This document shows positions 1-64,000 of a stretch of DNA of 64,000 nt, one piece after another (position 1 is the stretch's first letter; every line of letters begins with the position of its first letter). The notes beneath the pieces are model-generated. The model had not been told where the DNA came from. It saw only the letters and a program-made list of their open reading frames with translations, and did no database searches. This DNA comes from Asanoa ferruginea (GTDB lineage: Bacteria > Actinomycetota > Actinomycetes > Mycobacteriales > Micromonosporaceae), in NCBI RefSeq assembly GCF_003387075.1, contig NZ_QUMQ01000001.1, positions 7,936,001-8,000,000 of the forward strand. Direction: 5' to 3'. Made by a program: the position numbers and the translations under genes.

Positions 1-1537
1 AGTTGGCGATCTTCCCGTCCCGGATCACCATGTGGTGCGAGAGCACGCCGCGCACCGCCTCGGTGAACCCGCAGCCGACACCGTCCTTGGGCACGTCGAA
101 CTTCTCCCAGGTCTTGGTGCGGCCGCCGCGGATCTCGACCAGCGCCTGCTCGGCGAAGTGCAGCGCGCACGCGGCCGCGTACGCCTGGAAATAGGTCCTT
201 GCCCTGTTGCGCTCCAGCGTGTTGCTCCACTGGGGAATGTGCCACTCCAGCTCGACCGGGCCCTTGAGGGCGGTCTTCGGGAGGTTGATCTTCACGCTGC
301 GCCCGGTCGACTGCACGTAGCCGATGTCGACGAGGCCGGCCAGCGCGGTCGACCAGAGCCGGGCCAGCGGGCCGCCGCCGGTGTCCAGCGCGAGATAGTC
401 CTTGCCGTCATACCACCGGGGCGACATCACCCAGCTGTAGTTGTTGTCCAGGTCGCGCTTCTGCGGCTGCGGGTTGGTGTGCTGGTTCCACGGGTGGCGC
501 CGGTCGACCGGGTTGCCGAGGGGGTCCTCGGTCACGAACATCTCCTGGCCTTCCCAGTCCTGGTAGTAGGACGAGCCGAGCAGGATGCGGATGCCCAGGT
601 TGATCCGGACGAGGTCGGTGGTGACCAGCTTGCCGTCGACGACGACGCCGGGGGTCACGTACATCTTGCGACCCCAGTCCGTCATGTCCTTGTATTCGAA
701 GTTGCAGTGCTCGGGGTCCTGGAAGGAGCCCCAGCAGCCGAGCAGGATCCGCCGGTTGCCGACCATCTCGTAGCCGGGCAGCGCCTCGTAGAAGAAGTTG
801 AAGAGGTCGTCGTGCATCGGCACGACCTTCTTCATGAACTCCACGTAGCGCATCAGCCGGCTCAGGTAGTCGGTCATGAGCTGGATGGTCGCGACCGTGC
901 CGACGCCGCCCGGGTAGAGCGTCGAGGGGTGCACGTGGCGCCCCTCCATCAGGCAGAACATCTCCCGGGTCATCCGGCTGACCTGCAACGCCTCGCGGTA
1001 GTGGTCACCCGTGAACGGGTTGAGGGCGCGCATGATGTCGCCGATGGTGCGGTAACCGTGGGCTCCGGCGTTGGGCGACTCCGTGCGGTTGGCCATCTCC
1101 AGCACGCCGGGGTTGGTCTCGGCGACCATCTTCTCGCAGTAGTCGACCCCGACCAGGTTCTCCTGGAAGATGTTGTGGTCGAACATGTATTCGGCGGCCT
1201 CGCCGAGGTTGACGATCCACTCGGCGATGGCCGGCGGCTTGACCCCGTAGGCCATGTTCTGCGCGTAACACGAACAGGTGGCGTGGTTGTCGCCGCAGAT
1301 CCCGCAGATGCGACTGGTGATGAAGTGCGCGTCGCGGGGATCCTTGCCCTTCATGAAGATGGAGTAACCGCGGAAGATCGAGCTGGTGCTGTGGCACTCG
1401 GCGACCACGCGCTGGTTGAAGTCAATCTTGGTGTAGATACCCAGGCTCCCGACGATGCGGGTGATCGGGTCCCACGCCATGTCCACCAGGGATTCGGTGC
1501 CCTGGCCCGCAGCGCGCTGCGGTTGCGTCACCGTCAT
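1..1537 (-). CDS. hhyL: [NiFe] hydrogenase large subunit, group 1h (3' end beyond window)
   Basis: Catalytic subunit of an uptake [NiFe] hydrogenase that splits H2 at the Ni-Fe site and passes electrons through the small subunit to the respiratory chain. About 512 codons are visible; the C-terminal Cys pair and stop lie left of the window. The N-terminal metal-binding motif RICGICGDNHATCS is at about residues 76-89 (first ligand pair C78 and C81). Overall sequence and the order small-then-large subunit fit the actinobacterial group 1h (former group 5) enzymes, known to oxidise H2 at atmospheric concentration. The ATG at 1537 lies 22 nt after the small-subunit stop, so the two are one operon. 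Assignment to group 1h is from recalled family sequence, not a search. Confidence 0.93.
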   Translation of the reverse strand, partial: MTVTQPQRAAGQGTESLVDMAWDPITRIVGSLGIYTKIDFNQRVVAECHSTSSIFRGYSIFMKGKDPRDAHFITSRICGICGDNHATCSCYAQNMAYGVKPPAIAEWIVNLGEAAEYMFDHNIFQENLVGVDYCEKMVAETNPGVLEMANRTESPNAGAHGYRTIGDIMRALNPFTGDHYREALQVSRMTREMFCLMEGRHVHPSTLYPGGVGTVATIQLMTDYLSRLMRYVEFMKKVVPMHDDLFNFFYEALPGYEMVGNRRILLGCWGSFQDPEHCNFEYKDMTDWGRKMYVTPGVVVDGKLVTTDLVRINLGIRILLGSSYYQDWEGQEMFVTEDPLGNPVDRRHPWNQHTNPQPQKRDLDNNYSWVMSPRWYDGKDYLALDTGGGPLARLWSTALAGLVDIGYVQSTGRSVKINLPKTALKGPVELEWHIPQWSNTLERNRARTYFQAYAAACALHFAEQALVEIRGGRTKTWEKFDVPKDGVGCGFTEAVRGVLSHHMVIRDGKIAN

Positions 1538-1559
1538 CGGTTCGGCCTCTCTCGTCGGA

Positions 1560-2615
1560 TCACCAGGTGCGCTGCGCGCCGGTGGTCAGTTCGCGGCCGC
1601 GCTTGCGCCACTTGGGCTCGCGGTCGAGCGTGTGAGTTGTGATCTTGCGGAGGCGGCGCATCGTGTTGCCGTAGGCCGCGACCGTGGTCGAGGAGAGCTT
1701 GCCGCCGGGCGGCTCGTCCATGAACGGCATGAACTTGTCGGGGAAGCCGGGCATCGTGCAGCCGATGCAGATGCCGCCGACGTTGGGGCAACCGCCGATG
1801 CCGTTCATCCAGCCGCGCTTGGGCACGTTGCACATGACCGCCGGGCCCCAGCAGCCGAGCTTGACGATGCACTTGGGCGACCCGTACTCGGTCGCGAAGT
1901 CGGCCTGCTCGTAGTAGCCGGCACGGTCACAGCCCTCGTGCACGGTGGCGCCGAACAGCCAGGTCGGCCGCAGCGCGTCGTCGAGCGGGATCATCGGCGC
2001 CTGGCCGGTCGCCATGTAGAGCAGGTAGACCAGCGTCTCGGACATGTTGTCGGGCTGGATCGGGCAGCCGGGCACGTTGACGATCGGGATGCCGGCCTTC
2101 GACTTCCAGTCCCAGCCGAGATAGTCGGCCACGCCCATGGCGCCGGTGGGGTTGCCGGCCATCGCGTGGATGCCGCCGTAGGTCGCGCAGGTGCCGGTCG
2201 CCACGATCGCGGTGGCCTTCGGCGCGAGCCGGTCGAGCCACGAGCTCATCGTGATGGGCTGATCGGTCGACGGGTTGTTGCCGAACCCGGTCCAGTAGCC
2301 CTCGCTGTGCAACTCCTCGTTGGCGATCGAGCCCTCGACCACGAGCACGAACGGGTCGAGTTCGCCGCGGTCGGCCTTGAAGAACCACTCCAGGAAGTCG
2401 TCGGCACCACCGTTGGGGCCGCACTCGAAGTCGATCAGTGGCCAGTGGACGGCGACCTTGGGCAGACCCGGCAGCGCCCCGAGCGCGATCTCCTCGATGC
2501 TCGGCTGGGTCGCGGCGGTCAGCGACACCGAGTCGCCGTCGCAGCTCAGGCCGGCGTTGATCCAGAGAACGTGGATGAGGGTGTCCTCGGCCTTGATCGC
2601 TTCCTCTGTCGGCAT
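1560..2615 (-). CDS. hhyS: [NiFe] hydrogenase small subunit, group 1h
   Basis: Electron-transfer subunit of the hydrogenase, 351 aa, carrying the iron-sulfur relay. Near the N-terminus LWINAGLSCDGDS supplies the first proximal-cluster Cys; family knowledge (Ralstonia eutropha actinobacterial-type enzyme) is that this cluster is held by 3 Cys and 1 Asp, and the nearby Asp residues fit. Cysteine-rich segments follow (FECGPNGG, TGTCATYGG, NVPGCP, LGCWGPAVMCNVPKRG, GGCPNVGGICIGCTMPGF). No twin-arginine signal peptide is visible, as usual for group 1h. Start ATG 2615 has a GGGAAGG ribosome site. First gene of the minus-strand hydrogenase operon, divergent from hypA. Confidence 0.94.
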   Translation of the reverse strand: MPTEEAIKAEDTLIHVLWINAGLSCDGDSVSLTAATQPSIEEIALGALPGLPKVAVHWPLIDFECGPNGGADDFLEWFFKADRGELDPFVLVVEGSIANEELHSEGYWTGFGNNPSTDQPITMSSWLDRLAPKATAIVATGTCATYGGIHAMAGNPTGAMGVADYLGWDWKSKAGIPIVNVPGCPIQPDNMSETLVYLLYMATGQAPMIPLDDALRPTWLFGATVHEGCDRAGYYEQADFATEYGSPKCIVKLGCWGPAVMCNVPKRGWMNGIGGCPNVGGICIGCTMPGFPDKFMPFMDEPPGGKLSSTTVAAYGNTMRRLRKITTHTLDREPKWRKRGRELTTGAQRTW

Positions 2616-2737
2616 GGTGTCCGCCTTCCCGAGCGCGTCCGGCGTCGCTGAACGTACTTAGCTCGGTGCTCAGAGTAATATCGGACCTAGGCCTCAAGAG
2701 GGCGCAACGCTGACAAATCTCGAATGGACGGAGCCGC
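2616..2737. promoter_or_regulatory. divergent control region, hydrogenase and hypAB
   Basis: These 122 nt separate the hydrogenase operon (leftward) from hypA-hypB (rightward) and must hold both promoters. Composition is more A/T-rich around 2655-2715 than in flanking genes. I could not pick a reliable -10/-35 or operator by eye, so this is a location, not a motif call. Confidence 0.45.
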
Positions 2738-3067
2738 GTGCACGAGCTGTCGATCACCCAGAGCGTGGTGGACGAGGTCCGCTCCCGCGCCGGGGAACGG
2801 CGGGTGCACCGGGTCCGGCTCGAGGTCGGCGCGCTGACGGCCGTCGTACCCTCGTCGATGCTCTTCTGCTTCGACCTGGTCACCGCGGGGACCGTCCTCG
2901 AAGGCGCGGCCCTCGACATCGACGTCACCCCCGGCCGCGCGGCGTGTCGTTCCTGCGGCGTGTCGTTCGACCTGCCCGATCCCGTGCTGCTGTGCGCGTG
3001 CGGAAGCGCCGACGTGTCGGTGCTCGCCGGCCGCGAGTTGAAGATCGTCTCGATGGAGGTGGGTTGA
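2738..3067 (+). CDS. hypA: hydrogenase nickel metallochaperone HypA
   Basis: Delivers nickel to the hydrogenase large subunit. 109 aa, usual length. It begins Met-His-Glu, the conserved nickel-binding N-terminus, which fixes the GTG at 2738 as start. The structural zinc site is C70-x2-C73 but the second pair is C86-A-C88, that is CxC in place of the usual CxxC, a one-residue shortening of the zinc knuckle. Ends 3 nt before hypB. No other hyp genes are in the window, so hypC-F presumably lie left of the edge or elsewhere. Confidence 0.95.
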   Translation: MHELSITQSVVDEVRSRAGERRVHRVRLEVGALTAVVPSSMLFCFDLVTAGTVLEGAALDIDVTPGRAACRSCGVSFDLPDPVLLCACGSADVSVLAGRELKIVSMEVG

Positions 3068-3070
3068 CCG

Positions 3071-3751
3071 GTGTGCGGAACCTGCGGTTGCGCTGATGAT
3101 TCGGGCTCTCATGAGCACGTGACCCTCGAACAGAACGTGCTGGCCAAGAACGACGCGATCGCCCGCGACAACCGGGCCTGGCTGCGCAAGCGCGACGCGG
3201 TGGCGCTCAACCTGATGAGCTCACCCGGCTCGGGCAAGACCACGCTGCTGGAGCGGACGCTGACCGCGCTGGCCCGCAGCCGCCCGGCCGCGGTCATCGA
3301 GGGCGACCAGGCCACCTCGCTCGACGCCGAACGCCTGCGCCGCACCGGCGCGCCGGTCGTGCAGGTCAACACCGGCGCCGGTTGCCACCTCGACGCGGCC
3401 CTGGTGCGCTCGGCCCTGACCCAACTCGACCCGAAGACCGGCTCGGTGGTCTTCGTGGAGAACGTCGGCAACCTGGTCTGTCCGGCCATGTTCGACCTGG
3501 GCGAGCAGCGCAAGGTCGTCGTCATCTCGGTGACCGAGGGCACCGACAAGCCGCTGAAGTATCCCTACATGTTCGCGGCCGCCGACCTGGTCGTGGTCAA
3601 CAAGCTCGACCTGCTCCCCTATGTCGACTTCGACCTCGAGTTGTGCGTGAAGCACGCGCGGTCGGTCAACCCTGACCTGACGCTGCTGACCCTCTCCGCG
3701 ACGACGGGCGAAGGCCTGGACACGTGGTTGAACTGGGTGGCTGCCCAGTAG
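3071..3751 (+). CDS. hypB: hydrogenase maturation GTPase HypB
   Basis: GTPase that works with HypA in nickel insertion. 226 aa. N-terminus MCGTCGC is the high-affinity metal-binding motif seen in many HypB; the short His stretch is only SHEH, so it lacks a long histidine-rich nickel store. P-loop SSPGSGKTT is near residues 50-58, followed by EGDQAT and the NKLD guanine-recognition motif. GTG start at 3071 is fixed by the metal motif. Translationally coupled to hypA (3-nt gap). Confidence 0.95.
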   Translation: MCGTCGCADDSGSHEHVTLEQNVLAKNDAIARDNRAWLRKRDAVALNLMSSPGSGKTTLLERTLTALARSRPAAVIEGDQATSLDAERLRRTGAPVVQVNTGAGCHLDAALVRSALTQLDPKTGSVVFVENVGNLVCPAMFDLGEQRKVVVISVTEGTDKPLKYPYMFAAADLVVVNKLDLLPYVDFDLELCVKHARSVNPDLTLLTLSATTGEGLDTWLNWVAAQ

Positions 3752-3757
3752 CTCCTT

Positions 3758-5026
3758 CTAGCGGAACAGTCGCAGCGGGATGGCGTCGGCCATGGCCTTC
3801 ATGCCGGCGTCGTTGGGGTGCAGGTGGTCGCCACTGTCGAATCCGGGCAGCATCCGGCCGGGCTGCGCCGGGTCGCGCACGGCCCGGTCGAAGTCGATCA
3901 CCGCGTCATACTCGCCGCTGGTGCGGATCCACGCGTTCAGCGCCTGCCGCTTGGTCTCGTTGGCCGGGGTGTAGTAGCCCGGGATCGTCGTGTCCTGGAA
4001 CGGCGTCAGCGTCGCGCCGTAGATCCTTAGGCCGCGCTCGTGGGCCCGGGCGATGAGCTCGCGGTGCCCGAAGATCAGGTCGTCGGTGCTGACCGCTTCG
4101 CTTTCGGGCGAGATCGACCCGGGTTGCCCGATGTCGTTGATGCCGAGCAGCACGATGACGTGGCGGGCGCCGGCCTGCGCGGCCACGTCGCGGTCGAAGC
4201 GGGACAGGGCGCTGTCGCCGAAGATCGGGCCGAGGCCACCGAAGGGTGGGTCCGGGAGCGTGTTGCCGTCGTAGAGCAGGCGGTTGCCGCCGATGCCCTT
4301 GTTGACCACGCCGACGTCGCGCAGCGCGCGGTCGGCGTGCAGCCGCCGGGCGAGGAAGTCGGGCCAGCGGTGGTTGGCGTCGACGGTGGTGACCGCGCCG
4401 TCGGTGATCGAGTCGCCGAAGGCGACGACGCTGCCGGCCCGGGCGTTGCCGGTGACGCTGACGCCGGACAGGAAATACCAGGAGGTGGTCTCCTGTGCGC
4501 CGGCAAGGTTGGCTTCCCGGGTGGCGTCGCCGGTCGCGATGAACGTGCGCTGGAAAGCCGAGCTGTGCTGGGTGGCGGCCGGCGTCGACCGGGGCAGGAA
4601 GATGCTGATCACGAGGTCGGTCTGTGCCGGCACGGCCAGCCGGACGGGGTCGCTGAGCGCCGGGGCGCCGCGCGGGATGGTGAACTCGGTCCGGCCGCCG
4701 AAGGTCAGTGGCCGGTCGGTGCCGGCTGCAATCGCCGAGCCACCCGCGCTCCTGGCGACCCGGGCCGCGCCGATCGTCAGCGGGCCCGCGCCGTACTCGT
4801 TGGACAGCCGCACCCGCAGCGCCGCTCCACCTGTGCTGACGTGGACGACCTGGCGCACCGTCTGGTTGTCGAAGGTCGTCGCGGGCTGCGGCGGCGTCGC
4901 CGCGCCGGTCACCGCCGTGCCCCAGGTGCCGACCCAGGCCGTGCCCGTGCCGGTCGCGTCCGCCGAACCGGCCAGGGTCAGCGTCGTCACGAGGGCCGCG
5001 GTGAGCAGTGTGAGGAACCGTCGCAT
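3758..5026 (-). CDS. secreted SGNH/GDSL-type esterase
   Basis: Predicted extracellular ester hydrolase, 422 aa. A Sec signal peptide (basic MRRF, hydrophobic stretch, SADA before the mature part) begins at ATG 5026. An N-terminal beta-sandwich-like region of about 190 residues precedes the SGNH hydrolase domain: FGDSITDG supplies the nucleophile Ser, NKGIGGNR the Gly block, LGINDIG the Asn block, and GDHLHPND near the C-terminus the Asp/His pair. This architecture is common in actinobacterial secreted lipases acting on plant or cell-wall esters; the substrate cannot be told. Divergent from the GH3 gene, suggesting shared control of polysaccharide use (inference). Confidence 0.9.
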   Translation of the reverse strand: MRRFLTLLTAALVTTLTLAGSADATGTGTAWVGTWGTAVTGAATPPQPATTFDNQTVRQVVHVSTGGAALRVRLSNEYGAGPLTIGAARVARSAGGSAIAAGTDRPLTFGGRTEFTIPRGAPALSDPVRLAVPAQTDLVISIFLPRSTPAATQHSSAFQRTFIATGDATREANLAGAQETTSWYFLSGVSVTGNARAGSVVAFGDSITDGAVTTVDANHRWPDFLARRLHADRALRDVGVVNKGIGGNRLLYDGNTLPDPPFGGLGPIFGDSALSRFDRDVAAQAGARHVIVLLGINDIGQPGSISPESEAVSTDDLIFGHRELIARAHERGLRIYGATLTPFQDTTIPGYYTPANETKRQALNAWIRTSGEYDAVIDFDRAVRDPAQPGRMLPGFDSGDHLHPNDAGMKAMADAIPLRLFR

Positions 5027-5089
5027 GTGTCCCACCCCACTCCAGACAGTGACGCTTGTCAACTTGTTGGGCTGGGGGATCATGGCCGG

Positions 5090-7336
5090 ATGACGACGTT
5101 CGACGAGGCCGTGCGGCTGGTCGGAGCTTCCGGCTCGTCCGCCGCCGCGGATTTTCTGATCGCCGAGCTGAGCTCCGCGGAGCAGCGGTGGCTGCTCGAC
5201 GGCGACCTGCCGGTGCGGGCCGCCATCCGGCTGCCGGCCCTGGTCAAGGCGGGCCCGGTGGTCGCGGGCGCGATCCCCCGGCTCGGCATCCCAGGCGTCC
5301 GTTTCTCTGACGGCCCGCGCGGCGTGGTCATCGGGCGTTCGACGGCGTTCCCGGTGACGATGGCCCGGGCGGCGACCTGGGACCCGGAGCTGGAGGAGCG
5401 GGTCGGGCTCGCGATGGGCCGCGAGGCCCGTGCGGCGGGCGCCAACTATTCGGCGGCCGTGTGCGTCAACCTGTTGCGCCACCCGGCCTGGGGCCGGGCC
5501 CAGGAGTGCTACGGCGAGGACCCGGTGCTGACCGGCCGGATGGGCGCGGCCCTGACCCGCGGCCTGCGCCGCAATGTGATGGCATGCGTAAAGCATTTCG
5601 CACTCAACTCAATGGAGAATGCACGATTCATCGTCGATGTTGTGGTCGACGACCACGCCCTCCACGAGGTCTACCTACCGCACTTCAAGACGGTGCTCGA
5701 CGCGGGCGCGGAGTCGGTGATGACCGCCTACAACTCGGTCAACGGCGCGTACGCCGACCAGAACCCGATCCTCCTGACCACCATCCTGCGCGACGAGTGG
5801 GAATTCACCGGCTTCGTCACCAGCGACTGGGTGTGGGGCACGCACGACCCGGTGGCCGGTCTGGCGGCCGGCCTCGACATCGAGATGCCGCTGCGGATGC
5901 ACCGGGCCCGCACACCGCACCTCCCGAGCGATCTCGTGCTCCGCTCCGCACGCCGGATCCTCGCGACCACCCTGCGCCATTACGCCTCCCGCGACCCCGA
6001 GGAGCCAACCCCGGACCCGGCCGCACAGCAGGCGCTGGCCTACGAGGTCGCGGTCCGCGGTGCCGTCCTGCTCCGCAACGAGCCGGTGGGTGGTCCGCCG
6101 CCGCCCGGCGGCAAGCCGGTGGGTGGTCCGCCGCCGTTCGGCGGCGAGCCGGTGGGTGGTCCGCCGCCGTTCGGCGGCGAGCCGAAGGCCGATGGTCCGC
6201 TGCTCAGCAGTGAGCCGGCGGCTGATGGCCCGCCGCTCCGCGACGGACCGCTGGCCGATCGCCCAATGGACCGCAACGAGCCCACGACCGGTCTGCCGCT
6301 GTTGCCGTTGCCGCCGTCGGTCCGGCGGGTTGCGGTCTTTGGCCGGCTCGCGACCGCCGCCAACCTTGGCGACCGCGGCTCGTCGCGGGTCGATCCGCCT
6401 TCGACGTCGTCGCCACTCGACGGCCTGCGCGCCGCGTTGCCCGATGCCTCGGTCGTGCATGCCACCGATCCGGCCTCGGCCGCCGACGCCGACGTGGCGG
6501 TCGTCGTGGTCGGGATGGGGCCGGCCGACGAGGGCGAGCGGATCACCAACGACAACCCCGACGCCTTCGCCTTCCTCGGCTTCCCGTTCACCCTCCGGCC
6601 GGTGCAGCGGCTGGCCGCCATGATCACCCGCTGGGGAGCGGCCCGGCTCAGCCCCGGCGGCGATCGCCGTTCGCTGACCCTGCACCGGCACGAAGAGGAG
6701 CTGATCACCGCCGTCGCGGCGGCCAATCCGCGCACCGTGGTGGTCGTCATCGGCGGCAGCGCGATCATCATGACCGCCTGGCAGGATCGCGTGCCGGCCA
6801 TCCTGCTGGCCTGGTATCCGGGCATGGCCGGCGGCCGGGCGATCGCCGACATCCTCACCGGCGCGGCCGAGCCGGGCGGTCGCCTGCCGGTGGCCATTCC
6901 CACGCGCGCCGACCACCTGCCGTTCTTCGACCCGGACGCGCGCCGCATCGAATACGACGCCTGGTGGGGCCAGCGGAAGCTGGACCGGGACGGCCGCCGG
7001 GCGGCGTACCCCTTCGGCTTCGGTCTGGGCTACACCACCTTCGCGCTGACGCTGGTGTCGCATGTGGATGATGTCGCGACGGTCCGGGTCAGGAACACCG
7101 GCGCGCGCGCCGGATCGACCGTCGTCCAGGTGTACGCCGTAGCGGACGCCATGCCCCAGCTCGTCGGGTTCCGCCGGGTCGCACTGGACACGGGCGCCGA
7201 GACCGAGGTGGACGTCGCCCTCGACCTCACGCCGACGCTCGAGCGCGACCCGGCCACCCGCACGTGGTCGCGGCGCCCCGGCAACTGGCGCATCGTCGCC
7301 GCCGAGCACAGTCCACATGCGTTCGACGAACTGTGA
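5090..7336 (+). CDS. glycoside hydrolase family 3 (beta-glucosidase-like)
   Basis: Predicted beta-glycosidase of 748 aa. The GH3 barrel domain contains PRLGIPGVRFSDGPRG, the KH/HFALNS substrate-loop motif (K168-H169) and the catalytic nucleophile Asp in TSDWVWG (about D246). The second alpha/beta domain resumes near residue 410 (RRVAVFGRLA) and contains MGPADEGERI; a C-terminal FnIII-like segment follows (YPFGFGLGYTTF). Between the two domains sits a Pro/Gly-rich stretch, residues 332-408, built from seven 11-residue units (listed separately) and not expected in this family. No signal peptide, so probably cytoplasmic. ATG 5090 chosen because conserved sequence starts soon after it. Confidence 0.92.
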   Translation: MTTFDEAVRLVGASGSSAAADFLIAELSSAEQRWLLDGDLPVRAAIRLPALVKAGPVVAGAIPRLGIPGVRFSDGPRGVVIGRSTAFPVTMARAATWDPELEERVGLAMGREARAAGANYSAAVCVNLLRHPAWGRAQECYGEDPVLTGRMGAALTRGLRRNVMACVKHFALNSMENARFIVDVVVDDHALHEVYLPHFKTVLDAGAESVMTAYNSVNGAYADQNPILLTTILRDEWEFTGFVTSDWVWGTHDPVAGLAAGLDIEMPLRMHRARTPHLPSDLVLRSARRILATTLRHYASRDPEEPTPDPAAQQALAYEVAVRGAVLLRNEPVGGPPPPGGKPVGGPPPFGGEPVGGPPPFGGEPKADGPLLSSEPAADGPPLRDGPLADRPMDRNEPTTGLPLLPLPPSVRRVAVFGRLATAANLGDRGSSRVDPPSTSSPLDGLRAALPDASVVHATDPASAADADVAVVVVGMGPADEGERITNDNPDAFAFLGFPFTLRPVQRLAAMITRWGAARLSPGGDRRSLTLHRHEEELITAVAAANPRTVVVVIGGSAIIMTAWQDRVPAILLAWYPGMAGGRAIADILTGAAEPGGRLPVAIPTRADHLPFFDPDARRIEYDAWWGQRKLDRDGRRAAYPFGFGLGYTTFALTLVSHVDDVATVRVRNTGARAGSTVVQVYAVADAMPQLVGFRRVALDTGAETEVDVALDLTPTLERDPATRTWSRRPGNWRIVAAEHSPHAFDEL
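6083..6313 (+). repeat. 33-bp (11-codon) tandem repeat inside the GH3 gene
   Basis: Seven consecutive 33-nt units starting at 6083, 6116, 6149, 6182, 6215, 6248 and 6281. Each encodes an 11-residue unit beginning with Pro. Units 1-3 are nearly identical (PVGGPPPPGGK, PVGGPPPFGGE, PVGGPPPFGGE); units 4-7 are progressively diverged but keep Pro at position 1 and, mostly, Glu at 11. The reading frame is kept throughout. It lies exactly at the linker between the two GH3 domains, consistent with slippage-driven growth of a tolerated linker. Confidence 0.9.
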
Positions 7337-7378
7337 CCGCGTATGTGCCTGCGACCGGGCCGCCGATAGCCTGAGCCG

Positions 7379-7774
7379 ATGCTGTACCTGTTCTGGGCTG
7401 GGTGGGGCCTGATCGGCGGGCTGATCGTCGAGGCGCTCGACCTGTCCGGCGCGATCCGGCGGGCCGGCACCTGGCCGTGGCGCCGCCGGGGCGAGCCGAA
7501 GCTCGGTCCCTACCTGGTCGCGGTCGTGCTGCGGGTCGGTGCGGGCGCCGGGCTGGCGGCCGGGCTGGGCGGCGAGGGGCAACTCGGCGGGCCGTTGAGC
7601 GCGCTGGTCGTCGGAGCGGGTGCGCCGCTCATCCTGGAACGGATCACCAAGCAGGCCCTCCTGACCGTGGCGCCGTCCAACGACGACGGACCGGCCGCGG
7701 CCGCCGCCCGGCCACCGGCCAGCCGCCGGGCACCGCGAACAAGACGGGTCGACGTCACCAGGTCGGAGGACTGA
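7379..7774 (+). CDS. small membrane protein of unknown function
   Basis: 131 aa, family not recognised. There are roughly three hydrophobic segments (residues 2-18, about 44-62, about 70-88), then a polar, Ala- and Arg-rich cytoplasmic-looking tail. ATG 7379 is 42 nt after the GH3 stop, and the next gene starts 4 nt after this one ends, so these two unknown proteins are almost certainly co-transcribed. GC and codon use match the neighbours. Confidence 0.7.
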   Translation: MLYLFWAGWGLIGGLIVEALDLSGAIRRAGTWPWRRRGEPKLGPYLVAVVLRVGAGAGLAAGLGGEGQLGGPLSALVVGAGAPLILERITKQALLTVAPSNDDGPAAAAARPPASRRAPRTRRVDVTRSED

Positions 7775-7778
7775 CGAG

Positions 7779-8942
7779 ATGTCCGTCCGCGACTTCGTCC
7801 ACGATGTCCTGGCCAGCGTCGCGCGGGTCGACGAGCCGTTCACCCGGGCATCCGCGGCTCGGCCGCTCCCGGCGTGGCTGGTGAGCCTGACCCGGACCAG
7901 CCGTGCCTTCGCCGGTCGGTCCGGCGCGGTGGGCGGGTGGCCGGCCGATCTGTCCGCGGCCGTCACCCGCGACACGCCCGCGTTCGGGCACACCGCCGGC
8001 CGGCGCGTCCCGCTACGGATGCCGGCCCGGGGTGGTCTCGCCGTCGCCATGGCCGTGGTGGTCGCGATGCTGGTCGTGCCGACCGCGTTCGCGTGGGGAC
8101 TGCGGGACAGCGTCTACGAGCCGGGCGGCGTCGGCGGCCCCGCACTCCCGACGGCGAGCCCGCCTCAGGTCGACGTGCCACCGGACCCAGGGTTCCAACC
8201 GAAGTACGACACCCGGATCGTCATCCCGGGCGCCGACGCCGGCAAGCCCCGAACCACCCATGTCGACCTCCACCAGGGCGTGATCCGAGCCGCCGCGCGA
8301 GACCTGACGGTCGAAGCCAGAGGGACCACCACCACGATCACGGCCGCGCGTCAGATCGCGGGCGCGAACCTGTCACCCGACCAGGACCAGCCCGCCGACT
8401 GCCTCCGGGCGATCGAGGCCGCGCCGTTCGCCGGCGGCCAGCCCGTCTCGGGAAAACGCGGCGGGCGCTTCTGCCTCCACCTCCCGGCGACCGACGAGTC
8501 CCTTAGCCTCGTCGTCCACATCACCGTGGAAGATGTGGGAGCCGATGGCTCGCTCACGCTCCGCCTGGTCGCGTGGACCGTCACCGCACCAATCGCGTTC
8601 AGCGCCTCGACCAGCCTGCCGATGTGCGCAACCCTGACCGGCACCGGCACCCGGCCCGCCGACGGCGAGGTCGCCCTCTTCGTCCGGTCCGCGGCCGACC
8701 TGGGGTATTACTACGAGCAGGTGGTCACGTTCGACGTCCGCGGCCGATGGACGGCGACGGTCAGGCTCGGCGGCCCGGAGGATGTCGGAAGGGCGTTCGT
8801 TCTCGCGGCGGTCGCGGTGACCCCGGCCGAGGCCGCTGCTCTCCAGAGCACCGCTGGCGGCCCATCCGCCGTGCCCACCCTGCCCGGCGAAGTCCTGGCT
8901 CAGCGGCAGGTCATCCGGACCGCCGACGCCGGCACCTGCTGA
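7779..8942 (+). CDS. single-span membrane protein, unknown function
   Basis: 387 aa, no family recognised. An approximately 85-residue N-terminal cytoplasmic segment is followed by one clear membrane helix (AVAMAVVVAMLVVPTAFAWG, about residues 88-107) and an extracytoplasmic C-terminal region of about 280 residues with few cysteines, apparently beta-rich. Coupled to the preceding small membrane protein (4-nt gap) and ends 6 nt before the GGCT-like gene, so the three form an operon. Function could be envelope-associated; nothing more can be claimed. Confidence 0.72.
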   Translation: MSVRDFVHDVLASVARVDEPFTRASAARPLPAWLVSLTRTSRAFAGRSGAVGGWPADLSAAVTRDTPAFGHTAGRRVPLRMPARGGLAVAMAVVVAMLVVPTAFAWGLRDSVYEPGGVGGPALPTASPPQVDVPPDPGFQPKYDTRIVIPGADAGKPRTTHVDLHQGVIRAAARDLTVEARGTTTTITAARQIAGANLSPDQDQPADCLRAIEAAPFAGGQPVSGKRGGRFCLHLPATDESLSLVVHITVEDVGADGSLTLRLVAWTVTAPIAFSASTSLPMCATLTGTGTRPADGEVALFVRSAADLGYYYEQVVTFDVRGRWTATVRLGGPEDVGRAFVLAAVAVTPAEAAALQSTAGGPSAVPTLPGEVLAQRQVIRTADAGTC

Positions 8943-8948
8943 CCGCCC

Positions 8949-9536
8949 ATGCCGATCCGGAGACCGGCCGACCACGGGGTGTTCGTCTACGGCTCGCTCA
9001 TCTCACCCCAGGACATCACCGGCGTGCTGGGCAAAGAGGCGGGTGTCGACCACGGCCTCGCGACGCTGTCCGGCTGGCGACGGACCTGGAACGTCTGCAC
9101 CGACAACACGACCTCGCGCAAGGTCCGCTACTACACGCCCGGTAGCGAGGAGCGCCCGCCGGTGCAGGTGCTGTTCCTCAACCTGGAACGGGCCGCCGCG
9201 GCCACGGTCACCGGCTACGTCATCGTCGTCGACGCGCACCGCCTCGCGGCGCTGGACGCCCGCGAGGGCAACTACGACCGGGTCGTGGTGACCGACCAGA
9301 TCACGATGCGCGCCACGGCCAGGCCCAACGTCGTCTGGACCTACGTCGGTAAGGCGGACCGGGCTGCGACAGCGCGCGCCGCCATCCTGCGCGGGTCGGC
9401 CCGGATCCGGAAGGAATACCTAGACACGGTGGTCGAGGCTTTCGCCGGGAACGACGACCTGACGGCCGAGTTGGAGCAGATCACCCGGCCGCCGCCGGCA
9501 CCGGTCGAAAGCCTCGACCGCGTCGCCGAGGGCTAG
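8949..9536 (+). CDS. gamma-glutamylcyclotransferase-like (GGCT/AIG2 fold) protein
   Basis: 195 aa. The substrate-loop motif VYGSL (residues about 12-16) and the conserved acidic residue in LDAREGNYDRV are the hallmarks of the GGCT-like fold, which releases 5-oxoproline from gamma-glutamyl amines or peptides. Substrate is not predictable. Last gene of the operon starting at 7379. Its stop overlaps by 4 nt the stop of the convergent YciI-like gene. Confidence 0.8.
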   Translation: MPIRRPADHGVFVYGSLISPQDITGVLGKEAGVDHGLATLSGWRRTWNVCTDNTTSRKVRYYTPGSEERPPVQVLFLNLERAAAATVTGYVIVVDAHRLAALDAREGNYDRVVVTDQITMRATARPNVVWTYVGKADRAATARAAILRGSARIRKEYLDTVVEAFAGNDDLTAELEQITRPPPAPVESLDRVAEG

Positions 9537-9871
9537 GGCAGGCTGTCGCCGGGGAAGCTGCGGACCGGGTGGGCCGTGTAGGTGAAGACGCCCGCGACCA
9601 CGCCCGGGTCCTCCTCCATCAGCGCGACCGTCGCGTCGAGGTCGCGGTTGAAGATGCCGATGCCGCACACGTCGGTGTCGTCGGCGACCGGGCAGACGAT
9701 GCTCAGGTCGCCGTCGGCGCGCAGGCCGAAGTTGCGCCGGCCGTGCTCCCAGATGATCGGGCGGGCCTCGGGCGTGCCGTATTTCGGGCCCGCGTGCAGG
9801 ATGACCGTCGTGTAGGTCTTCGTGGTGGTCATGCCGGCGCGCATCTCGTCGTCGCTGACGTAGGTGGTCAC
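9533..9871 (-). CDS. YciI-like protein
   Basis: 112 aa, with a YCII/dimeric alpha-beta barrel look (TYTTVILHAGPKY, then ARPIIWEHGRRNF, DVCGIGIFN, ATVALMEEDPGVVAGVF, ending in a PGDSLP tail). Family members are small, mostly uncharacterised, probably enzymatic proteins. Start ATG 9871; an in-frame ATG 13 codons further in (MTTTKTYTT) is an equally good alternative. Divergent from the MFS pump. Confidence 0.75.
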   Translation of the reverse strand: MTTYVSDDEMRAGMTTTKTYTTVILHAGPKYGTPEARPIIWEHGRRNFGLRADGDLSIVCPVADDTDVCGIGIFNRDLDATVALMEEDPGVVAGVFTYTAHPVRSFPGDSLP

Positions 9872-9967
9872 GGTGCCTCCGGAAATTCGGTTCGGAACGC
9901 TGTCGAAGACCGCGACGCGGCTCCGACCTCCGGGGTGAAGCGAACACGACCGGAGGGAACTTGCGCA

Positions 9968-11449
9968 ATGAGTAAAACGCGTGCGGGGCGGAAGGAATGG
10001 GTGGGACTCGCTGTCCTGGCCATGCCGTCATTGCTCGTCTCAATCGATCTGTTCGTGCTGCTGCTGGCGGTGCCGCGGCTCAGCGGCGACCTCGCCGCCA
10101 GCAGCACCGAGCAGCTCTGGATCATCGACATCTACGGGTTCCTGCTGTCGGGCTTCCTGATCACCATGGGCGCGGTCGGCGACCGGCTCGGCCGGCGGCG
10201 GCTGCTGTTCGGCGGTGCCGCCGTGTTCGGGGTGGCCTCCGTGGCCGCCGCCTACGCTACGGACCCGATCATGCTGATCGTGGCCCGCGCACTGCTCGGC
10301 ATCGCGGGCGCGGCCCTCGGTCCGACGACGCTCGCCCTGATCACCGGCATGTTCCGCGAGCCGAAGCAGCGGGCCACCGCGATCGGCGTCTGGCTGATGT
10401 CGCTGATGGGCGGCGCCGCGATCGGCCCGGTCGTCGGCGGCGTGCTGCTCGCCAACTTCTGGTGGGGCTCGGTCTTCCTGATCGCCGTACCCGCGATGGT
10501 CCTGCTCCTGACCCTCGGCCCGGCGCTGCTGCCCAAGGACGAGCGCACCGGCCAGGAACCCGAGGCGCCGCTCGACCTGGTCAGCGTCGCGCTCTCGCTG
10601 GCCGCGATCCTGCCCAGCGTCTATGGCATCAAGGAACTCGCCCGGCACGGCTTCGAGCCGGTTCCGGCCGCCGTCCTCGCCCTGGGCGTGCTGGTCGCGG
10701 TGCTCTTCGTCCGCCGCCAGCAGACCCTCGACAACCCGCTCGTCGACTTCCGGCTGTTCGCCAAGCCGACGTTCCGCACCGCGCTCGGCAGCATGTTCGT
10801 CAACACCATGCTGCCCGGCACGACGATGGTGCTGATCACGCAGTACCTGCTGCTCGTCGCCGGCTACGCGCCGCTGCACGCGGGGCTCGCGATGCTGCCG
10901 GCCGTCGCCGCCGGGATCGTCTCGACCCAGGTGGCGCCGCTCGCCGCCCGCCGGATCCGGCCGGCGCCGCTGATCGCCGGTGGGCTCGTCGTCTCGGTCG
11001 CCGGGCTGCTCCTGCTGGCGGCAGCCGGCGACCCGGCCACCGTGATCACCGGGTTCGCGCTGTTCAACATCGGCGCGGGGCCGCTGGTCACGCTCGGCAC
11101 CGGGATCGTGGTCGGTGCGGTGCCGCCGGAGAAGGCCGGGTCCGCCGCGTCGCTGGCCCAGACGGCCAACGAGTTCGGCTTCGCCCTCGGTGTCGCGGTG
11201 CTCGGCAGCGTCGCCGCGGCCGTCTATCGCGCCGCCGCCCCGGCCGGCGCCGGTGACTCACTGGCCACCGCGCCGGCGGGGCTGCTCGACCAGGCGCGGG
11301 CCGCGTACACCGATGGCTTGCATGTCGTCGCCGCCATCAGCGCCGTCGCCATCGCGATCACCGCGGTGGTCTGCCTGCGGACGCTGCGACAGCTCCCGCC
11401 CGTGGGCCAGGAACGAGCCCAGGAGCGGGAACTCGAACTACAGCAGTGA
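9968..11449 (+). CDS. MFS drug efflux transporter, DHA2 (14-TM) type
   Basis: 493 aa proton-driven exporter of the QacA/LfrA/SmvA-like branch. The first helix has LVSIDLFVLLLAVPRL, the loop 2-3 motif GDRLGRRRLL (motif A) and the antiporter motif C region follow, with about 14 hydrophobic spans. Typical substrates are cationic dyes and biocides. No regulator is adjacent. ATG 9968 follows a weak ribosome site; earlier in-frame starts would lack family sequence. The 3' end overlaps the convergent wall-protein gene by 12 nt. Confidence 0.9.
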   Translation: MSKTRAGRKEWVGLAVLAMPSLLVSIDLFVLLLAVPRLSGDLAASSTEQLWIIDIYGFLLSGFLITMGAVGDRLGRRRLLFGGAAVFGVASVAAAYATDPIMLIVARALLGIAGAALGPTTLALITGMFREPKQRATAIGVWLMSLMGGAAIGPVVGGVLLANFWWGSVFLIAVPAMVLLLTLGPALLPKDERTGQEPEAPLDLVSVALSLAAILPSVYGIKELARHGFEPVPAAVLALGVLVAVLFVRRQQTLDNPLVDFRLFAKPTFRTALGSMFVNTMLPGTTMVLITQYLLLVAGYAPLHAGLAMLPAVAAGIVSTQVAPLAARRIRPAPLIAGGLVVSVAGLLLLAAAGDPATVITGFALFNIGAGPLVTLGTGIVVGAVPPEKAGSAASLAQTANEFGFALGVAVLGSVAAAVYRAAAPAGAGDSLATAPAGLLDQARAAYTDGLHVVAAISAVAIAITAVVCLRTLRQLPPVGQERAQERELELQQ

Positions 11450-12469
11450 CATGTGTACGTGGTCCGTATGGTCGCTGTCGCCGCTGTAGGACTTCCAGCC
11501 GGTGGCCGGGAACCAGATGCGTTTGTACCAGATGACGTAGAGGATCCCGAGCGCGTCGGCGTTGCGGACCAGGAAGGCGGCCAGGTTGTTGCCGTACACC
11601 TTCATGTCTCTGTTGGATGCGCTGGCGAAGCCACTCTTCAGCAGCGACCAGTCGCAGGCGCGGCCCTTCGGATGCTCGTAGGGCCCGCCATTGCGGTGGC
11701 AACCGACGAACCGGTTGAATCCGGCCCGCTTGACCTCCTGGTAGGCGTGCATCGTGCGGGGCGTGATGCAGCCGCTCGTGGTCGGGTCCTTCACGCTGCA
11801 CGACTCGTCCGGAAAGCTGCCGTCGGCCGAGCGCGGCGCCGGGCGGGCCTTCGGCGAGGTCGCCACCACGTCGCCGCCGGTGAGCAGCAGGCCACCGACC
11901 TTGTCGAGCTCCTTCTCGGCGGTGCGCTTCTGCTTGGCCATCGAGTCGGCGGCGGCCTTCTGCTCGGCCACCACGGCGTCGATCTCCGCCTTCGCGTTCG
12001 CGACCTGCCGCTCGGCCTCGACCAGCTCGTTCAGCTTGGCGGCGTTGTACTGGTTGAGCCGCTCGAGGACGGTCGCCTTCTCCAGGAAGCCGCCGCCCTC
12101 GCTCGTCGAGTTGAGCATCGCGACCATCGGCGTGAGCCGGCCGGCCCGGTAGGACTCGGTGGCGAACTCGGCCACCTGCGGGCGCAACTGCGCGACCTTC
12201 GCCTCGGCCTGCCGCACTTGGACGTCGAGTTGGAGTTGGCGCTTGCGCGACCTCTCCAGCACGTTCTTCGCCTTGACGTATTGCTTGCCGGTCGACTCGA
12301 GCACGTCGCCGAGCAGCGGGACCGCCTTCTCCTTCGGCGCGGGCGGCGTCGTCGGCGTCGGCGAGGGGTTGGGCGCGGCGTAGCTCACGCCGGGTGGCAG
12401 CACGGCGACCGTTGCGGCGGCGACCAGGGCCAGGGCAGTTGCGAGCCAGCGTCGTCGCGCGGCGGTCAT
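11438..12469 (-). CDS. secreted coiled-coil protein with C-terminal ARB_07466-type domain
   Basis: 343 aa. Signal peptide (MTAARRRWLATALAL... cleaved near SYAAP), a short Pro/Thr linker, a long alpha-helical coiled coil (about residues 50-195, heptad-rich AEAKVAQLRPQVAEF) and a C-terminal domain from about 235. The C-terminal domain has YEHPKGRACDWSL, and SDHTDHVHMSL ends the protein; these His/Asp residues look like a metal site of the LAS/D,D-peptidase-like ARB_07466 domain family common in actinobacteria. The layout resembles NlpC/RipA-type wall hydrolases with a regulatory coiled coil. A role in peptidoglycan turnover is inference. Confidence 0.82.
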   Translation of the reverse strand: MTAARRRWLATALALVAAATVAVLPPGVSYAAPNPSPTPTTPPAPKEKAVPLLGDVLESTGKQYVKAKNVLERSRKRQLQLDVQVRQAEAKVAQLRPQVAEFATESYRAGRLTPMVAMLNSTSEGGGFLEKATVLERLNQYNAAKLNELVEAERQVANAKAEIDAVVAEQKAAADSMAKQKRTAEKELDKVGGLLLTGGDVVATSPKARPAPRSADGSFPDESCSVKDPTTSGCITPRTMHAYQEVKRAGFNRFVGCHRNGGPYEHPKGRACDWSLLKSGFASASNRDMKVYGNNLAAFLVRNADALGILYVIWYKRIWFPATGWKSYSGDSDHTDHVHMSLL

Positions 12470-12566
12470 ACTCGTCGTTTCCCTCCGTCAAACCGCGCAC
12501 GAGCATACCCAAGGGAGATCCCGTCGCAACTGGTGCACAAAGCGACAGGCCAGTCGCCAACCGTTA

Positions 12567-14285
12567 TCAATGCGAGTCACGGGGTACGCGGTCGCCACTT
12601 CCGCCGGTCAGAAAGTCCAGATCCGCACCAGTTTCCGCGCCGCGAACTGTATCGACGTAGAGCTTTTCCCAGCCGCGGGTCGGCCGGGCCAGCGCGGCCA
12701 CCATCGCGGGCGCGGGTTCGCGGGCCGCGAACTCGGCCGCCGGGATGTCGACGTCGATCCGCCGCCTCTCGACGTCGAGCACGATCGGGTCGCCGTCGCG
12801 CACCTTCGACAGCGGGCCGCCGGCCGCGCCCTCGGGCGCGACGTGCAGCACGACCGTCCCGTAGGCGGTGCCGCTCATCCGCCCGTCGCAGACCCGCACC
12901 ATGTCACGCACGCCCTGCTGGAGCAGCTTGCGCGGCAGCGGCAGGTTGGCCACCTCCGGCATGCCCGGGTAGCCCTTCGGCCCGCAACCGCGCAGCACCA
13001 GCACCGAGTCGGCGTCGACGTCGAGAGCCGGGTCGTCGATCCGGTGGTGCAGGTCTTCGACCGAGTCGAAGACGACGGCCCGGCCGCGGTGCTGGAGCAG
13101 CGCCTCGGTCGCCGCCGCCGGCTTGATGATCGCGCCGTCGGGCGCCAGGTCGCCGCGGAGCACCGCGATGCCGGCGTCGGCCATCATCGGCAGGGTGCGC
13201 GGCCGGATCACTTCGGGGTCGTGGATGGTGGCGTCCTCGAGATACTCGCCGAGGGGCCGGCCGGTCACCGTCAGCGCGTCGAGGTCGAGCAGGTCGGAGA
13301 TCTCGCGCAGCACGGCCGCCAGGCCACCGGCGCGGTGGAAGTCTTCCATCAGGTGCCGGCCCGCGGGCTGGAGATCGACCAGCAGCGGGATGCCGTGCCC
13401 GGCCCGGTCGATGTCGTCGAGGGTCAGCGGCACGCCGAGCCGGCCGGCGATCGCGAGCAGGTGCACGACCGCGTTGGTCGAACCGCCGAGCGCGCCGAGC
13501 GCCACGATCGCGTTGTGGAACGAGGCCTTGGTGATGATCTGACTCGGTCGCCGGCCCTCACGGACCATCTCGACCGCAAGGCGCCCGGACTCGTGCGCCT
13601 GCGCCAGCAGCCGGCTGTCGGGTGCCGGCAGACCGGCGGTGCCCGGGAGCGTCGTGCCGAGCACCTCGGCGAGCAGGCCCATCGTCGAGGCCGTACCCAT
13701 CGTGTTGCAATGCCCCTTGCTCCTGATCATGGCCGACTGCGACGCCTGGAAGTCGCGGTTCGACAGCGTGCCGGCCCGGACCTCCTCGGAGAGCCGCCAG
13801 ACGTCGGTGCCGCAACCGAGGGGCACTCCCCGGAACGTGCCGGTGAGCATCGGGCCGCCGGGCACGACCAGCGCCGGCAGGTCGACCGAGGCGGCGCCCA
13901 TCAGCAGCGACGGGATGGTCTTGTCGCAGCCGCCGAGCAGCACCACGCCGTCGATCGGGTTGGCCCGGACCATCTCCTCGATGGCCATCGCGGCCATGTT
14001 GCGCCAGAGCATCGCGGTCGGCCGGACCTGCGTCTCACCCAGGGAAACCACGGGCAGATTCAGGGGTACGCCGCCGGCGGCCCAGATGCCGTCGGAGACG
14101 CTCCTGGCCACCTCGGTGAGGTGCATGTTGCAGGGCGTGAGGTCGGACGCGGTGTTGGCGATGGCGATCTGCGGCTTGCCGTTGAACGCCGAATCGGGTG
14201 AGCCGCGGCGCATCCAGGCGCGGTGGATGTAGGAGTTCCGGTCCTGGCCGGCATACCACGCGTCGGAGCGGAGGGGGGCAGGCAT
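12567..14285 (-). CDS. IlvD/Edd-family sugar-acid dehydratase
   Basis: 572-aa iron-sulfur dehydratase that converts a sugar acid to a 2-keto-3-deoxy acid. Candidate cluster ligands C52 (TPCNMH), C120 (GGCDKT) and C193 (GHCNTMG) have spacings of 68 and 73 residues, matching those known for L-arabinonate dehydratase (C59/C127/C200), a 2Fe-2S enzyme; length also fits that branch better than biosynthetic IlvD. The terminal region has DGRMSGTAYGTVVLHV. ATG 14285 is taken as start; an ATG three codons upstream at 14294 is possible. Divergent from a Zn-dependent dehydrogenase, which suggests a sugar oxidation/dehydration pathway. Exact substrate unknown. Confidence 0.87.
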   Translation of the reverse strand: MPAPLRSDAWYAGQDRNSYIHRAWMRRGSPDSAFNGKPQIAIANTASDLTPCNMHLTEVARSVSDGIWAAGGVPLNLPVVSLGETQVRPTAMLWRNMAAMAIEEMVRANPIDGVVLLGGCDKTIPSLLMGAASVDLPALVVPGGPMLTGTFRGVPLGCGTDVWRLSEEVRAGTLSNRDFQASQSAMIRSKGHCNTMGTASTMGLLAEVLGTTLPGTAGLPAPDSRLLAQAHESGRLAVEMVREGRRPSQIITKASFHNAIVALGALGGSTNAVVHLLAIAGRLGVPLTLDDIDRAGHGIPLLVDLQPAGRHLMEDFHRAGGLAAVLREISDLLDLDALTVTGRPLGEYLEDATIHDPEVIRPRTLPMMADAGIAVLRGDLAPDGAIIKPAAATEALLQHRGRAVVFDSVEDLHHRIDDPALDVDADSVLVLRGCGPKGYPGMPEVANLPLPRKLLQQGVRDMVRVCDGRMSGTAYGTVVLHVAPEGAAGGPLSKVRDGDPIVLDVERRRIDVDIPAAEFAAREPAPAMVAALARPTRGWEKLYVDTVRGAETGADLDFLTGGSGDRVPRDSH

Positions 14286-14325
14286 ACTGCCCATTATCAA
14301 GATTCGCCTGATCGGGTGGCAGGGG

Positions 14326-15348
14326 GTGGCCGTGCGCGCTTTCGTCGTCGTCGGGCCGGGCCGGGCGGAAGTCCGCGACGTGGCTCCTCCGGTACCCCGG
14401 ATCGGCGAGGTCATCGTCGATGTCGAGCGGGCCGGCGTGTGCGGCACCGACGCCGAGTTCTACTCGGGCCACATGGCCTACCTGCACACCGGCGACGCCG
14501 CGTACCCGATCAGAATCGGTCATGAATGGTGTGGGGTCGTCTCCGCGGTCGGCGCCAGCGTTGACAGTTCGTGGGTGGGCCGGCGGGTCATCGGCGACAC
14601 CATGCTCGGCTGCGGCGAGTGCCTGCGGTGTCTGAGCGGGCGGCAGCACCTGTGCGCGGACCGCTTCGAGATCGGCATCCGGGGCGGCTGGCCGGGGGCC
14701 TTGGCCGAGCAACTACCGGTGCCGGTGCGGGCGCTGCACCCACTGCCCGACTCGGTCGATGCGACGTTGGGCGCCCTGGTCGAGCCGGGCGGCAACGCGC
14801 TGCGGGTGGTCGACGCGGCTTCGGTGACGGCGACCACCCGGTTGCTCGTGCTGGGTCCTGGCACGATCGGCCTGCTGGTGGCGCAGATCGCGGCGGCGCG
14901 GGGTGCCGAGGTCCACCTGCTGGGCCAGGATTCGCCGTCGCTGGCGTTCGCGCGCGGGTTGGGGTTCGCACACACCTGGACCTCTGCTGATCTGCCGTCT
15001 TCGTTGGCTTTTGACTCCGTTGTCGACGCGACGAATGCGGCCTCGATGCCGGCGTTCGCGGCGCGTCGGGTCGAGCCCGGCGGCCGGGTCGTCTACATCG
15101 GCATCGCCGAGGAGGCGTCGCTGGTCGACTCGCGCGACCTGGTGTTGCGGGACGTGACCGCGGTGGGCGTGTTGAGCGCGTCGGGCGGGCTGTCCGGAAC
15201 GATCGAGCTGTATGCGACCGGCGTCGTGGACCCGCGGCCGCTGGTCGCGGCGACGGTCGGCCTGGCCGAGGCGGCCGACGTGCTGGCCGGCCGGCGCTCC
15301 CCCGCATGGGGCGCGGCACCAAAAGTTCACGTCGACCCGCGCCGGTGA
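14326..15348 (+). CDS. zinc-dependent medium-chain dehydrogenase (polyol/sugar type)
   Basis: 340 aa MDR-family NAD(P)-dependent alcohol dehydrogenase. Catalytic zinc motifs VCGTDAEFYSG and GHEWCG, the structural-zinc Cys cluster in LGCGECLRCLSGRQHLC, and the Rossmann motif LGPGTIGLLVAQ are all present. Closest in character to sorbitol/L-idonate/threonine-type dehydrogenases. Start could be GTG 14326 or GTG 14332; a GGGGG stretch just before favours the latter, giving MRAFVVVGPG. Only about 40 nt separate it from the divergent dehydratase, so the two likely share control and act in one sugar or sugar-acid route. Confidence 0.87.
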   Translation: MAVRAFVVVGPGRAEVRDVAPPVPRIGEVIVDVERAGVCGTDAEFYSGHMAYLHTGDAAYPIRIGHEWCGVVSAVGASVDSSWVGRRVIGDTMLGCGECLRCLSGRQHLCADRFEIGIRGGWPGALAEQLPVPVRALHPLPDSVDATLGALVEPGGNALRVVDAASVTATTRLLVLGPGTIGLLVAQIAAARGAEVHLLGQDSPSLAFARGLGFAHTWTSADLPSSLAFDSVVDATNAASMPAFAARRVEPGGRVVYIGIAEEASLVDSRDLVLRDVTAVGVLSASGGLSGTIELYATGVVDPRPLVAATVGLAEAADVLAGRRSPAWGAAPKVHVDPRR

Positions 15349-15378
15349 TCCACAGTTTGCGCGGCTAGGGTGTGCGGC

Positions 15379-15831
15379 GTGGGTCGGGCCTCGAAGATCT
15401 ATCGCCATTCTTTGACCCGGTTCCTGGCGTTGGCGGCGCTCGGTTTCGCATTCGACCTTTCGCTGCTGGCCGTGCTGCACGCGGTCACTCCACTACCGAC
15501 CGCGGCGACGGTGAGCATCGCGTTCTGGGTGACGTACGCGCTGAACTTCGCCCTCAACCGCAAGTTCGCGTTCCACGCGGAGCGGCAGAGTGTGCGGGGC
15601 CAGTTGGTGCGGTTCGCGCCGCAGGTCGTGGGTGATTATCTCCTCACCCTGATCGGCGTGACCCTGTTCGGGGCGCTCGGGATGGGCCTGGTCGTGGCCC
15701 GGGTGGCCTCGGGCGGCACAAACCTGATCTTCAACTACGTCCTGTATCGCTGGTGGACCTTCCGCCGGCGTCCTTCTGCCTCGCCCGTGTCGCCGCCGCC
15801 CGTTGAGCCGGAACTGGTCCTCGTGGACTGA
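15379..15831 (+). CDS. GtrA-family membrane protein
   Basis: About 150 aa, four membrane helices with the GtrA signature (RFLALAALGFAFDL in helix 1, FWVTYALNFALNRKFAF between helices 2 and 3, NLIFNYVLYRWWTFR at the end). GtrA-like proteins are thought to help move undecaprenyl-linked sugars across the membrane. No glycosyltransferase partner is adjacent. GTG 15379 preferred (CTAGGG ribosome site); GTG 15370 is in frame. The Pro-rich tail overlaps the 3' end of the opposite HEPN gene by about 100 nt. Confidence 0.8.
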   Translation: MGRASKIYRHSLTRFLALAALGFAFDLSLLAVLHAVTPLPTAATVSIAFWVTYALNFALNRKFAFHAERQSVRGQLVRFAPQVVGDYLLTLIGVTLFGALGMGLVVARVASGGTNLIFNYVLYRWWTFRRRPSASPVSPPPVEPELVLVD

Positions 15832-16528
15832 CCGCCCCCTCCTTGTCGAGCGGGAACTCGGGCAGTCGATCCCAGACGAGCGTCGTGTCCAGCTCGGCCG
15901 CGACCGCGTCGGCCACCACCCGGGCGCCGTGCAGGTGGATGCGGGCACACGAGATCGCGCCGATGAGACCGATCGCGTGGCGGCCGCCCGGCCTTGGCCG
16001 CAGCACGCTGCTGGCCGAGGTCGTGCCACGCAACGGGCCGGGCCAGACCTCGGCACGCCAGCCGGAGACCAGGCCGTGGGTCAGGCAGTGCCGCACCTGC
16101 ATCCACCCGTCCGCGCGCCGCTCCGCCTCGTCGAAGCTGATCGTCTCGATCTCCGGGCGGCTGCTTCCCGTGGGCCGGTTCCAGACCTGGACACCGGGCG
16201 CGGCGCTGATCCACTTCGCCGTGTCCGGGAAGTCGGCGGCGGCTCTGCGCCGGAAGTCGGCCAGGGTCGGGTTGTTCATGGAGACGCGCTTGGCGATCTG
16301 TCCGAGGCCGTACCCCCGTTGGTGTAACGCGGTGGCCAGGAAGTCCTCGACGAATCCTTCGAACGCGGAGATGACGCCGAGAACGATGGCCGGTGGTAGC
16401 GCCGAATAGTTCCCGGCGTTGCCTGCTGTGCGTGGGTGGAGGCTGGCGAGCCGTCGCGGCACCTCCAGCGAGCGAGCGAACCGGTGGACGCTGTCCTGCA
16501 AGGCGACCGGGAACGACATGCCGACCAT
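15731..16528 (-). CDS. HEPN-type protein with R-x4-H motif
   Basis: 265 aa. The segment VISAFEGFVEDFLATAL (about residues 52-68) and, 80 residues on, R146-HCLT-H151-G form the two-helix pattern of HEPN domains; RX4-6H is the known metal-independent ribonuclease motif of that superfamily (the RiboL-PSP/MAE_28990 branch looks closest). No nucleotidyltransferase (MNT) antitoxin gene is next to it. The last about 35 residues lie antisense to gtrA and are low-complexity, so the functional protein may end earlier. Start ATG 16528 (AAGG-like site) or ATG 16519. Function as RNase or defence protein is inference. Confidence 0.62.
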   Translation of the reverse strand: MVGMSFPVALQDSVHRFARSLEVPRRLASLHPRTAGNAGNYSALPPAIVLGVISAFEGFVEDFLATALHQRGYGLGQIAKRVSMNNPTLADFRRRAAADFPDTAKWISAAPGVQVWNRPTGSSRPEIETISFDEAERRADGWMQVRHCLTHGLVSGWRAEVWPGPLRGTTSASSVLRPRPGGRHAIGLIGAISCARIHLHGARVVADAVAAELDTTLVWDRLPEFPLDKEGAVSPRGPVPAQRAAATRARQKDAGGRSTSDTGRS

Positions 16529-16571
16529 TGTCGCTGCCTTGGTCGTGGCTTATGCCGGCAGAATGTCCGGC

Positions 16572-17372
16572 ATGGACCTGCAGCTCGCCGGGAAGAGGGC
16601 GGTCGTCACCGGCGGCAGCCGAGGGATCGGGAACGCGATCGCGTGGGCGCTGGCCAGGGAGGGCTGCGACATCGGCCTGGTGGCCCGCGGTCGGGAAACC
16701 CTCGGTGGCGCGGCGCGGGAGCTTCATGACTCCGTCGGGGTTCGGGTGGTGCCGCTGGTCGCGGACATCGGCGATCGCGAGGCCGTCGACAACATGGTGA
16801 CTGGCGCGATGGAACTGCTCGGCGGGATCGACATCCTGGTCAACTGCGCGGCCCGCCCGGCCGGGGGTGGCGGGGCGTTGCCGCTCGCGGACATCACGGA
16901 CGAGCGGTTCCACGAGGAGATGAACACGAAGGCGCTGGGCTATCTGCGCTGCGCCCGCGCGGTGGCGCCGCACCTGCAGCGGGCGGGCTGGGGCCGCATC
17001 ATCTCCGTCTCCGGGTTGGCGGCCCGGCGCACCGGCGACACGATCGCGAGCATGCGGAACGTGGCTGTGGTCGCGATGACCCGGAACTTGGCGGAGGAGT
17101 TGGGTCCTTTTGGCGTCAATGTGACGGCCGTGCACCCGTCGACGACTTATACGGAGCGGATTCCGGCGCTGGTCAAGGCGGCGGCGGAACGCCAGGGCAT
17201 CAGCGAGGACGAGGCCACCCGCCGAATGCTGGCCGACAACGCGCTGCGGCGGGTCATCCACGCGGACGACATCGCCGCCCTGGTGACCTTCCTGGCGTCG
17301 CCGTTATCCGTAGCGGTCAACGGAGACGTCATCGCCGCGGGCGGCGGCGTCGGCCAGTCGATCTACTACTGA
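16572..17372 (+). CDS. atypical SDR-family oxidoreductase lacking Tyr-x3-Lys
   Basis: 266 aa Rossmann protein: cofactor motif VVTGGSRGIGNA, ADIGD, and VNCAARPAGG (an NxAG-like block). The catalytic Ser is present in IISVSGL, but where Tyr-x3-Lys is expected the sequence reads TIASMRNVAVVAMTRN, so Tyr and Lys are both missing. This SMRN/SIRN variant occurs in a subgroup of SDRs of unclear chemistry. C-terminus GGGVGQSIYY recurs as a fragment at 25155. ATG 16572 chosen (ATG 16563 also possible). Divergent from the HEPN gene. Confidence 0.85.
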   Translation: MDLQLAGKRAVVTGGSRGIGNAIAWALAREGCDIGLVARGRETLGGAARELHDSVGVRVVPLVADIGDREAVDNMVTGAMELLGGIDILVNCAARPAGGGGALPLADITDERFHEEMNTKALGYLRCARAVAPHLQRAGWGRIISVSGLAARRTGDTIASMRNVAVVAMTRNLAEELGPFGVNVTAVHPSTTYTERIPALVKAAAERQGISEDEATRRMLADNALRRVIHADDIAALVTFLASPLSVAVNGDVIAAGGGVGQSIYY

Positions 17373-17421
17373 ACCCGGAGATCCGGGTCTGCCGCCTTGC
17401 TGCGTGGGGACCGCGTTGGGC

Positions 17422-17446
17422 AAATGTAACTGATCCTGTTACATTT
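17422..17446. promoter_or_regulatory. operator of the Rrf2 regulator
   Basis: Perfect 9-bp inverted repeat AAATGTAAC-N7-GTTACATTT, ending 5 nt before the GTG of the Rrf2 gene. It is A/T-rich against a GC-rich background. Its position over the promoter/ribosome-binding region is what negative autoregulation requires; binding itself is inferred. Confidence 0.82.
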
Positions 17447-17451
17447 CTCCT

Positions 17452-17889
17452 GTGAGTGCCAACAGCAAGCTGACGATCGCCACCCACGCCCTCGCGTGGA
17501 TGGCTCTCAACGAGCGCATGGGCGGCAAGTTCACCACCTCCGAGCAGATCGGGAAGAGCGTGGCGACCAACCCGGTGGTGATCCGACGGCTGATGAGCGA
17601 GATGGCCAAGTCTGGGCTGATCGAGACGCAGCGCGGCCCGGGCGCCGGCTGGCGTCTGGCCAGGGCTCCGGAAGACATCACCCTGTGGGACATCAACGAG
17701 GCACTCGGTGCGGAAGCGGCGTTCGCGCTGCACCGCAACGAACCCAGCGAGTCCTGCCCGGTCGCCCGCGGCATCCGCCCGGCACTTACACCCGTTTATG
17801 CCCGCGTCGACGACGCGATCCGTCGTGAGCTGGCCGGCACCCACCTCGCCGATGTCCTGCGGGACACGCTCACCGTCAGCGGCGCCTGA
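17452..17889 (+). CDS. Rrf2-family transcriptional regulator (YwnA-like)
   Basis: 145 aa. Winged-helix HTH with the Rrf2 pattern TTSEQIGKSVATNPVVIRRLMSEMAKSGLI, then a wing with RGPGAGW and the dimer helix region. Only one cysteine is present (SESCPVARGI), so it lacks the three-Cys iron-sulfur site of IscR/NsrR and resembles the YwnA type, where a lone Cys can serve as a thiol switch. GTG 17452 sits directly behind a perfect inverted repeat. A metallo-hydrolase gene follows after 26 nt, so the pair is probably co-regulated. Confidence 0.88.
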   Translation: MSANSKLTIATHALAWMALNERMGGKFTTSEQIGKSVATNPVVIRRLMSEMAKSGLIETQRGPGAGWRLARAPEDITLWDINEALGAEAAFALHRNEPSESCPVARGIRPALTPVYARVDDAIRRELAGTHLADVLRDTLTVSGA

Positions 17890-17915
17890 CCCGGCCTCAC
17901 ATCCAGGAGATACCG

Positions 17916-18764
17916 ATGACCAACAACACAAGCCTCACGTACGCCGTGCGCACCGCAACCCGGCAGGGCGTCACCCGCGACCTGCCGCACGGGCCGCAGG
18001 ATCTGCAGTGGGTCGCCAACAGCGCCACCCTCGTCTACGGCGAACACGACGCGGTTCTGGTCGACACGTACACGTCGATCGACCAGAACGCCGAACTGGT
18101 GGACTGGGTGAAGTCGTTCGGCCGCAACCTGACCTACGTCTTCATCACCCACGGCCACGGTGACCACTTCTTCGGCATCGGTCAACTCCTGGCGGCGTTC
18201 CCGGACGCGAAGGCGATCGCCGCAGCCGGATCCGTGGCGGGAGCGCACGCCCAGGGTGAGCCCCGGTGGCGCGACGGATTCTGGGGAAAGCTGTTCCCCG
18301 GCCAGATCCCGGAGATCGTCTTCCCGGAGCCGGTCGACGGCCACCAGTTCGAGCTCGAGGGCCACCAGTTGCAGGTGATCGACACCGGGTTCACCGACAC
18401 CGCCGACTCCACCTCGCTGTGGGTCCCCGACCTGCGCCTGATCGTCGCCGGCGACGTCGTCTACAACGACACCCACCAGTACACGGCCGAAACGACGCGG
18501 GAGACGCGCGAGCAGTGGGCGCAGGCCACCGAGCGGCTCGCCACGCTCGACCCGGTAGCGGTCGTCGCGGGCCACAAGAAGCCGGACGCGGCCGACGACC
18601 CGAAAATCCTCGCCGAGACCGCCGCCTACCTGCGCAGCTTCACCGCAGCCGCGGACGACTCCCGCACCGCGGCGGAGCTGTACGACCGGATGCTCGAGCT
18701 CTACCCGCGCCGCGCCAACCCCGGCGCCCTCTGGGGCGGCGCCAAGGCCGCCAAGCCGGCGTAG
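17916..18764 (+). CDS. MBL-fold metallo-hydrolase
   Basis: 282 aa. The metal motif THGHGDHFFG (HxHxDH), later IDTGFTDTADS, the AGDVVYND Asp ligand and GHKKPDA His ligand are all in order, giving a complete dinuclear site. Such proteins hydrolyse esters, lactones or thioesters; substrate unknown. AGGAGA ribosome site before ATG 17916. Second gene after the Rrf2 regulator, which is the main clue that its activity is needed under a specific stress (inference). Confidence 0.87.
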   Translation: MTNNTSLTYAVRTATRQGVTRDLPHGPQDLQWVANSATLVYGEHDAVLVDTYTSIDQNAELVDWVKSFGRNLTYVFITHGHGDHFFGIGQLLAAFPDAKAIAAAGSVAGAHAQGEPRWRDGFWGKLFPGQIPEIVFPEPVDGHQFELEGHQLQVIDTGFTDTADSTSLWVPDLRLIVAGDVVYNDTHQYTAETTRETREQWAQATERLATLDPVAVVAGHKKPDAADDPKILAETAAYLRSFTAAADDSRTAAELYDRMLELYPRRANPGALWGGAKAAKPA

Positions 18765-18852
18765 CGACGGCACCGTCGGCCGTTCCGACACCTCCCGTCG
18801 AAGTCCTTGCACGCACCGCGCCGCCGAACTCGTCCCCTCGCGAAGCCGCTAC

Positions 18853-19938
18853 TCAGGGGATGTGGACCCAGTGGTCGCCAGCCGACAGTGCGGCCTCCAG
18901 CACCTGCTGTACCCGCGCGGACTGCCGTACGGTCGGCAGTGTCCTCGATGGACGGACACCGGCGGTTGGTGAAATGGTGCTCGCGCGCTCGTGGTCGCCG
19001 GTCAGTTGGCCGAGCAGGTCCATCAGATGCCGGCGGGTGTACGCGGTGTCGCCGTCCGCGAGCCGCGACAGCTCGGGGGTCGCGATCGCCGAGCCGTCCG
19101 GATGGTAGCGGACGTAGCGTTCGGCATCGGGCAGCGTATCGCTCAGCTCCACCTCGGCCAGTCCCATCGAGGTGTGCAACCGGATCCGGATGCCCGGGTA
19201 GCCGCCGGTCAACAGCCAGCTGCACAGCAGCGTGCCGGACGCACCGCCGGCGAAACGCAGCTGCAGGGTGGCGATGTCGTCCAGGCGGGCGTCGGGCCGC
19301 ACGCGGATGAGGTCGGAACTGACCGCACTCACGGGCCCGAGCAGCCAGAGGCAGAGGTCGAGGACGTGCGAGCCGTACTCGAACAGGGCGCCCCCGGCCG
19401 CGTAGTCCGGGTCGCCCTTCCAGTTCATGGGTTTGCCGAGCAGTGGATGGAACTGCGAGTTGTGCTCGGCGACCTCGATCAGCCAGACATCGCCCAGCAC
19501 ACCGGATTCGAGGTCGGCCAGGAGGGCCTGGACGGCCGGGCTGTAGCGGAAGGAATAGCCCACCGTCGCCGGTGCGGCCGCAGCGTCGGCGAGGTCGGCC
19601 AGTTCCGTTGCCGTGGCGTAGTCGTTGGCCAGCGGCTTTTCGCAGAAGACCGCGATCCCGCGGGCCAGCGCGGTCCGCATCGCGGGGGCGTGCACGTCAT
19701 CGGGCGCGGCGATCACGAGCAGGTCGAGTTCGGGGGTGGCGTCGAGCAACTCGTCGAGTCCCGGGTAAACCGACGGGATACCGAAGGATCGGGCGACCTC
19801 GGCGGCCTGGTCGGGCGAGGCGTCCGCGCAGGCGACGACCTCGACACCGGGCAGCGCCGTGAGCGTAGGCAGGTGCGCGCGGCGGGCCCACGCACCGGTG
19901 CCGAGCATCGCCACCCGGATGGAGCTGGTGCTTTTCAT
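18853..19938 (-). CDS. Gfo/Idh/MocA-family oxidoreductase
   Basis: 361 aa NAD(P)-dependent dehydrogenase of the sugar/inositol type. N-terminal Rossmann motif MLGTGAWARRAHLP, the conserved CEKPLAND (EKP motif) near residue 105, and the C-terminal beta-sheet domain (GGALFEYGSHVLDLCLW with the expected His) are present. ATG 19938. It stands alone; neighbours do not reveal the substrate. Confidence 0.88.
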   Translation of the reverse strand: MKSTSSIRVAMLGTGAWARRAHLPTLTALPGVEVVACADASPDQAAEVARSFGIPSVYPGLDELLDATPELDLLVIAAPDDVHAPAMRTALARGIAVFCEKPLANDYATATELADLADAAAAPATVGYSFRYSPAVQALLADLESGVLGDVWLIEVAEHNSQFHPLLGKPMNWKGDPDYAAGGALFEYGSHVLDLCLWLLGPVSAVSSDLIRVRPDARLDDIATLQLRFAGGASGTLLCSWLLTGGYPGIRIRLHTSMGLAEVELSDTLPDAERYVRYHPDGSAIATPELSRLADGDTAYTRRHLMDLLGQLTGDHERASTISPTAGVRPSRTLPTVRQSARVQQVLEAALSAGDHWVHIP

Positions 19939-20168
19939 GGTGGGATCAGCTTAGACCGCATCTCTTTGCTGCCCGAGCACCCGGAACGGCATCAAGGTGG
20001 TGGCCGCAGGTCGGTTACACGGTGCGCCGAAGCAAAGCGTGGATTCGCGATTCGGACATCCGTCTCTCCCTTTCGTTGAAGCCTTCTAGGAGGTGAGCGT
20101 TGTCGGCCGCCTGGCACCTGTGGGCCAGGCCGTTACCTCACCGGCGACAAACTTTCTCCGCAGCCCGT

Positions 20169-20196
20169 GCATCCGGCCGGCCGCTCTAGAACGAAG
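20169..20196 (+). promoter_or_regulatory. predicted ECF-sigma promoter, copy 1 (DUF4397-sortase)
   Basis: GCATCC at 20169-20174, exactly 16 nt, then ACGAAG at 20191-20196, 38 nt before the ATG of the DUF4397 gene. The same hexamers at the same spacing occur before the sigma gene and the fasciclin gene. It resembles the mycobacterial SigK promoter (CCATCC/CCGAAT). Predicted from sequence. Confidence 0.72.
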
Positions 20197-20234
20197 TCCT
20201 TCTCGTCAGCCTGGCTATCGAGAGGAAACCCAGC

Positions 20235-21059
20235 ATGACCACAATCCTGCCGCGGCGGCTCGCCGCGGCTGCCGCCGCGACCGCGTTGGCCTTTGGCGCG
20301 CTCGCCGCCGGCACCGCCATGCCCGCCATGGCGGCGGCGGAATCGTCGGTATTCGTCGTGCACGGCATCCCGGGTCAGCCCGTCGATGTGTACGTCAACG
20401 GCGACAAGACCCTGGAGAACTTCCAGCCGGGCAAGGTCGCCGGTCCGCTGAAACTTCCGGCCGGTAGCTACGATCTCGCCCTCACCAAGCCGGGCGAGCC
20501 GATCGGCCAGGCGATCGTCAAGGCCGACGGCGCGAAGGTGCCCGGCGGCGCCAACATCAGCATCGTCGCTCACCTCACCGCCGACGGCGACCCGACGATC
20601 ACGCCGTTCGTCAACGACACGTCCAAGACCGGCGCCGGCAAGGCCCGGTTGATCGTCCGGCACACCGCCGCCGCACCAGCCGTCGACGTGCGCGCAGGCG
20701 GCGAACCGGTCTTCGAGAACCTGACCAACCCCAAGGAAGCCAAGGCCGACATCGCCGCCGGGACCGTCAAGTCCGACGTCGTCCTGGCAGGCAAATCCGA
20801 GCCGGTCATCGGCCCGGCCGACCTTGACCTCGCCGAAGGCACCGCGACAATCGTCTACGCCATCGGGTCAGCCGAACAGCAGACCCTGACCCTGGTCTCC
20901 CAGACCATCGACGGCCTGCACTCCGCACCCGGCGGCGTGCCCAGCGGCACCGGCGGCCTCGCAGACACCAGCACGCCCGCGTGGTGGTACATCGCCGTCG
21001 CGGCCGGTGTGCTGCTGCTCGCGGCCGGCGGCGTCCGCTACGCCACCGCGCGCAAATGA
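20235..21059 (+). CDS. secreted, membrane-anchored DUF4397 protein
   Basis: 274 aa. Signal peptide (MTTILPRRLAAAAAATALAF..., cleavage near AMAAAES), then two DUF4397 beta-sandwich-like modules (VFVVHGIPGQPVDVYVNGD, and ARLIVRHTAAAPAVDVRAGG). The C-terminus is LADTS at about 242-246, a hydrophobic helix and a basic ARK end, that is, sorting-signal architecture with a non-canonical motif. The sortase gene overlaps its stop codon, making it the likely substrate. Function unknown; a surface adhesin or structural protein is plausible. Under predicted promoter copy 1. Confidence 0.86.
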   Translation: MTTILPRRLAAAAAATALAFGALAAGTAMPAMAAAESSVFVVHGIPGQPVDVYVNGDKTLENFQPGKVAGPLKLPAGSYDLALTKPGEPIGQAIVKADGAKVPGGANISIVAHLTADGDPTITPFVNDTSKTGAGKARLIVRHTAAAPAVDVRAGGEPVFENLTNPKEAKADIAAGTVKSDVVLAGKSEPVIGPADLDLAEGTATIVYAIGSAEQQTLTLVSQTIDGLHSAPGGVPSGTGGLADTSTPAWWYIAVAAGVLLLAAGGVRYATARK

Positions 21060-21721
21060 CATACCGATCCCGGTGGGCGCCGGCGGCCATGGCCGCCGGC
21101 GCCGCACTACTCGTGGCAACCGCCGTCATCGCATGCGGCGCACAACCCGAACCCGACGAAGGTGCTGACACGGTGCGGTCCTTGTCGGCCACCCCGAGCG
21201 CGGCCCGGCCCACGACCGAGGTGCCGGTCAACGACGGTGCGTTACCTCGCCGCGACTCTCCGATCGCTCCGGTCAAGATGACCATCGAGGCGATCGGCGT
21301 GACCGCCACCGTCGTGCCGACCGGCGTGGACCCCCGCACCGGCGACTTCGACGTGCCACCGAGCGTCGACCGGGTCGGCTGGTATCGCTTCGGCCCCGGC
21401 CTGGACGCCTCAGCTGGGTCGACCGTGATCGCCGGCCACGTCGACAGTGCGAGCCAGGGCAGAGGCGCGTTCTTCCGCCTGCGCCAGCTCAGCGACGGCG
21501 ATCTGATCACCGTCACCGGAGACGACGGCAAACACCGGCGGTACACGGTCGTCGGGCGCGAGGAGTACCGCAAATCCCGAATCCCACTCGACCGCTATTT
21601 CGCCCGAGACGGAAAACCTCGCCTTTCCCTGATCACCTGCGGAGGTCCGTTCGACCAAGCAACCCGCCACTACCGCGACAACATCGTGGTAACCGCCGTG
21701 CCTACGTTGTCGGGCGCTTGA
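21056..21721 (+). CDS. class F sortase
   Basis: 221 aa transpeptidase that anchors or processes surface proteins. N-terminal membrane segment (AAMAAGAALLVATAVIACG, whose end also looks like a lipobox), then the sortase fold: the His in TVIAGHVDS, the catalytic Cys in LSLITCGGPFD and the Arg in RHYRDNIVV. LITCGG and the absence of extra domains fit class F of actinobacteria. ATG overlaps the TGA of the DUF4397 gene (ATGA), so the two are translationally coupled. Confidence 0.9.
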   Translation: MTYRSRWAPAAMAAGAALLVATAVIACGAQPEPDEGADTVRSLSATPSAARPTTEVPVNDGALPRRDSPIAPVKMTIEAIGVTATVVPTGVDPRTGDFDVPPSVDRVGWYRFGPGLDASAGSTVIAGHVDSASQGRGAFFRLRQLSDGDLITVTGDDGKHRRYTVVGREEYRKSRIPLDRYFARDGKPRLSLITCGGPFDQATRHYRDNIVVTAVPTLSGA

Positions 21722-21780
21722 GCCGACCCCCATGCCACCTGGCAGCTGTGGAGAGGTTTGGGTCATGTTGGCCGGCCGGC

Positions 21781-21808
21781 GCATCCATCCACGCCAGCGG
21801 CAGCGAAG
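21781..21808 (+). promoter_or_regulatory. predicted ECF-sigma promoter, copy 2 (sigma/anti-sigma)
   Basis: GCATCC at 21781-21786, 16 nt, GCGAAG at 21803-21808. It lies 153 nt before the sigma-factor ATG, leaving a long leader of about 145 nt. Same element and spacing as copies 1 and 3, implying that the sigma factor drives its own operon. Confidence 0.65.
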
Positions 21809-21961
21809 GACAAGTAGCTGACGTCGTTATGGCTGTCTTCGACTCGGCCAATGATCGCGGGGTACCCCAGACTCATTTGCCCGTTCATCGAAGCGGGACA
21901 GGCACTACGGTCGGGCTGCACAGCGAAATACAGGGAGGACCGCTGCTCGGGAGGGGGGTTG

Positions 21962-22540
21962 ATGATTTCCGACGACGAGCTCGCCGAACGCCTACGTGGG
22001 GGTGATGAGAAAGCCCTCCGGACGGCGTACGAACGTCACGGCTCCGCCGTGCTCTACCTGGCGCAGCGACTGCTGGGCAACCGGGCCGACGCCGAGGACG
22101 TCACGCAGCTGACGTTCGTGGCCGCGTGGAACGGGCGGGACACGTTCGACCCGCAGCGCGGCACTATCCTGGGCTGGCTGCTCGGAATCGGACGGCGTAA
22201 GGCGATCGACCGGATCCGGTCGACGGCGCGGGACGACCGGGTCGCCGAGACCGTGCGTGCCCAGGTCGCCCCAGCGGAGCAGCCGGAGCTTCCGGAGCGG
22301 GTCGTAGACCGGTTGGTCGTCGCCGACGAGCTGGGCCGGCTGCCCGCCGAGCAGCGGCGCACGTTGGAGCTGGCGTTCTTCGACGATCTGACTCATCCAC
22401 AGATAGCGGCCGTCACCGGGCTTCCGCTCGGCACGGTCAAGAGCCATATTCGCCGTGGGCTGGCAAACCTGCGACAGCGTTGGGAGGTGGACGGTGCAGC
22501 ATCTGGATCCCGATCGGCTGGTTCTACTCGCTCTCGCTGA
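21962..22540 (+). CDS. ECF RNA polymerase sigma factor (SigK-like)
   Basis: 192 aa. Region 2 (RHGSAVLYLAQRLLGNRADAEDVTQLTFVAAW, GWLLGIGRRKAIDRIR) and region 4 (LPAEQRRTLELAFFDDLTHPQIAAVTGLPLGTVKSHIRRGL) are complete. ATG 21962 follows a strong GAGGGGGG site; longer readings upstream lack sigma homology. The gene overlaps the RskA-like anti-sigma by 47 nt, the usual arrangement for a sigma held inactive by its own membrane anti-sigma. Overall resemblance is to the SigK group. Confidence 0.92.
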   Translation: MISDDELAERLRGGDEKALRTAYERHGSAVLYLAQRLLGNRADAEDVTQLTFVAAWNGRDTFDPQRGTILGWLLGIGRRKAIDRIRSTARDDRVAETVRAQVAPAEQPELPERVVDRLVVADELGRLPAEQRRTLELAFFDDLTHPQIAAVTGLPLGTVKSHIRRGLANLRQRWEVDGAASGSRSAGSTRSR

Positions 22541-23204
22541 GGAGAACGAGGGCCCCGGCGAGTTCGGCCACTTGGCCGAATGCGCCGTCTGCCGGCACGA
22601 GCTCGACGCGTTGCGCACCGTCGCCGAACTTGGCCGGGAGAGCCAGGACATGGGCGACCTGCCGCCACCGCCCGAGCGGATCTGGCAGCGCGTCGAGGCC
22701 GACATCGCAGGGAGTGCCACCGCGCCTTCGCCGGTCCGCGAGCTCGTGAAGCGGTCGGGTCGGGCACGGCCGCGCTGGCTGACGCCGGTGCTCGCCGCAG
22801 CCGCGGCCGCGGTCCTCGCGGTCGCCGGCACGGTGGCGGTCGACCGGTTCGTGCTGCGCGCGCCGGCCGAGCGGGTGACCGCCCGAGCGACGCTGTCGCC
22901 CCTGCCGACGGTGCCCGGATCGGCTGCCGGCACCGTCCGGGTGCTCTCCGACGGCGAGATGCGCATCGACGTGCGTAACCTGCCGCTGACCACCGGCTTC
23001 CACGAGGTGTGGCTCATCGACCCCGACGACCCCACCAGGATGACGGCGATCGGCAACCTTTCCGACAAGTCTTCCGCGCTGCTGACGCTGCCGCCCGGCA
23101 TCGACATGAACCGCTATCGACTGGTCGACATCAGCGACGAACCGCACGACGGCGACGCCGGGCACTCCGGCCACAGCCTGCTGCGCGGGACGCTGACATA
23201 TTAG
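22494..23204 (+). CDS. RskA-like membrane anti-sigma factor
   Basis: 236 aa. The N-terminal anti-sigma domain carries HLAECAVCRHEL (HxxxCxxC-type zinc site), one membrane helix at about residues 100-118 (WLTPVLAAAAAAVLAVAG) separates it from an extracytoplasmic RskA C-terminal domain (TGFHEVWLIDPDDP, YRLVDISDEPHDG, HSGHSLLRG). Such factors bind the sigma and release it after regulated proteolysis. GTG 22494 with GGGAGG just upstream, inside the sigma gene. Confidence 0.9.
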   Translation: MQHLDPDRLVLLALAEENEGPGEFGHLAECAVCRHELDALRTVAELGRESQDMGDLPPPPERIWQRVEADIAGSATAPSPVRELVKRSGRARPRWLTPVLAAAAAAVLAVAGTVAVDRFVLRAPAERVTARATLSPLPTVPGSAAGTVRVLSDGEMRIDVRNLPLTTGFHEVWLIDPDDPTRMTAIGNLSDKSSALLTLPPGIDMNRYRLVDISDEPHDGDAGHSGHSLLRGTLTY

Positions 23205-23206
23205 GT

Positions 23207-23234
23207 GCATCCATCTTGGGCGATGCGTCCGAAG
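23207..23234 (+). promoter_or_regulatory. predicted ECF-sigma promoter, copy 3 (fasciclin gene)
   Basis: GCATCC at 23207-23212, 16 nt, CCGAAG at 23229-23234, starting 2 nt after the anti-sigma stop and ending 54 nt before the fasciclin ATG. This copy is the closest of the three to the SigK -10 element. Confidence 0.75.
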
Positions 23235-23288
23235 TACGGGGTGGTGGCGTCAAAGCCATCACTCCGTACCCGGAAAGGACGCACGAAG

Positions 23289-23930
23289 ATGAAGTTCAAT
23301 CGAGCCACGGCCATCGCGGCCATCGCGATCGTCGCCTCCGCTCTGGTCGCCGCACCGGCCGACGCGCACGGCAAGACCAAGCCGCTGGGCACCCGGTCGC
23401 TGGCCGCGGTGCTCACCGCGGACAAGGGCGGTTTCGATCGCAACGGCAGCGACTACGACATCCTGACCGCCGCGGTGCTGGCCGTATTGGAGGCCAAACC
23501 GTCCAGCGCAGTCGGTGTGCTCGCCGACGGCAAGACGGCCCTGACCGCGTTCATCCCCAACGATCGGGCCTTCCAAACGCTGGTCGCCGACCTCCAGCAC
23601 ACCAGGCGCCTACCGAGCGAGAAGGCATCGTTTACGGCAGTGGCTGGCCTGGGCATCGACACCGTCGAGTCCGTGCTGCTCTACCACGTGGTGCCGGGCG
23701 TCACGATCAACCGTGCCGCAGCGCTGAAGGCCGACGGCGCGACTCTGACGACCGCCGCGGAGTCCTCCATCAAAGTCGACGTCTACGGCTACTACTGGCG
23801 CCGAATCAGGCTCGTTGACGCCGACCGCAGCGACCGTGACCCGCGCGTGGTCGCGTTCGACATCAACAAGGGCAACCGGCAGATCGCGCACAGCATCGAC
23901 CGGGTACTACGCCCCATCGACCTGCCCTGA
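23289..23930 (+). CDS. secreted fasciclin-domain (FAS1) protein
   Basis: 213 aa. Signal peptide MKFNRATAIAAIAIV... ending near PADAHG, followed by a single FAS1 domain: ALTAFIPNDRAFQTLV (H1 box), VLLYHVVPGVTI (YH motif) and the terminal DINKGNRQIAHSIDRVLRP (H2 box). FAS1 domains mediate adhesion or protein contacts at the cell surface. In mycobacteria the fasciclin proteins MPT70/MPT83 are SigK targets; here the gene follows a SigK/RskA-like pair under a matching promoter. ATG 23289. Confidence 0.9.
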   Translation: MKFNRATAIAAIAIVASALVAAPADAHGKTKPLGTRSLAAVLTADKGGFDRNGSDYDILTAAVLAVLEAKPSSAVGVLADGKTALTAFIPNDRAFQTLVADLQHTRRLPSEKASFTAVAGLGIDTVESVLLYHVVPGVTINRAAALKADGATLTTAAESSIKVDVYGYYWRRIRLVDADRSDRDPRVVAFDINKGNRQIAHSIDRVLRPIDLP

Positions 23931-23938
23931 CGTAAACC

Positions 23939-23965
23939 AGCGGGCGCGGCAATGCCGCGCCCGCT
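23939..23965 (+). terminator. terminator hairpin after the fasciclin gene
   Basis: Perfect 12-bp inverted repeat AGCGGGCGCGGC / GCCGCGCCCGCT with a 3-nt loop, starting 9 nt after the fasciclin stop. No T-tract, as is usual in high-GC actinobacteria. Marks the right end of the surface island. Confidence 0.82.
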
Positions 23966-24069
23966 GTCCCTGGCACGCTACCCACCCAAACCCTGCGTGA
24001 CCCCTCGCGGCGGCCGTCCTGGCCGCGTTCTCGGGCGCGGTGACTACGTTCAAGCGACGATTTCCGCTT

Positions 24070-24682
24070 CACGGGCCAACGTGGGCGCCTTCCTGCTCGT
24101 CGGCGGGTTCATGGGCTTCCAGTTCCTCGCCGTGCTCTACCTGCAAGAGCTGCGCGGCTGGTCGGAGATCGAGACCGGCCTCGCACTCGCGGTGATAGGC
24201 ATCGACGCGATCCTCGCCCCGACCCTGACGCCTCGACTCGTCGCCCGGTTCGGCATCCACCGGGTGATCGCGGTCGGGCTCGTGCTGGTCGCGCTCGCGT
24301 TCGCGTGGTTCCTACCGCTCGGCATGACCTGGAGCTTCCTGACGCTCCTGCCCGGGCTGCTGGCAATCGGGCTCGGGTTCGGGCTCGCGTACGGGCCGCT
24401 GACGATCGCCGCAACCGACGACGTCGAGCGGACGAGCAGGGGCTGGCGAGCGGCATCCTGACCACGTCGTTTCAATTCGGGTCGGCGCTGGGGCTGGCGG
24501 TGACGACGGCGGTGGTGGTCGCGGTGGCCGGCACTGACACGACCGCTCCGGAGGCAACGCTGGACAGCTATCGGACGGGCCTGCTGGTGCCGGTGACAGC
24601 ACTGGTGATCGCCAGCCTGGTCACCATCGCCGGCCTGGGGCGGCGGGGTGTGCACCGCGGCCAGGCCGTGCCCGCGAGGTGA
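24070..24682 (+). pseudogene. remnant of a DHA2-type MFS transporter
   Basis: Only the C-terminal half of a major-facilitator pump can be read. Helices of the second half (GAFLLVGGFMGFQFLAVLYL, TGLALAVIGIDAILAPTLTP) run in one frame to about 24425. The continuation (ADEQGLASGILTTSFQFG, ending at the stop at 24680-24682) is in another frame, so there is a frameshift at about 24423-24440. No start codon or N-terminal half is found upstream. A decayed, 5'-truncated gene. Confidence 0.82.
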
Positions 24683-24691
24683 AGCAGGATG

Positions 24692-24726
24692 CCGGCGGGG
24701 GTGCCTCTGCGGGGCTCCCCCGCCGG
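24692..24726. terminator. GC hairpin after the MFS remnant
   Basis: CCGGCGGGGG (24692-24701) pairs perfectly with CCCCCGCCGG (24717-24726) across a 15-nt loop. Probably the old terminator of the MFS gene. Confidence 0.6.
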
Positions 24727-24775
24727 AGGGAGGCGATTCCCGCTGGCGGGGGAAGGCCGTGAGCCGGCGGCTTGG

Positions 24776-24808
24776 GATGGTGGCGACGTCGGTTGCGTTG
24801 CCACCATC
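24776..24808. repeat. inverted repeat before a small ORF
   Basis: GATGGTGGCGACG (24776-24788) and CGTTGCCACCATC (24796-24808) are inverted copies with one mismatch and a 7-nt centre, 19 nt before the ATG at 24828. It could be an operator or a transcript hairpin; no evidence decides. Confidence 0.55.
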
Positions 24809-24827
24809 TCTGTTGGGGAGAACCGCG

Positions 24828-25061
24828 ATGACCAGCACCGCAGGACCAACTTTGCCGGTCGCCAGCGGCCGCCGCCGCAACCTTCTCGACCTGGCTTCGC
24901 GGGAATGGGGACGGCCTGAGCCTCAAAGTCGTTACCGGAAGCCCTGGGTGATCGTCGTCGGCGGCCTGGCCTTCAGCGGCCTCGGCTTCGCCCTCGTGGT
25001 AAGAGCCCGTGCCCGTGCTACTGATGGCCTGTCCCAGTTTGGACGACGTTCGGCGCCCTGA
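24828..25061 (+). CDS. small single-span membrane protein (doubtful)
   Basis: 77 aa, family not recognised. ATG 24828 has a well-placed GGGGAG site 7 nt upstream. A basic N-terminal part (GRRRNLLDLASREWGRPEP) precedes one hydrophobic helix (WVIVVGGLAFSGLGFALVV) and a short basic tail. It lies in a region of gene remnants, so it may itself be a fragment. The following 135 nt (25062-25196) contain only a short SDR-tail copy and no gene I can support. Confidence 0.4.
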   Translation: MTSTAGPTLPVASGRRRNLLDLASREWGRPEPQSRYRKPWVIVVGGLAFSGLGFALVVRARARATDGLSQFGRRSAP

Positions 25062-25154
25062 GCGGTCGGCGGGTCGGGCGTGTGGGGCTTTTCGCAGGGG
25101 CTGTCGTCGTCGCCCTCGGCAGTGCCTTCGCCGTGGACGTTGGGCATGCGCGCT

Positions 25155-25181
25155 GGCGTCGGCCAGTCGATCTACTGCTGA
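25155..25181 (+). repeat. copy of the 3' end of the SDR gene
   Basis: 25155-25181 matches 17346-17372, the last nine codons of the SDR gene, at 26 of 27 positions, including the stop; the first 22 nt are identical. In frame it reads GVGQSIYC-stop. The sequence to the left does not look like SDR. It is a small ectopic fragment, probably a recombination scar. Confidence 0.75.
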
Positions 25182-25196
25182 TTCGCAGCGGTCGAT

Positions 25197-26078
25197 CTAT
25201 GCGAGCAGAGGCTCAATGGTGCTGGCGTCCATCGCGTCGGTATTGGTGAGGACGACGACGCGGCGGGCGAGTTCCGGGATGTTGGCGGCGAACGCGTTGT
25301 AGCCGGCGTTGTCGCCACTGTGGTGCCACCAGTGCCTGCCATTGACCTCACCAATGAATACGCCGTAGCCGTAACCGCTCTCGTCCGGGCCTTTGCCGGT
25401 CGGCACTCGTTCGGTCAGCATCAACGTGCGATATGGCTCGGGCAGCAGACGGCCGGCCTGGAGGGCATCGATCCAGGCCAGCACATCTTTGGCCGTCGAC
25501 CATACGTCTCCTGCCCCCATGCCAACCACGTCCAGTTCCCAGGTCGGCCGCGGTTGACCCTCGATGTCGTGGCCGGGCGCCAGGTTCGGCCGGCCGCCGG
25601 GCGCTCCGGCGAACGTGTTGGCCAAACCAAGGTGGTCGAAGATGCGGTCTGCCACGAATTCTCGGTAGGGCGTATCGGCGGCTCGTTCGACAACGTGCGC
25701 CAGCAGCACGTACGCCGGGCTGCTGTAGCTCCAGCTCTGCCCTGGCGGGTATTGGAGTGGTACTCCGGCGAAGGTTCTCAGTAGTTCGCTGGGCTCAACT
25801 CGCTGAGCGAGGTCGATCATGGGGTAGTCGTGCCAGGTGCCGAGGCCGGACGTGTGGGTGAGTAGGTGGTGCAGAGTGATGTCTCGCCACTGCTCCGGGC
25901 TGCTGTCGATCCAACGGCTCACGCGGTCGTCGATGGCCAGCCTGCCGTCTGCCACGAGCAGCAGGACGGCAGCGGCGGTGAATTGTTTGCTGACAGAGGC
26001 CAGCTGGTATCGCGTTTCCGTGGCGTCGTCGACGATCCACTCGTCACCCTGCCGCACCAGAGTCTCCGTCCGGATCAT
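25197..26078 (-). CDS. serine hydrolase, beta-lactamase/class C PBP family
   Basis: 293 aa. Active-site SxxK is in LASVSKQFT (Ser near residue 29), the Tyr motif is YSS in SWSYSSPAY, and the third motif is HSG in WWHHSGDNAGY. LLTHTSGLG is also typical. There is no signal peptide and the SxxK lies unusually near the N-terminus, so the protein is probably cytoplasmic or starts further upstream. Likely esterase or D-aminopeptidase rather than an antibiotic lactamase (inference). Confidence 0.85.
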   Translation of the reverse strand: MIRTETLVRQGDEWIVDDATETRYQLASVSKQFTAAAVLLLVADGRLAIDDRVSRWIDSSPEQWRDITLHHLLTHTSGLGTWHDYPMIDLAQRVEPSELLRTFAGVPLQYPPGQSWSYSSPAYVLLAHVVERAADTPYREFVADRIFDHLGLANTFAGAPGGRPNLAPGHDIEGQPRPTWELDVVGMGAGDVWSTAKDVLAWIDALQAGRLLPEPYRTLMLTERVPTGKGPDESGYGYGVFIGEVNGRHWWHHSGDNAGYNAFAANIPELARRVVVLTNTDAMDASTIEPLLA

Positions 26079-26176
26079 GGCGCCGATCCTAGTTGCCCAA
26101 TCTCCCCCGCGGAGGGGAGCTGGATGGCTCGCAGGGGTGAGGTGGGGCCGCGGCCGGCGCGCCTAGCGTCGATGGC

Positions 26177-27112
26177 ATGCCCCTCGCCGTGGCCACACCG
26201 CAAGTCACTGTCCCTTCTGGACCTCTTCGACACCACTACGTGGTACGGGTATGGGCCGTCGTACGGCTGACGCGGCCGTGGTTCTGGCCCCTCGGCTGGG
26301 CTGGGGCAGCCTTCGGCGCGGTGCTCGCTACGGGCGACTGGCTGCCCGCCCGCGGTGACGTGCCGGCCACGATCGCGGTGGGCCTGCTCCTCGGCCCGCT
26401 GGTGTGGACTTTTGTGTTCGCGCTCAACGATCTGCACGACCTGCCGAGCGACCGGCACAACCCGCGCAAGTCCGCCGCCCCACTCGTGACCGGGGTGCTC
26501 ACCCCAGCCGATCTGCGACGTTGCGTCCACTGGTCCGGCATCGGCGCCGTCATGGCTGCGGCCGTCGCCGGCCCGGTGTTCGTCGCGGGCACCGCGGTCG
26601 TGCTCGTGCTCGGCTGGATGTACAGCGTTCCCCCGATCCGGCTCAAGGGCCGGCCCGGCGCGGATGTGGCAGTCAACGCGGTCGTCGTCGGCGTGTTCGG
26701 CCCGCTCGCCGGTTGGTCGCTGCACCGTCCGGTCTTCGACTACCAGCCCATCCTGGTGGTGCTGGGGCTCCTCCTCGTCACCGCGCTCTACCTTCCTACG
26801 ACCGTCATGGACCTGAGCGCTGACCGCGCGGCCGGCTACGCGACCGCGGCCGTGCGCTGGAGTGCGCCGGCGTGCTATCGCGCCGGGCTGGTCTCGTGGG
26901 CCGTCGCGAACGCGGTCTGGCTGGCGTGCTGCCACCTTGACGTGTTCGTCGCGCGTGATTCCTGGCTGGTGCAGACGGTCGCGGCCCCGTTGCTGGTCGC
27001 GTTGTATGCCGGCCTGGCCCGCCGTCCGTCAATCCCACGTCTCGCGGTCGTCGCGGTCGCGTTCGCAGTGCCGGCGACGGACTTCCTCTTCGCGTACGCC
27101 CGGGCACGTTAA
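26177..27112 (+). CDS. UbiA-family prenyltransferase
   Basis: 311-aa integral membrane prenyl transferase with about eight or nine hydrophobic spans. The first Asp motif is NDLHDLPSDRHN (NDxxDxxxD), YSVPPIRLKGRP follows, and the second Asp motif is DLSADRAAG. These bind Mg-prenyl diphosphate. The aromatic acceptor is unknown; no quinone or secondary-metabolite cluster surrounds it. Stop overlaps by 4 nt the stop of the convergent methyltransferase gene. Confidence 0.85.
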   Translation: MPLAVATPQVTVPSGPLRHHYVVRVWAVVRLTRPWFWPLGWAGAAFGAVLATGDWLPARGDVPATIAVGLLLGPLVWTFVFALNDLHDLPSDRHNPRKSAAPLVTGVLTPADLRRCVHWSGIGAVMAAAVAGPVFVAGTAVVLVLGWMYSVPPIRLKGRPGADVAVNAVVVGVFGPLAGWSLHRPVFDYQPILVVLGLLLVTALYLPTTVMDLSADRAAGYATAAVRWSAPACYRAGLVSWAVANAVWLACCHLDVFVARDSWLVQTVAAPLLVALYAGLARRPSIPRLAVVAVAFAVPATDFLFAYARAR

Positions 27113-27747
27113 GCGCGGGCCAACACGCTGACGCGGCCGGGCTCGCCTTTGCACGCGACGACGGTCAGGCCCTGGCCCTCGATCAGACGAGGGAGGGAGT
27201 ACGTGTCGTAGAAGTGGATGACGCCGGGCACGAGGTGGTAGCACGTCGCGCGCAGCCGCCAGTAAAGGTTCGGCGACGTCACCGGCGTGCTGCTCCGGGC
27301 CGGAGCAGTGATCAACAGATGCCCACCCGGCCGCAGGCACCGCCGGATCTCGGCGATGAAGGCCGCCGGATGCGCAAGGTGCTGTAGGACAAGGACCGCG
27401 AGGACACCTCCCAGCGACGCGTCCCCGAAGCGGAGCGGGGCGCCGACGTCGTGCACGTCGAACCTCACCGCGATCTCGTCGCGCGCGGCTCGGGTCCGCG
27501 CGACCTCGACCATCCGAGGTGACCCGTCGACACCGACGACGTCGTAACCGCGCAGTGCGAGTGCGAGCGCGTGCGCGCCAGGCCCGCAACCGAGATCGGC
27601 GACGGGTCCCGGCGGGGCGACCACGTTGGCGAGCTCATCGACGGTCCGCCCGACCAGCTCACGTTGCTCCGACTCGTCGCGTCGCCGCTCCCACGCCGCA
27701 CTTTCACGGTCATACATGAAGCGAAAGAACCAGTGCGGCGCAGGCAT
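27109..27747 (-). CDS. class I SAM-dependent methyltransferase
   Basis: 212 aa. Motif I VADLGCGPGAHAL, acidic end of strand 2 (VVGVDGSPRMVEVAR), and the LRPGGHLLIT block define the SAM fold. ATG 27747. It is the last of three minus-strand genes after an ABC ATPase and permease (10-nt gap), so it is transcribed with the transporter; it may modify the transported compound or be a resistance enzyme (inference). Confidence 0.85.
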   Translation of the reverse strand: MPAPHWFFRFMYDRESAAWERRRDESEQRELVGRTVDELANVVAPPGPVADLGCGPGAHALALALRGYDVVGVDGSPRMVEVARTRAARDEIAVRFDVHDVGAPLRFGDASLGGVLAVLVLQHLAHPAAFIAEIRRCLRPGGHLLITAPARSSTPVTSPNLYWRLRATCYHLVPGVIHFYDTYSLPRLIEGQGLTVVACKGEPGRVSVLARA

Positions 27748-27757
27748 GGTGTCGACG

Positions 27758-28516
27758 CTACGCGTGCGGCCGCAGTAGCGATTGGACCGCGAGCGCGAAC
27801 CCAGCCAACCCGGTCGCCACCAGCACCACGACGGCCGTAGCCGAAACGCCGGGCCGTGGAGCCAGCGCGTCGGCGTAGCCGCGCATCGCCCAGTAGGCCG
27901 GCGAGAACGGGGCCAGCCCCGCGGCCCACGACGGGAGCAAAGAGGTCGGGACCAGCGCACCGCCGAGTCCGGCCAGCACCAGCGCGGCGATGTCCTTGAC
28001 CGCGCTGAGCTGGCCGTGGTTGCGGACCAGGGTCGCCAGCGCGGTGCCCAAGCCGAGCACGCACACCGCCCACGCGGCGCCGACGATCGCGAGCGCCCAA
28101 CCCGCGCCGGCGAGGTCCAGGCCATAACCGACAGCCGCGAACGCCAGCACGGCGACCTGTTGCGCCAGCAGCGCGGCGAAGAGCGGCACCGTCTTGCCGG
28201 CGAGCAGTTCGCCAGCGCGCAGTGGAGTGGTGCGCAGCCGTTGCCCGGTGCGCCACTCGCGTTCGTTGATCAGGCTGTCGCCGACGACGCCCACCATGAA
28301 CAGCGAGAACATGACGAGCATGCCAGGTGCGGCCGCGTCGATGCCGCTGGTTCCGGCCGGTGCGACGCTGGCGCGGATCGGTTCGAGAAAGATCGTCAAG
28401 ACAATGGGCATCACCGTGTACGCCAGCAACGGGCCTGGCGCACGCCGCAGCAGTACCGCTTGATGGCGCGCGACGACGCCGAAACGGCGCGGGCCGGCGA
28501 GGGTGTCAGGCCGCAT
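27758..28516 (-). CDS. ABC-2 type transporter permease
   Basis: 252 aa, six hydrophobic spans in the ABC-2/DrrB pattern, with the conserved cytoplasmic loop INEREWRTGQRLRTTPLRAGELLAGK. ATG 28516 overlaps the end of the ATPase gene by 11 nt. With the ATPase it forms an export pump of the DrrAB kind. A mutated partial copy of its C-terminal two thirds lies at 33076-33475. Confidence 0.88.
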   Translation of the reverse strand: MRPDTLAGPRRFGVVARHQAVLLRRAPGPLLAYTVMPIVLTIFLEPIRASVAPAGTSGIDAAAPGMLVMFSLFMVGVVGDSLINEREWRTGQRLRTTPLRAGELLAGKTVPLFAALLAQQVAVLAFAAVGYGLDLAGAGWALAIVGAAWAVCVLGLGTALATLVRNHGQLSAVKDIAALVLAGLGGALVPTSLLPSWAAGLAPFSPAYWAMRGYADALAPRPGVSATAVVVLVATGLAGFALAVQSLLRPHA

Positions 28517-29264
28517 CGAGGGCCTCCGTCGGTGCGCCCGTCCACTGCCGGAACAGGTCGTCCAGCGTCGGTGCCCGGCCGTCGGCGGCGCGGGGCAGGG
28601 CGGCGAGCAGGTCAGCGCGGGTGCCACGGGCCACCACCCGACCGGCCTCGGCAAGCGCGACGGTTGCGTCGAGGATCTCCAGTTCCGGCAGGTAGTGGGT
28701 GGTGTAGCAGACGGCCGCCCCGGCCCGCGCCCGTCCGCGTACCGTGTCCAGCAACGCTTTCCGGCTGGCGGGGTCGGCGCCGACGGTCGGCTCGTCGAGG
28801 AGCAGCACCGCCGGCCGGTGCAGCAGGGCGACGGCGGCGTGCACCCGGCGCTGCTGACCGCCGGAAAGGGTGCGCACCCGGCGGCGCCACAGGTCGTCCA
28901 GGCGCATCGCCACACCGACCTCCTCGATCTCCTCGCGCAGCCGGCGGCCACGCAGCCCTTGCACGCCACCGAAGAAGCGCAGGTTCTCGATCACGGTCGC
29001 GCCGGGGTAGAGCGCCAGCTCCTGCGCGGCGAGTCCCAGCAGCGGACGAACCAGGCGCGGCTCGCGCGTCACGTCGTGCCCCGCGACGCACACGCGGCCG
29101 CGATCGGGGCGGACGAGTCCCGACGCGATCGCCGCGAAGGTGGACTTGCCCGCACCGTTGCGGCCGACGAGGCCGACCACCTCCCCCGGCGCGATCCGCA
29201 GATCAAAACCGGCCAGCGCCGAAACAGGGCCGTAGCGCTTATGGAGTCCCTCGGCCAGCAGCAT
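28506..29264 (-). CDS. ABC transporter ATP-binding protein (DrrA-like)
   Basis: 252 aa. Walker A GRNGAGKST, Q-loop AQELALYP, signature LSGGQQRR, Walker B VLLLDEPTVGAD and the H-loop TTHYLPE are all present. ATG 29264 with a GGGAGG site. First gene of the leftward ATPase-permease-methyltransferase operon, divergent from a TetR gene that shares its control region. Confidence 0.92.
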   Translation of the reverse strand: MLLAEGLHKRYGPVSALAGFDLRIAPGEVVGLVGRNGAGKSTFAAIASGLVRPDRGRVCVAGHDVTREPRLVRPLLGLAAQELALYPGATVIENLRFFGGVQGLRGRRLREEIEEVGVAMRLDDLWRRRVRTLSGGQQRRVHAAVALLHRPAVLLLDEPTVGADPASRKALLDTVRGRARAGAAVCYTTHYLPELEILDATVALAEAGRVVARGTRADLLAALPRAADGRAPTLDDLFRQWTGAPTEALDAA

Positions 29265-29280
29265 GTCGCCTCCCACAAAG

Positions 29281-29308
29281 ATATACGACGTATATCTACA
29301 ACGTATAC
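29281..29308. promoter_or_regulatory. operator between the ABC operon and TetR gene
   Basis: ATATACGACGTATAT (29281-29295) is a perfect 7-bp inverted repeat around one central base. A further ACGTATA half-site follows at 29301-29307, a direct repeat of 29288-29294. The island is strikingly A/T-rich between two GC-rich genes and lies 12-16 nt from either start, typical of a TetR operator controlling both. Confidence 0.8.
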
Positions 29309-29320
29309 TATGCTGGCGGC

Positions 29321-29869
29321 ATGCCCGCAAGACCCAAGATCGATCGCGCCGCGATCCTCGACGTCACGCTGGAGATCGCCGACCGCGACGGCCTCGAGGC
29401 CGTCACCATGCGGGCGGTGGCCGATCGGCTCGGCGTGACGCCGATGGCGCTCTACCGCCACGTCGGCGACAAGCAGGGGCTGCTCGACGGCCTGGTCGAA
29501 CGCCTGCTCGGCGAGCAGCCGGACCCGGACGCGGAATCGTCGTGGGAGGAGCAACTGCACCGGCGGGCCGCCGGCCTGCGGGAGACCGCGCGGCGCCACC
29601 CGAACGTCTTCGGGCTGCTGCTCGCCCGCCGGGCCGCCACGCCAGAAGCGCTGCGGGCCCGCGCGGGGGTCTACCGTGCCTTCGCCGACGCCGGCCTGCC
29701 CGAAGACCTGATTCCACGCGTCGAGCGACTGCTTTCCACGTTCGTGCTCGGCTTCGCCGCTTCCGAGGCCGGCGGCAGGTTCACCGACCGGGAGGCCGCC
29801 GACGCTGACTTCGCCTACGCGGAGGAGGTTCTCGCCGTCCTCATCCCCCGCCTCGCCGCGCAGGAATGA
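29321..29869 (+). CDS. TetR-family repressor of the ABC operon
   Basis: 182 aa. N-terminal HTH: AILDVTLEIADRDGLEAVTM and RAVADRLGVTPMALYRHVGDKQGLLDGL are classic TetR; a ligand-binding helical domain (TetR_C type) follows. ATG 29321. Divergent from the ABC ATPase with an inverted-repeat operator between. A truncated, frameshifted copy of its 3' part lies at 33481-33651. Confidence 0.9.
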   Translation: MPARPKIDRAAILDVTLEIADRDGLEAVTMRAVADRLGVTPMALYRHVGDKQGLLDGLVERLLGEQPDPDAESSWEEQLHRRAAGLRETARRHPNVFGLLLARRAATPEALRARAGVYRAFADAGLPEDLIPRVERLLSTFVLGFAASEAGGRFTDREAADADFAYAEEVLAVLIPRLAAQE

Positions 29870-29917
29870 CCCGCCGCGGGCGGGAACCTTGATCCCTCCA
29901 CCGCGACTCTTTCGGGT

Positions 29918-30391
29918 GTGAGATCTCTGCTGACCATCGTCCTGCTCGTCTCGACCGTTGCCGTCCTCGCCGGGTGCGAAAGTAACGAGTCGCCCGCGCA
30001 GGCAACGCCCGCCGCCACCCGGGCGGCCTGCGCCTCCCCGGTCGATACCGGCCCGCTGCCTGAATGGGCTAGAACCGGATTCTCGGGCGACTCGAGCATG
30101 CCGCACGTCATGGGCGACCGGGGAGACCTCGTCGCCGCGATCTTCGGCTATCCGCTTGCCGTCTCCAGACCCGAGGGACCGTCCAACAAGATTCTCTGGG
30201 TGCCCAAGGTGCAACCCACGCCCGGCGACCTCGTGATCGAGGCGAAGCTCGACGGCTCGGACGTCTCCGTGACGCGCCGCGTTCAGGGCGGTCCTGGACC
30301 GTCCATCATCGATCTTCCAAAGGCTGGGTGCTGGCACCTGAACCTCAGCTGGCCAGGCCATACCGACACCATGGGCCTCGTGTACGGATAA
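29918..30391 (+). CDS. putative lipoprotein of unknown function
   Basis: 157 aa. Lipoprotein signal peptide MRSLLTIVLLVSTVAVLAGC with lipobox VLAG-C, then a Thr/Ala/Pro linker and a small domain with two Cys (about 39 and 140). No family recognised. GTG 29918, 48 nt after the TetR gene. Confidence 0.72.
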   Translation: MRSLLTIVLLVSTVAVLAGCESNESPAQATPAATRAACASPVDTGPLPEWARTGFSGDSSMPHVMGDRGDLVAAIFGYPLAVSRPEGPSNKILWVPKVQPTPGDLVIEAKLDGSDVSVTRRVQGGPGPSIIDLPKAGCWHLNLSWPGHTDTMGLVYG

Positions 30392-30398
30392 CCGCCGG

Positions 30399-30974
30399 TC
30401 AGCCGTGTCGGGTCGGCCGATAGGTCAGCACCTGCGTGTGGTCGTCGAAGGTGCGGGCATCGAGCAGTTCGAGGTCGAAGTCGTCGACACCGTCGAAGAT
30501 CCGGTCCACGCCGGTCGTCCCGGAGATCACCGGGAAGACCGTCACCTCGATGGCGTCGATCAGGCCGGCGTTCAGCAGCGCGCGGTTGAGCGTCAGGCTG
30601 CCGTGCGAACGCAGCGGCACGTCGGATTCGGCCTTGAGGCGGGTGACCACCTCGACCGGATCGCCGGACTCGACGGTCGTGTCCGGCCAATCGAGCGGCT
30701 CGGTCAACCGGCCGGACAGCACCGTAACCGGGGAGTCGAACATCCGCGTGATCCACTCGTCGAACAGGCTGCGGTCGAAGCCCGGCCGAAGGAACGGCGC
30801 GTTCGACGAGTAGGTTTTTGCCCCCAACACCATGCGCAGCGGGTCGCGGTAGGCAGCGGCACGATGCGCGAGGAATTCCGGGCCCTGCTTGCCCCAGTAG
30901 CCGCCCCAGTCGCCGCTGTGGTTGGCGAAGCCGTCGAGCGTGGAGAAGACGTCGAAGGTGTACGTCGCGGTCAC
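30399..30974 (-). CDS. RibD C-terminal / dihydrofolate-reductase-like protein
   Basis: 191 aa NADPH-dependent reductase fold. DVFSTLDGFANHSGDWGGYWG at the start, MVLGAKTYSS, then VPLRSHGSLTLNRALLNAGLIDAIEVTVFPVISG are characteristic of the YyaP/RibD-like group. Physiological substrate unknown. ATG 30974. Converges on the lipoprotein gene. Confidence 0.85.
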   Translation of the reverse strand: MTATYTFDVFSTLDGFANHSGDWGGYWGKQGPEFLAHRAAAYRDPLRMVLGAKTYSSNAPFLRPGFDRSLFDEWITRMFDSPVTVLSGRLTEPLDWPDTTVESGDPVEVVTRLKAESDVPLRSHGSLTLNRALLNAGLIDAIEVTVFPVISGTTGVDRIFDGVDDFDLELLDARTFDDHTQVLTYRPTRHG

Positions 30975-31056
30975 GGTGTCTCCTGCGGGAAGTGGCCGCG
31001 CCTCGTGGCGGCCTCACCCCTCCAACGAACACCACCACCCCGATCCGACAAGGGAG

Positions 31057-31398
31057 CTAGTTGGGCCCCAGTGGGGAACCAACGGCCGTGGGCGGCGCCG
31101 GTTCCTTGAGCTCGATGAAGATGCTGTGTGTCGCGGTGGTGCCGATGTTTTCGCCAACGTGTTCCTGGGCGCCGACCCAGCGGGCCTCGCCGGCTCGCAG
31201 GTCGACCTCGACGCTGCGGGCGCCGGAGCTGACCTGGCGACGGAAGGCGCTGAGCGTGACCATCACGCTGTCCGGATGCCGATGGACGTGTGTGAGGTCG
31301 CCGGGTTCGTCGCGGTATTCCAGGATGCGTACCCGCGCGTTTTCGAAGATCACTTTGTAGAACGCGGGGTCGGTGATGGTCGGGTCGTAAGGGTCCAT
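31057..31398 (-). CDS. small cupin-fold protein
   Basis: 113 aa. Single cupin barrel: YRDEPGDLTHVHRHPDSVMVTLSAF provides the His cluster of the first motif and RAGEARWVGAQEHVGENIGTTATHSIFIELK the second. Probably metal-binding; ligand unknown. Shares a 48-nt intergenic region with the divergent TetR gene, which likely controls it. Confidence 0.8.
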   Translation of the reverse strand: MDPYDPTITDPAFYKVIFENARVRILEYRDEPGDLTHVHRHPDSVMVTLSAFRRQVSSGARSVEVDLRAGEARWVGAQEHVGENIGTTATHSIFIELKEPAPPTAVGSPLGPN

Positions 31399-31446
31399 CG
31401 TGGGCTCCTCCCGGTGCGACTCGTGGGACTACGGTACCATTATGGG

Positions 31447-32055
31447 ATGGCGATGCCCTATGAGTCGACCGGGCGAACGGCGCAGAAGTCACGCACCCGA
31501 CTCGCGCTGGTCGCCGCCGCCCGCGACCTGCTCGCCACCGGGCTCACGCCGCAGGTCGAGGACGCCGCCCAACGGGCCGGGATCTCGCGCACGACCGCCT
31601 ACCGATACTTCCCCAACCAGCGCAGCCTGCTGCTCGCCGCACAGCCCACCATCTCGCCCGACAGCCTGCTGCCGCCCGACGCGCCTACCGACGCAACCGC
31701 GCGCCTCGACCTGCTCGTGACCGAGTTCGCCCGTTACAACTTCACCTGGGAACCTCAGCTCCGCGCCGCCCTGCGGCTCGCACTGGACCCGGGCGCCGAC
31801 CAACCCGTGCTGAGGCAGGGACGCGCCATCGGGTGGATCGCCGAAGCCTTGACACCGCTGCGCGACAGCCACCCGCGCATCGACATCGGCCGGCTGGCCA
31901 CCGCTATCCGCTCAGCGACGGGCATCGAGACCCTCATCTGGCTCGTCGACATCGCCGGCTACTCCCCCGAGCAGGCCACCGACACCGTCAAAGCCACGGC
32001 TCGCGCACTTCTCGACGCCGCGGTCAAACACGACGAAGCCCGTCGACCGGGCTAA
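31447..32055 (+). CDS. TetR-family regulator
   Basis: 202 aa. HTH region LALVAAARDLLATGLTPQVEDAAQRAGISRTTAYRYFPNQRSLL; the C-terminal domain is of the type found next to cupins. ATG 31447 or 31453 (both in frame). Divergent from the cupin gene, the probable target. No clear inverted repeat could be picked between them. Confidence 0.86.
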   Translation: MAMPYESTGRTAQKSRTRLALVAAARDLLATGLTPQVEDAAQRAGISRTTAYRYFPNQRSLLLAAQPTISPDSLLPPDAPTDATARLDLLVTEFARYNFTWEPQLRAALRLALDPGADQPVLRQGRAIGWIAEALTPLRDSHPRIDIGRLATAIRSATGIETLIWLVDIAGYSPEQATDTVKATARALLDAAVKHDEARRPG

Positions 32056-32102
32056 CGAGAGCAAGGAAACCGGCGCTAACGAGAGCAAGAAACCGACAGC
32101 CG

Positions 32103-33065
32103 TCAGGCATTGGCCCGGCGGAGGCGTTCAGCGGCCTGTGCACGCAGCGCATCGCCGCCTGCTGGGCTGCCACCGCACAGTGCCATCTCCCGAGCGTTGT
32201 AAGCAGCCATCCACAAGCTGGCCGCCCACGCGATATCCAACTCCACCACGGTGAACGGGCGCCCGCGAAGCTGTTGATAAGCCACCAGGAACGCCTCGGA
32301 GCTGTCGACCGGCGCCAGCGTGGGCGGCCCGGCACTGGCGAACGACCCGCTCGCCGCTCCCACCAGAGCCGCCTCCGGCTGCCACGCCAGGCTGTCCCAG
32401 TCGTGCACCGCCCACACCTGCCGACCTTGCCACCGCAGGTTCTGTGCCTCGAAGTCGGCGTGACCGAGCACGCACGGCAAGCCGGCAGCCAGCAGCCGCC
32501 GACGAGCTCGCTCAGCCGTCTGCACAATGTGCTCGGACACGACACCCTGGTGCCGGCGGTCGAGAACGTCGATCGCCGGCCACACCCCAGCATCGGAGTG
32601 GTCCCAGCGCACCCAGGGCGGATTCGGCAGCGGCGGCGCGACGGTCACGCCGGCAAGTTGGGCCATCAGCCGGGCGAAAACCTCGGCGCAGCGCATCGCG
32701 ATATCCGGCGAGTCCCCCTGCAACACCTCGCCGCCGGGCCGATACTCCTCGGCGTGCACGGCCAGCGCACCGACGCCGACCACCCGCGTAAGCGGCCGAG
32801 CACAGGGGAACCCGCGCTCCGCGAGGCTGGCTTGCGCCGCGAGACACGACGCGGTCCGGCCGTCGTCGGGGCGTGCTTTGACCACCACGTCCCTGCCATC
32901 GGCCAGCCGCACACCGAACACCATCGAGACCTGGTGCGACCGGAACAGCACGCCGGCAGGTGGGCCTCCCAGATGCTCAAGACACCAGGTCGGCAACCAG
33001 TCAGGCAGCCCGTCCACCGGCACACCCAGGACTGTGCCACAGTCGCCGGCATCAAACGGCCGCAC
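32103..33065 (-). CDS. aminoglycoside-phosphotransferase-fold kinase
   Basis: About 320 aa. Kinase-like fold with VSMVFGVRLADGRDVVVKARP (Lys of the N-lobe), the Brenner motif GHADFEAQN (HxDxxxxN) and the metal motif VHDWDSLAW. The substrate could be a drug, sugar or small alcohol; it is not close enough to a known resistance enzyme to name. GTG 33065 was chosen because the conserved part starts soon after; longer readings enter the decayed permease copy. The start thus lies at the edge of that duplicated block. Confidence 0.78.
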   Translation of the reverse strand: MRPFDAGDCGTVLGVPVDGLPDWLPTWCLEHLGGPPAGVLFRSHQVSMVFGVRLADGRDVVVKARPDDGRTASCLAAQASLAERGFPCARPLTRVVGVGALAVHAEEYRPGGEVLQGDSPDIAMRCAEVFARLMAQLAGVTVAPPLPNPPWVRWDHSDAGVWPAIDVLDRRHQGVVSEHIVQTAERARRRLLAAGLPCVLGHADFEAQNLRWQGRQVWAVHDWDSLAWQPEAALVGAASGSFASAGPPTLAPVDSSEAFLVAYQQLRGRPFTVVELDIAWAASLWMAAYNAREMALCGGSPAGGDALRAQAAERLRRANA

Positions 33066-33075
33066 CAGCCGTGGC

Positions 33076-33475
33076 GAGCGCGAACCCGGCGAACCCCGTT
33101 GCCACGACCACCACCACGGCGGGCCGTGGAGCGAGCGCGTCGGCGTACCCCCGCAGAGCCCAGTAGGCCGGCGAGAACGGCGGCCCACGGCGGGAGCAAA
33201 GAGGTCGGGACCAGCGCGCCGCCGAGTCCGGCCAGCACCAGCGCGGCGATGTCCTTGACCGCGCTGAGCTGGCCGTGGTTGCGGACCAGCGTCGCCAGCG
33301 CGGTGCCCAAGCCGAGCACGCACACCGCCCACGCGGCGCCGACGATCGCGGACGCCCAACCCGCGCCGGCGACGTCGGGGCCATAACCGACAGCCGCGAA
33401 CGCCAGCACGACGGCCTGTTGCGCCAGCAACGCGGCGAAGAGCGGCACCGTCTTGCCGGCGAGCAGTTCCCGGCG
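33076..33475 (-). pseudogene. decayed copy of the ABC-2 permease (3' part)
   Basis: Closely matches 27793-28212, the C-terminal two thirds of the intact permease, in the same orientation. Scattered substitutions and a short deletion (near 33178-33182, relative to about 27910) are present. The N-terminal part is missing: homology stops at about 33475 and switches directly to TetR sequence. Not expected to make a functional product. Confidence 0.85.
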
Positions 33476-33480
33476 CGCAG

Positions 33481-33651
33481 CACGCCAGAGGCGCTGCGGG
33501 CCCGCGCGGGGTCTACCGTGCCTTCGCCGACGCCGGCCTGCCCGAAGACCTGTTTCCACGCGTCGAGCGACTGCTTTCCACGTTCGTCCTCGGCTTCGCC
33601 TACGCGGAGGTTCTCGCCATGCTCATCCCCCGCCTCGCCGCGCCGTCCTGA
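33481..33651 (+). pseudogene. decayed copy of the TetR gene (3' part)
   Basis: Matches 29638-29869, the 3' part of the intact TetR gene, in the same orientation. It carries a one-base loss in a G run (GGGG for GGGGG near 33510) that breaks the frame, and lacks 57 nt that in the intact gene lie between two CTTCGCC repeats. The DNA-binding half, the whole ATPase gene and the operator are absent. Confidence 0.86.
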
Positions 33652-33662
33652 CAGCGCTCCCC

Positions 33663-36600
33663 TCAGCTCACGGTGATGGTCAGGCTGCTCGAGTGGGTGG
33701 CCCCGACGCTGTCAGTCAGCGTCATCCAGGCCGTGTAGGTGCCGGCGCGCGAATAGACATGGCTGGCCGTCGCCGCGTGGACGGATGCCGTGTTGTCGCC
33801 GAACCTCCACTCCCGGTCCACAATGGTGCGGCCAGGTGGCGGCGTCGACGTGCTGGAGAACGCCACTGTCAAGGGCCGCGTGCCGGTCGTCGGCGTGCCG
33901 GAGACGGTCAGCGTCGCCCCGGTCTCGGCCTTCACGCCGCGGCCGTTGAAGCGCAGCCAGTCCAACGCCATGATGTCTGGATCACCCGTCTGGCCGGCCT
34001 TCACGAAGCGCAGGTAGAGCGGGAACGTGCCGCCGGGGTTGGTCAGGGCCACCGTCGGTGAGATCAGGTTGTCGTACCCACCGGTGCTGTTGATCGTCGC
34101 CGTGCCGATGAGCGTGCCCGTCGGTGATCCAGCGCGGAACTCGATCGCCCCACCGGTGCCGCCCGACGAAGCGCCGACCGTGACGCCGCTGATGCCGGTC
34201 AGGTTGACCGGACCGAGGTTGATCCAGTCGCCGTTGTCGACGTCACCGAGGCGCCGACCGGCCTGGGCCGCCGCCCGGTCGAGGACGCTGACCCCGGACT
34301 GCGCGTCGAAGTTCTCGGCCTCCATGCTGCGTGGCTGCAACGCGACCTGCGTCGAACCCGTCAGCGCAGGAATCCCGCCCGTCCCACCGCCGTCGGTGTA
34401 TTGCGCGCTCACCAACTGGTAGAGGTTGGCGCCCGGCCCGTGCCCGTCGCCGCCGCCCGACTCGGTGATCAGCGTGCCCGAGCAGCCGACATAGTTGTCG
34501 AGCGGGTGCGCGTGCGAGTCGTGGCCCAAAAGCGTCTGCACGACGACCCTATTGCAGTCGACGGTCGTATCCTCAGGATCGGTGACCGTGACCGTATAAG
34601 GGATCCGGTCGCCGAACTCGAAGAAGCCTCCATTGGGGATGTTGACAGTGACAGTCGGCCGGGTGTTGCCAACGGTGATCTCCGTGGTGGCGATAGCGGT
34701 CAGCCCGCCGGCGCCGGTAACGGTCAGCCGGGCGGTGTAGAAACCGCGGACACCGTAGGTGAAGGACGGGTTGGCCGCCGTCGAGTCGACGCTGCCGTTG
34801 CCGTCGAAGTCCCACGCGTAGCTGATGGCCCCGGACGAGCCGGCGCTGGAGAAGGTCACCGCGAGCGGCGCGGCGCCCGAGTCGCGGCTCGCGGTCATCA
34901 CCGCCACCGGTGGCACGCCGTTGGCGACGTAGTCGATGCGGTAGATGCCGGCGCCCTCGTTGGTGCCGCCTCGGCCGCTGCCCGAGCCGGCGCCGAAGTC
35001 CATGACGTAGAGCGAGCCGTCCGGGCCGAACTCCGCCTCGAAGGGCTGGACCCAGCTCATCCCGGTGAAGATCGTGTTGATCGACTGGAGGCCGCCGACA
35101 GCGGTCGGGCCGAAGCGTGGGTCACTGAACGTCTGTGCGGTCTTGTTGATCGACAGCGTCTTCCACCACTTGCGGGTCAGCTCGTACACGATCCATTTGT
35201 TCTCGAAGTATTCGGGGAACTTCGACAGGCGCGGGTTGGCGGGGTCGTAGTCGTAGACCGGGCCGCTCATCGGGCCGCCACCGCCGGTGCCCACCTCGGG
35301 GAACTGGGTCGAGGCGGAGTAGGCATACCAGACCAGGGCCGGGCGCGCGGGCGGCAGGTTGGTCAGGCCGGTGTTGTTGGGCGAGTTGTTGACCACCGCG
35401 GCGCAGTTGAAGACCGGCCCAGACGTCGAGGTCGCGAAGTTGAAGTCGTTGAACGGGGTGTTGTTGCCGACGCAGTAGGGCCAGCCGTAGTTGCCGGCGC
35501 TGGTGATCCGGTTGAACTCGACCGTACCCTCGGGTCCGCGGTTGGGGTTTGCCGCCGTCGCGTCCGGCCCGTAGTCGGCGACCAGCACCGCGTTGGTGTG
35601 CGGGTCGACGGTGATCCGGAACGGGTTGCGCATGCCCATCGCATAGATCTCTGATCGGGTACGGGCCGTCCCCGGCGCGAACAGGTTGCCCGCCGGCACG
35701 GTGTAGGTGCCGTCCGCCTGCGGCCGGATTCGCAGGATCTTGCCGCGCAGGTCGTTGGTGTTGCCGGCGGTGCCCTGCGCGTCGAAGGCCCGGCGGCCGG
35801 ACCGCTCGTCGATCGGGGCGAATCCGCTCGACTCGAACGGGTCGGTGTTGTCGCCGATCCCCGCGTAGAGGTTGCCGTCCTTACCCATCGCGATCGAGCC
35901 GCCCATGTGCGAGTTGGCCCGCGCCTCGCCACGCCAGGTCGGGATCGTGAGCAGCCGTTTCTCCGAGCTGAGCGCGATCGTCGACCCGGTCACCGTGAAC
36001 CGGGAAAGGTTGAGCTGGTTGAGCGTCTTGTCCGACCACAGTAGATAGAGCCAGTTGTTGGTCGCGAAGTTGTTGTCGATGGTGAGCCCGAGCAACCCGT
36101 CGGACTGGCTGGTCTGCGCCGGGGTGTAGGCGAAGTCGATCAGCGTGGTCACCGCGAGCGTGCTCTGGTCGATCACCTTCACCGCGCCGGTCCGCTGGAT
36201 GTAGAACACCCGCCGGTCGGGGGCGACCGCCAGCTCGAACGGGTCGGCGAGGTTCTGTGTCACCAGCGGCACCCGCTGGAACTTGTTGTTCTGGGTCGCG
36301 CTGCAGTCACCGGCGACCGCGCCGGCCGCCCACTCGATCCCGCCGCGCAGGTGGTCGAGGAAGAACGGCTCGCTGAACGACGAGATCGAGTGCCCGCCGG
36401 CGGTGAACCACGACTTGCCGCCGTCGTAATTTTGACACCACGAGTAGGCGTGGTCGACGCCCTCGTCGAGCCCGTTGATGCCGTCGCGCACCTTGATCTG
36501 CGCGAGGGTGTGCACCCGGCCGGTGGGATTGGTGCGCCAGTTGTACCACTCCTCGCTGCGCTCCCAGAGCTCCGGCAGGTTCTTCGTCGAGGGGTGCGCG

Positions 36601-37103
36601 CGATCGAGCACCTTGATGCGGCCGGGAAAGACGCCGCCGGTCGAGGAGAAATCCGGGTGTACGTCGAAGATGGTGCCGACCAGGCCGTCATACCAGGTCC
36701 AGTCGCGCTCGCTGGCACTCGCCGCGTGCAGGCCCACCCAGCCGCCGCCGGCCCGGACGAAGGTCTGCAGGGCGGTGCGTTGGGCGGCGTTGAGCAACGC
36801 GCCCGACTCCGGCGTCGAATTGGTGTTGTTGAAGACCAGCGCGTCGAACCTGGCCAGGTTGGCGTCGGTGAACGCGGCGGCGTCGGTGGTCGCCTCGACC
36901 TCGAAGTTGTTCGCCGCGCCGAGTTGCTGCACGGCGGCGATGCCGGCCGGGATCGAGTCGTGATAGAAGTTCGTGACTTTGGAGAAGACCAGCACCCGGA
37001 ACCGCGGCGCGGCGCTGGCGGGACTGGCTGGGCCGACGATCGCGGTGGTCACCGCGAGCACGAGGGCAGCGATGAGGGCGATGGCACGGCGAATGCGACT
37101 CAT
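33663..37103 (-). CDS. very large secreted ThuA / sugar-dehydrogenase / PKD / CBM6 protein
   Basis: 1146 aa with signal peptide (MSRIRRAIALIAALVLAV..., cleaved near PASAAP). Domains in order: ThuA-like (about 35-270; VLVFSKVTNFYHDSI, GGGWVGLHAAS); a glucose/sorbosone-dehydrogenase beta-propeller (about 285-735; PFELAVAPDRRVFYIQR, GMRNPFRITVDPHTN, GNYGWPYC); PKD (about 740-830; ISYAWDFDGNGSVD); a linker with GHDSHAHPLDN; CBM6-like (SMEAENFDAQSGV ... DNGDWINLGPVNL); and a final PKD-like module. Likely extracellular carbohydrate binding and oxidation; electron acceptor (PQQ?) not certain. ATG 37103. Confidence 0.9.
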   Translation of the reverse strand: MSRIRRAIALIAALVLAVTTAIVGPASPASAAPRFRVLVFSKVTNFYHDSIPAGIAAVQQLGAANNFEVEATTDAAAFTDANLARFDALVFNNTNSTPESGALLNAAQRTALQTFVRAGGGWVGLHAASASERDWTWYDGLVGTIFDVHPDFSSTGGVFPGRIKVLDRAHPSTKNLPELWERSEEWYNWRTNPTGRVHTLAQIKVRDGINGLDEGVDHAYSWCQNYDGGKSWFTAGGHSISSFSEPFFLDHLRGGIEWAAGAVAGDCSATQNNKFQRVPLVTQNLADPFELAVAPDRRVFYIQRTGAVKVIDQSTLAVTTLIDFAYTPAQTSQSDGLLGLTIDNNFATNNWLYLLWSDKTLNQLNLSRFTVTGSTIALSSEKRLLTIPTWRGEARANSHMGGSIAMGKDGNLYAGIGDNTDPFESSGFAPIDERSGRRAFDAQGTAGNTNDLRGKILRIRPQADGTYTVPAGNLFAPGTARTRSEIYAMGMRNPFRITVDPHTNAVLVADYGPDATAANPNRGPEGTVEFNRITSAGNYGWPYCVGNNTPFNDFNFATSTSGPVFNCAAVVNNSPNNTGLTNLPPARPALVWYAYSASTQFPEVGTGGGGPMSGPVYDYDPANPRLSKFPEYFENKWIVYELTRKWWKTLSINKTAQTFSDPRFGPTAVGGLQSINTIFTGMSWVQPFEAEFGPDGSLYVMDFGAGSGSGRGGTNEGAGIYRIDYVANGVPPVAVMTASRDSGAAPLAVTFSSAGSSGAISYAWDFDGNGSVDSTAANPSFTYGVRGFYTARLTVTGAGGLTAIATTEITVGNTRPTVTVNIPNGGFFEFGDRIPYTVTVTDPEDTTVDCNRVVVQTLLGHDSHAHPLDNYVGCSGTLITESGGGDGHGPGANLYQLVSAQYTDGGGTGGIPALTGSTQVALQPRSMEAENFDAQSGVSVLDRAAAQAGRRLGDVDNGDWINLGPVNLTGISGVTVGASSGGTGGAIEFRAGSPTGTLIGTATINSTGGYDNLISPTVALTNPGGTFPLYLRFVKAGQTGDPDIMALDWLRFNGRGVKAETGATLTVSGTPTTGTRPLTVAFSSTSTPPPGRTIVDREWRFGDNTASVHAATASHVYSRAGTYTAWMTLTDSVGATHSSSLTITVS

Positions 37104-37264
37104 GCGGGCGCTCCCGGAGCAGGGGACGGTGGGGATAGCGCTGTGCGTTCGCCGACCCGCTCAGCGTAGGGGCACCTATAGGCCCGAATCAATGCCTGCC
37201 GCGTAGTTGGTCGTCCGACGAGCCGGGGCGCGGCCGGGACCTGGCCGTGCGGTAGACCTTGGGT

Positions 37265-38560
37265 ATGCAAACCGAAGGTAGGCGCCAGGGCCCGGACCGG
37301 CGCGGCTCGGCGGTGTTCGCCGGTGCGATCGGCGCGCTCGGCGGCGCTGCGCTGACGGCCGGTTGGGGCGCCACCGCGATCGTCGTCGGCGCGGTGGCCG
37401 GCGCCGCGGTGCTCGCGGCCACCGACGTGGTCGCCCGGGCCCTCCAGAAGCCTGACGAGATTCCCGCGCTGTGGTCACGCATCGTCGCCAGCGCGGCCCT
37501 CGTCGCCCCGCTCGGCTGGCTGGTAGGGCGGCTGACCGGCCTCGGCCCGGTCGTCGTCGGTGTCCTCGCCGGTGCGCTCGTGGGGTTGCTCGGCATCCGT
37601 CCGCACAAGGTCGTGCTCGGGCCGCTGCTCGGCGCCGGCGTCGGCTGGGCGCTGGGTGCGATCTGGGGCGACGTGCCGGCCGCGGTGGTCGCGGCTGTCA
37701 CGGTGGTCGTCTTCCGTACCACGTCGGCTCTGATCTTCCGAGACGCCCAGGTGAGTCTGCTCGCCGAGAACGTCGAGCCGGCGGACCTGCCGTTCGTGGT
37801 GCCGCTCGAGGCCCGCACCCGCTACGTCGGCACCGGCTACGTGCGCGAGTTGGCGACGGTCATGGGCGGCGACTACCACCCCGCGACCCCCGACGTCGGC
37901 ATCGTCGCCAGCCTCGACGACCTGGCCGGCCCGGCGTTCACACCGGGCGACGTGGACCCGCGGGTGCGCGAGTTCTACGAGCACACGACCCGCTTCACCC
38001 TCGACATCGTGCCGGAATGGCGGCTCTGGGTGCGCCCCGGCTACCTGCTCTACCGCACGCTGGTGGCGCGGCCGCTCGGCCAGGCCAACGTGCCGATGAA
38101 CCAGCGCGAGACCCAACGCGGCATCCTCAGCCGGATCGACACGATCACGCGCCCGGACGACGCGACGGTCAGCGTCCGCGGTTGGATCCGGTCGTTCGCC
38201 GACACCGACGAGCCGATCTACGTCGGCATTTACACCACCTATCGACACGGCAACAGGGGGTACGTGAGTGTCGGCTTCCCGTTGCCGCAGGCGAGTTTCA
38301 CGGCGACGCTGGAACCTCGGGCCCGTGCCGACGGCGGGCTGACGTTGAGCAGCCGCGGCCAGGGCGACCAGCCGGGCCACTACCTGACCTACGTCGACCC
38401 GGAAACCCGACGGTTGACGGCATTGAGCGTGCACGGTTTCGCGGAGCGGCTCGACGTTTTCGTCACCCCTGGCGGCGACCTGGTCGCTGACCACGCCTTC
38501 ACGGTGTTCGGCCTACCGTTCCTGATCCTCCACTACCGCATGCACCGCAAGCCCGCCTGA
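37265..38560 (+). CDS. membrane protein of unknown function
   Basis: 431 aa. The N-terminal about 165 residues hold five to six Gly/Ala-rich membrane spans with pseudo-repeated AGAxxGxxG patterns; the rest is soluble, including a strikingly conserved-looking stretch [21 protein letters not shown] and the [18 protein letters not shown] segment. No family recognised. ATG 37265 preferred to TTG 37259. Stands alone between the ThuA protein (divergent) and the toxin gene. Confidence 0.75.
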
Positions 38561-38675
38561 CAGCAGGGTCGACATTGTGACAGTCTTCGATCCCTGATCT
38601 GCCCCCTACGCCGGCGACCCGGCCACTACGTTCCCCTGTGGATCCATCGGATTCCATGAATGGGGGAATGAGTCC

Positions 38676-40961
38676 ATGCGACATCGGGGACAGACGTTCC
38701 GAAGACTGGCCGCCGTGGTCACGGCGACCGTCGCCGCGCAGCTGGCGTTCTTCGGCGCACCGGCCGCGGCCAACACGGAACGCTGGGAAGTCGCGGTCAA
38801 GGCGATCCCGGGCACCAAGTACGCCCGCGACGTCAAGGTCTACGTCACTGAGGCGGTCGCGGCGCTGCGGCCCTACATCAGGGACGGGGAGGACAAGCAG
38901 GAAAGCCGGATCGACCAGGTGCGGGCCGACGTCGACACGCGCTACTTCGACGGCGCCCGGCTGAACGGTTTCGAAGACGCCGACAAGGCGTTCGGCAACG
39001 TCGAGAAGTTCGGCGACTTCGTCGAGGAGCGGCTCGACGACGGGCTCAGCGGCACCAAGGAGCAGGACCACATCGCCGCGCTGGTCAAGAGCCTGACCGG
39101 CATCCGGCAGCTCGCCGACGCGTCCATTCAGGACGCCGAGGCGACGATCGGCCCGTTCCGCGCCAACCCGAAGCCGACCCCGGTCCCGCCGGGGCTGGAC
39201 AAGGCGTTCAAGGATCTGCGCGAGGCCCGGGAGAACCTGGCCGAGACCGACGAGGAACTGCGTGAGGCCGACGTCGAAGACGCCATCGAGCACGCGGCCG
39301 AGGCGTGGGCAAGCGGCTTCAAGGTTCTCAAGCAGTTCGGCATCACCTACACCGGAGACCACGACGCCGACGGTGTGGTCGACGGCGTGGAGCTGCGGTT
39401 CGGCTCCAGCCCGCTGCTGATCGACTCCGACAGCGACCAGCTCACCGACAAGTTCGAGATCACCGAGCTCGTCGGTTGGACCCGACCCAACGCCTACGAC
39501 ACCGACGTCGACACGATCTCGGACGCCGCTGAAGACGTCGACCAGGACGGCCTGACCAACCTCGACGAGCAGCGGATCGGCACCACACCCACGAATCCCG
39601 ACACCGACGGCGACGGGGTCAACGACGGCACCGAGGTGAGCCGGGGCAGCAACCCCCTGGTGGCCGACCAGCCGCGTGCGCCGCCGTCGCCCGGTGACGT
39701 CCCACCGATCGAACCCGTGCCCACCGACGTCGACACCGACGGCGACGGGGTCCCGGACCTCACCGAAGAGGACAACGGCTCCGACCCGACCAAGGCCGAC
39801 ACCGACGGCGACGGCCTCTCCGACGGCACCGAACTCGACTACCTGATCAGCGCGCTCTTCCAGGACACCGACAACGACGGCCTGCGCGACGACTACGAGA
39901 TCGCCAACGCCGAGTCGCAGGGCCTGCACCCGAGCCAGTTCGACGAGCAGATCAGCAAATGGTCCTACGTCAGCGACTTCCTGCTCGGTATGTTCGCCGG
40001 CGACTTCGCCGAGAAGGACTCGATGGCGTGGCTCGCCGGCAACCTCTGCGGCGGCGGACTGAGCGTCATCCCGGTGGTCGGCTGGATTCTCGGCGGCCTG
40101 GCCGACATCCGCGACACCATCGCCGCGCTCATCCACGCCGACTGGGTCAGCGCCGGGCTGAGCATCCTCGGCGTCATCCCCTACGTCGGCGACGCGGTCT
40201 CGCTCCCGGCCAAGGTCGCCAAGTTCGTCAACAAATACGCGCACCGGCTCATGGCAGCGGCGCGCTACGTCGCCAAGTACGACAAGATCCCGGACACCGT
40301 CAAGGAGCTCACCTACGAGCTCATCATGCCGGAGGTCTGGAACTACCTCGTCGTCGAGCAGGTCGAGCAACCAACCGGGCTCGTCGCGGCGGCAGCCGGC
40401 AGCCGGGTCTCCAAGGCCAACTTCGACCGCCTGCTGAACGGCAAGCGGACCGACCTCAAGCGGCTGCACGAGATGATGACCGACGGGTTGCAGGAGAACG
40501 GCCCGAAGGTCGACTGGGCCTACGGCTGGGAGAGCGGCGAGGTCAACTTCGCGGCCATGATGGCGGGCATCGGTCGCCCCGGCCAGCGGAAGTTCGGCAT
40601 CAAGAAGCCGGACAGCCCCGACTTCAAGGGCCCCCGCGAAGTCGACTACGCCGAGGAGACCGACGAGGGCTGGATCTTCCACGAGGTCAAGGCCGGCTTC
40701 GCGTTCGCCGATGACCGGATCCTGGAGCAGGTCGACCAGTGCGAGAAGGACGCCTGGTATCAGGATCCCGCCAACCAGGACGCGATCAAGGAAGCCAACC
40801 AGGACAAGATGAAAGGCAAGGGGATCAAGAAGATCCACTGGCACTTCGTGGCGAGTGGCAGCGGTCAGCCCAACGTCAACGATCTCGGCATGGCCGAGAA
40901 GCTCTACGACTGCCTGAAGGCCAACAAAATCCCCTACACTATCCACTTCCCGGCGGACTGA
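38676..40961 (+). CDS. secreted polymorphic-toxin-like protein: TSP3 repeats + C-terminal PD-(D/E)XK nuclease
   Basis: 761 aa. Signal peptide (1-32, APAAA). A helical, charged region (35-215) is followed by thrombospondin-3-type calcium repeats at about 226-405 (DTDGDGV, NPDTDGDGVND, KADTDGDGLSDGTE). A hydrophobic Gly/Ala/Ile segment (about 450-518; VIPVVGWILGG, GVIPYVGDAVS) resembles the pre-toxin linkers of polymorphic toxins. The final about 120 residues contain REVDYAEE (D657) and WIFHEVKAG (E670-x-K672), a D...ExK pattern of PD-(D/E)XK nucleases. No trafficking domain (WXG, LXG, RHS, VgrG) is present; export is by Sec. A candidate immunity gene follows. Toxin function is inferred from architecture. 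Confidence 0.82.
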   Translation: MRHRGQTFRRLAAVVTATVAAQLAFFGAPAAANTERWEVAVKAIPGTKYARDVKVYVTEAVAALRPYIRDGEDKQESRIDQVRADVDTRYFDGARLNGFEDADKAFGNVEKFGDFVEERLDDGLSGTKEQDHIAALVKSLTGIRQLADASIQDAEATIGPFRANPKPTPVPPGLDKAFKDLREARENLAETDEELREADVEDAIEHAAEAWASGFKVLKQFGITYTGDHDADGVVDGVELRFGSSPLLIDSDSDQLTDKFEITELVGWTRPNAYDTDVDTISDAAEDVDQDGLTNLDEQRIGTTPTNPDTDGDGVNDGTEVSRGSNPLVADQPRAPPSPGDVPPIEPVPTDVDTDGDGVPDLTEEDNGSDPTKADTDGDGLSDGTELDYLISALFQDTDNDGLRDDYEIANAESQGLHPSQFDEQISKWSYVSDFLLGMFAGDFAEKDSMAWLAGNLCGGGLSVIPVVGWILGGLADIRDTIAALIHADWVSAGLSILGVIPYVGDAVSLPAKVAKFVNKYAHRLMAAARYVAKYDKIPDTVKELTYELIMPEVWNYLVVEQVEQPTGLVAAAAGSRVSKANFDRLLNGKRTDLKRLHEMMTDGLQENGPKVDWAYGWESGEVNFAAMMAGIGRPGQRKFGIKKPDSPDFKGPREVDYAEETDEGWIFHEVKAGFAFADDRILEQVDQCEKDAWYQDPANQDAIKEANQDKMKGKGIKKIHWHFVASGSGQPNVNDLGMAEKLYDCLKANKIPYTIHFPAD

Positions 40962-40971
40962 TCGCGGCGTT

Positions 40972-40998
40972 GCGGGCCGGGCCTGGTGCCCGGCCCGC
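40972..40998 (+). terminator. hairpin between toxin and candidate immunity gene
   Basis: GCGGGCCGGGC (40972-40982) pairs perfectly with GCCCGGCCCGC (40988-40998) over a 5-nt loop, starting 11 nt after the toxin stop and 32 nt before the next ATG. It may terminate or attenuate transcription between the two genes. Confidence 0.72.
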
Positions 40999-41029
40999 AC
41001 CTCCGGACCCCGTATGTGAGGACGCAGGA

Positions 41030-41524
41030 ATGACTTCTTCGCCGTTCGCAGTGCCGGGCGTCGAGCCGAGGTCCGGCTCAGCGGACCAGGGCAGCGTCGG
41101 TTACCGCGGCGACCAGCTCGCCGGCCTTCCCGCGGTCGCGGCCGTCGTCGACCGGCTCCCGGCGGAGCTGATCGCGCTGGCCGGTCCGGCCGAGACCCGC
41201 GAGGAATACCCGATCAGCCGCGAGGCGCTGACGGCGCAGGTCTACGTCTCGACCGGCAATGGCTTGGAGTGGGGGCTCGGATTCGCCGACGAGGTGGGCT
41301 TCCTGGTCCAGCCGAGCCTCGGCAGCATCCCCGAGGATGTGCTGGAGAAGGCGCTCGCCGAGCAGCCGGGCGTCGCGTCCGCGTTCCACTACGACCGGGA
41401 GTCCTTCGAGGCGGAGACGTCGGAGCTGCTGCGCGCCGACGAGATGATGGCCCGCTGGTTGACGGCCATCTTCACGGCCCATCTCGCGTACGCCCGGCAT
41501 CTCGGTCGCGCGCTCCCCTACTGA
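41030..41524 (+). CDS. candidate immunity protein for the upstream nuclease toxin
   Basis: 164 aa, soluble, acidic, no signal peptide, no family recognised. An N-terminal variable part (to about 60) is followed by YPISREALTAQVYVSTGN, GLGFADEVGFLVQPSLGSIPEDV and an alpha-helical end (ETSELLRADEMMARWLTAIF). Small acidic cytoplasmic proteins immediately 3' of a toxin gene on the same strand are the standard immunity arrangement; that position is the main evidence. ATG 41030. Confidence 0.55.
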   Translation: MTSSPFAVPGVEPRSGSADQGSVGYRGDQLAGLPAVAAVVDRLPAELIALAGPAETREEYPISREALTAQVYVSTGNGLEWGLGFADEVGFLVQPSLGSIPEDVLEKALAEQPGVASAFHYDRESFEAETSELLRADEMMARWLTAIFTAHLAYARHLGRALPY

Positions 41525-41552
41525 GTCGGGGTCGGGTCGCCTGCGGAACGGT

Positions 41553-41858
41553 CTAGTCGTCTTGGCGGTCGGTCGAGAACGCGCGGGCCAACAAGGCGGC
41601 GACGGCGACACCGACGATGGCGATGCCGACCTGGACAGCGAGAACCAGCCAGTCGAAGCTTCGACCGGCGAGGTCGAAGGTGTTGGTGCTGTGCAGATCC
41701 CAATGGTCAGCCGCCCACGTGCCGGCCAGCGCCGCACCGACTCCGATCAGCACGGTCAGGATGAGGCCGATGCGCTGGCGGCCCGGCAGCAGGATGCGGG
41801 CAACGATCCCGATCACGGCGCCGGAGACGATCGCTACAACGTAGTCCTGCACACCCAC
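41553..41858 (-). CDS. GlsB/YeaQ/YmgE-family membrane protein
   Basis: 101 aa. Three hydrophobic helices with the family pattern VVAIVSGAVIGIVARILLPGRQRIGLILTVLIGVGAALAG, here extended by a third helix. These small transglycosylase-associated/stress membrane proteins are of unclear function. GTG 41858 has a strong GAGGAGGGG site. Converges on the candidate immunity gene. Confidence 0.82.
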   Translation of the reverse strand: MGVQDYVVAIVSGAVIGIVARILLPGRQRIGLILTVLIGVGAALAGTWAADHWDLHSTNTFDLAGRSFDWLVLAVQVGIAIVGVAVAALLARAFSTDRQDD

Positions 41859-41930
41859 CGTGGCCCCTCCTCGCGTTGGTGTCCGATCTTTTTCCCAACC
41901 ACTGACGGCGGCTAAACGCTGCCGTAGCCA

Positions 41931-41957
41931 GGTGACGCGCTGCACAGGGCCGTCACC
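41931..41957. promoter_or_regulatory. possible operator before the TetR/ABC operon
   Basis: GGTGACG (41931-41937) and CGTCACC (41951-41957) are perfect inverted arms with a 13-nt centre, 25 nt before the TetR ATG. Consistent with autoregulation but only moderately distinctive in GC-rich DNA. Confidence 0.5.
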
Positions 41958-41982
41958 AGGCCGCGCGTGCTAGATTTTGGCC

Positions 41983-42606
41983 ATGCGGTCAGATTCTAAG
42001 CCGGCCGGTCAACGGTCTGGATCGTTCACCGAGGCCGCGCGGCGGGAGCAGATCGTCCGCGGCGCGGTGACGGTGCTTGCCGGAAAGGGCTACGGCGGCA
42101 CCTCGCTACAGGCGATCGCCGACCATCTCGGGATCAGCAAAGGGGTCATCTCCTACCATTTCGCCGGCAAGGCCGAGGTTCTCCACGAGGTTGTCCGGTA
42201 TGTCCTGGCGCAGGCCGAGGCGTGGATGACCCCGCGCGTGGCGGCGGCCGGGTCGTTCACGGCGGCGCTACGGATCTACGTGACGTCGAATCTGGCGTTT
42301 CTCGACAATCACCGCGACGAGATGGTCGCGCTCACGGAGGTGCTCGCCAACGCCCGCTCGACACCCGGCGTCCCCGAGCTGTTCGGCCAGTCCCAGCACG
42401 AGGCCGTGGCAGCGTTGCAGAAGCTCCTCGAGGGCGGCCAGCAGGCTGGCGAGTTCGGCGCCTTCTCGGGCCGCGCGGCCGCGGTCGCGCTGCGCGGCGC
42501 GATCGACTCCTCCACCGGGCTGATGCAGCAGAACGCCGCGTTCGACGTCGCGGCGTTCAGCACCGAACTCGTCGACTTCTTCGTGAAGGCGGCGCGGCAA
42601 CGATGA
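41983..42606 (+). CDS. TetR-family regulator heading an ABC operon
   Basis: 207 aa. HTH: REQIVRGAVTVLAGKGYGGTSLQAIADHLGISKGVISYHFAGKAEVLHEV. ATG 41983 preferred over TTG 41977. Its stop overlaps the ATPase start (ATGA), so the regulator is the first gene of a three-gene operon and probably represses it in cis. Confidence 0.9.
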   Translation: MRSDSKPAGQRSGSFTEAARREQIVRGAVTVLAGKGYGGTSLQAIADHLGISKGVISYHFAGKAEVLHEVVRYVLAQAEAWMTPRVAAAGSFTAALRIYVTSNLAFLDNHRDEMVALTEVLANARSTPGVPELFGQSQHEAVAALQKLLEGGQQAGEFGAFSGRAAAVALRGAIDSSTGLMQQNAAFDVAAFSTELVDFFVKAARQR

Positions 42607-43382
42607 ACAGCGGGGACAGCATGGACACAGGCAGTGCGGCGCTCGAGCTGCGTGGGCTGCGCAAGGCGTTCGGCGAGAAGCTCGCGGTCGACGGCGTCGA
42701 CCTGCGGATCGAGCGCGGATCCTTCTTCGGCCTCGTCGGCCCCAACGGCGCCGGCAAGACGACCGCGTTGTCGATGGCCGTGGGGCTGCTGCGCCCCGAC
42801 GCCGGCACGTCCACTGTGCTCGGTCACGACATCTGGACCGCACCGGTCGAGGCCAAGACCCGGCTCGGCGTCCTGCCCGACGGCGAGTCGTTGCCGCAGC
42901 GGCTGACCGGCACCGAACTGCTGACCTACATGGGCCTGCTGCGCGGCCTGGAAGAGGGCCTGGTCCGGTCGCGGACCGAAGAGCTGCTGCGGGTGCTCGA
43001 CATGGAGGCCGACGGCGGCCGGCTCGTCGCCGACTACTCGACCGGGATGCGCAAGAAGATCGCCCTCGCCGTCGCGCTGCTGCACGGGCCTGAGGTGCTG
43101 GTGCTCGACGAGCCGTTCGAGGCCGTCGACCCGGTGTCCGCGGCCACCATCCGGTCGATCCTGCGGGGCTTCACCGGGTCAGGCGGCACGGTCGTGTTCT
43201 CCAGCCACGTGATGGCCCTGGTCGAGCAACTCTGCGACCACCTGGCGATCCTGGCCCGCGGCCGGATCGTGGCGGCCGGCTCGCTCGAGGAGATCCGGGG
43301 CGGCGCGAGCCTCGACGACGCGTTCGCGGACCTGGTCGGCGCCGGACACGAGACGGGGGCGTTGTCGTGGTTCGCCTCCTGA
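42603..43382 (+). CDS. ABC transporter ATP-binding protein
   Basis: 259 aa. Walker A GPNGAGKTT, signature in DYSTGMRKKIALA (STGM variant of LSGGQ), Walker B VLVLDEPFEAVDP and H-loop SSHVM are present. The STGM signature is common in ABC-2 exporters such as EcsA/BcrA types. ATG 42603 overlaps the TetR stop; ATG 42621 is a plausible alternative. Pairs with the following permease. Confidence 0.9.
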   Translation: MNSGDSMDTGSAALELRGLRKAFGEKLAVDGVDLRIERGSFFGLVGPNGAGKTTALSMAVGLLRPDAGTSTVLGHDIWTAPVEAKTRLGVLPDGESLPQRLTGTELLTYMGLLRGLEEGLVRSRTEELLRVLDMEADGGRLVADYSTGMRKKIALAVALLHGPEVLVLDEPFEAVDPVSAATIRSILRGFTGSGGTVVFSSHVMALVEQLCDHLAILARGRIVAAGSLEEIRGGASLDDAFADLVGAGHETGALSWFAS

Positions 43383-44911
43383 TCCGCATGCGGGCCGCGA
43401 TGCTCGCGCACCAGGCCGCGACCCGGTTGGGCATCGCGGCCGGCATCGTGCTCCTCCTGTTCGGGCTGCTGTCGGCCGGCTCGTCGTTCCTCCTCGGCTT
43501 CGCGACCTATCCGGACACGGCCGCGGGTTGCGACGCGATCGCCGCCGTCATGTTCGTGTGGATCGTCGGCCGGGTCGGCTTCGCCGCATTCGCCGGCGGT
43601 GGGGCCACGGTGCCCTACGAGATGTTCCGGTTGCTGCCGGTGCCGCGGGCCAAGCTCGCCCGTACCCTGCTGATCCTCGGTCTGCTCGATCCCGCCCAGG
43701 TGTTCCTGCTCGCAGCGTTCGGCTCGCTGGTCGTGATCGGCGCCCGACACAGCGCGGGCGCGGCCGTCGTCGGCGCGGTCGGCGTGCTGCTGACCGTCGT
43801 GCTGAGCAGCGTGCTGGTCGCCGTCGTGCGGGCGTTGCTGCCGGCCGGTTCGCGGCGCACACGCGACATCGGCACCACCGTGGTCGCCCTCGCGATCAGC
43901 CTGGTCGCGATCGGCGGCACGCTGTTGCCGACAATCACCTCGGCGCTGACGCACGGCACGGCGCCGGCACTGACCGTCGCGGTGCGCGCGCTGCCGACCG
44001 GCTGGGCCGCCGACGCGGTCTCGGCCGCCAGCGCCGGAAACCTGACGCTGACCGTGCTGCCGTTGCTCGGCCTGGCCGGTCTCGTCGCCGCCCTGGTGGC
44101 CATCTGGCCGGCGCTGCTGTCGCGCCGCCTCGACGGCCGGGTCGGCGCGGGACGGGCACGCCGGTCCCGGCGTCCGCGCCGTCGCCTGCTCCCGGCCACC
44201 CCGACCGGCGCGGTGATGGGCAAGGAACTCCGCCAATGGGTACGCGACCCCGCCCGCGCGACCTTCCTCATGATCGCGTTCCTGGTGGGCCTGGGCGTGA
44301 GCGTGGTCCCGGAAGCCACCCAGGGCACGAGCATCCTGTTGCCCTTCGCCGGAGCGATCACGGTGGCCATCGCCGGCGCGGCCGGCGCGAACCTCTACGG
44401 CTCGGATGGTCTGGCCTTGCGCCTCACCGTGCTGACCCCCGGCAGCGGGCGGCCCGACGTCCGCGGCCGGCAGGCGGCGTGGCTCTTGCTCGTCGGGCCC
44501 TACGCGGTGGGCATCAGCGCGATCCTCACCGCGGTCAGCGGCCAGACCTGGGCGTGGCCGTGGCTGCTGGGCGCCCTGCCCGCGCTGATCGGCGGCGCCG
44601 CCGGCCTGGTTCCGCTGGCGTCGGTGACCGCGGTGCAGCCGCCCGGGGAAGACGGCGGCCCCACCCCGACGTGGGTGGTCAAGGTCTACGCGACGATCAT
44701 CCTCATCGTCACCACCGCCCTGCCTCCGGTGGCGCTGCTCATCAGCGGCACGGTCGGGCACCTCGGCTGGTTGCGCTGGCTCGCGGTTCCCGTGGGCATC
44801 GCCACCGGGGTTGCGCTGGCCGTCGGCCTTGGCCGTCTGGCGGCCCGTCGGTTCCTGGCCCGCGAACAGGACATCCTCGCGGTGCTCACCGCCGCCTCGA
44901 ACCCCGCCTAG
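43367..44911 (+). CDS. ABC transporter permease, 514 aa
   Basis: 514 aa, about twelve hydrophobic spans in two halves separated by a basic cytoplasmic loop (RRSRRPRRRLLPATP, then AVMGKELRQWVRDPAR), the pattern of large fused ABC-2 permeases. GTG 43367 lies inside the ATPase gene (16-nt overlap). The TetR-ATPase-permease operon may export an antibiotic or lipid; no biosynthetic genes nearby help. Confidence 0.87.
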   Translation: MVRLLIRMRAAMLAHQAATRLGIAAGIVLLLFGLLSAGSSFLLGFATYPDTAAGCDAIAAVMFVWIVGRVGFAAFAGGGATVPYEMFRLLPVPRAKLARTLLILGLLDPAQVFLLAAFGSLVVIGARHSAGAAVVGAVGVLLTVVLSSVLVAVVRALLPAGSRRTRDIGTTVVALAISLVAIGGTLLPTITSALTHGTAPALTVAVRALPTGWAADAVSAASAGNLTLTVLPLLGLAGLVAALVAIWPALLSRRLDGRVGAGRARRSRRPRRRLLPATPTGAVMGKELRQWVRDPARATFLMIAFLVGLGVSVVPEATQGTSILLPFAGAITVAIAGAAGANLYGSDGLALRLTVLTPGSGRPDVRGRQAAWLLLVGPYAVGISAILTAVSGQTWAWPWLLGALPALIGGAAGLVPLASVTAVQPPGEDGGPTPTWVVKVYATIILIVTTALPPVALLISGTVGHLGWLRWLAVPVGIATGVALAVGLGRLAARRFLAREQDILAVLTAASNPA

Positions 44912-44968
44912 CGATCACGCCGGCGGACCACGTCGCTGCCCACGGGCGGGCGGTCGTAGCATCGGGCC

Positions 44969-45238
44969 GTGGACGTCGCCGGAGAGCCAAGCGATATCGA
45001 TGATGTGCTGGTGGTGATCGGGCACCCGTTCGGCGACGCCGAGGTCCCGTTGGCGGACTGGATCGCCACCGGGCCCGGTCCTCGGCGGCTTGTTCGGCCC
45101 GTGCGGGCGCGGTCGCGATCGACGGGGCGGCCGCTGCCGCTGTCGGTGGTTCCGCTGCGCTACCGCAACGATGGACAGTCGCGGCGTGCCATCGCTGACG
45201 GGCTGGTCGACGATCCCTGGCCAGACCAGGAAACCTGA
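44969..45238 (+). CDS. small hypothetical protein
   Basis: 89 aa, no family recognised. Acidic start (DIDDVLVVIGHPFGDAEV), a very basic middle (RRLVRPVRARSRSTGRP) and an acidic end. GTG 44969. Followed at once by a strong bidirectional terminator, which supports a real transcription unit ending here. Confidence 0.5.
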   Translation: MDVAGEPSDIDDVLVVIGHPFGDAEVPLADWIATGPGPRRLVRPVRARSRSTGRPLPLSVVPLRYRNDGQSRRAIADGLVDDPWPDQET

Positions 45239-45245
45239 AACAAGA

Positions 45246-45279
45246 CCGGGCCGCGAGCGCGGAAACGCTCGCGGCCCGG
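45246..45279. terminator. bidirectional terminator
   Basis: CCGGGCCGCGAGCG (45246-45259) pairs perfectly with CGCTCGCGGCCCGG (45266-45279) over a 6-nt loop. It lies between two convergent genes (stops at 45238 and 45286) and would serve both. Confidence 0.85.
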
Positions 45280-45285
45280 GTGGGG

Positions 45286-45747
45286 TTATGCGACTCCGTC
45301 GTACGCGTCGCGGAGTCCTTGAATGTCGATCTTGGTCATGGCCATCATCGCCTGGCCCACGCGGCCCGCTTTTTCCGGGTCGGGGTCGCTCATCAGCTCG
45401 CCGAGTGCGTCGGGGACCACCTGCCAGGACAGGCCGTAGCGGTCCTTGAGCCAACCGCACTGGCCCTTCTCGCCGCCCTCGGACAGGCGCTCCCACAGCT
45501 CGTCGACCTCGGCCTGGTCGGCGCAGCTGATGTAGAGCGAGACGGCCTCGGTGAAGGTGAACTGCGGGCCGCCGTTGAGGGCGATGAACCGCTGGCCGTC
45601 GATCTCGAACGTCACCGTCAGCACCGGGCCATCCGGTCCCATCCGGACCACGTCGACGACCTGGGCGTTCTTGAAGATGGACACGTAGTGGGCGGCGGCC
45701 TCCTCGGCCTGGCCGTTGAACCAGAGGTACGGAGTGATCTTCTGCAT
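45286..45747 (-). CDS. VOC-superfamily PhnB-like protein
   Basis: 153 aa. Starts MQKITPYLWFNGQAEEAAAHYVSIF and contains FIALNGGPQFTFTEAVSLYISC and GWLKDRYGLSWQVVP, the 3-demethylubiquinone-methyltransferase-like/PhnB pattern of the glyoxalase/VOC fold. Enzymatic role unknown. ATG 45747; a longer reading (to 45816) adds unrelated residues. Divergent from an MBL-fold gene. Confidence 0.88.
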   Translation of the reverse strand: MQKITPYLWFNGQAEEAAAHYVSIFKNAQVVDVVRMGPDGPVLTVTFEIDGQRFIALNGGPQFTFTEAVSLYISCADQAEVDELWERLSEGGEKGQCGWLKDRYGLSWQVVPDALGELMSDPDPEKAGRVGQAMMAMTKIDIQGLRDAYDGVA

Positions 45748-45852
45748 CGCGTGCTCCTGTTTTCTGTGATGGCTCCTGTCCCTCACGCGTCGAACAAGGA
45801 GCTCGCGGTTCGACACCGGGCGTCAAGAATTTTTTGGTGGGACGATGAGCGC

Positions 45853-46530
45853 ATGCGTGAGGTCGCTGACGGGGTCCTGGAACTTCGGGTCGGGTTCGTC
45901 AACCTGCACGTCATCGTGGTCGACGACGGGCTCGTGCTGGTCGACACCGGCCTGCCGGGGCGGGCACCGACCATTGTGCGGGCCCTGACCGAAGCGCGCC
46001 GGGCGGTTGGCGACATCACCACCATCCTCGTCACGCACCAGCACATGGACCACGTCGGCGGCCTGGCCGAACTGCGGCGGCAGTCGGGGGCGAAGGTGGT
46101 GGCGCACGCGTTGGACGTTCCGGTCATCACCGGGGCGCAGCGGCCAGCACCGTCGACCATCCAGAAGATCGTGGGGCTGGTCGTGAAGGATCCCGAGCCG
46201 GCGCCGGTCGACGAGGTGCTCCTCGCCGATGGCCCGGTGCCCGTCGTGGGGATGCGCGCCTTCCACACCCCGGGCCACACGCCCGGTCACGTCTCCTACC
46301 TGCTCGACCGCGGTGGTGGTGTGCTGTTCGCCGGCGACGCGGCCGGCAGCGTGGCGGGCAAGGTCCGCGCGACCCCGCGCGCGATGACCGACGACCCGCC
46401 AGCCGCGCGGGCGAGCGTCGCGCGGCTGGCGGACCTCGACTTCGACGTGGCGGTGTTCGGACACGGCTCGGCCGTGCGCGGCCGCGCGGTCGACCGCTTC
46501 CGCGACCTGGCCGCCCGGCAGCGCCACTAG
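45853..46530 (+). CDS. MBL-fold metallo-hydrolase
   Basis: 225 aa. Metal motif THQHMDHVGG (HxHxDH), then AFHTPGHTPGHVSYLL, LFAGDAAG (bridging Asp) and FGHGSAV (last His), a complete dinuclear site in the glyoxalase II/lactonase-like arrangement. Substrate unknown. ATG 45853. Converges on the MFS gene. Confidence 0.87.
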   Translation: MREVADGVLELRVGFVNLHVIVVDDGLVLVDTGLPGRAPTIVRALTEARRAVGDITTILVTHQHMDHVGGLAELRRQSGAKVVAHALDVPVITGAQRPAPSTIQKIVGLVVKDPEPAPVDEVLLADGPVPVVGMRAFHTPGHTPGHVSYLLDRGGGVLFAGDAAGSVAGKVRATPRAMTDDPPAARASVARLADLDFDVAVFGHGSAVRGRAVDRFRDLAARQRH

Positions 46531-46561
46531 AGCGCCACCGCCGCCCTCAAGTAAACCGGCC

Positions 46562-47995
46562 TCAGCCGACGCCGACCTTTTCGGTGACCGCGGCGCCGCG
46601 CGGCGGCGGCGTGGGCGCCCGCCGACGGCTGGGAGCGAGAAGCCCGACGGCCGCACCCACAAACGCGAGACCGGCAGCCGTGACCATCGCGGCAGCGAAC
46701 CCATCGGCGAACCCCTGCGCCGACCGGTCGTCCCCCTGGGCCGCGAACACCGCCGCCAGGATCGCGATCCCCAGCGCCCCGCCGAGCTGACGGATGGCGC
46801 TGAACGTTCCGGCGGCCTTGCCCATCGACGCCGGCGGCACCGACGTCATGACCGAACTCTGCTGTGCCGGCATGGCCATCGTGGCGCCGAGGCCCGCGAC
46901 GAACAGCGCCCCGACCGAGGCGGGATAGCCACGGTCGGCATCGGCGTTGACCGCCAGCCAGAGCAGCCCGACCCCTTGCAGGCTCAGCCCCACCGAGATC
47001 AGCCAGCGCGGCCCGATCCGGTCCTGCAACCGGCCGGCTACCGGCGCCACGAAGAACAGGGGCAGGGTGAACGGCAGGAAGCGCACCCCGGTTTCGAGCG
47101 GCGAATAGCCGCCCACCACCTGGAGGTATTGCGCCAGGAAGAACACGGTGCTCATCAGCGACGCCGTCAGCATGAGCGCCGACGCGTTGCCCGCCGTGAA
47201 CTCGCGCACCGTGAACAGTCGCATCGGGAGCATCGGGTGCGTCGTGCGCAGCTCCCAGGCCACGAAGAAGGCCAGCAGAACGACACCCCCGATCAGGGTG
47301 GTCAGCACCTCGCCGCTGCCCCAGCCGGCCGGACCGGAGCGGACCAGCGCCCACACGATGCCGAACGTCGACGTGGCCACGAGCAGCAGCCCGAGGACAT
47401 CGGGGCGGCGCGGGACGCCCTTCATCTCGGTGAGCCTCGTGGCGATGAAGGGCAACACCAATGCGATCACGGGTACGTTGATCCAGAAGATCCACTGCCA
47501 GGCCAGGCCCTCGGTGACGGCGCCGCCGACGAGTGGTCCGCCGGCGACGGCGAGTCCCATGAACGCGGCGTAGATCCCCATCACCGCGCCGCGCCGGGCT
47601 GGCGGGGCCGCGGCGGTGAGCAGGGCAAGCGCCGCCGGCATGATGATCGCACCGCCCGCGCCCTGCACGACCCGGGCCGCGATCAGCACGCCGATGTTCG
47701 GGGCCAGGGCGCACGCCGCGGAGGCCAGCGCGAACACCACCAGGCCCAGCAGATAGGTGCGTTTGCGGCCGAGCCGGTCGCCCAGTTCCGCGGCCGGGAT
47801 CATCAGGGCGGCCAGGCTCAGGCTGAACGCGTTGACCGTCCACTCCAGACTGGTCAGCGAGGCGCCGAGGTCGCGTTGCAGGGTCGGGAGCGCGGTGGCC
47901 ACCACGAGTTGGTCGAGCGCGACCACGAGCGCGCCGACCACGGTCAGGGCGAGCACCAGACCCAGCGGTGCGGGGCCGCGGATGGACCGCGCCAT
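46562..47995 (-). CDS. MFS transporter, DHA2 family
   Basis: 477 aa, about 14 spans. Motif C region ALDQLVVATALPTLQRDLGAS, motif A GDRLGRKRTYL, and GRLQDRIGPRWL in the second half are typical of EmrB/QacA exporters. ATG 47995 shares one base with the SDR stop (TAATG), so the pump is translated with the SDR. Last gene of a minus-strand run starting near 51157. Confidence 0.9.
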   Translation of the reverse strand: MARSIRGPAPLGLVLALTVVGALVVALDQLVVATALPTLQRDLGASLTSLEWTVNAFSLSLAALMIPAAELGDRLGRKRTYLLGLVVFALASAACALAPNIGVLIAARVVQGAGGAIIMPAALALLTAAAPPARRGAVMGIYAAFMGLAVAGGPLVGGAVTEGLAWQWIFWINVPVIALVLPFIATRLTEMKGVPRRPDVLGLLLVATSTFGIVWALVRSGPAGWGSGEVLTTLIGGVVLLAFFVAWELRTTHPMLPMRLFTVREFTAGNASALMLTASLMSTVFFLAQYLQVVGGYSPLETGVRFLPFTLPLFFVAPVAGRLQDRIGPRWLISVGLSLQGVGLLWLAVNADADRGYPASVGALFVAGLGATMAMPAQQSSVMTSVPPASMGKAAGTFSAIRQLGGALGIAILAAVFAAQGDDRSAQGFADGFAAAMVTAAGLAFVGAAVGLLAPSRRRAPTPPPRGAAVTEKVGVG

Positions 47996-48732
47996 TAGGC
48001 GGCCGCTCGCAGTTCCGCCGCCAGCGCCGCGTAGGGGCCTTCGAGCGCGCTGCCCGCGAGGGTGCGCCAACCGTCGGCCATCGGGCGCGACATCGCGTCG
48101 GGGAAGATGTCGTCCTGGCCGTGTTCGACGCCGTCGAAGATGGCCGCCGCCACCGAGGCCGGAGTCGCCTTCGGGCTGTTGGCGCCGCGGGTCATATCGG
48201 TGTCGACGAAGCCGGTGAGCACCGCGTGGACGCGCACGCCCTGCGGCACCAGCAACGTCCGCAACGACTGGGTCAGGGCCAACGCGGCCGCTTTCGAGAT
48301 CGAGTAGGACGGGATCAGCGGCAGCGGCGCGAACGCCGTGATGGACAGGTTGTTGACCACCGCTCCCCCGGCGCGGGCCAGCAGCGGGGTGAACGCCCGC
48401 GTCACGGCGTGGGTGCCGTAGAGGTTGACCTCGAGGTGGCGGGCGATGACCTCCGCGTCGCTGAGGTCGTCGTAGCCCGCGATGCCCGCGTTGTTGATCA
48501 GAAGGTCGAGCGACCCGATCGCGTCGACCGCCGCCTGGATCTGCTCGGCACTGGTGACATCGAGCGTGACCGGCCTGACCCGGCTGTCGCTGTGCTCGAT
48601 GGGCGCACGCGTTCCGGCGTACACCTGGCTCGCTCCTCTTGCCAACGCCTCGGCGACGAGCGCCTGGCCGATGCCCCGGTTGGCACCGGTGATGAGCACG
48701 GCCTTGCCCGCGATGTTCGTCACGATAACCAC
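47995..48732 (-). CDS. short-chain dehydrogenase/reductase
   Basis: 245 aa classical SDR with complete motifs: VLITGANRGIG, NNAGIAG, the Ser in NNLSITAF and YSISK. GTG 48732 follows an AGAAAGG site; GTG 48723 is an in-frame alternative. Its 3' end overlaps the MFS start. Confidence 0.9.
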   Translation of the reverse strand: MVIVTNIAGKAVLITGANRGIGQALVAEALARGASQVYAGTRAPIEHSDSRVRPVTLDVTSAEQIQAAVDAIGSLDLLINNAGIAGYDDLSDAEVIARHLEVNLYGTHAVTRAFTPLLARAGGAVVNNLSITAFAPLPLIPSYSISKAAALALTQSLRTLLVPQGVRVHAVLTGFVDTDMTRGANSPKATPASVAAAIFDGVEHGQDDIFPDAMSRPMADGWRTLAGSALEGPYAALAAELRAAA

Positions 48733-48778
48733 GCCTTTCTGGATGGGTTACCGGTGTGACGGCGCGGGGTTCAGGCGC

Positions 48779-49045
48779 TCATCGGCGGTGAGGCGTAGGT
48801 CTCACCATGCTCAGGACGAGCGGAACGGCGCCCGGGTTGAGCAGGCGCCGCGGTCGCACGTTGGCGAACGTGAGAACGGCGCCCGCCTCGAACCGGGCGC
48901 CGACACCGTTGGCGCACTCGACCTCGAGGGTGCCGTGCTCGACCACCACGAGCGCGCCGGCCCACTCCGCGGGCCGGTAGTCGAGGGCCTCCGCGGGCGG
49001 CACGACGACGGCGCCAACCGACCGGCGGCCGAGAAACGAGACCAT
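48779..49045 (-). CDS. small cupin-like protein
   Basis: 88 aa. Single small beta-barrel pattern: ALVVVEHGTLEVECANGVGARFEAGAVLTFANV resembles a cupin core but lacks the usual His/Glu metal ligands. Its ATG shares a base with the sigma stop (TGATG), so it is co-translated with the sigma factor. It may be a small ligand-sensing partner (inference). Confidence 0.6.
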   Translation of the reverse strand: MVSFLGRRSVGAVVVPPAEALDYRPAEWAGALVVVEHGTLEVECANGVGARFEAGAVLTFANVRPRRLLNPGAVPLVLSMVRPTPHRR

Positions 49046-50100
49046 CAGAGCGACTTGGGCATGCCGAAGCGCTCGAACAACGAGGAATCGGCGAACAGGG
49101 CCAGCTCGCCGATCGCCCCGCGGTCGACCGTGAGCACGCCGATCCCGAAGGGCTGGAACTCGTCGGCGTCGGCGGCGCGCTGGTAGAGCGCGAACGCGGG
49201 CTGACGGTTGGCCCAGGTGGGCAGCAGGCGCCAGCCGCGGCCGCGGGCGTCGAAGACGTGGGTGCGGAAGAAATGCTCGATGGCCTCGATGCCAGCGAAC
49301 CAGGTGAGCCGCGGCGGCATGACCAGTCGGGCGTCGTCGCGCAGCAGGGTGACCAGCGCGGTCGTGTCGGTGCGCTCCCAGGCCTCGACCAGCCGGTGCA
49401 GCAGCGCCTTCTCGGTGGCGGCGGCCGTCACCCGGTCACGCGCCAGCCAGTCGTCGCGATCGGGTGGCACGTGCGCGGCGAGCCCGGCGTGGGCGCGTTG
49501 CAGCGCGCTGTTGACGGCGGCCGTCGTCATCTCCAGCGTGGTCGCGGTGTCTTTCGCCGACCAGTCGAGCACGTCGCGCAGGATCAACACGGCCCGTTGG
49601 CGCGCCGGGAGCCGCTGGATGGCGGCCAGGAACGCCAGCTCGATCGTCTCCTTGGCCGCCACGGCGACCTCGGGCTCGGCCTCGGCGGGTGCCGGGACGG
49701 CGAGCAGCCGGTCGGGGTAGGGCTGCAACCAGGCGACCTCGGTCGGCGGCCGGGTGGGCTCGCTGCCGAGGTCGGCCGGACCCGCGACGTCGGTCGGCCA
49801 GAGCCGCGACTTGCGGCGCCGCAGCATGTCGAGGCAGGCGTTGGTCGCGATGCCGTAGAGCCAGGCCCGGAACGACGCGCGGCCCGCGAAGGTGTCGAGG
49901 CGGGCCCAGGCGCGCAGGAACGTCTCCTGGACCGCGTCTTCGGCGTCTTCGATCGAGCCGAGCATGCGGTAGCAGTGCACGTTGAGCTCACGGCGGTGCG
50001 GCTCGGTCAACTGCTCGAAGGCGACCTGGTCACCCTCGCCTGCTTCCTTCACACGATAATCATCCACGGCGGTATGACGCTTTCCGCGCCGCCGACTCAT
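49045..50100 (-). CDS. ECF sigma factor with C-terminal SnoaL-like domain (SigG/SigX5 type)
   Basis: 351 aa. Region 2 HRRELNVHCYRMLGSIEDAEDAVQETFLRAW and FRAWLYGIATNACLDMLRRR; region 4 AIQRLPARQRAVLILRDVLDWSAKDTATTLEMTTAAVNSALQRAH; then a C-terminal NTF2/SnoaL-like domain (about 230-351) ending LFERFGMP. This is the TIGR02960/SigX5 group, related to M. tuberculosis SigG, which has no classic anti-sigma and is thought to be controlled by its own C-terminal domain. ATG 50100 overlaps the kinase stop (4 nt). Confidence 0.92.
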   Translation of the reverse strand: MSRRRGKRHTAVDDYRVKEAGEGDQVAFEQLTEPHRRELNVHCYRMLGSIEDAEDAVQETFLRAWARLDTFAGRASFRAWLYGIATNACLDMLRRRKSRLWPTDVAGPADLGSEPTRPPTEVAWLQPYPDRLLAVPAPAEAEPEVAVAAKETIELAFLAAIQRLPARQRAVLILRDVLDWSAKDTATTLEMTTAAVNSALQRAHAGLAAHVPPDRDDWLARDRVTAAATEKALLHRLVEAWERTDTTALVTLLRDDARLVMPPRLTWFAGIEAIEHFFRTHVFDARGRGWRLLPTWANRQPAFALYQRAADADEFQPFGIGVLTVDRGAIGELALFADSSLFERFGMPKSL

Positions 50101-50906
50101 CGCTCCGCGGCGAACACGTGGTCGAAGGCGGCGCGGGCGTTGATCGCATACCGGTCGCGACCCTCGGTCAGGCCGTAGTGCAGGTCTTCGAGCGTGCCGC
50201 AGCGGGCGAAGAACAGCGCCCGGTCGTCGACGGGCCCGACCTGCGGCCCGAGGTCCCGAAAGAGGCGGCCCAGGTCGTGCGCCGGCTCGGTGCGGGCGGC
50301 ATCGGTCCAGTCGATGACGCCGGTGAGGGTCCGGGTCTCGGGATCGACCAGGACGTGCTCGATGCCCAGGTCGTTATGACAGAAGACCGGTTGGCCGGTG
50401 TACGGAGGAGGAGGTTCCTGACTCAGGAACAGCTCGACGGCCCGCTGGTGGGCGGCCGGGATCTCCGCCCGGATGTCGGCGAACTCCGAGCGGGCCTCGT
50501 CCAGCCACTCGCTCGGTGGGGCGTCGTCGACCGGGCCGACCGGGATCGCCGCGATGTCGCGCATGAGCTGCCGGAGGGCGCCGACCACGGTCGCGGCCAC
50601 CCGGCTCGGCTCGGGCAGACCGGCGGCGGGGGTGCCGGGGAGCTTGCGGTAGACCATCAGCCCGGCGCTCGCGTCGACCAGGATCGGCTCCGGCACCGGG
50701 ACGGTCGTCGCCGCGCGTACCGCGGCGAGGATCTCCGCCTCGCCCGACATTTCGGAAATGTCGGGCGAGCGAGCCACGCGAACGACGAGATCGGTGTTCA
50801 CCTCGTACGCCAGATGGTCGAAACCACTGCCCAACGGTCGCACTGTGTGCACGTCGAGCGACGGCCAGTGCCGATCGAGCAGTCGCCGCACGCTGTCGAA
50901 CTCCAT
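50097..50906 (-). CDS. aminoglycoside/macrolide-phosphotransferase-fold protein
   Basis: 269 aa. N-lobe LAYEVNTDLVVRVARSP, then the catalytic loop CHNDLGIEHVLV and VIDWTDAARTEPAHDLG. The loop has His-Asn-Asp and a His where HxDxxxxN would have Asn, a variation seen in some macrolide-phosphotransferase relatives. Substrate unknown. Four-base overlap with the sigma gene downstream, 26 nt after the small membrane protein upstream. Confidence 0.85.
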   Translation of the reverse strand: MEFDSVRRLLDRHWPSLDVHTVRPLGSGFDHLAYEVNTDLVVRVARSPDISEMSGEAEILAAVRAATTVPVPEPILVDASAGLMVYRKLPGTPAAGLPEPSRVAATVVGALRQLMRDIAAIPVGPVDDAPPSEWLDEARSEFADIRAEIPAAHQRAVELFLSQEPPPPYTGQPVFCHNDLGIEHVLVDPETRTLTGVIDWTDAARTEPAHDLGRLFRDLGPQVGPVDDRALFFARCGTLEDLHYGLTEGRDRYAINARAAFDHVFAAER

Positions 50907-50932
50907 GCTGTGCTCTCTATCAGAGGGCAGCG

Positions 50933-51157
50933 CTAATCAGCACCGCGTCGCCGCACCAGCAGCAGGAGGATCGACAGCACGAGCAGGCCGCCACACACGC
51001 TCAGCCCCGCGAAGTAGAGCACCGGGCCGCCGAGCCGGTGGTCCGGGTCGCCTCCCAGCATCGCGACGAAGACGCCCGCCATCGACAACGCCGTCAGCCA
51101 GAGAAGGTATCGGGGCAGCCGGAGCAGCGCTCGGGCTCGGATCACGCCATCCCCCAC
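50933..51157 (-). CDS. two-helix small membrane protein
   Basis: 74 aa. Two hydrophobic helices (about 18-34 and 46-66) and a basic C-terminus RRRGAD. No family recognised. It is the first gene of the closely spaced minus-strand run kinase-sigma-cupin-SDR-MFS. ATG 51157. Confidence 0.6.
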   Translation of the reverse strand: MGDGVIRARALLRLPRYLLWLTALSMAGVFVAMLGGDPDHRLGGPVLYFAGLSVCGGLLVLSILLLLVRRRGAD

Positions 51158-51238
51158 TCATCGAATGCCGTCACCATAAGGCACGTCACCTGGAGTCGCA
51201 GGCTGCTGAGGGTGGCGCGGCTGGCAGGATGAGCCCCG

Positions 51239-52318
51239 ATGCTCGAAGTTCACCGCGGCCCTCCTGGTGGCGCGACCACCGCCCCGCCGGAGGCAGATCC
51301 AGGGGGCGGGCGGAAGCGGTGGCGCAAGCGGTCGCTGCGCGTGCTCGGCGTCCTGGTCGTCGTCGGCCTCGCGGCGTTCGGGCTGCGCGGCCGCCTGCCG
51401 GCCTGGGGCGATGTCAGCCACGCCGTCGCCGCCGCTGACCTGTGGTGGTTCCTCGTCGCCGCGCTGCTCCAGGTCGTCTCCATCGGCGCGTTCACGCTGC
51501 AACAGCGGGGCCTGCTCGGCGCCCTGGGCGTGCGGATCGGACGCGGCCACACCTTCGCGATCGTGCTGGCCAGCACGGCGATGTCGATCAGCCTGCCGGC
51601 CGGGCCGGTGGTCTCGGCGGCGTACGCGGTGCGCAGGTTCCAGCGGGCCGGTGCGACGCCGGAGGCGGCCACGGGCGTGATGGTCGTGTCCGGGCTGGCC
51701 TCCATCGGCGGGGTCGCCGCCCTGTATGCCGGTGTCGGTCTCGTCTTCGCGTTCGACGGCCCGGGCAAGTCGGTCGGCTGGCGGCCACTGGCCGTGGTCG
51801 CGGGCCTGCTGGTCGTGACGGTGGCGATGGTCCTGGTCGGGCGCCGGTACTGGGGCCGCGCACCGATCGCGGTGGCCGACAGAGGCAGCGCCGGCGCCGC
51901 CCGCCGCTACCTGCTGATGCTGCTCGGCTGGATCCGGTCGGCGTGGCATTCGGCGGCCGCGCTGACCTGGCTCGCCTGGGCCGGTGCCCTCGCCTGGTCC
52001 ACCGCCAAGTGGGTCGCCGACCTGCTGTCGTTCCTGGCCGTCGCACACGCCTTCCAGCTTCCGGTCAGCCTGCCGACCCTGACCGCCGTCTACATCAGCG
52101 TGCAGGTGGTCCGCCAGGTGCCGTTGACCCCCGGCGGCATCGGCGTCGTCGAGCTCGCGTTGACCGCCGGTCTGACGGCCGCCGGGGCCAGCAGCGCCGT
52201 CGCCGCCGCCGACGTGCTGATCTACCGCGTGCTCTCCTGCTGGCTGCTCATCCCGGTCGGTGGCATCGCCGCCTGGCTCCTCGTGCGACCACCTCGCCAG
52301 GCCGCCCTGCGGCCCTGA
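51239..52318 (+). CDS. lysylphosphatidylglycerol synthase-like (UPF0104) flippase-type membrane protein
   Basis: 359 aa. A basic cytoplasmic N-terminus is followed by about eight membrane spans; GPVVSAAYAVRRFQRAGATPEAATGVMVVSGL and YISVQVVRQVPLTPGGIGVVELALTAGL are the UPF0104/AglD signatures. It has only the membrane module, no lysyl-transferase domain, so a role in lipid or lipid-linked sugar translocation is more likely. ATG 51239. Divergent from the run at 51157. Confidence 0.85.
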   Translation: MLEVHRGPPGGATTAPPEADPGGGRKRWRKRSLRVLGVLVVVGLAAFGLRGRLPAWGDVSHAVAAADLWWFLVAALLQVVSIGAFTLQQRGLLGALGVRIGRGHTFAIVLASTAMSISLPAGPVVSAAYAVRRFQRAGATPEAATGVMVVSGLASIGGVAALYAGVGLVFAFDGPGKSVGWRPLAVVAGLLVVTVAMVLVGRRYWGRAPIAVADRGSAGAARRYLLMLLGWIRSAWHSAAALTWLAWAGALAWSTAKWVADLLSFLAVAHAFQLPVSLPTLTAVYISVQVVRQVPLTPGGIGVVELALTAGLTAAGASSAVAAADVLIYRVLSCWLLIPVGGIAAWLLVRPPRQAALRP

Positions 52319-52366
52319 TCACATCCACGGGCGTCACACACCCGGGCGCTGCCCCGTCCCCGGGGT

Positions 52367-53188
52367 ATGAGACGAATGATTCAGGCCATCGCCGTTCTGC
52401 TCGCAATGTTCACCCTGGCCGCGGGCTTCTGGGGGCTCATCGCGCCGTCCTCTTTCGCGTCGTTCGTGAACTTCCCGCCCGCTGAGCATTTCGTGCACGA
52501 CGTCGGCGCGTTCCAGCTCGGCCTCGGTGCGGCGCTGCTGCTCGGGCTCGTCTGGGCGGACGGGTTCACGGTGGGGCTGGGCGGCTACCTGGTCGGCAGC
52601 GTCGCGCACACCGTCTCGCACATCGCCGACCGCAACATCGGCGGCGCCACCGGTCAGACGGTGCTGATCGCCGTCTCGGCCGCGCTGGCCGCGGTCGCCC
52701 TCGTGGAACGGTGGCGCCAGCTCGGCTGGGTCCTGGGCCACGTCGACGGCGCGCCGGCACCGGCCTGGGCACCGTTCACCCGGCAGAAGACGGTCGCGCT
52801 GACGACATTCCGCCGGGACGGCACGCCGATCACCACACCGGTCAGCATCGTCGTGGCCGGCGAGCGGGCCTACGTGCGCAGCTTCCAGAAGGCCTGGAAG
52901 ACCCGCCGCATCCGCAACAACCCCGACGTCACGGTCGCGCCGTCGACCATTCGCGGCGTGCCGACCGGGCCCGCGGTGAACGCCGTCGCGCACCGGCTGA
53001 GCGGCGCGGAGCACGTCGCGGCGGCCCGCGCGCTGCGCGCCAAGTACCCGCTGCTGCACGGGGCGCTCGTGCCCATGATGCACCGGCTCGGACGCCGCAC
53101 GACCGGCCATACCGTCCACTTCGAACTCCGACCGGCGCACACCGAGGCCGACGAATCCCCGCTTGACCTCAACCGGGCTTCAGCTTGA
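52367..53188 (+). CDS. fusion: four-span membrane domain + PPOX-class F420-type oxidoreductase
   Basis: 273 aa. Residues 1-118 form four membrane helices with the DUF4345-like pattern (FWGLIAPSSFASFVNFP, GAFQLGLGAALLLGLVW, GGYLVGSVAHTVSHIADR). Residues about 125-262 form a PPOX/FMN-binding split barrel (FTRQKTVALTTFRRDGTPITTPVSIV, AYVRSFQKAWKTRRIRNNPDVTVAPST), as in F420-dependent PPOX proteins (TIGR03666 type). These usually occur as separate proteins. The reading frame is continuous with one start at ATG 52367, so it is a true fusion. Confidence 0.85.
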   Translation: MRRMIQAIAVLLAMFTLAAGFWGLIAPSSFASFVNFPPAEHFVHDVGAFQLGLGAALLLGLVWADGFTVGLGGYLVGSVAHTVSHIADRNIGGATGQTVLIAVSAALAAVALVERWRQLGWVLGHVDGAPAPAWAPFTRQKTVALTTFRRDGTPITTPVSIVVAGERAYVRSFQKAWKTRRIRNNPDVTVAPSTIRGVPTGPAVNAVAHRLSGAEHVAAARALRAKYPLLHGALVPMMHRLGRRTTGHTVHFELRPAHTEADESPLDLNRASA

Positions 53189-53222
53189 AGGCTTAGCGGG
53201 AGTCCGAGCGAAGGAGTGAGAC

Positions 53223-54185
53223 ATGCGCGCGATCCAGGTGGCGGAGTTCGGCGGGCCGGAGGTGCTGCGCCCGGTCGAGGTGCCGGACCCGGTCCCGGGG
53301 CCTGGCCAGGTCGTCGTCGGCATGGCGGCGGCAGACGTCATCCTCCTCGACAGCATGCTGCGCGGCGGCTGGGGCCAGGAGTTCTTCCCGCGGACGCTGC
53401 CCTACACGCCGGGCGGCGGCGGTGCGGGCGCCGTGCTCGCCACCGGCGACGGCGTGGACCCCGGTTGGATCGGTCGCCGGGTGGTGGTGCGGACCGGCAC
53501 CGGGTATGCCGAACACGTCGTCGCCGACCAGAGCGAGATTGTCCCGGTGCCCGACGGGCTCAGCATCGAGACAGCGGCGGCGCTGGTGCACGACGGCGTG
53601 ACCGCACTGAACTTCGACCGGCTGGGTGGGCCGGCGAAGGGCGAATGGGTGCTGGTGCTGGCCGCCGCGGGCGGGGCGGGATCGCTCCTGGTGCAACTGG
53701 CCGTCGACGCGGGTGCCCGGGTCGTGGCCGCCGCCTCCAGTGACCGCAAGCGTGAACTGGCCCGCGACCTGGGCGCCGAGGTGGTCGTCGACTACACGCG
53801 ACCGGACTGGATCGCACAGGTGCGAAAGTCGACCGGTGGCGGCGCCGCGCTGGTCTACGACGGTGCGGGCGGCCGTCTCGGAACGGCCGCGCTGGAGGCC
53901 GTCGCCGACGGCGGAACGTTCCTCACCTACGGCACCGGCGACGGGTTCGCCGCCCCCGACCCGGATGAGGCCGCGCGCCGAGACGTCCGGGTGCTCGAAC
54001 CGCTCCGGGCCGGGCCGCCCGATCAGGAGACCGTGCGCGAACTGCTGACATCGGCCCTCGATCGGGCGGCCCACGGCCACCTGCGACCGGCCATCACCGC
54101 GACGTATCCGTTGGAGCGGGCCGCCGACGCCCACCGTTCGCTGGAGGCGCGTACGACCGTCGGCAAGTCGCTGTTGTTGATCTAG
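53223..54185 (+). CDS. quinone-oxidoreductase-like MDR enzyme
   Basis: 320 aa zinc-independent medium-chain reductase. MRAIQVAEFGGPEVL, PYTPGGGGAG, LVHDGVTALNF and the NADPH motif LAAAGGAGSLLVQLA are typical of QOR/crotonase-like NADPH:quinone reductases. No zinc cysteines. AAGGAG site just before ATG 53223. Confidence 0.9.
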   Translation: MRAIQVAEFGGPEVLRPVEVPDPVPGPGQVVVGMAAADVILLDSMLRGGWGQEFFPRTLPYTPGGGGAGAVLATGDGVDPGWIGRRVVVRTGTGYAEHVVADQSEIVPVPDGLSIETAAALVHDGVTALNFDRLGGPAKGEWVLVLAAAGGAGSLLVQLAVDAGARVVAAASSDRKRELARDLGAEVVVDYTRPDWIAQVRKSTGGGAALVYDGAGGRLGTAALEAVADGGTFLTYGTGDGFAAPDPDEAARRDVRVLEPLRAGPPDQETVRELLTSALDRAAHGHLRPAITATYPLERAADAHRSLEARTTVGKSLLLI

Positions 54186-54260
54186 AGGTATCAATCGCGC
54201 TCCTCCCTCCTCCGCTGGACGGGACCCCGGTCAGGGGATCCCGACGAGAAGGGGGGAAAC

Positions 54261-55859
54261 GTGCGACGACGCATCATGACCGTATTGACCGCGTTGGCCG
54301 TCGTGACCGGGCTGTTCGTGGTGTTGAGCCCGCCGGCCAGCGCGGTGCCACTGGTCAACGCCAAGGTCACCGTCAACCGGATCAACGCCATCTCCAGTGA
54401 CGACGAAGGGCTCTGCGGCCGGGTCGACTGGTATGTCAAGGTCTGGATCAACGGGGTCGCGTTCAACAACGAGGACACCGAAGACCAGGACGACCGCGAG
54501 GGCATCGGCGACATCTCTCCCGACTGGGAGTTCTCCGTGCCCAACCTCGACGTCGCCACGCTGCCGCAGCGCGACGGCGCGGCGTTCCTGCCCATCGTGG
54601 TCGAGGCCTGGGACGAGGACGGCGGGTTCTGTCTCGGCGACAACCAGTACGACGTCTCGCCGACCGCCACGACCGCACTGCTCGCCGACGTCCGCGTCGC
54701 ACCGTGCGACGTGTCGGTGGAGGGTGGCGACCCGATCGCCTGCGGCACGCCGATCGTGCGCTCCGGCAACGGCGACGATCGCGCCGAGCTCACCGTGACC
54801 GTCGCGGTCGATCCGCCGGCCAGCGCGCCCGGGCTGCGGATCCGCTGCACGCACACGCCCGCGTGGCCACAGCCGGGCGAGACCGTCACCATCACCGCCA
54901 CCGCGCTCGACGGCGCGCTCAACCCGACAGTGGTACCCAACGCGCTGGAGATCTGGCTCTCCCCCACCGATCGGGAGGTGCGCTCCGGCGTCGGCAGCTT
55001 CACCCGGACCCTCACCGCGGCGACACCCAGTTTCACGTATGGCTGCCGGCTCACGGTGGCGGCCACGACGATCTTCTCCGGCTGGCGCCGCACCACCGTG
55101 GGTGATCCGACGCCCAACTTTACGTTCCCCAAGCCCGCGGTGCCGATCTCCTACACCGGCGGGCAGGGCAGCCGGATCGACGTCGTGTTCATCGCCGACC
55201 GGGACACCTACACCGGCCCGGGGCCGGTCGGGCTCAACCCGATGTTCCAGGCCGACGTCGCCCTGGCGATCAACACCGGGATGTACGGGTTCGATCCCTA
55301 CCTGACCAACCAGGACCTGTTCAACTTCTGGATCCTCCAGGACAACACCGGTAAGTCCATGGACTTCGGCACCGGCGACGACCATGAACTCCCGGTGTTG
55401 TGGGACGAGATCTTCGCCTTCGCCGACGTCGGCGTGATCCTGCACCGCAAGGCCGCGCAGCGCGACTTCGGGATGCCCGACGACCACATCGCCGCCGTCA
55501 ACCTCGCCCGGTCCGACGCGATGGGCGTGGTCCGGCATGAGATCGGGCACGTGCCGTTCGGGCTGGCCGACGAATACTGCTGCGACGCCGCCTACTTCTA
55601 CAACGAGGTCGCGCCGAACGTCTACGAGGACCTGACCGGCGACGAGGGCTGCGACACCGACGCGCCCAACCTCGGCCGGGTGCGCGACGCGTGCCGGGCG
55701 CTCGAAGAGGACGGCGACGTCTACTACACCTCCGAGCCCGGCGACCTCACCCCCGGACTCATGAACGACGACGTCATGAACGACAACGGTCCGCCGAACG
55801 CGGCCGACATCCGACGCTTCAACCTGATCTTCGGCGACTGCCGCATCGCGAAGTGCTGA
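54261..55859 (+). CDS. secreted M64-family metallopeptidase
   Basis: 532 aa. Signal peptide (MRRRIMTVLTALAVVTGLFVVLSPPASA), an N-terminal region of about 280 residues with several Cys and a carbohydrate-binding-like look (CGRVDWYVKVWING), then the M64 peptidase domain: RIDVVFIADRDTYT, and the zinc site HEIGHVPFGLADEY with His426, Glu427, His430 and the third ligand Asp in the LADEY block. M64 contains the IgA-specific peptidase of Clostridium; in soil actinomycetes substrates are unknown. GTG 54261 with a GGGGGG site. Co-transcribed with the next gene. Confidence 0.88.
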   Translation: MRRRIMTVLTALAVVTGLFVVLSPPASAVPLVNAKVTVNRINAISSDDEGLCGRVDWYVKVWINGVAFNNEDTEDQDDREGIGDISPDWEFSVPNLDVATLPQRDGAAFLPIVVEAWDEDGGFCLGDNQYDVSPTATTALLADVRVAPCDVSVEGGDPIACGTPIVRSGNGDDRAELTVTVAVDPPASAPGLRIRCTHTPAWPQPGETVTITATALDGALNPTVVPNALEIWLSPTDREVRSGVGSFTRTLTAATPSFTYGCRLTVAATTIFSGWRRTTVGDPTPNFTFPKPAVPISYTGGQGSRIDVVFIADRDTYTGPGPVGLNPMFQADVALAINTGMYGFDPYLTNQDLFNFWILQDNTGKSMDFGTGDDHELPVLWDEIFAFADVGVILHRKAAQRDFGMPDDHIAAVNLARSDAMGVVRHEIGHVPFGLADEYCCDAAYFYNEVAPNVYEDLTGDEGCDTDAPNLGRVRDACRALEEDGDVYYTSEPGDLTPGLMNDDVMNDNGPPNAADIRRFNLIFGDCRIAKC

Positions 55860-55873
55860 GAGGAGAGACCGAG

Positions 55874-57169
55874 ATGGTACGCAAAATCGTGCTCGCGGCG
55901 GCCGCCGGACTCCTGCTGGTGGCCGGGGCCGCCGGCAGCAGCGCCTTCGCCGACCCCACTCCGCCGCCGGACCCGGCGACGATCCCCGTGCCCACCTTCG
56001 ACTTCGACGCCGACCCGGCCAAGGCGCTCGTCGCGCGGGTCCGCTTCGACAGCCGCACCCAGGCACACGTCGAGTCGACCAGGGTCACCACCTCGCGGGC
56101 GCGCGGCCACTCCGGTGAGCCGCCGATCCTGCGCCTGCGGCTGACCGACGTGGATGGCAACGAGATCGACCGCATCAACGCCTGGAGTCCACTGTGGCGC
56201 CTCGACGGTGGACCCAACGGCAGCAAGGCGGTCCGCTCCAGCGGCACCGGCAACTTCATCGTGCCGTTCAGCCCGGCGCTGGCCGCGATGACCGTCACCG
56301 ACGTACGCCTCAACCAGCAGATTGTGACCGTCGACCTGGCCGCGCCGATCCGGGCGTTCTGTGCGGGGAACCCGGCCGACCCGGACTGCCGGGAGAGCGA
56401 CCTGGCGGTGACGGCGGTCGAGCCGTCGGCACCGCTGTTCGGCGTTCTCGGTCAGCCGATCCAGGTGACGGTGGCCAGCGCCGTCGCCAACAACGGCCCG
56501 GATGGGCCGAGCGACGCGCGGGTACGCCGGGAGGTGTCGGCCGGCCCCGGCCTGACCATCGCCGACGGCGCGCCGGTCACCACGGACGTGCCGGTAGCGC
56601 TCGGCACGCCACAACGGCTGACCAGGACGTACACCGTCACCTGCACGCAGCCCGGCACGGTCAACCTCACGGCGACCACCCGGGTGACGCCCAAGCTGCC
56701 GTCGGTCGTCGACGCCCAGCCGGCCAACGATGTGCGTTCGGCGACGCTCGGGGTGACCTGCGCGGTGCCGGCCACCATCAACATCAAGCCCGGCAGCGCC
56801 GAGAACGTCGTCAACCTCAACAACGGCGTCCTCCCGGTCGGCGTGCTGACCACGACGGCCGGCGAGTACGGCAACCCGGTCGCGATCGACGCGACCACGA
56901 TCGACTGGTCGACACTGCGGCTCGGGTCGCCGTCCCGGATCCTGGCCGGCGTCGGCGCGCGCGAGAAGCACGGCCGCATCCACCCGGAGAACGTCGAGGA
57001 GATGGACGAGCACCGGCGCGACCAGGACACCGACGCGATGCTGCACTTCGACCCGAAGACCGACGGGCTCGCGGTGGGTGACACCAGCGCCTGTGTCTAC
57101 GGACGCCTGCGAGTGGCCGGCGCCATGGTGGCGTTCTACGGCTGCGACCGCGTGTCGGTCCGGCCGTAG
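55874..57169 (+). CDS. secreted protein with CARDB-like and IKPGS domains
   Basis: 431 aa. Signal peptide ending AFADP; a beta-rich region; a CARDB-like module (about 178-300; SDLAVTAVEPSAP); and a C-terminal domain starting INIKPGSAENVVNLNNGVLPVGVLTT, the INIKPGS-type repeat domain found in many exported bacterial proteins. Starts 14 nt after the M64 peptidase with AGGAGAG, so the two secreted proteins are made together; it may be a partner, inhibitor or substrate of the peptidase (inference). Confidence 0.8.
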   Translation: MVRKIVLAAAAGLLLVAGAAGSSAFADPTPPPDPATIPVPTFDFDADPAKALVARVRFDSRTQAHVESTRVTTSRARGHSGEPPILRLRLTDVDGNEIDRINAWSPLWRLDGGPNGSKAVRSSGTGNFIVPFSPALAAMTVTDVRLNQQIVTVDLAAPIRAFCAGNPADPDCRESDLAVTAVEPSAPLFGVLGQPIQVTVASAVANNGPDGPSDARVRREVSAGPGLTIADGAPVTTDVPVALGTPQRLTRTYTVTCTQPGTVNLTATTRVTPKLPSVVDAQPANDVRSATLGVTCAVPATINIKPGSAENVVNLNNGVLPVGVLTTTAGEYGNPVAIDATTIDWSTLRLGSPSRILAGVGAREKHGRIHPENVEEMDEHRRDQDTDAMLHFDPKTDGLAVGDTSACVYGRLRVAGAMVAFYGCDRVSVRP

Positions 57170-57171
57170 GC

Positions 57172-57210
57172 GAACGCCCGCCCGGGGCCTGCGGTCCCGG
57201 GCGGGCGTTC
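57172..57210. terminator. strong bidirectional terminator
   Basis: GAACGCCCGCCCGGG (57172-57186) pairs perfectly over 15 bp with CCCGGGCGGGCGTTC (57196-57210) around a 9-nt loop. It lies between convergent genes and touches the stop codon of the small membrane protein at 57209. Confidence 0.9.
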
Positions 57211-57370
57211 ACGGTCGGTTGGCGGCCTGCCAGTGCCGGTAGAGGGCGCGCGCGCCGATCGCCACCGCGCCGAGGACGAGCATGATCCCGATCGCGACGA
57301 GGCTCGGCGCTAGGAAAATGACTGCGACGCCAACAGCGGCGAGGACGAGCGTGACGGCGAGAGTCTTCAC
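57209..57370 (-). CDS. small two-helix membrane protein
   Basis: 53 aa, almost entirely two hydrophobic helices (LAVTLVLAAVGVAVIFLAP, AIGIMLVLGAVAIGARAL), ending in a basic/aromatic RHWQAANRP. GTG 57370 is 17 nt after the stop of the dehydrogenase gene upstream on the same strand, so it is probably in that operon. No family recognised. Confidence 0.55.
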   Translation of the reverse strand: MKTLAVTLVLAAVGVAVIFLAPSLVAIGIMLVLGAVAIGARALYRHWQAANRP

Positions 57371-57387
57371 GAGCCGTTCAACGCGGG

Positions 57388-58050
57388 TCAGGGCCGGGCG
57401 GTCGCGGGTGCGGCTCCGAGGGCGTCCAGTGTGGACAGCAGTTCGGCCCGGGTGAGGTTGGCCCCGAAGATGTCCGACGAGCCCGGCTGCAACACCCGGC
57501 CCGCGCTGAGCGGATGCAGGGCCAGCGGGTCGAAGCCCATCGCGTCGACCAGCTCCGCCGCCACCTGCACCACCGCCGGATCGTCGCCGGCCACCGCCAG
57601 CGCGCGGCGTTGCGGGTCGCCGGGCGGCAGGGCCCACGCGTCGAGCTCGTGGTAGCCCATGTGGTTGAACGACTTCACCAGGTGCTCGGCGCCGAGGACC
57701 TCGCGGACGATCTCGCTCGAGCTGCGGGTGGCGCCCTCGAACGCGGCCAGGGTGCCGTCGACCGGCGGCCAGTAGTTCATCGCGTCGACCACGATCCGCC
57801 CCTTCAGCGCGGCCGTGGGCACCGAGCTCAAGCGAGCCAGCGGCACCGCCACCACCACGATGTCGGCGCTGCGGGCGGCGTCGGCGCCGGTCATCGGGAC
57901 CGCCCCGGGTGCCAGCACGTCGACGATCATGCCGAGGGCGGCCGGGTCGCCGGAGCCGGCGATGGCCGTCGGCCGGCCGGCGGCGACGCTCAGCCGGGCC
58001 AGGACGGTGCCGACCTTGCCGGCACCGAGCACGGCGACGCGCCCGCTCAT
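57388..58050 (-). CDS. F420:NADP-reductase-like dinucleotide-binding protein
   Basis: 220 aa. Rossmann start RVAVLGAGKVGTVLARL, VVVAVPLARLSS, the IVVDAMNYWPP block and LVKSFNHMGYHEL match the NADPH-dependent F420 reductase/NAD(P)-binding DUF group. ATG 58050 overlaps the LLM stop (ATGA). Partnering with an LLM-class enzyme suggests it may recycle the cofactor (inference). Confidence 0.85.
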   Translation of the reverse strand: MSGRVAVLGAGKVGTVLARLSVAAGRPTAIAGSGDPAALGMIVDVLAPGAVPMTGADAARSADIVVVAVPLARLSSVPTAALKGRIVVDAMNYWPPVDGTLAAFEGATRSSSEIVREVLGAEHLVKSFNHMGYHELDAWALPPGDPQRRALAVAGDDPAVVQVAAELVDAMGFDPLALHPLSAGRVLQPGSSDIFGANLTRAELLSTLDALGAAPATARP

Positions 58051-59045
58051 GCCGCCGCCTCCTTGCGAACCACCGGCGCCACCTCGGTGGCGAACAGCTC
58101 GAGGCTCTCGTTGACCATGCCGGCCGGCATCCCACCGACGTCGAACTGGCCGACGTAGCGACTGATGCCGAGCAGTTCCCGATGTCCCATGATCTTGTCG
58201 ATGACCTCCTGCGGGCTGCCGACCAGGAGGCCGGCCCGGATCCACTGGTCGTAGACCTCGCGTGGCATACCACCGGGGAACTGCGGGAGCAGGCTCAGGT
58301 ATTCCGAGTAGTAGGGGAAGAACGCGTCCCGGGCACCCTGCGAGGTGCGCCCGAGGAACATGTGACCACCGCTGGCGGTGCGCAGCGAGTCGACGTCGTG
58401 CCCGGCGGCGTCCGCGGCCCGGCGATAGATCTCGACCAGCCCGCGGGCGGGCGCCGGGTCGGTGAAAATCGCCAGGAACATCGGCGCGCCGAGCCGCCCG
58501 GCCCGCACGGCCGACTGCGGCGTGCCACCGACCCCGATCCAGATCGGCAACGTCGGCTGCAACGCCCGCGGCACGATCAGCGCGTCGTCGAGCGGCGGGC
58601 GGGTGCGGCCCTGCCAGGTGATCCGCTCCTCCTTGGCGAGGCGGAGCAGCAGCCGGATCTTCTCGTCGAAGAGGATCTCGTACTCCCGCAGGTCATGTCC
58701 GAAGAGCGGAAACGACTCGGTGAACGCACCCCGCCCAGCGATGATCTCGGCCCGGCCGCCGGACAGCTGGTCGAGCGTCGCGAACTGCTGGTAGACCCGC
58801 ACCGGGTCGGCGGTGCTGAGGACCGTGACGCCGGTGCTGAGCCGGATCCGCTCGGTCACCGAGGCCATCGCGGCCAGCACCATCTCGGGCGCGGACAGGG
58901 CGAAATCGGCGCGGTGATGCTCGCCGAGCGCGATCACGTCCAGACCGGCCTCGTCGGCGTAGCGGGCCTGGGCCACCAGGTCGGCCAGCCGCTCCCGCGT
59001 GGGAATCCCCCGCAGGTCACCGAAGGAGTAGATACCGAGTTCCAT
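58047..59045 (-). CDS. LLM-class (luciferase-like) oxidoreductase
   Basis: 332 aa TIM-barrel flavin/F420-dependent oxidoreductase. MELGIYSFGDLRG, DVIALGEHHRADFALSAPEMVLAAMA, RIRLSTGVTVLSTADPVRVYQQFATLDQLSGGRAEIIAGRG and LPIWIGVGGTPQSAVRAG are the family signatures. Whether FMN or F420 is used cannot be told; the downstream F420-reductase-like gene leans to F420. ATG 59045. Confidence 0.9.
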   Translation of the reverse strand: MELGIYSFGDLRGIPTRERLADLVAQARYADEAGLDVIALGEHHRADFALSAPEMVLAAMASVTERIRLSTGVTVLSTADPVRVYQQFATLDQLSGGRAEIIAGRGAFTESFPLFGHDLREYEILFDEKIRLLLRLAKEERITWQGRTRPPLDDALIVPRALQPTLPIWIGVGGTPQSAVRAGRLGAPMFLAIFTDPAPARGLVEIYRRAADAAGHDVDSLRTASGGHMFLGRTSQGARDAFFPYYSEYLSLLPQFPGGMPREVYDQWIRAGLLVGSPQEVIDKIMGHRELLGISRYVGQFDVGGMPAGMVNESLELFATEVAPVVRKEAAA

Positions 59046-59114
59046 CGCCCAACCTCACAAGAAACGGAATTCAACCTTCCGCTTCTGTCGAACGCCCGGC
59101 CGGCTCCCGCCATT

Positions 59115-59720
59115 TCATGACCTGGCCCACACCTCGATGCCGGCGATCGTCTGCGCGGTGCTCTCGAACAGGATCGCGTTCATGCCGTACGCCCGGGCGC
59201 TGTCCACCAGCCGCGGCACGTCATCGATGAACAGCAGGTCGCCCGGCGCGACACCCATCCGCTCGCAGACCAGGGCCCACAGAGCGGGGTCGGGCTTGCT
59301 CAGGCCGACCTCGTGCGAGTAGACGCAGTCGTCGACCAGGTCGGTCAGCCCGTAGGCCGCCTGCTCCCGCTCGCGCGCCCCGACGAAGCTGTTGCTCAGG
59401 ATCCCGGTGCGGAACGCCGGCCGCAGCGTCCGCGCGTACTCGATGAGCTCGGTGTTCGGGGTGCCCAGGTATTCCCGCCACATGTCCGCCATCACCGCCT
59501 CGACCTGCTCGTCGGTGAGGCCGACCCGGTCGCGCATCGCCGCGTGCACCTCGGCCTCGGTCACCGTGCCGACGGCGCCGGCCTGCCAGATGTCGGTCAG
59601 CTTCGCGTCGAACGTGCCGGCCGGCAACCCGAGCGCGGCCTCCCACCGACTCTCGAACTCCATCGGCCCGGTCACCTCGAGCACGCCGCCAATATCGAAA
59701 ACCACCGCACGAACAACCAT
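59115..59720 (-). CDS. HAD-superfamily hydrolase
   Basis: 201 aa. Motif I is VVFDIGGVL, with Gly where a second Asp is usual, as in YihX-type and epoxide-hydrolase N-terminal HADs; motif II is in TGILSNSFVG; motif III/IV are VGLSKPDPALW and LLFIDDVPRLVDSA. Probably a phosphatase of sugar or nucleotide phosphates. ATG 59720. The 462-nt region between this gene and the divergent acyltransferase contains a nested inverted-repeat element but no gene I can support. Confidence 0.88.
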   Translation of the reverse strand: MVVRAVVFDIGGVLEVTGPMEFESRWEAALGLPAGTFDAKLTDIWQAGAVGTVTEAEVHAAMRDRVGLTDEQVEAVMADMWREYLGTPNTELIEYARTLRPAFRTGILSNSFVGAREREQAAYGLTDLVDDCVYSHEVGLSKPDPALWALVCERMGVAPGDLLFIDDVPRLVDSARAYGMNAILFESTAQTIAGIEVWARS

Positions 59721-59846
59721 GACCGGCACGCTACGGACCGACCGCGCAGCCGTTCCATACGCAATTTGGGCGTACGCAGTGCGCGTCCCTCGGCAATATC
59801 CGCGCCCGCCTCGGGCGTGTCGCGGCGGACGAGGGGTGGCTCTTTC

Positions 59847-59889
59847 GTGCGTACATGTTCTTTCATGTACGCACATAAAAGAACATGTA
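59847..59889. promoter_or_regulatory. nested inverted repeats in the 462-nt HAD/acyltransferase intergenic region
   Basis: Two mutually exclusive pairings share one arm. GTGCGTACATG (59847-59857) pairs perfectly with CATGTACGCAC (59864-59874) over TTCTTT. TACATGTTCTTT (59852-59863) pairs perfectly with AAAGAACATGTA (59878-59889). The element is A/T-rich in GC-rich surroundings. It could be a multi-site operator or an RNA switch with alternative hairpins. It lies 127 nt from the HAD start and 293 nt before the acyltransferase start. Confidence 0.8.
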
Positions 59890-60182
59890 GGCGCCGAGAG
59901 ACCTACCCGGCCCCCCAACCGCCACCCATCCGGTAGCCGCGCCGTTGAGCAGGGTGACAAATGGGTGCGAACTCGGCCGTGAACTGTCAAACGCGGGCTA
60001 ATTGCGTCAGGCAATCGATCACCGTCATAGGGCGGATCGATCGCGGAGCGTATCGGGACAAACTGTGTGAGCGGTTGTCGCCATAGCGTGACGAACGGCA
60101 CGCTGACCCTTCGGATGTCCCCCATGAGGCCTGGTGGGTGGCAATCTTGAATGTGCGGCATTGTTCTGGAGAGGGGGTCCGG

Positions 60183-61349
60183 ATGGCCACGATGGCTTCG
60201 GCTACGCGGGTCGAGAGGCTTCCGCACGTCGACAATCTGCGGGCCGTGATGGTCGCGTGGATCATTGGCGGCCACGCGTTGCTGGGTTATTCGGCCGTTG
60301 GGGGGTGGCCCTACGACGAGGTCAAAGAGTCGACGTTCCATCCGAAATCGGAACTCGCCATGGCTGTCGTCGTCGGACCGACGGGCCTTTTCGTGATCGG
60401 CACGTTCTTCTTCATCGCCGGCCTGTTCGCGCCCGCCACCATGGCGCGCAAAGGACCCGGCCGGTTCGCCAGCGACCGGGTGGTTCGGCTCGGCGTACCC
60501 TTTCTCCTCTTTGCCCTTCTGGTCTGGCCGCTTTTCATGTGGTTCGCCTACCTCGCGGCCGGCTACAAGGTCTCGTTCTGGTGGGAGTTCACGCACCGGC
60601 ATCCGTTCCTCGACTCCGGGCCGCTGTGGTTCGCCGAGATCCTGCTCTACGTCTCGCTCGCGTACGCGGCGCTGGTCTGGGCCAAGGACCGGGCCCGCGC
60701 CGACGGGCAGCTCGAAGACGAAGGCCCCGCCGAGATCGGCGCCCGCCAGCTCGTGACGCTGGTCGCGCTCGTCGCGGTCGCGTCGTTCATCGTCCGGCTG
60801 TGGTTCCCGGCGCAGAGCAAGCAGATCCTCGACCTGCACGTCTGGCAGTGGCCCCAGTGCGTCGCGATGTTCGGCCTCGGCGTGGCCGCGGCCCGCTTCG
60901 GCTGGGCCAAGCGGGTGCCCGAGCGGCTGCGGCGCGGCTCCGGCGCCGTCGTGGTGATGACCGTGCTGGCGCTGCCGGTGTACGCGTTCACCGTCGGCAT
61001 CAGCGACCTCGCCGACGACGCGGGGCCCTACCAGGGCGGTTGGCACTGGCAGGCGCTGCTGCTCGCGACCGTCGAGGCGATCCTGGTCGTCGCCGGCTCG
61101 GTCTGGGTGCTCAGCCTGGCGCAGGACCGGCTCCAGGGCGTCAGCCGCCTCTGGAAGCGCTGCGCCCGCGGCTCGTTCGCCGCGTTCGTCCTCCAGGCCC
61201 CGGTCCTGCTGTCCCTCTCGATCATGCTGCGCCCGTTCGACCTGCCGGCCGAGGCGAAGGCGATCGCGGTCGGCGGCATCGGCATCCCGGTCTGCTTCTG
61301 GCTCGCCTGGCAGGTCATCGAACGCACGCCGGTCGGCCGCTACCTCTGA
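60183..61349 (+). CDS. acyltransferase 3 / OpgC-like membrane protein
   Basis: 388 aa, about ten membrane spans. HVDNLRAVMVAWIIGGHALLGYS carries the conserved Arg and His of the acyltransferase-3 family; FFFIAGLFAPATMARKGPGRFASDRVVRLGVPF is the second signature. Such enzymes O-acylate sugars or lipids at the membrane. ATG 60183 follows a GGAGAGGGGG site; longer readings to 60138 are unlikely. Confidence 0.85.
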   Translation: MATMASATRVERLPHVDNLRAVMVAWIIGGHALLGYSAVGGWPYDEVKESTFHPKSELAMAVVVGPTGLFVIGTFFFIAGLFAPATMARKGPGRFASDRVVRLGVPFLLFALLVWPLFMWFAYLAAGYKVSFWWEFTHRHPFLDSGPLWFAEILLYVSLAYAALVWAKDRARADGQLEDEGPAEIGARQLVTLVALVAVASFIVRLWFPAQSKQILDLHVWQWPQCVAMFGLGVAAARFGWAKRVPERLRRGSGAVVVMTVLALPVYAFTVGISDLADDAGPYQGGWHWQALLLATVEAILVVAGSVWVLSLAQDRLQGVSRLWKRCARGSFAAFVLQAPVLLSLSIMLRPFDLPAEAKAIAVGGIGIPVCFWLAWQVIERTPVGRYL

Positions 61350-61359
61350 CGTGGTCCGG

Positions 61360-61977
61360 TCACGACGTGGGGCGCAGGCGGCGGCCGTCGCGGTCGGCCA
61401 GCGCCGCCACCAGGTCGTCGCGGGCGCGGGCGACCCGGGAGCGGATCGTGCCGACCGGGCAGCCGCAGACCTCGGCCGCCTCGGCGTAGCTGAGGCCCGC
61501 GATCTGGGTCGCCACGAACGCCTCGCGGCGCTCGGGGTCGAGCGCGCGGATCAGCTCGGTCAGCGCGAACCCGGTTTCGAAGCCGGCGCCGCCGTGGTCG
61601 CGGGCCAGCTCGGCCTCGGCGACCGGCTGCCAGTCGTCGAGCGCGGCCAGCCGCGGGCGGCGGGAGACGTAGCGGATGTGGTCGGCGCAGGCCCGCCGGG
61701 CGATCGCCAGCAGCCAGGTGCGCGCCGTCGAGCGGGCGTCGAACGCCGGCAGGGCGCGCATCGCCCGCAGGTAGATCTCCTGGGTCAGGTCGTCGGCCTC
61801 GGCCGGGCCGACCAGGTGCGCCACGAAGCGCCGGAGCTGGTGCTGGGTCGCCTCGACGAACAGGTGCGCCGCCGCCCGGTCGCCGGCCTTCGCCGCGAGC
61901 GCCCAGCCGGTGACCTCGTCGAGGTCGTCGCCGGCGGGTTCACCGCCGCGGGGCCGGGGGGTTCCGGGGAGACGCAT
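61360..61977 (-). CDS. ECF sigma factor (SigC-like)
   Basis: 205 aa. Region 2 QLRRFVAHLVGPAEADDLTQEIYLRAMRALPAF, TWLLAIARRACADHIR; region 4 LDPERREAFVATQIAGLSYAEAAEVCGCPVGTIRSRVARAR. Closest in feel to mycobacterial SigC. Divergent from a zinc-finger anti-sigma-type gene 86 nt away; divergent rather than overlapping sigma/anti-sigma order is less usual. Confidence 0.88.
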   Translation of the reverse strand: MRLPGTPRPRGGEPAGDDLDEVTGWALAAKAGDRAAAHLFVEATQHQLRRFVAHLVGPAEADDLTQEIYLRAMRALPAFDARSTARTWLLAIARRACADHIRYVSRRPRLAALDDWQPVAEAELARDHGGAGFETGFALTELIRALDPERREAFVATQIAGLSYAEAAEVCGCPVGTIRSRVARARDDLVAALADRDGRRLRPTS

Positions 61978-62062
61978 GCCGGCAAGGCTAGCTTGTCCGG
62001 TTTAACCTGCTCACCCGGCGGTCGGCGGGAACTTAACCCGGGTTCCGCGCGACTATCAGGTT

Positions 62063-62791
62063 GTGGAGTGTGAGCGGATCCGGGAAATGCTGTCGGCGCG
62101 GCTCGACGGCGAAGACGCGCCGGGCGAGCGCGAGCTGACCGATCGGCACCTCGCCGGGTGCGCGCGCTGCGCGGCCTGGCTCGACGCGGCGGCCGAGGTG
62201 ACCCGGCTGGCCCGCACGGCGGCCGTGCCGCCCGCGAAGCCGGTCGAACTGGCGCCGGTGCAGGCCAAGCGGCGACCGCGGCTGGCGATCGGGCTGCGGG
62301 TGGCGCTGGCCGCGATCGGCCTGGCCCAGTTCCTGCTCGGGGCCGCCCAGGTCGCCGGGCTCGGGCGCGACGAGCACGCGCACGACGCGGTGCTCGGCGC
62401 CGGGCACCTGTGGCACGAGTCGGCGGCGTGGAACCTGGCCCTCGGCGCCGGCTTCGCGTTCGTCGCGCTGCGCCGCACCCGGCCCACCGGCCTGCTGCCC
62501 ACGCTGACCGCCTTCGTCGGGGTGCTCACGCTGCTCTCCGCCAGCGACATCATCGACGGCCGGGTCGCGGCCGGGCGGCTGGCCAGCCACGCGTTCCTGA
62601 TCTGCGGCTGGCTGGTCACACTGGCCCTCTCCCGCCCGGCGCTCGACCCGGGCGAGCCGCCCGCCCGCGGCACCACCCGGCGCTGGAGCGCGACGTTCGA
62701 CCCGGAGCCCGCAGCCACCGCGCCGCCCCGGCTGCGCCTGGTGGACGGCGGCGCGGGTGCCGTGACCGCACAACGGCGCGAGGCCGCCTAA
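62063..62791 (+). CDS. membrane anti-sigma factor with zf-HC2 domain
   Basis: 242 aa. N-terminus MECERIREMLSARLDGE, then DRHLAGCARCAAWL gives the HxxxCxxC zinc motif. About five membrane helices follow between residues 74 and 190 (VALAAIGLAQFLLGAAQVAG, LALGAGFAFVALRR) and a cytoplasmic Arg/Pro/Ala tail. The natural partner is the divergent sigma factor. GTG 62063 is fixed by the conserved ECxxxR start. Confidence 0.82.
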   Translation: MECERIREMLSARLDGEDAPGERELTDRHLAGCARCAAWLDAAAEVTRLARTAAVPPAKPVELAPVQAKRRPRLAIGLRVALAAIGLAQFLLGAAQVAGLGRDEHAHDAVLGAGHLWHESAAWNLALGAGFAFVALRRTRPTGLLPTLTAFVGVLTLLSASDIIDGRVAAGRLASHAFLICGWLVTLALSRPALDPGEPPARGTTRRWSATFDPEPAATAPPRLRLVDGGAGAVTAQRREAA

Positions 62792-62831
62792 ACCGACAAA
62801 CCACGGCGCTGCCGGCATTAGCCTCGCAGGT

Positions 62832-64000
62832 ATGGACCGTGCCGGGCTGGCCGCTGATGCCTACGTGTACGGGTACCCGCTGGTCGCGTGCCTGACCGAG
62901 GTCAGCCGGTTCACCCGCGAGGGGATGGGTCCGGTGCCGGCCACGCCGTTCAACGCGTTCGGCCACGCCCACCGCCTCGCCGGCCCCGACGACGCGTTCG
63001 TCAGCGTCAACAACGACACCGTCTACTCCGTCGCGCAGGTCGACGTCGGCGGCGGGCCGGTGCGGCTGACCGTTCCGGACACCGACGGCGCCTACTACGT
63101 GCTCCAGTTCGTCGACGCCTGGACCAACAACATCGCGTACGTGGGCCGGCGCGCGACCGGCACCGGCGCCGGCACGTTCCTGATCGCGCCCCGCGGCTAC
63201 ACGGGCGAGGTGCCCGACGACACCGCCGTCATCCCGGTCTCGACCGGAGTGGTGGCCATCGTCGGCCGGCTGGCCTGCACCGGCCCCGCCGACCTGGCCC
63301 GGGTCGAGCGGCTCCAGAAGGGGCTGCGGCTGCACGCGGCCACGCCGCCGGCCCGTGCGCCGCTGTCCTCGATCGCCGCGACGGGCGTACCCGAGGATCT
63401 GATGTTCTTCGAGCACCTCCGGGTCTGGATGGCGGCCTTCCCGCCCGCGGTGCCGGACCGGGCCTATCAGGAGCGGTTCCGGTCGATCGGCCTGCTCGAC
63501 GCCGACCCGCCCTACGCCGATCCGCCGGCCGACCTGGCCGAAGCGCTCGTCGAGGGCGCGGCGCGCGGCCGGACGCGGATCGAGGAGGCGTCCCGCTCGG
63601 CACCGGCCGTCAACGGCTGGCAGGTGGCGCCGCACGCGTTCGACTACAACGTCGACTTCCTCGGCCCGGGCACCCGGGACAGTCCACGGTGGAAGCTGGC
63701 CGACCGGGCCAAGGGCTACCTCGCGCGGGCGGTGGCGGCGCGGGTGGGGCTCTGGGGCAACCACGGATACGAAGCGGTGTACGCCCCGGTCTACGTCGAT
63801 GCCGACGGTGCGCCGCTGTCCGGCGCGCACGCCTATGAGCTGCGGCTTCCCGCGCCGCCGCCGGTGGACGCCTTCTGGTCGCTGACCATGTATGACATGC
63901 CGGACTATTACCTCGTACCGAACGCGATCGATCGCTACTCGATCGGCGACCGCACTCCCGGGCTGCGGCCGGAAGCCGACGGATCCGTCACCCTGCGGGT
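62832..64000 (+). CDS. DUF1254/DUF1214-family protein (3' end beyond window)
   Basis: At least 389 aa visible; the gene runs off the right edge. Starts ATG 62832: LAADAYVYGYPLVACLTEVSRFT and VNNDTVYSVAQVDVGGGPVRLTVPDTDGAYYVLQFVDAWTNN (DUF1254), then FWSLTMYDMPDYYLVPNAIDRYSIGDRTPGL (DUF1214). Members are mostly uncharacterised; no signal peptide is seen here. Confidence 0.88.
   Translation, partial: MDRAGLAADAYVYGYPLVACLTEVSRFTREGMGPVPATPFNAFGHAHRLAGPDDAFVSVNNDTVYSVAQVDVGGGPVRLTVPDTDGAYYVLQFVDAWTNNIAYVGRRATGTGAGTFLIAPRGYTGEVPDDTAVIPVSTGVVAIVGRLACTGPADLARVERLQKGLRLHAATPPARAPLSSIAATGVPEDLMFFEHLRVWMAAFPPAVPDRAYQERFRSIGLLDADPPYADPPADLAEALVEGAARGRTRIEEASRSAPAVNGWQVAPHAFDYNVDFLGPGTRDSPRWKLADRAKGYLARAVAARVGLWGNHGYEAVYAPVYVDADGAPLSGAHAYELRLPAPPPVDAFWSLTMYDMPDYYLVPNAIDRYSIGDRTPGLRPEADGSVTLR

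Follow-up and report, generated by a model that had tools for sequence, protein, structure and literature searches.

In the 64,000-nt stretch of the Asanoa ferruginea genome analyzed here (the window), an ECF sigma factor gene and its anti-sigma gene stand between a DUF4397-sortase unit and a gene for a secreted fasciclin protein, and the same two-block sequence precedes all three units. This raises the question of whether each site is a promoter recognized by the island's sigma factor, with the sigma gene itself among the targets, as the initial annotation proposed. We consider this highly likely, judging from the arrangement and conservation of the sequences described below. The features of the island are as follows.

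20169..20196, + strand: predicted promoter of the DUF4397-sortase unit, GCATCC-N17-CGAAG (exact match, conserved in orthologues)
20235..21059, + strand: DUF4397 surface protein, 274 aa (PF14344, 105 bits)
20934..20957, + strand: GVPSGTGG codons before the membrane helix, candidate sortase signal (pattern in orthologues)
21056..21721, + strand: sortase, class F-like, whose start overlaps the DUF4397 stop (ATGA; PF04203, 69.5 bits)
21781..21808, + strand: predicted promoter of the sigma/anti-sigma operon, GCATCC-N17-CGAAG (exact match, conserved in orthologues)
21962..22540, + strand: ECF sigma factor, 192 aa, no cysteine (PF04542, PF08281)
22494..23204, + strand: membrane anti-sigma, overlapping the sigma gene (PF10099, N-terminal motif)
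23207..23234, + strand: predicted promoter of the fasciclin gene, GCATCC-N17-CGAAG (exact match, conserved in orthologues)
23234..23269, + strand: 15-bp inverted repeat at the presumed fasciclin start site (stem and pair counts)
23289..23930, + strand: secreted fasciclin-domain protein, 213 aa, divergent member (PF02469)

The pattern is identical at the three sites, the annotated gap of 16 before NCGAAG being the same as a gap of 17 before CGAAG. Among dyads of 6 + 5 bases separated by 10-25 nt, it is the only one shared by the three intergenic regions, and in a post hoc test none of 3000 dinucleotide shuffles of these regions shared any such dyad, which bears out the earlier remark that the pattern is hard to get by chance. 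The window holds no further match, as had been noted by eye: with two mismatches allowed there are 22 matches, and the 19 remaining all have two mismatches and none has one. Because 22 is fewer than the shuffled mean of 31, only the exact window matches are informative. A genome-wide search (9.07 Mb) gave nine exact matches, compared to one for a reversed control pattern. By gene calls from a codon-usage script, four of the six matches outside the island fall within predicted open reading frames. Of the other two, the first stops 9 nt short of the predicted start of a gene for a sugar-binding protein; the second, flanked by a LacI-type gene and a sugar-binding-protein gene, has a counterpart in Asanoa ishikariensis, which says little since the surrounding DNA is ~90% identical. 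No GCATCC-N17-CGAA site (0 or 1 mismatch) was found at promoter position before the other three fasciclin genes or the second DUF4397-sortase pair of the genome; one of those three fasciclin genes carries a SigK-type site in its place.

The motif was conserved, not lost, in orthologous islands. A site with 0-1 mismatch precedes all 29 fasciclin family orthologues (28 exact and one with one mismatch), 58 of 66 DUF4397 and 77 of 95 sigma family orthologues, compared to 1.2-2.1% of shuffled upstream regions; these sequences are related, so the counts are not independent events. Against conservation, the best match has at least two mismatches in 18/95 sigma and 8/66 DUF4397 upstream regions. As negative controls, the exact site occurs upstream of 1/66 sortase and 0/95 anti-sigma genes. 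GCATCC/CGAA pairs have a gap of 17 in 28/28 fasciclin, 28/33 DUF4397 and 56/67 sigma cases, and among 1440 letter-permuted dyads the best others reached 9, 19 and 10 regions, respectively (means 0.04-0.08). The CGAA half is variable, with CGTA in many DUF4397 sites and mostly GGAA in distant relatives. In more distant actinobacteria with the gene order DUF4397-sortase-sigma-anti-sigma on one strand, the site (0-1 mismatch) precedes DUF4397 in 19/21 and the sigma gene in 1/27 cases, as expected of one operon. Elsewhere the motif is no commoner than control patterns: six genomes of the genus contain 30 matches versus 23 control matches, and since 11 of the 30 lie before island units or displaced copies, 19 are left to compare with the 23. 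Across 150 genomes the strict pattern gave 29 matches at island-type units, 18 elsewhere and 29 for the control, thus no excess that would indicate further regulon members. The 18 non-target matches are divided between the 50 genomes with a sigma orthologue (8) and the 100 without one (10), and one of them lies inside a coding frame.

The sites also follow their genes away from the sigma gene. In a survey covering 30 of the 31 fasciclin matches and 30 of the 53 DUF4397 matches, the site was kept by all 17 displaced fasciclin genes (four at a measured 1.5-4.3 Mb from the sigma gene, thirteen on other contigs) and by all three displaced DUF4397 genes. A sigma orthologue was found in 47 of 48 DUF4397-bearing genomes and in 24 of 27 genomes with this fasciclin; where none was found, the fasciclin site was missing in 2/3 genomes and the DUF4397 site in 1/1. 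Counting against this dependence, one draft genome (380 contigs) keeps the fasciclin site with no sigma orthologue detected. The conservation, the displaced sites and the usual loss of sites without the sigma gene support the island sigma as the probable reader, its own gene included, and by conservation and co-loss of sites the island can be classed, at the level of sequence, as an autoregulated ECF regulon. The regulon is small and, unlike in the initial description, not always local: many relatives have the fasciclin gene or the DUF4397-sortase pair elsewhere. The switch is small and widely conserved, with a sigma factor that very probably turns on its units even when they are far apart.

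Among the other readings, the one with most in its favor, which we nevertheless regard as improbable, is that the genome's true SigK is the main reader of the sites and the island sigma has other targets. The gene for this SigK (278.5 bits, cut-off 226) lies with that for RskA at 1.51 Mb, and CATCC and CGAA are common to SigK-type and island sites. Against this, GCATCC-N17-CG[AT]A lies before 56/66 DUF4397, 64/95 sigma and 28/29 fasciclin regions, whereas CCATCC-N16 or -N17 lies before 0/66, 2/95 and 0/29, respectively; the sites follow the presence of the island sigma, and one of them precedes the island sigma gene itself. The motif could instead be an operator of another DNA-binding regulator, a possibility to which we give still less weight: nothing direct favors it, though a two-block site with a fixed gap could suit a dimeric regulator and the fasciclin start site has an inverted repeat as well. 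The motif is no palindrome but has a direction, almost always keeps one gap, stands at a promoter-like distance ahead of the start codons (54-55 nt for fasciclin, 38 nt for DUF4397 in the window), and tracks the sigma gene and not a transcription-factor gene. Least probable by far is that the three sites agree by chance or because a single upstream region was recently duplicated. The six further genome copies are close to control-pattern numbers in related genomes, but chance is rejected by the 0/3000 shuffles together with conservation across genera and orders, and duplication by spacers and flanks that differ between the three sites.

With the island sigma as the preferred reader, RNA polymerase carrying it would transcribe from GCATCC (-35) and CGAA(G) (-10), 17 nt apart. 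The membrane anti-sigma, translated from the overlapping gene, would hold the sigma factor until a signal outside the cell frees it; once free, the sigma factor would turn on its own operon (positive feedback) as well as the DUF4397 protein, the sortase dedicated to it, and the fasciclin protein that the cell secretes. Such a regulon, found by sequence alone, would give an ECF sigma group known chiefly from classification both a defined promoter and a short list of targets, and it could be tested in soil bacteria that are harmless. A search of the open-licence literature gave no paper on fasciclin, sigma factor and Actinoplanes together, and we do not claim that the regulon is unpublished.

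The mycobacterial SigK promoter has the consensus CCATCC/CCGAAT. The likeness of the island sites to it, pointed out in the initial annotation, is real; since a true SigK with CCATCC-type sites is encoded elsewhere in the genome, the island sigma is a relative of SigK and not SigK itself. It is an ECF sigma factor with regions 2 and 4 and no region 3 (PF04542 68.9 bits, PF08281 51.8 bits; TIGR02937 79.3 bits, cut-off 42.9), and it was rejected as SigK proper with 117 bits against NF007228 (cut-off 226). A grouping with the Mycobacterium tuberculosis SigK was rejected as well: in a tree of 32 rows, one of them a fragment on a long branch, a 100/100 branch sets the island sigmas apart and the genome's own SigK pairs with that of M. 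tuberculosis at 98/93. The true SigK of this genome uses a site very similar to that of the island, an observation that counts against our model: CCATCC-N17-CGAAG and CCATCC-N16-CGAAT lie near sigK, and the gene for an MPT83-like lipoprotein of the fasciclin type has CCATCC-N16-CGAAT ~36 nt upstream. The SigK-RskA regulon of M. tuberculosis (mpt70, mpt83) likewise combines an ECF sigma factor with an RskA_C-type membrane anti-sigma, fasciclin targets and CATCC/CGAA-type sites. In contrast, the -35 block of the island opens with G and not C, its targets include DUF4397 and a sortase, and its sigma factor lacks the cysteine pair: cysteines 133 and 183 of SigK are absent, and 111 of 124 orthologues have no cysteine. 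This absence alone does not exclude ECF19, since the pair occurs in 94% of ECF18 and only 56% of ECF19 (PMC7509140). The anti-sigma consists of an HLDPDRLVLLA start, HxxxCxxC, a membrane helix and an RskA_C outer domain (PF10099 51.2 bits, cut-off 29.4). Compared by eye and pattern, its start, VQHLDPDRLVLLALAEE, is like the AS19-2 helix-1 consensus HLDPDQLALLA given in the excerpted text of PMC7406223, and a relaxed form of the latter is present in 102 of 123 anti-sigma orthologues. By sequence, the island anti-sigma thus resembles AS19-2 and not AS19-1, the type assigned to M. tuberculosis RskA in those excerpts. The two sources differ in placing M. tuberculosis SigK, which is ECF18 in PMC7509140 and has an anti-sigma of AS19-1, regulating ECF19, in the excerpts of PMC7406223. 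Two SigK-like circuits in one genome make promoter insulation directly testable.

The DUF4397 protein has a signal peptide, two beta-sandwich domains, a flexible linker and a C-terminal membrane helix. In its structure model (pLDDT 76) the helix spans 250-271 and the linker 232-251 has low confidence; the best PDB matches, the extracellular domains of PepT1/PepT2 (E ~1e-6, TM by target at most 0.69), point to a general beta-sandwich likeness. A PDB sequence search gave no match for the sortase, fasciclin or DUF4397 protein. The DUF4397 protein was rejected as a classical sortase substrate, having the membrane helix and basic end and no LPXTG. LPxTG occurs in 0/90 DUF4397 orthologues and the looser [LNSP][PA]xT[GA] in 17/90, compared to 83/90 for GVPSGxGG. 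This segment, apparently a new detail, may replace LPXTG, and the sortase would anchor the DUF4397 protein. The sortase scores 122.9 bits against the class F model NF033748, which is its best NCBIfam match, and so stays below the cut-off of 166; in this it differs from the class F sortases of Actinoplanes missouriensis. According to the excerpts of PMC13251363, that species has four of them, SrtF1-4, with unknown roles and a quadruple mutant without phenotype, and the neighbors of two of them, with a signal peptide, membrane helix, basic tail and no known pentapeptide, are suggested substrates. The likeness of these pairs to the DUF4397-sortase pair is one of layout; the word DUF4397 is absent among the matches listed from the open-licence literature. 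The island would tie class F-like sortases, of unknown role in those excerpts, to a single regulator and a single probable substrate. Regulated expression and an unusual sorting signal are possible reasons why the deletion of sortases had no visible effect and why the partner escaped searches for substrates.

The fasciclin protein scores 40 bits against PF02469 (cut-off 22); its AlphaFold model (pLDDT 41.5) is too poor to use and leaves the fold unconfirmed. The inverted repeat at its presumed start site, apparently a new detail too, may be a leader hairpin or an operator, and an Rfam search gave no match. With a transcription start 6-8 nt after CGAAG, the outer pairs of the repeat would exist as DNA only. 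The repeat was aligned in 32 of 51 leaders, chosen because they were alignable, a choice that favors structure; left out were two repeats of used leaders, a same-genus leader without a clear stem, two with a start mis-set by the script, and Micromonospora-type leaders with other stems. Against the repeat acting as RNA, the pairing slid by -1 also gives five pairs and eight double-change cells, albeit with no more than 32% of cells pairing. More speculatively, and as a reading less likely than not, the regulon may be a dedicated surface-display programme separate from SigK, in which class F-like sortases anchor DUF4397 proteins via the non-canonical GVPSGxGG, a conserved 5' hairpin adds control or lifetime to the fasciclin mRNA, and the switch is of ECF19/AS19-2 type, differing from the resident SigK chiefly in the first -35 base. 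Folding below z -2 was found for 27 of 28 fasciclin leaders, compared to 3 of 54 DUF4397 and 0 of 62 sigma leaders.

The motif GCATCC-N17-CGAAG, which the initial annotation had placed before each of the three units of the island, was confirmed as exact at all three sites (window 20169-20196, 21781-21808 and 23207-23234, + strand), with no further match in the window when up to one mismatch was allowed. The genome-wide search that it had proposed returned 9 matches versus 1 for the reversed control (9,071,909 bases, one contig, with the window at 7,936,001-8,000,000), and four of the six matches outside the island lay within predicted genes. Since the motif was picked after inspection, we looked for any pair of a 6-base and a 5-base block at one gap (10-25) in all three intergenic regions; GCATCC/CGAAG was the only such dyad, and none of 3000 shuffles shared any. 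Dyads of 5 + 4 bases common to all three regions appeared in 1 of 500 shuffles. A LacI-type and a sugar-binding-protein gene also flank the motif, both in this genome (locus L004) and in A. ishikariensis (L179), a conservation that is hard to interpret because the region is ~90% identical between the two genomes.

The island encodes a DUF4397 protein, a class F-like sortase, an ECF sigma factor, an RskA_C anti-sigma factor and a fasciclin protein. The DUF4397 stop codon overlaps the sortase start, and the anti-sigma gene starts within the sigma gene. Sigma relatives from 150 family genomes and 80 named loci gave 124 loci with distinct sigma proteins, and upstream matches were counted in the 330 nt before each gene in the coding direction (family only, window excluded). 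Conservation across orthologous units, on which the proposed regulon depended, held: the motif occurred with 0-1 mismatch before 29/29 fasciclin, 58/66 DUF4397 and 77/95 sigma genes (shuffled controls, 1.2%, 2.1% and 1.5%). Exact GCATCC-N17-CGAA preceded 28/29, 28/66 and 56/95 of these genes, 0/95 anti-sigma genes and 1/66 sortase genes; its opposite-direction matches (45 for DUF4397, 30 for sigma) arise because divergent neighbours have one upstream region in common. Among the distant actinobacteria sampled (Microbacteriaceae, Cellulomonas, Pseudonocardia and metagenome bins), where DUF4397, sortase, sigma and anti-sigma usually follow in this order on one strand, the motif preceded 19/21 DUF4397 genes, mostly with GGAA as the second block, 2/2 fasciclin genes and 1/27 sigma genes.

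A displacement survey covered 30 of the 31 fasciclin matches and 30 of the 53 DUF4397 matches from the family. The exact motif preceded all 10 fasciclin genes near the sigma gene and all 17 away from it (4 at 1.5-4.3 Mb, 13 in draft genomes on a contig other than that of the sigma gene), as well as 13/26 DUF4397 genes near the sigma gene (22/26 with one mismatch allowed) and 3/3 away from it. Three genomes, G028, G115 and G136, have no orthologous sigma (all candidates scored; best matches 34-36% identical), and in genomes of this kind the motif was exact before 1/3 fasciclin genes and found before 0/1 DUF4397 genes. These few losses agree with a sigma-dependent promoter and are not independent proof of one. 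G028 and G136 (loci L251, L264 and L236) carry fasciclin, and G028 also DUF4397, with neither orthologous sigma nor motif. A stricter pattern gave 47 matches in the 150 genomes, 29 at island-type units and 18 elsewhere; since the latter compare with 29 for the control pattern, nothing at this stringency, at which weaker sites would escape, points to a larger regulon in common.

The initial annotation noted a likeness to the mycobacterial SigK promoter. The circuit would work like SigK-RskA, but its sigma factor is not SigK. The window sigma scores 117 bits against the SigK model, versus 278.5 bits for the one gene above the cut-off in this genome, which lies at 1.51 Mb with an RskA partner. 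In a 32-row tree (row L079 being a fragment), this resident SigK groups with that of M. tuberculosis (98/93), and all island sigmas are separated by a 100/100 branch from both, from the other paralogues of this genome and from SigL. The island promoters begin with G, unlike the CCATCC of SigK-type sites, and CCATCC occurs in only 2/95 sigma regions. CCATCC-N16-CGAAT has 4 matches in the window's genome (control, 0): one ~36 nt upstream of where the gene of an MPT83-like fasciclin lipoprotein probably starts, another near sigK beside a CCATCC-N17-CGAAG site, upstream of a gene that we take to be DUF4331-like, and two without clear target. True SigK/RskA with CCATCC-type sites is a parallel circuit in this genome:

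L224 (G000:C1:1507500-1518500) and L202 (G000:C1:7331500-7336500): SigK/RskA circuit with CCATCC-type sites, one of them before the MPT83-like fasciclin lipoprotein.

The N-terminal start of the island anti-sigma fits the AS19-2 consensus given in PMC7406223, where M. tuberculosis RskA is instead AS19-1, and the island system probably belongs to ECF19/AS19-2.

The best reading of the island is an envelope-signal switch with positive feedback: a putative envelope signal would turn it on, with a presumed release step and positive feedback within the sigma circuit, and surface and secreted proteins would be made, with anchoring as a predicted part of the output. Two features bear on these products:

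20934-20957, + strand: GVPSGTGG codons, a conserved segment in the DUF4397 linker.
23234-23269, + strand: 15-bp inverted repeat, immediately downstream of the -10 block of the fasciclin promoter.

At their C-terminal end, DUF4397 proteins have a flexible linker and then a membrane helix. LPxTG was found in 0/90 of them, and a GVPSGxGG-like sequence, by a pattern devised after inspecting the sequences, in the linker of 83/90. Because the sortase gene is coupled to the DUF4397 gene, this segment is a candidate non-canonical sorting signal; PMC13251363 describes neighbours of class F sortases that carry no known pentapeptide.

In 32 aligned fasciclin leaders, 94.3% of the cells of the inverted repeat pair, and compensating double changes fall at 5 pairs (10 cells; shuffles 1.9, as high in 0/500). 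Leaders folding below z -2 number 27/28 for fasciclin, 3/54 for DUF4397 and 0/62 for sigma, and the corresponding repeat is absent from DUF4397 and sigma leaders. The repeat may act as a 5' hairpin that stabilises the transcript or as an operator located at the presumed start site; both readings stand, because the ribosome-binding site is left uncovered.

A second pair of a DUF4397 and a sortase-like gene, in this order, lies elsewhere in the genome (L204, G000:C1:8792000-8797000); it has no matching promoter, and the 5 kb examined at this locus include no ECF gene. Window 23952-24682 holds an MFS transporter remnant in two overlapping frames, with a C-terminal profile match only (209-327 of 347), that looks like a pseudogene. 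Identical 28-base stretches at 29678-29705 and 33520-33547, 3.8 kb apart, hint at duplicated coding sequence.
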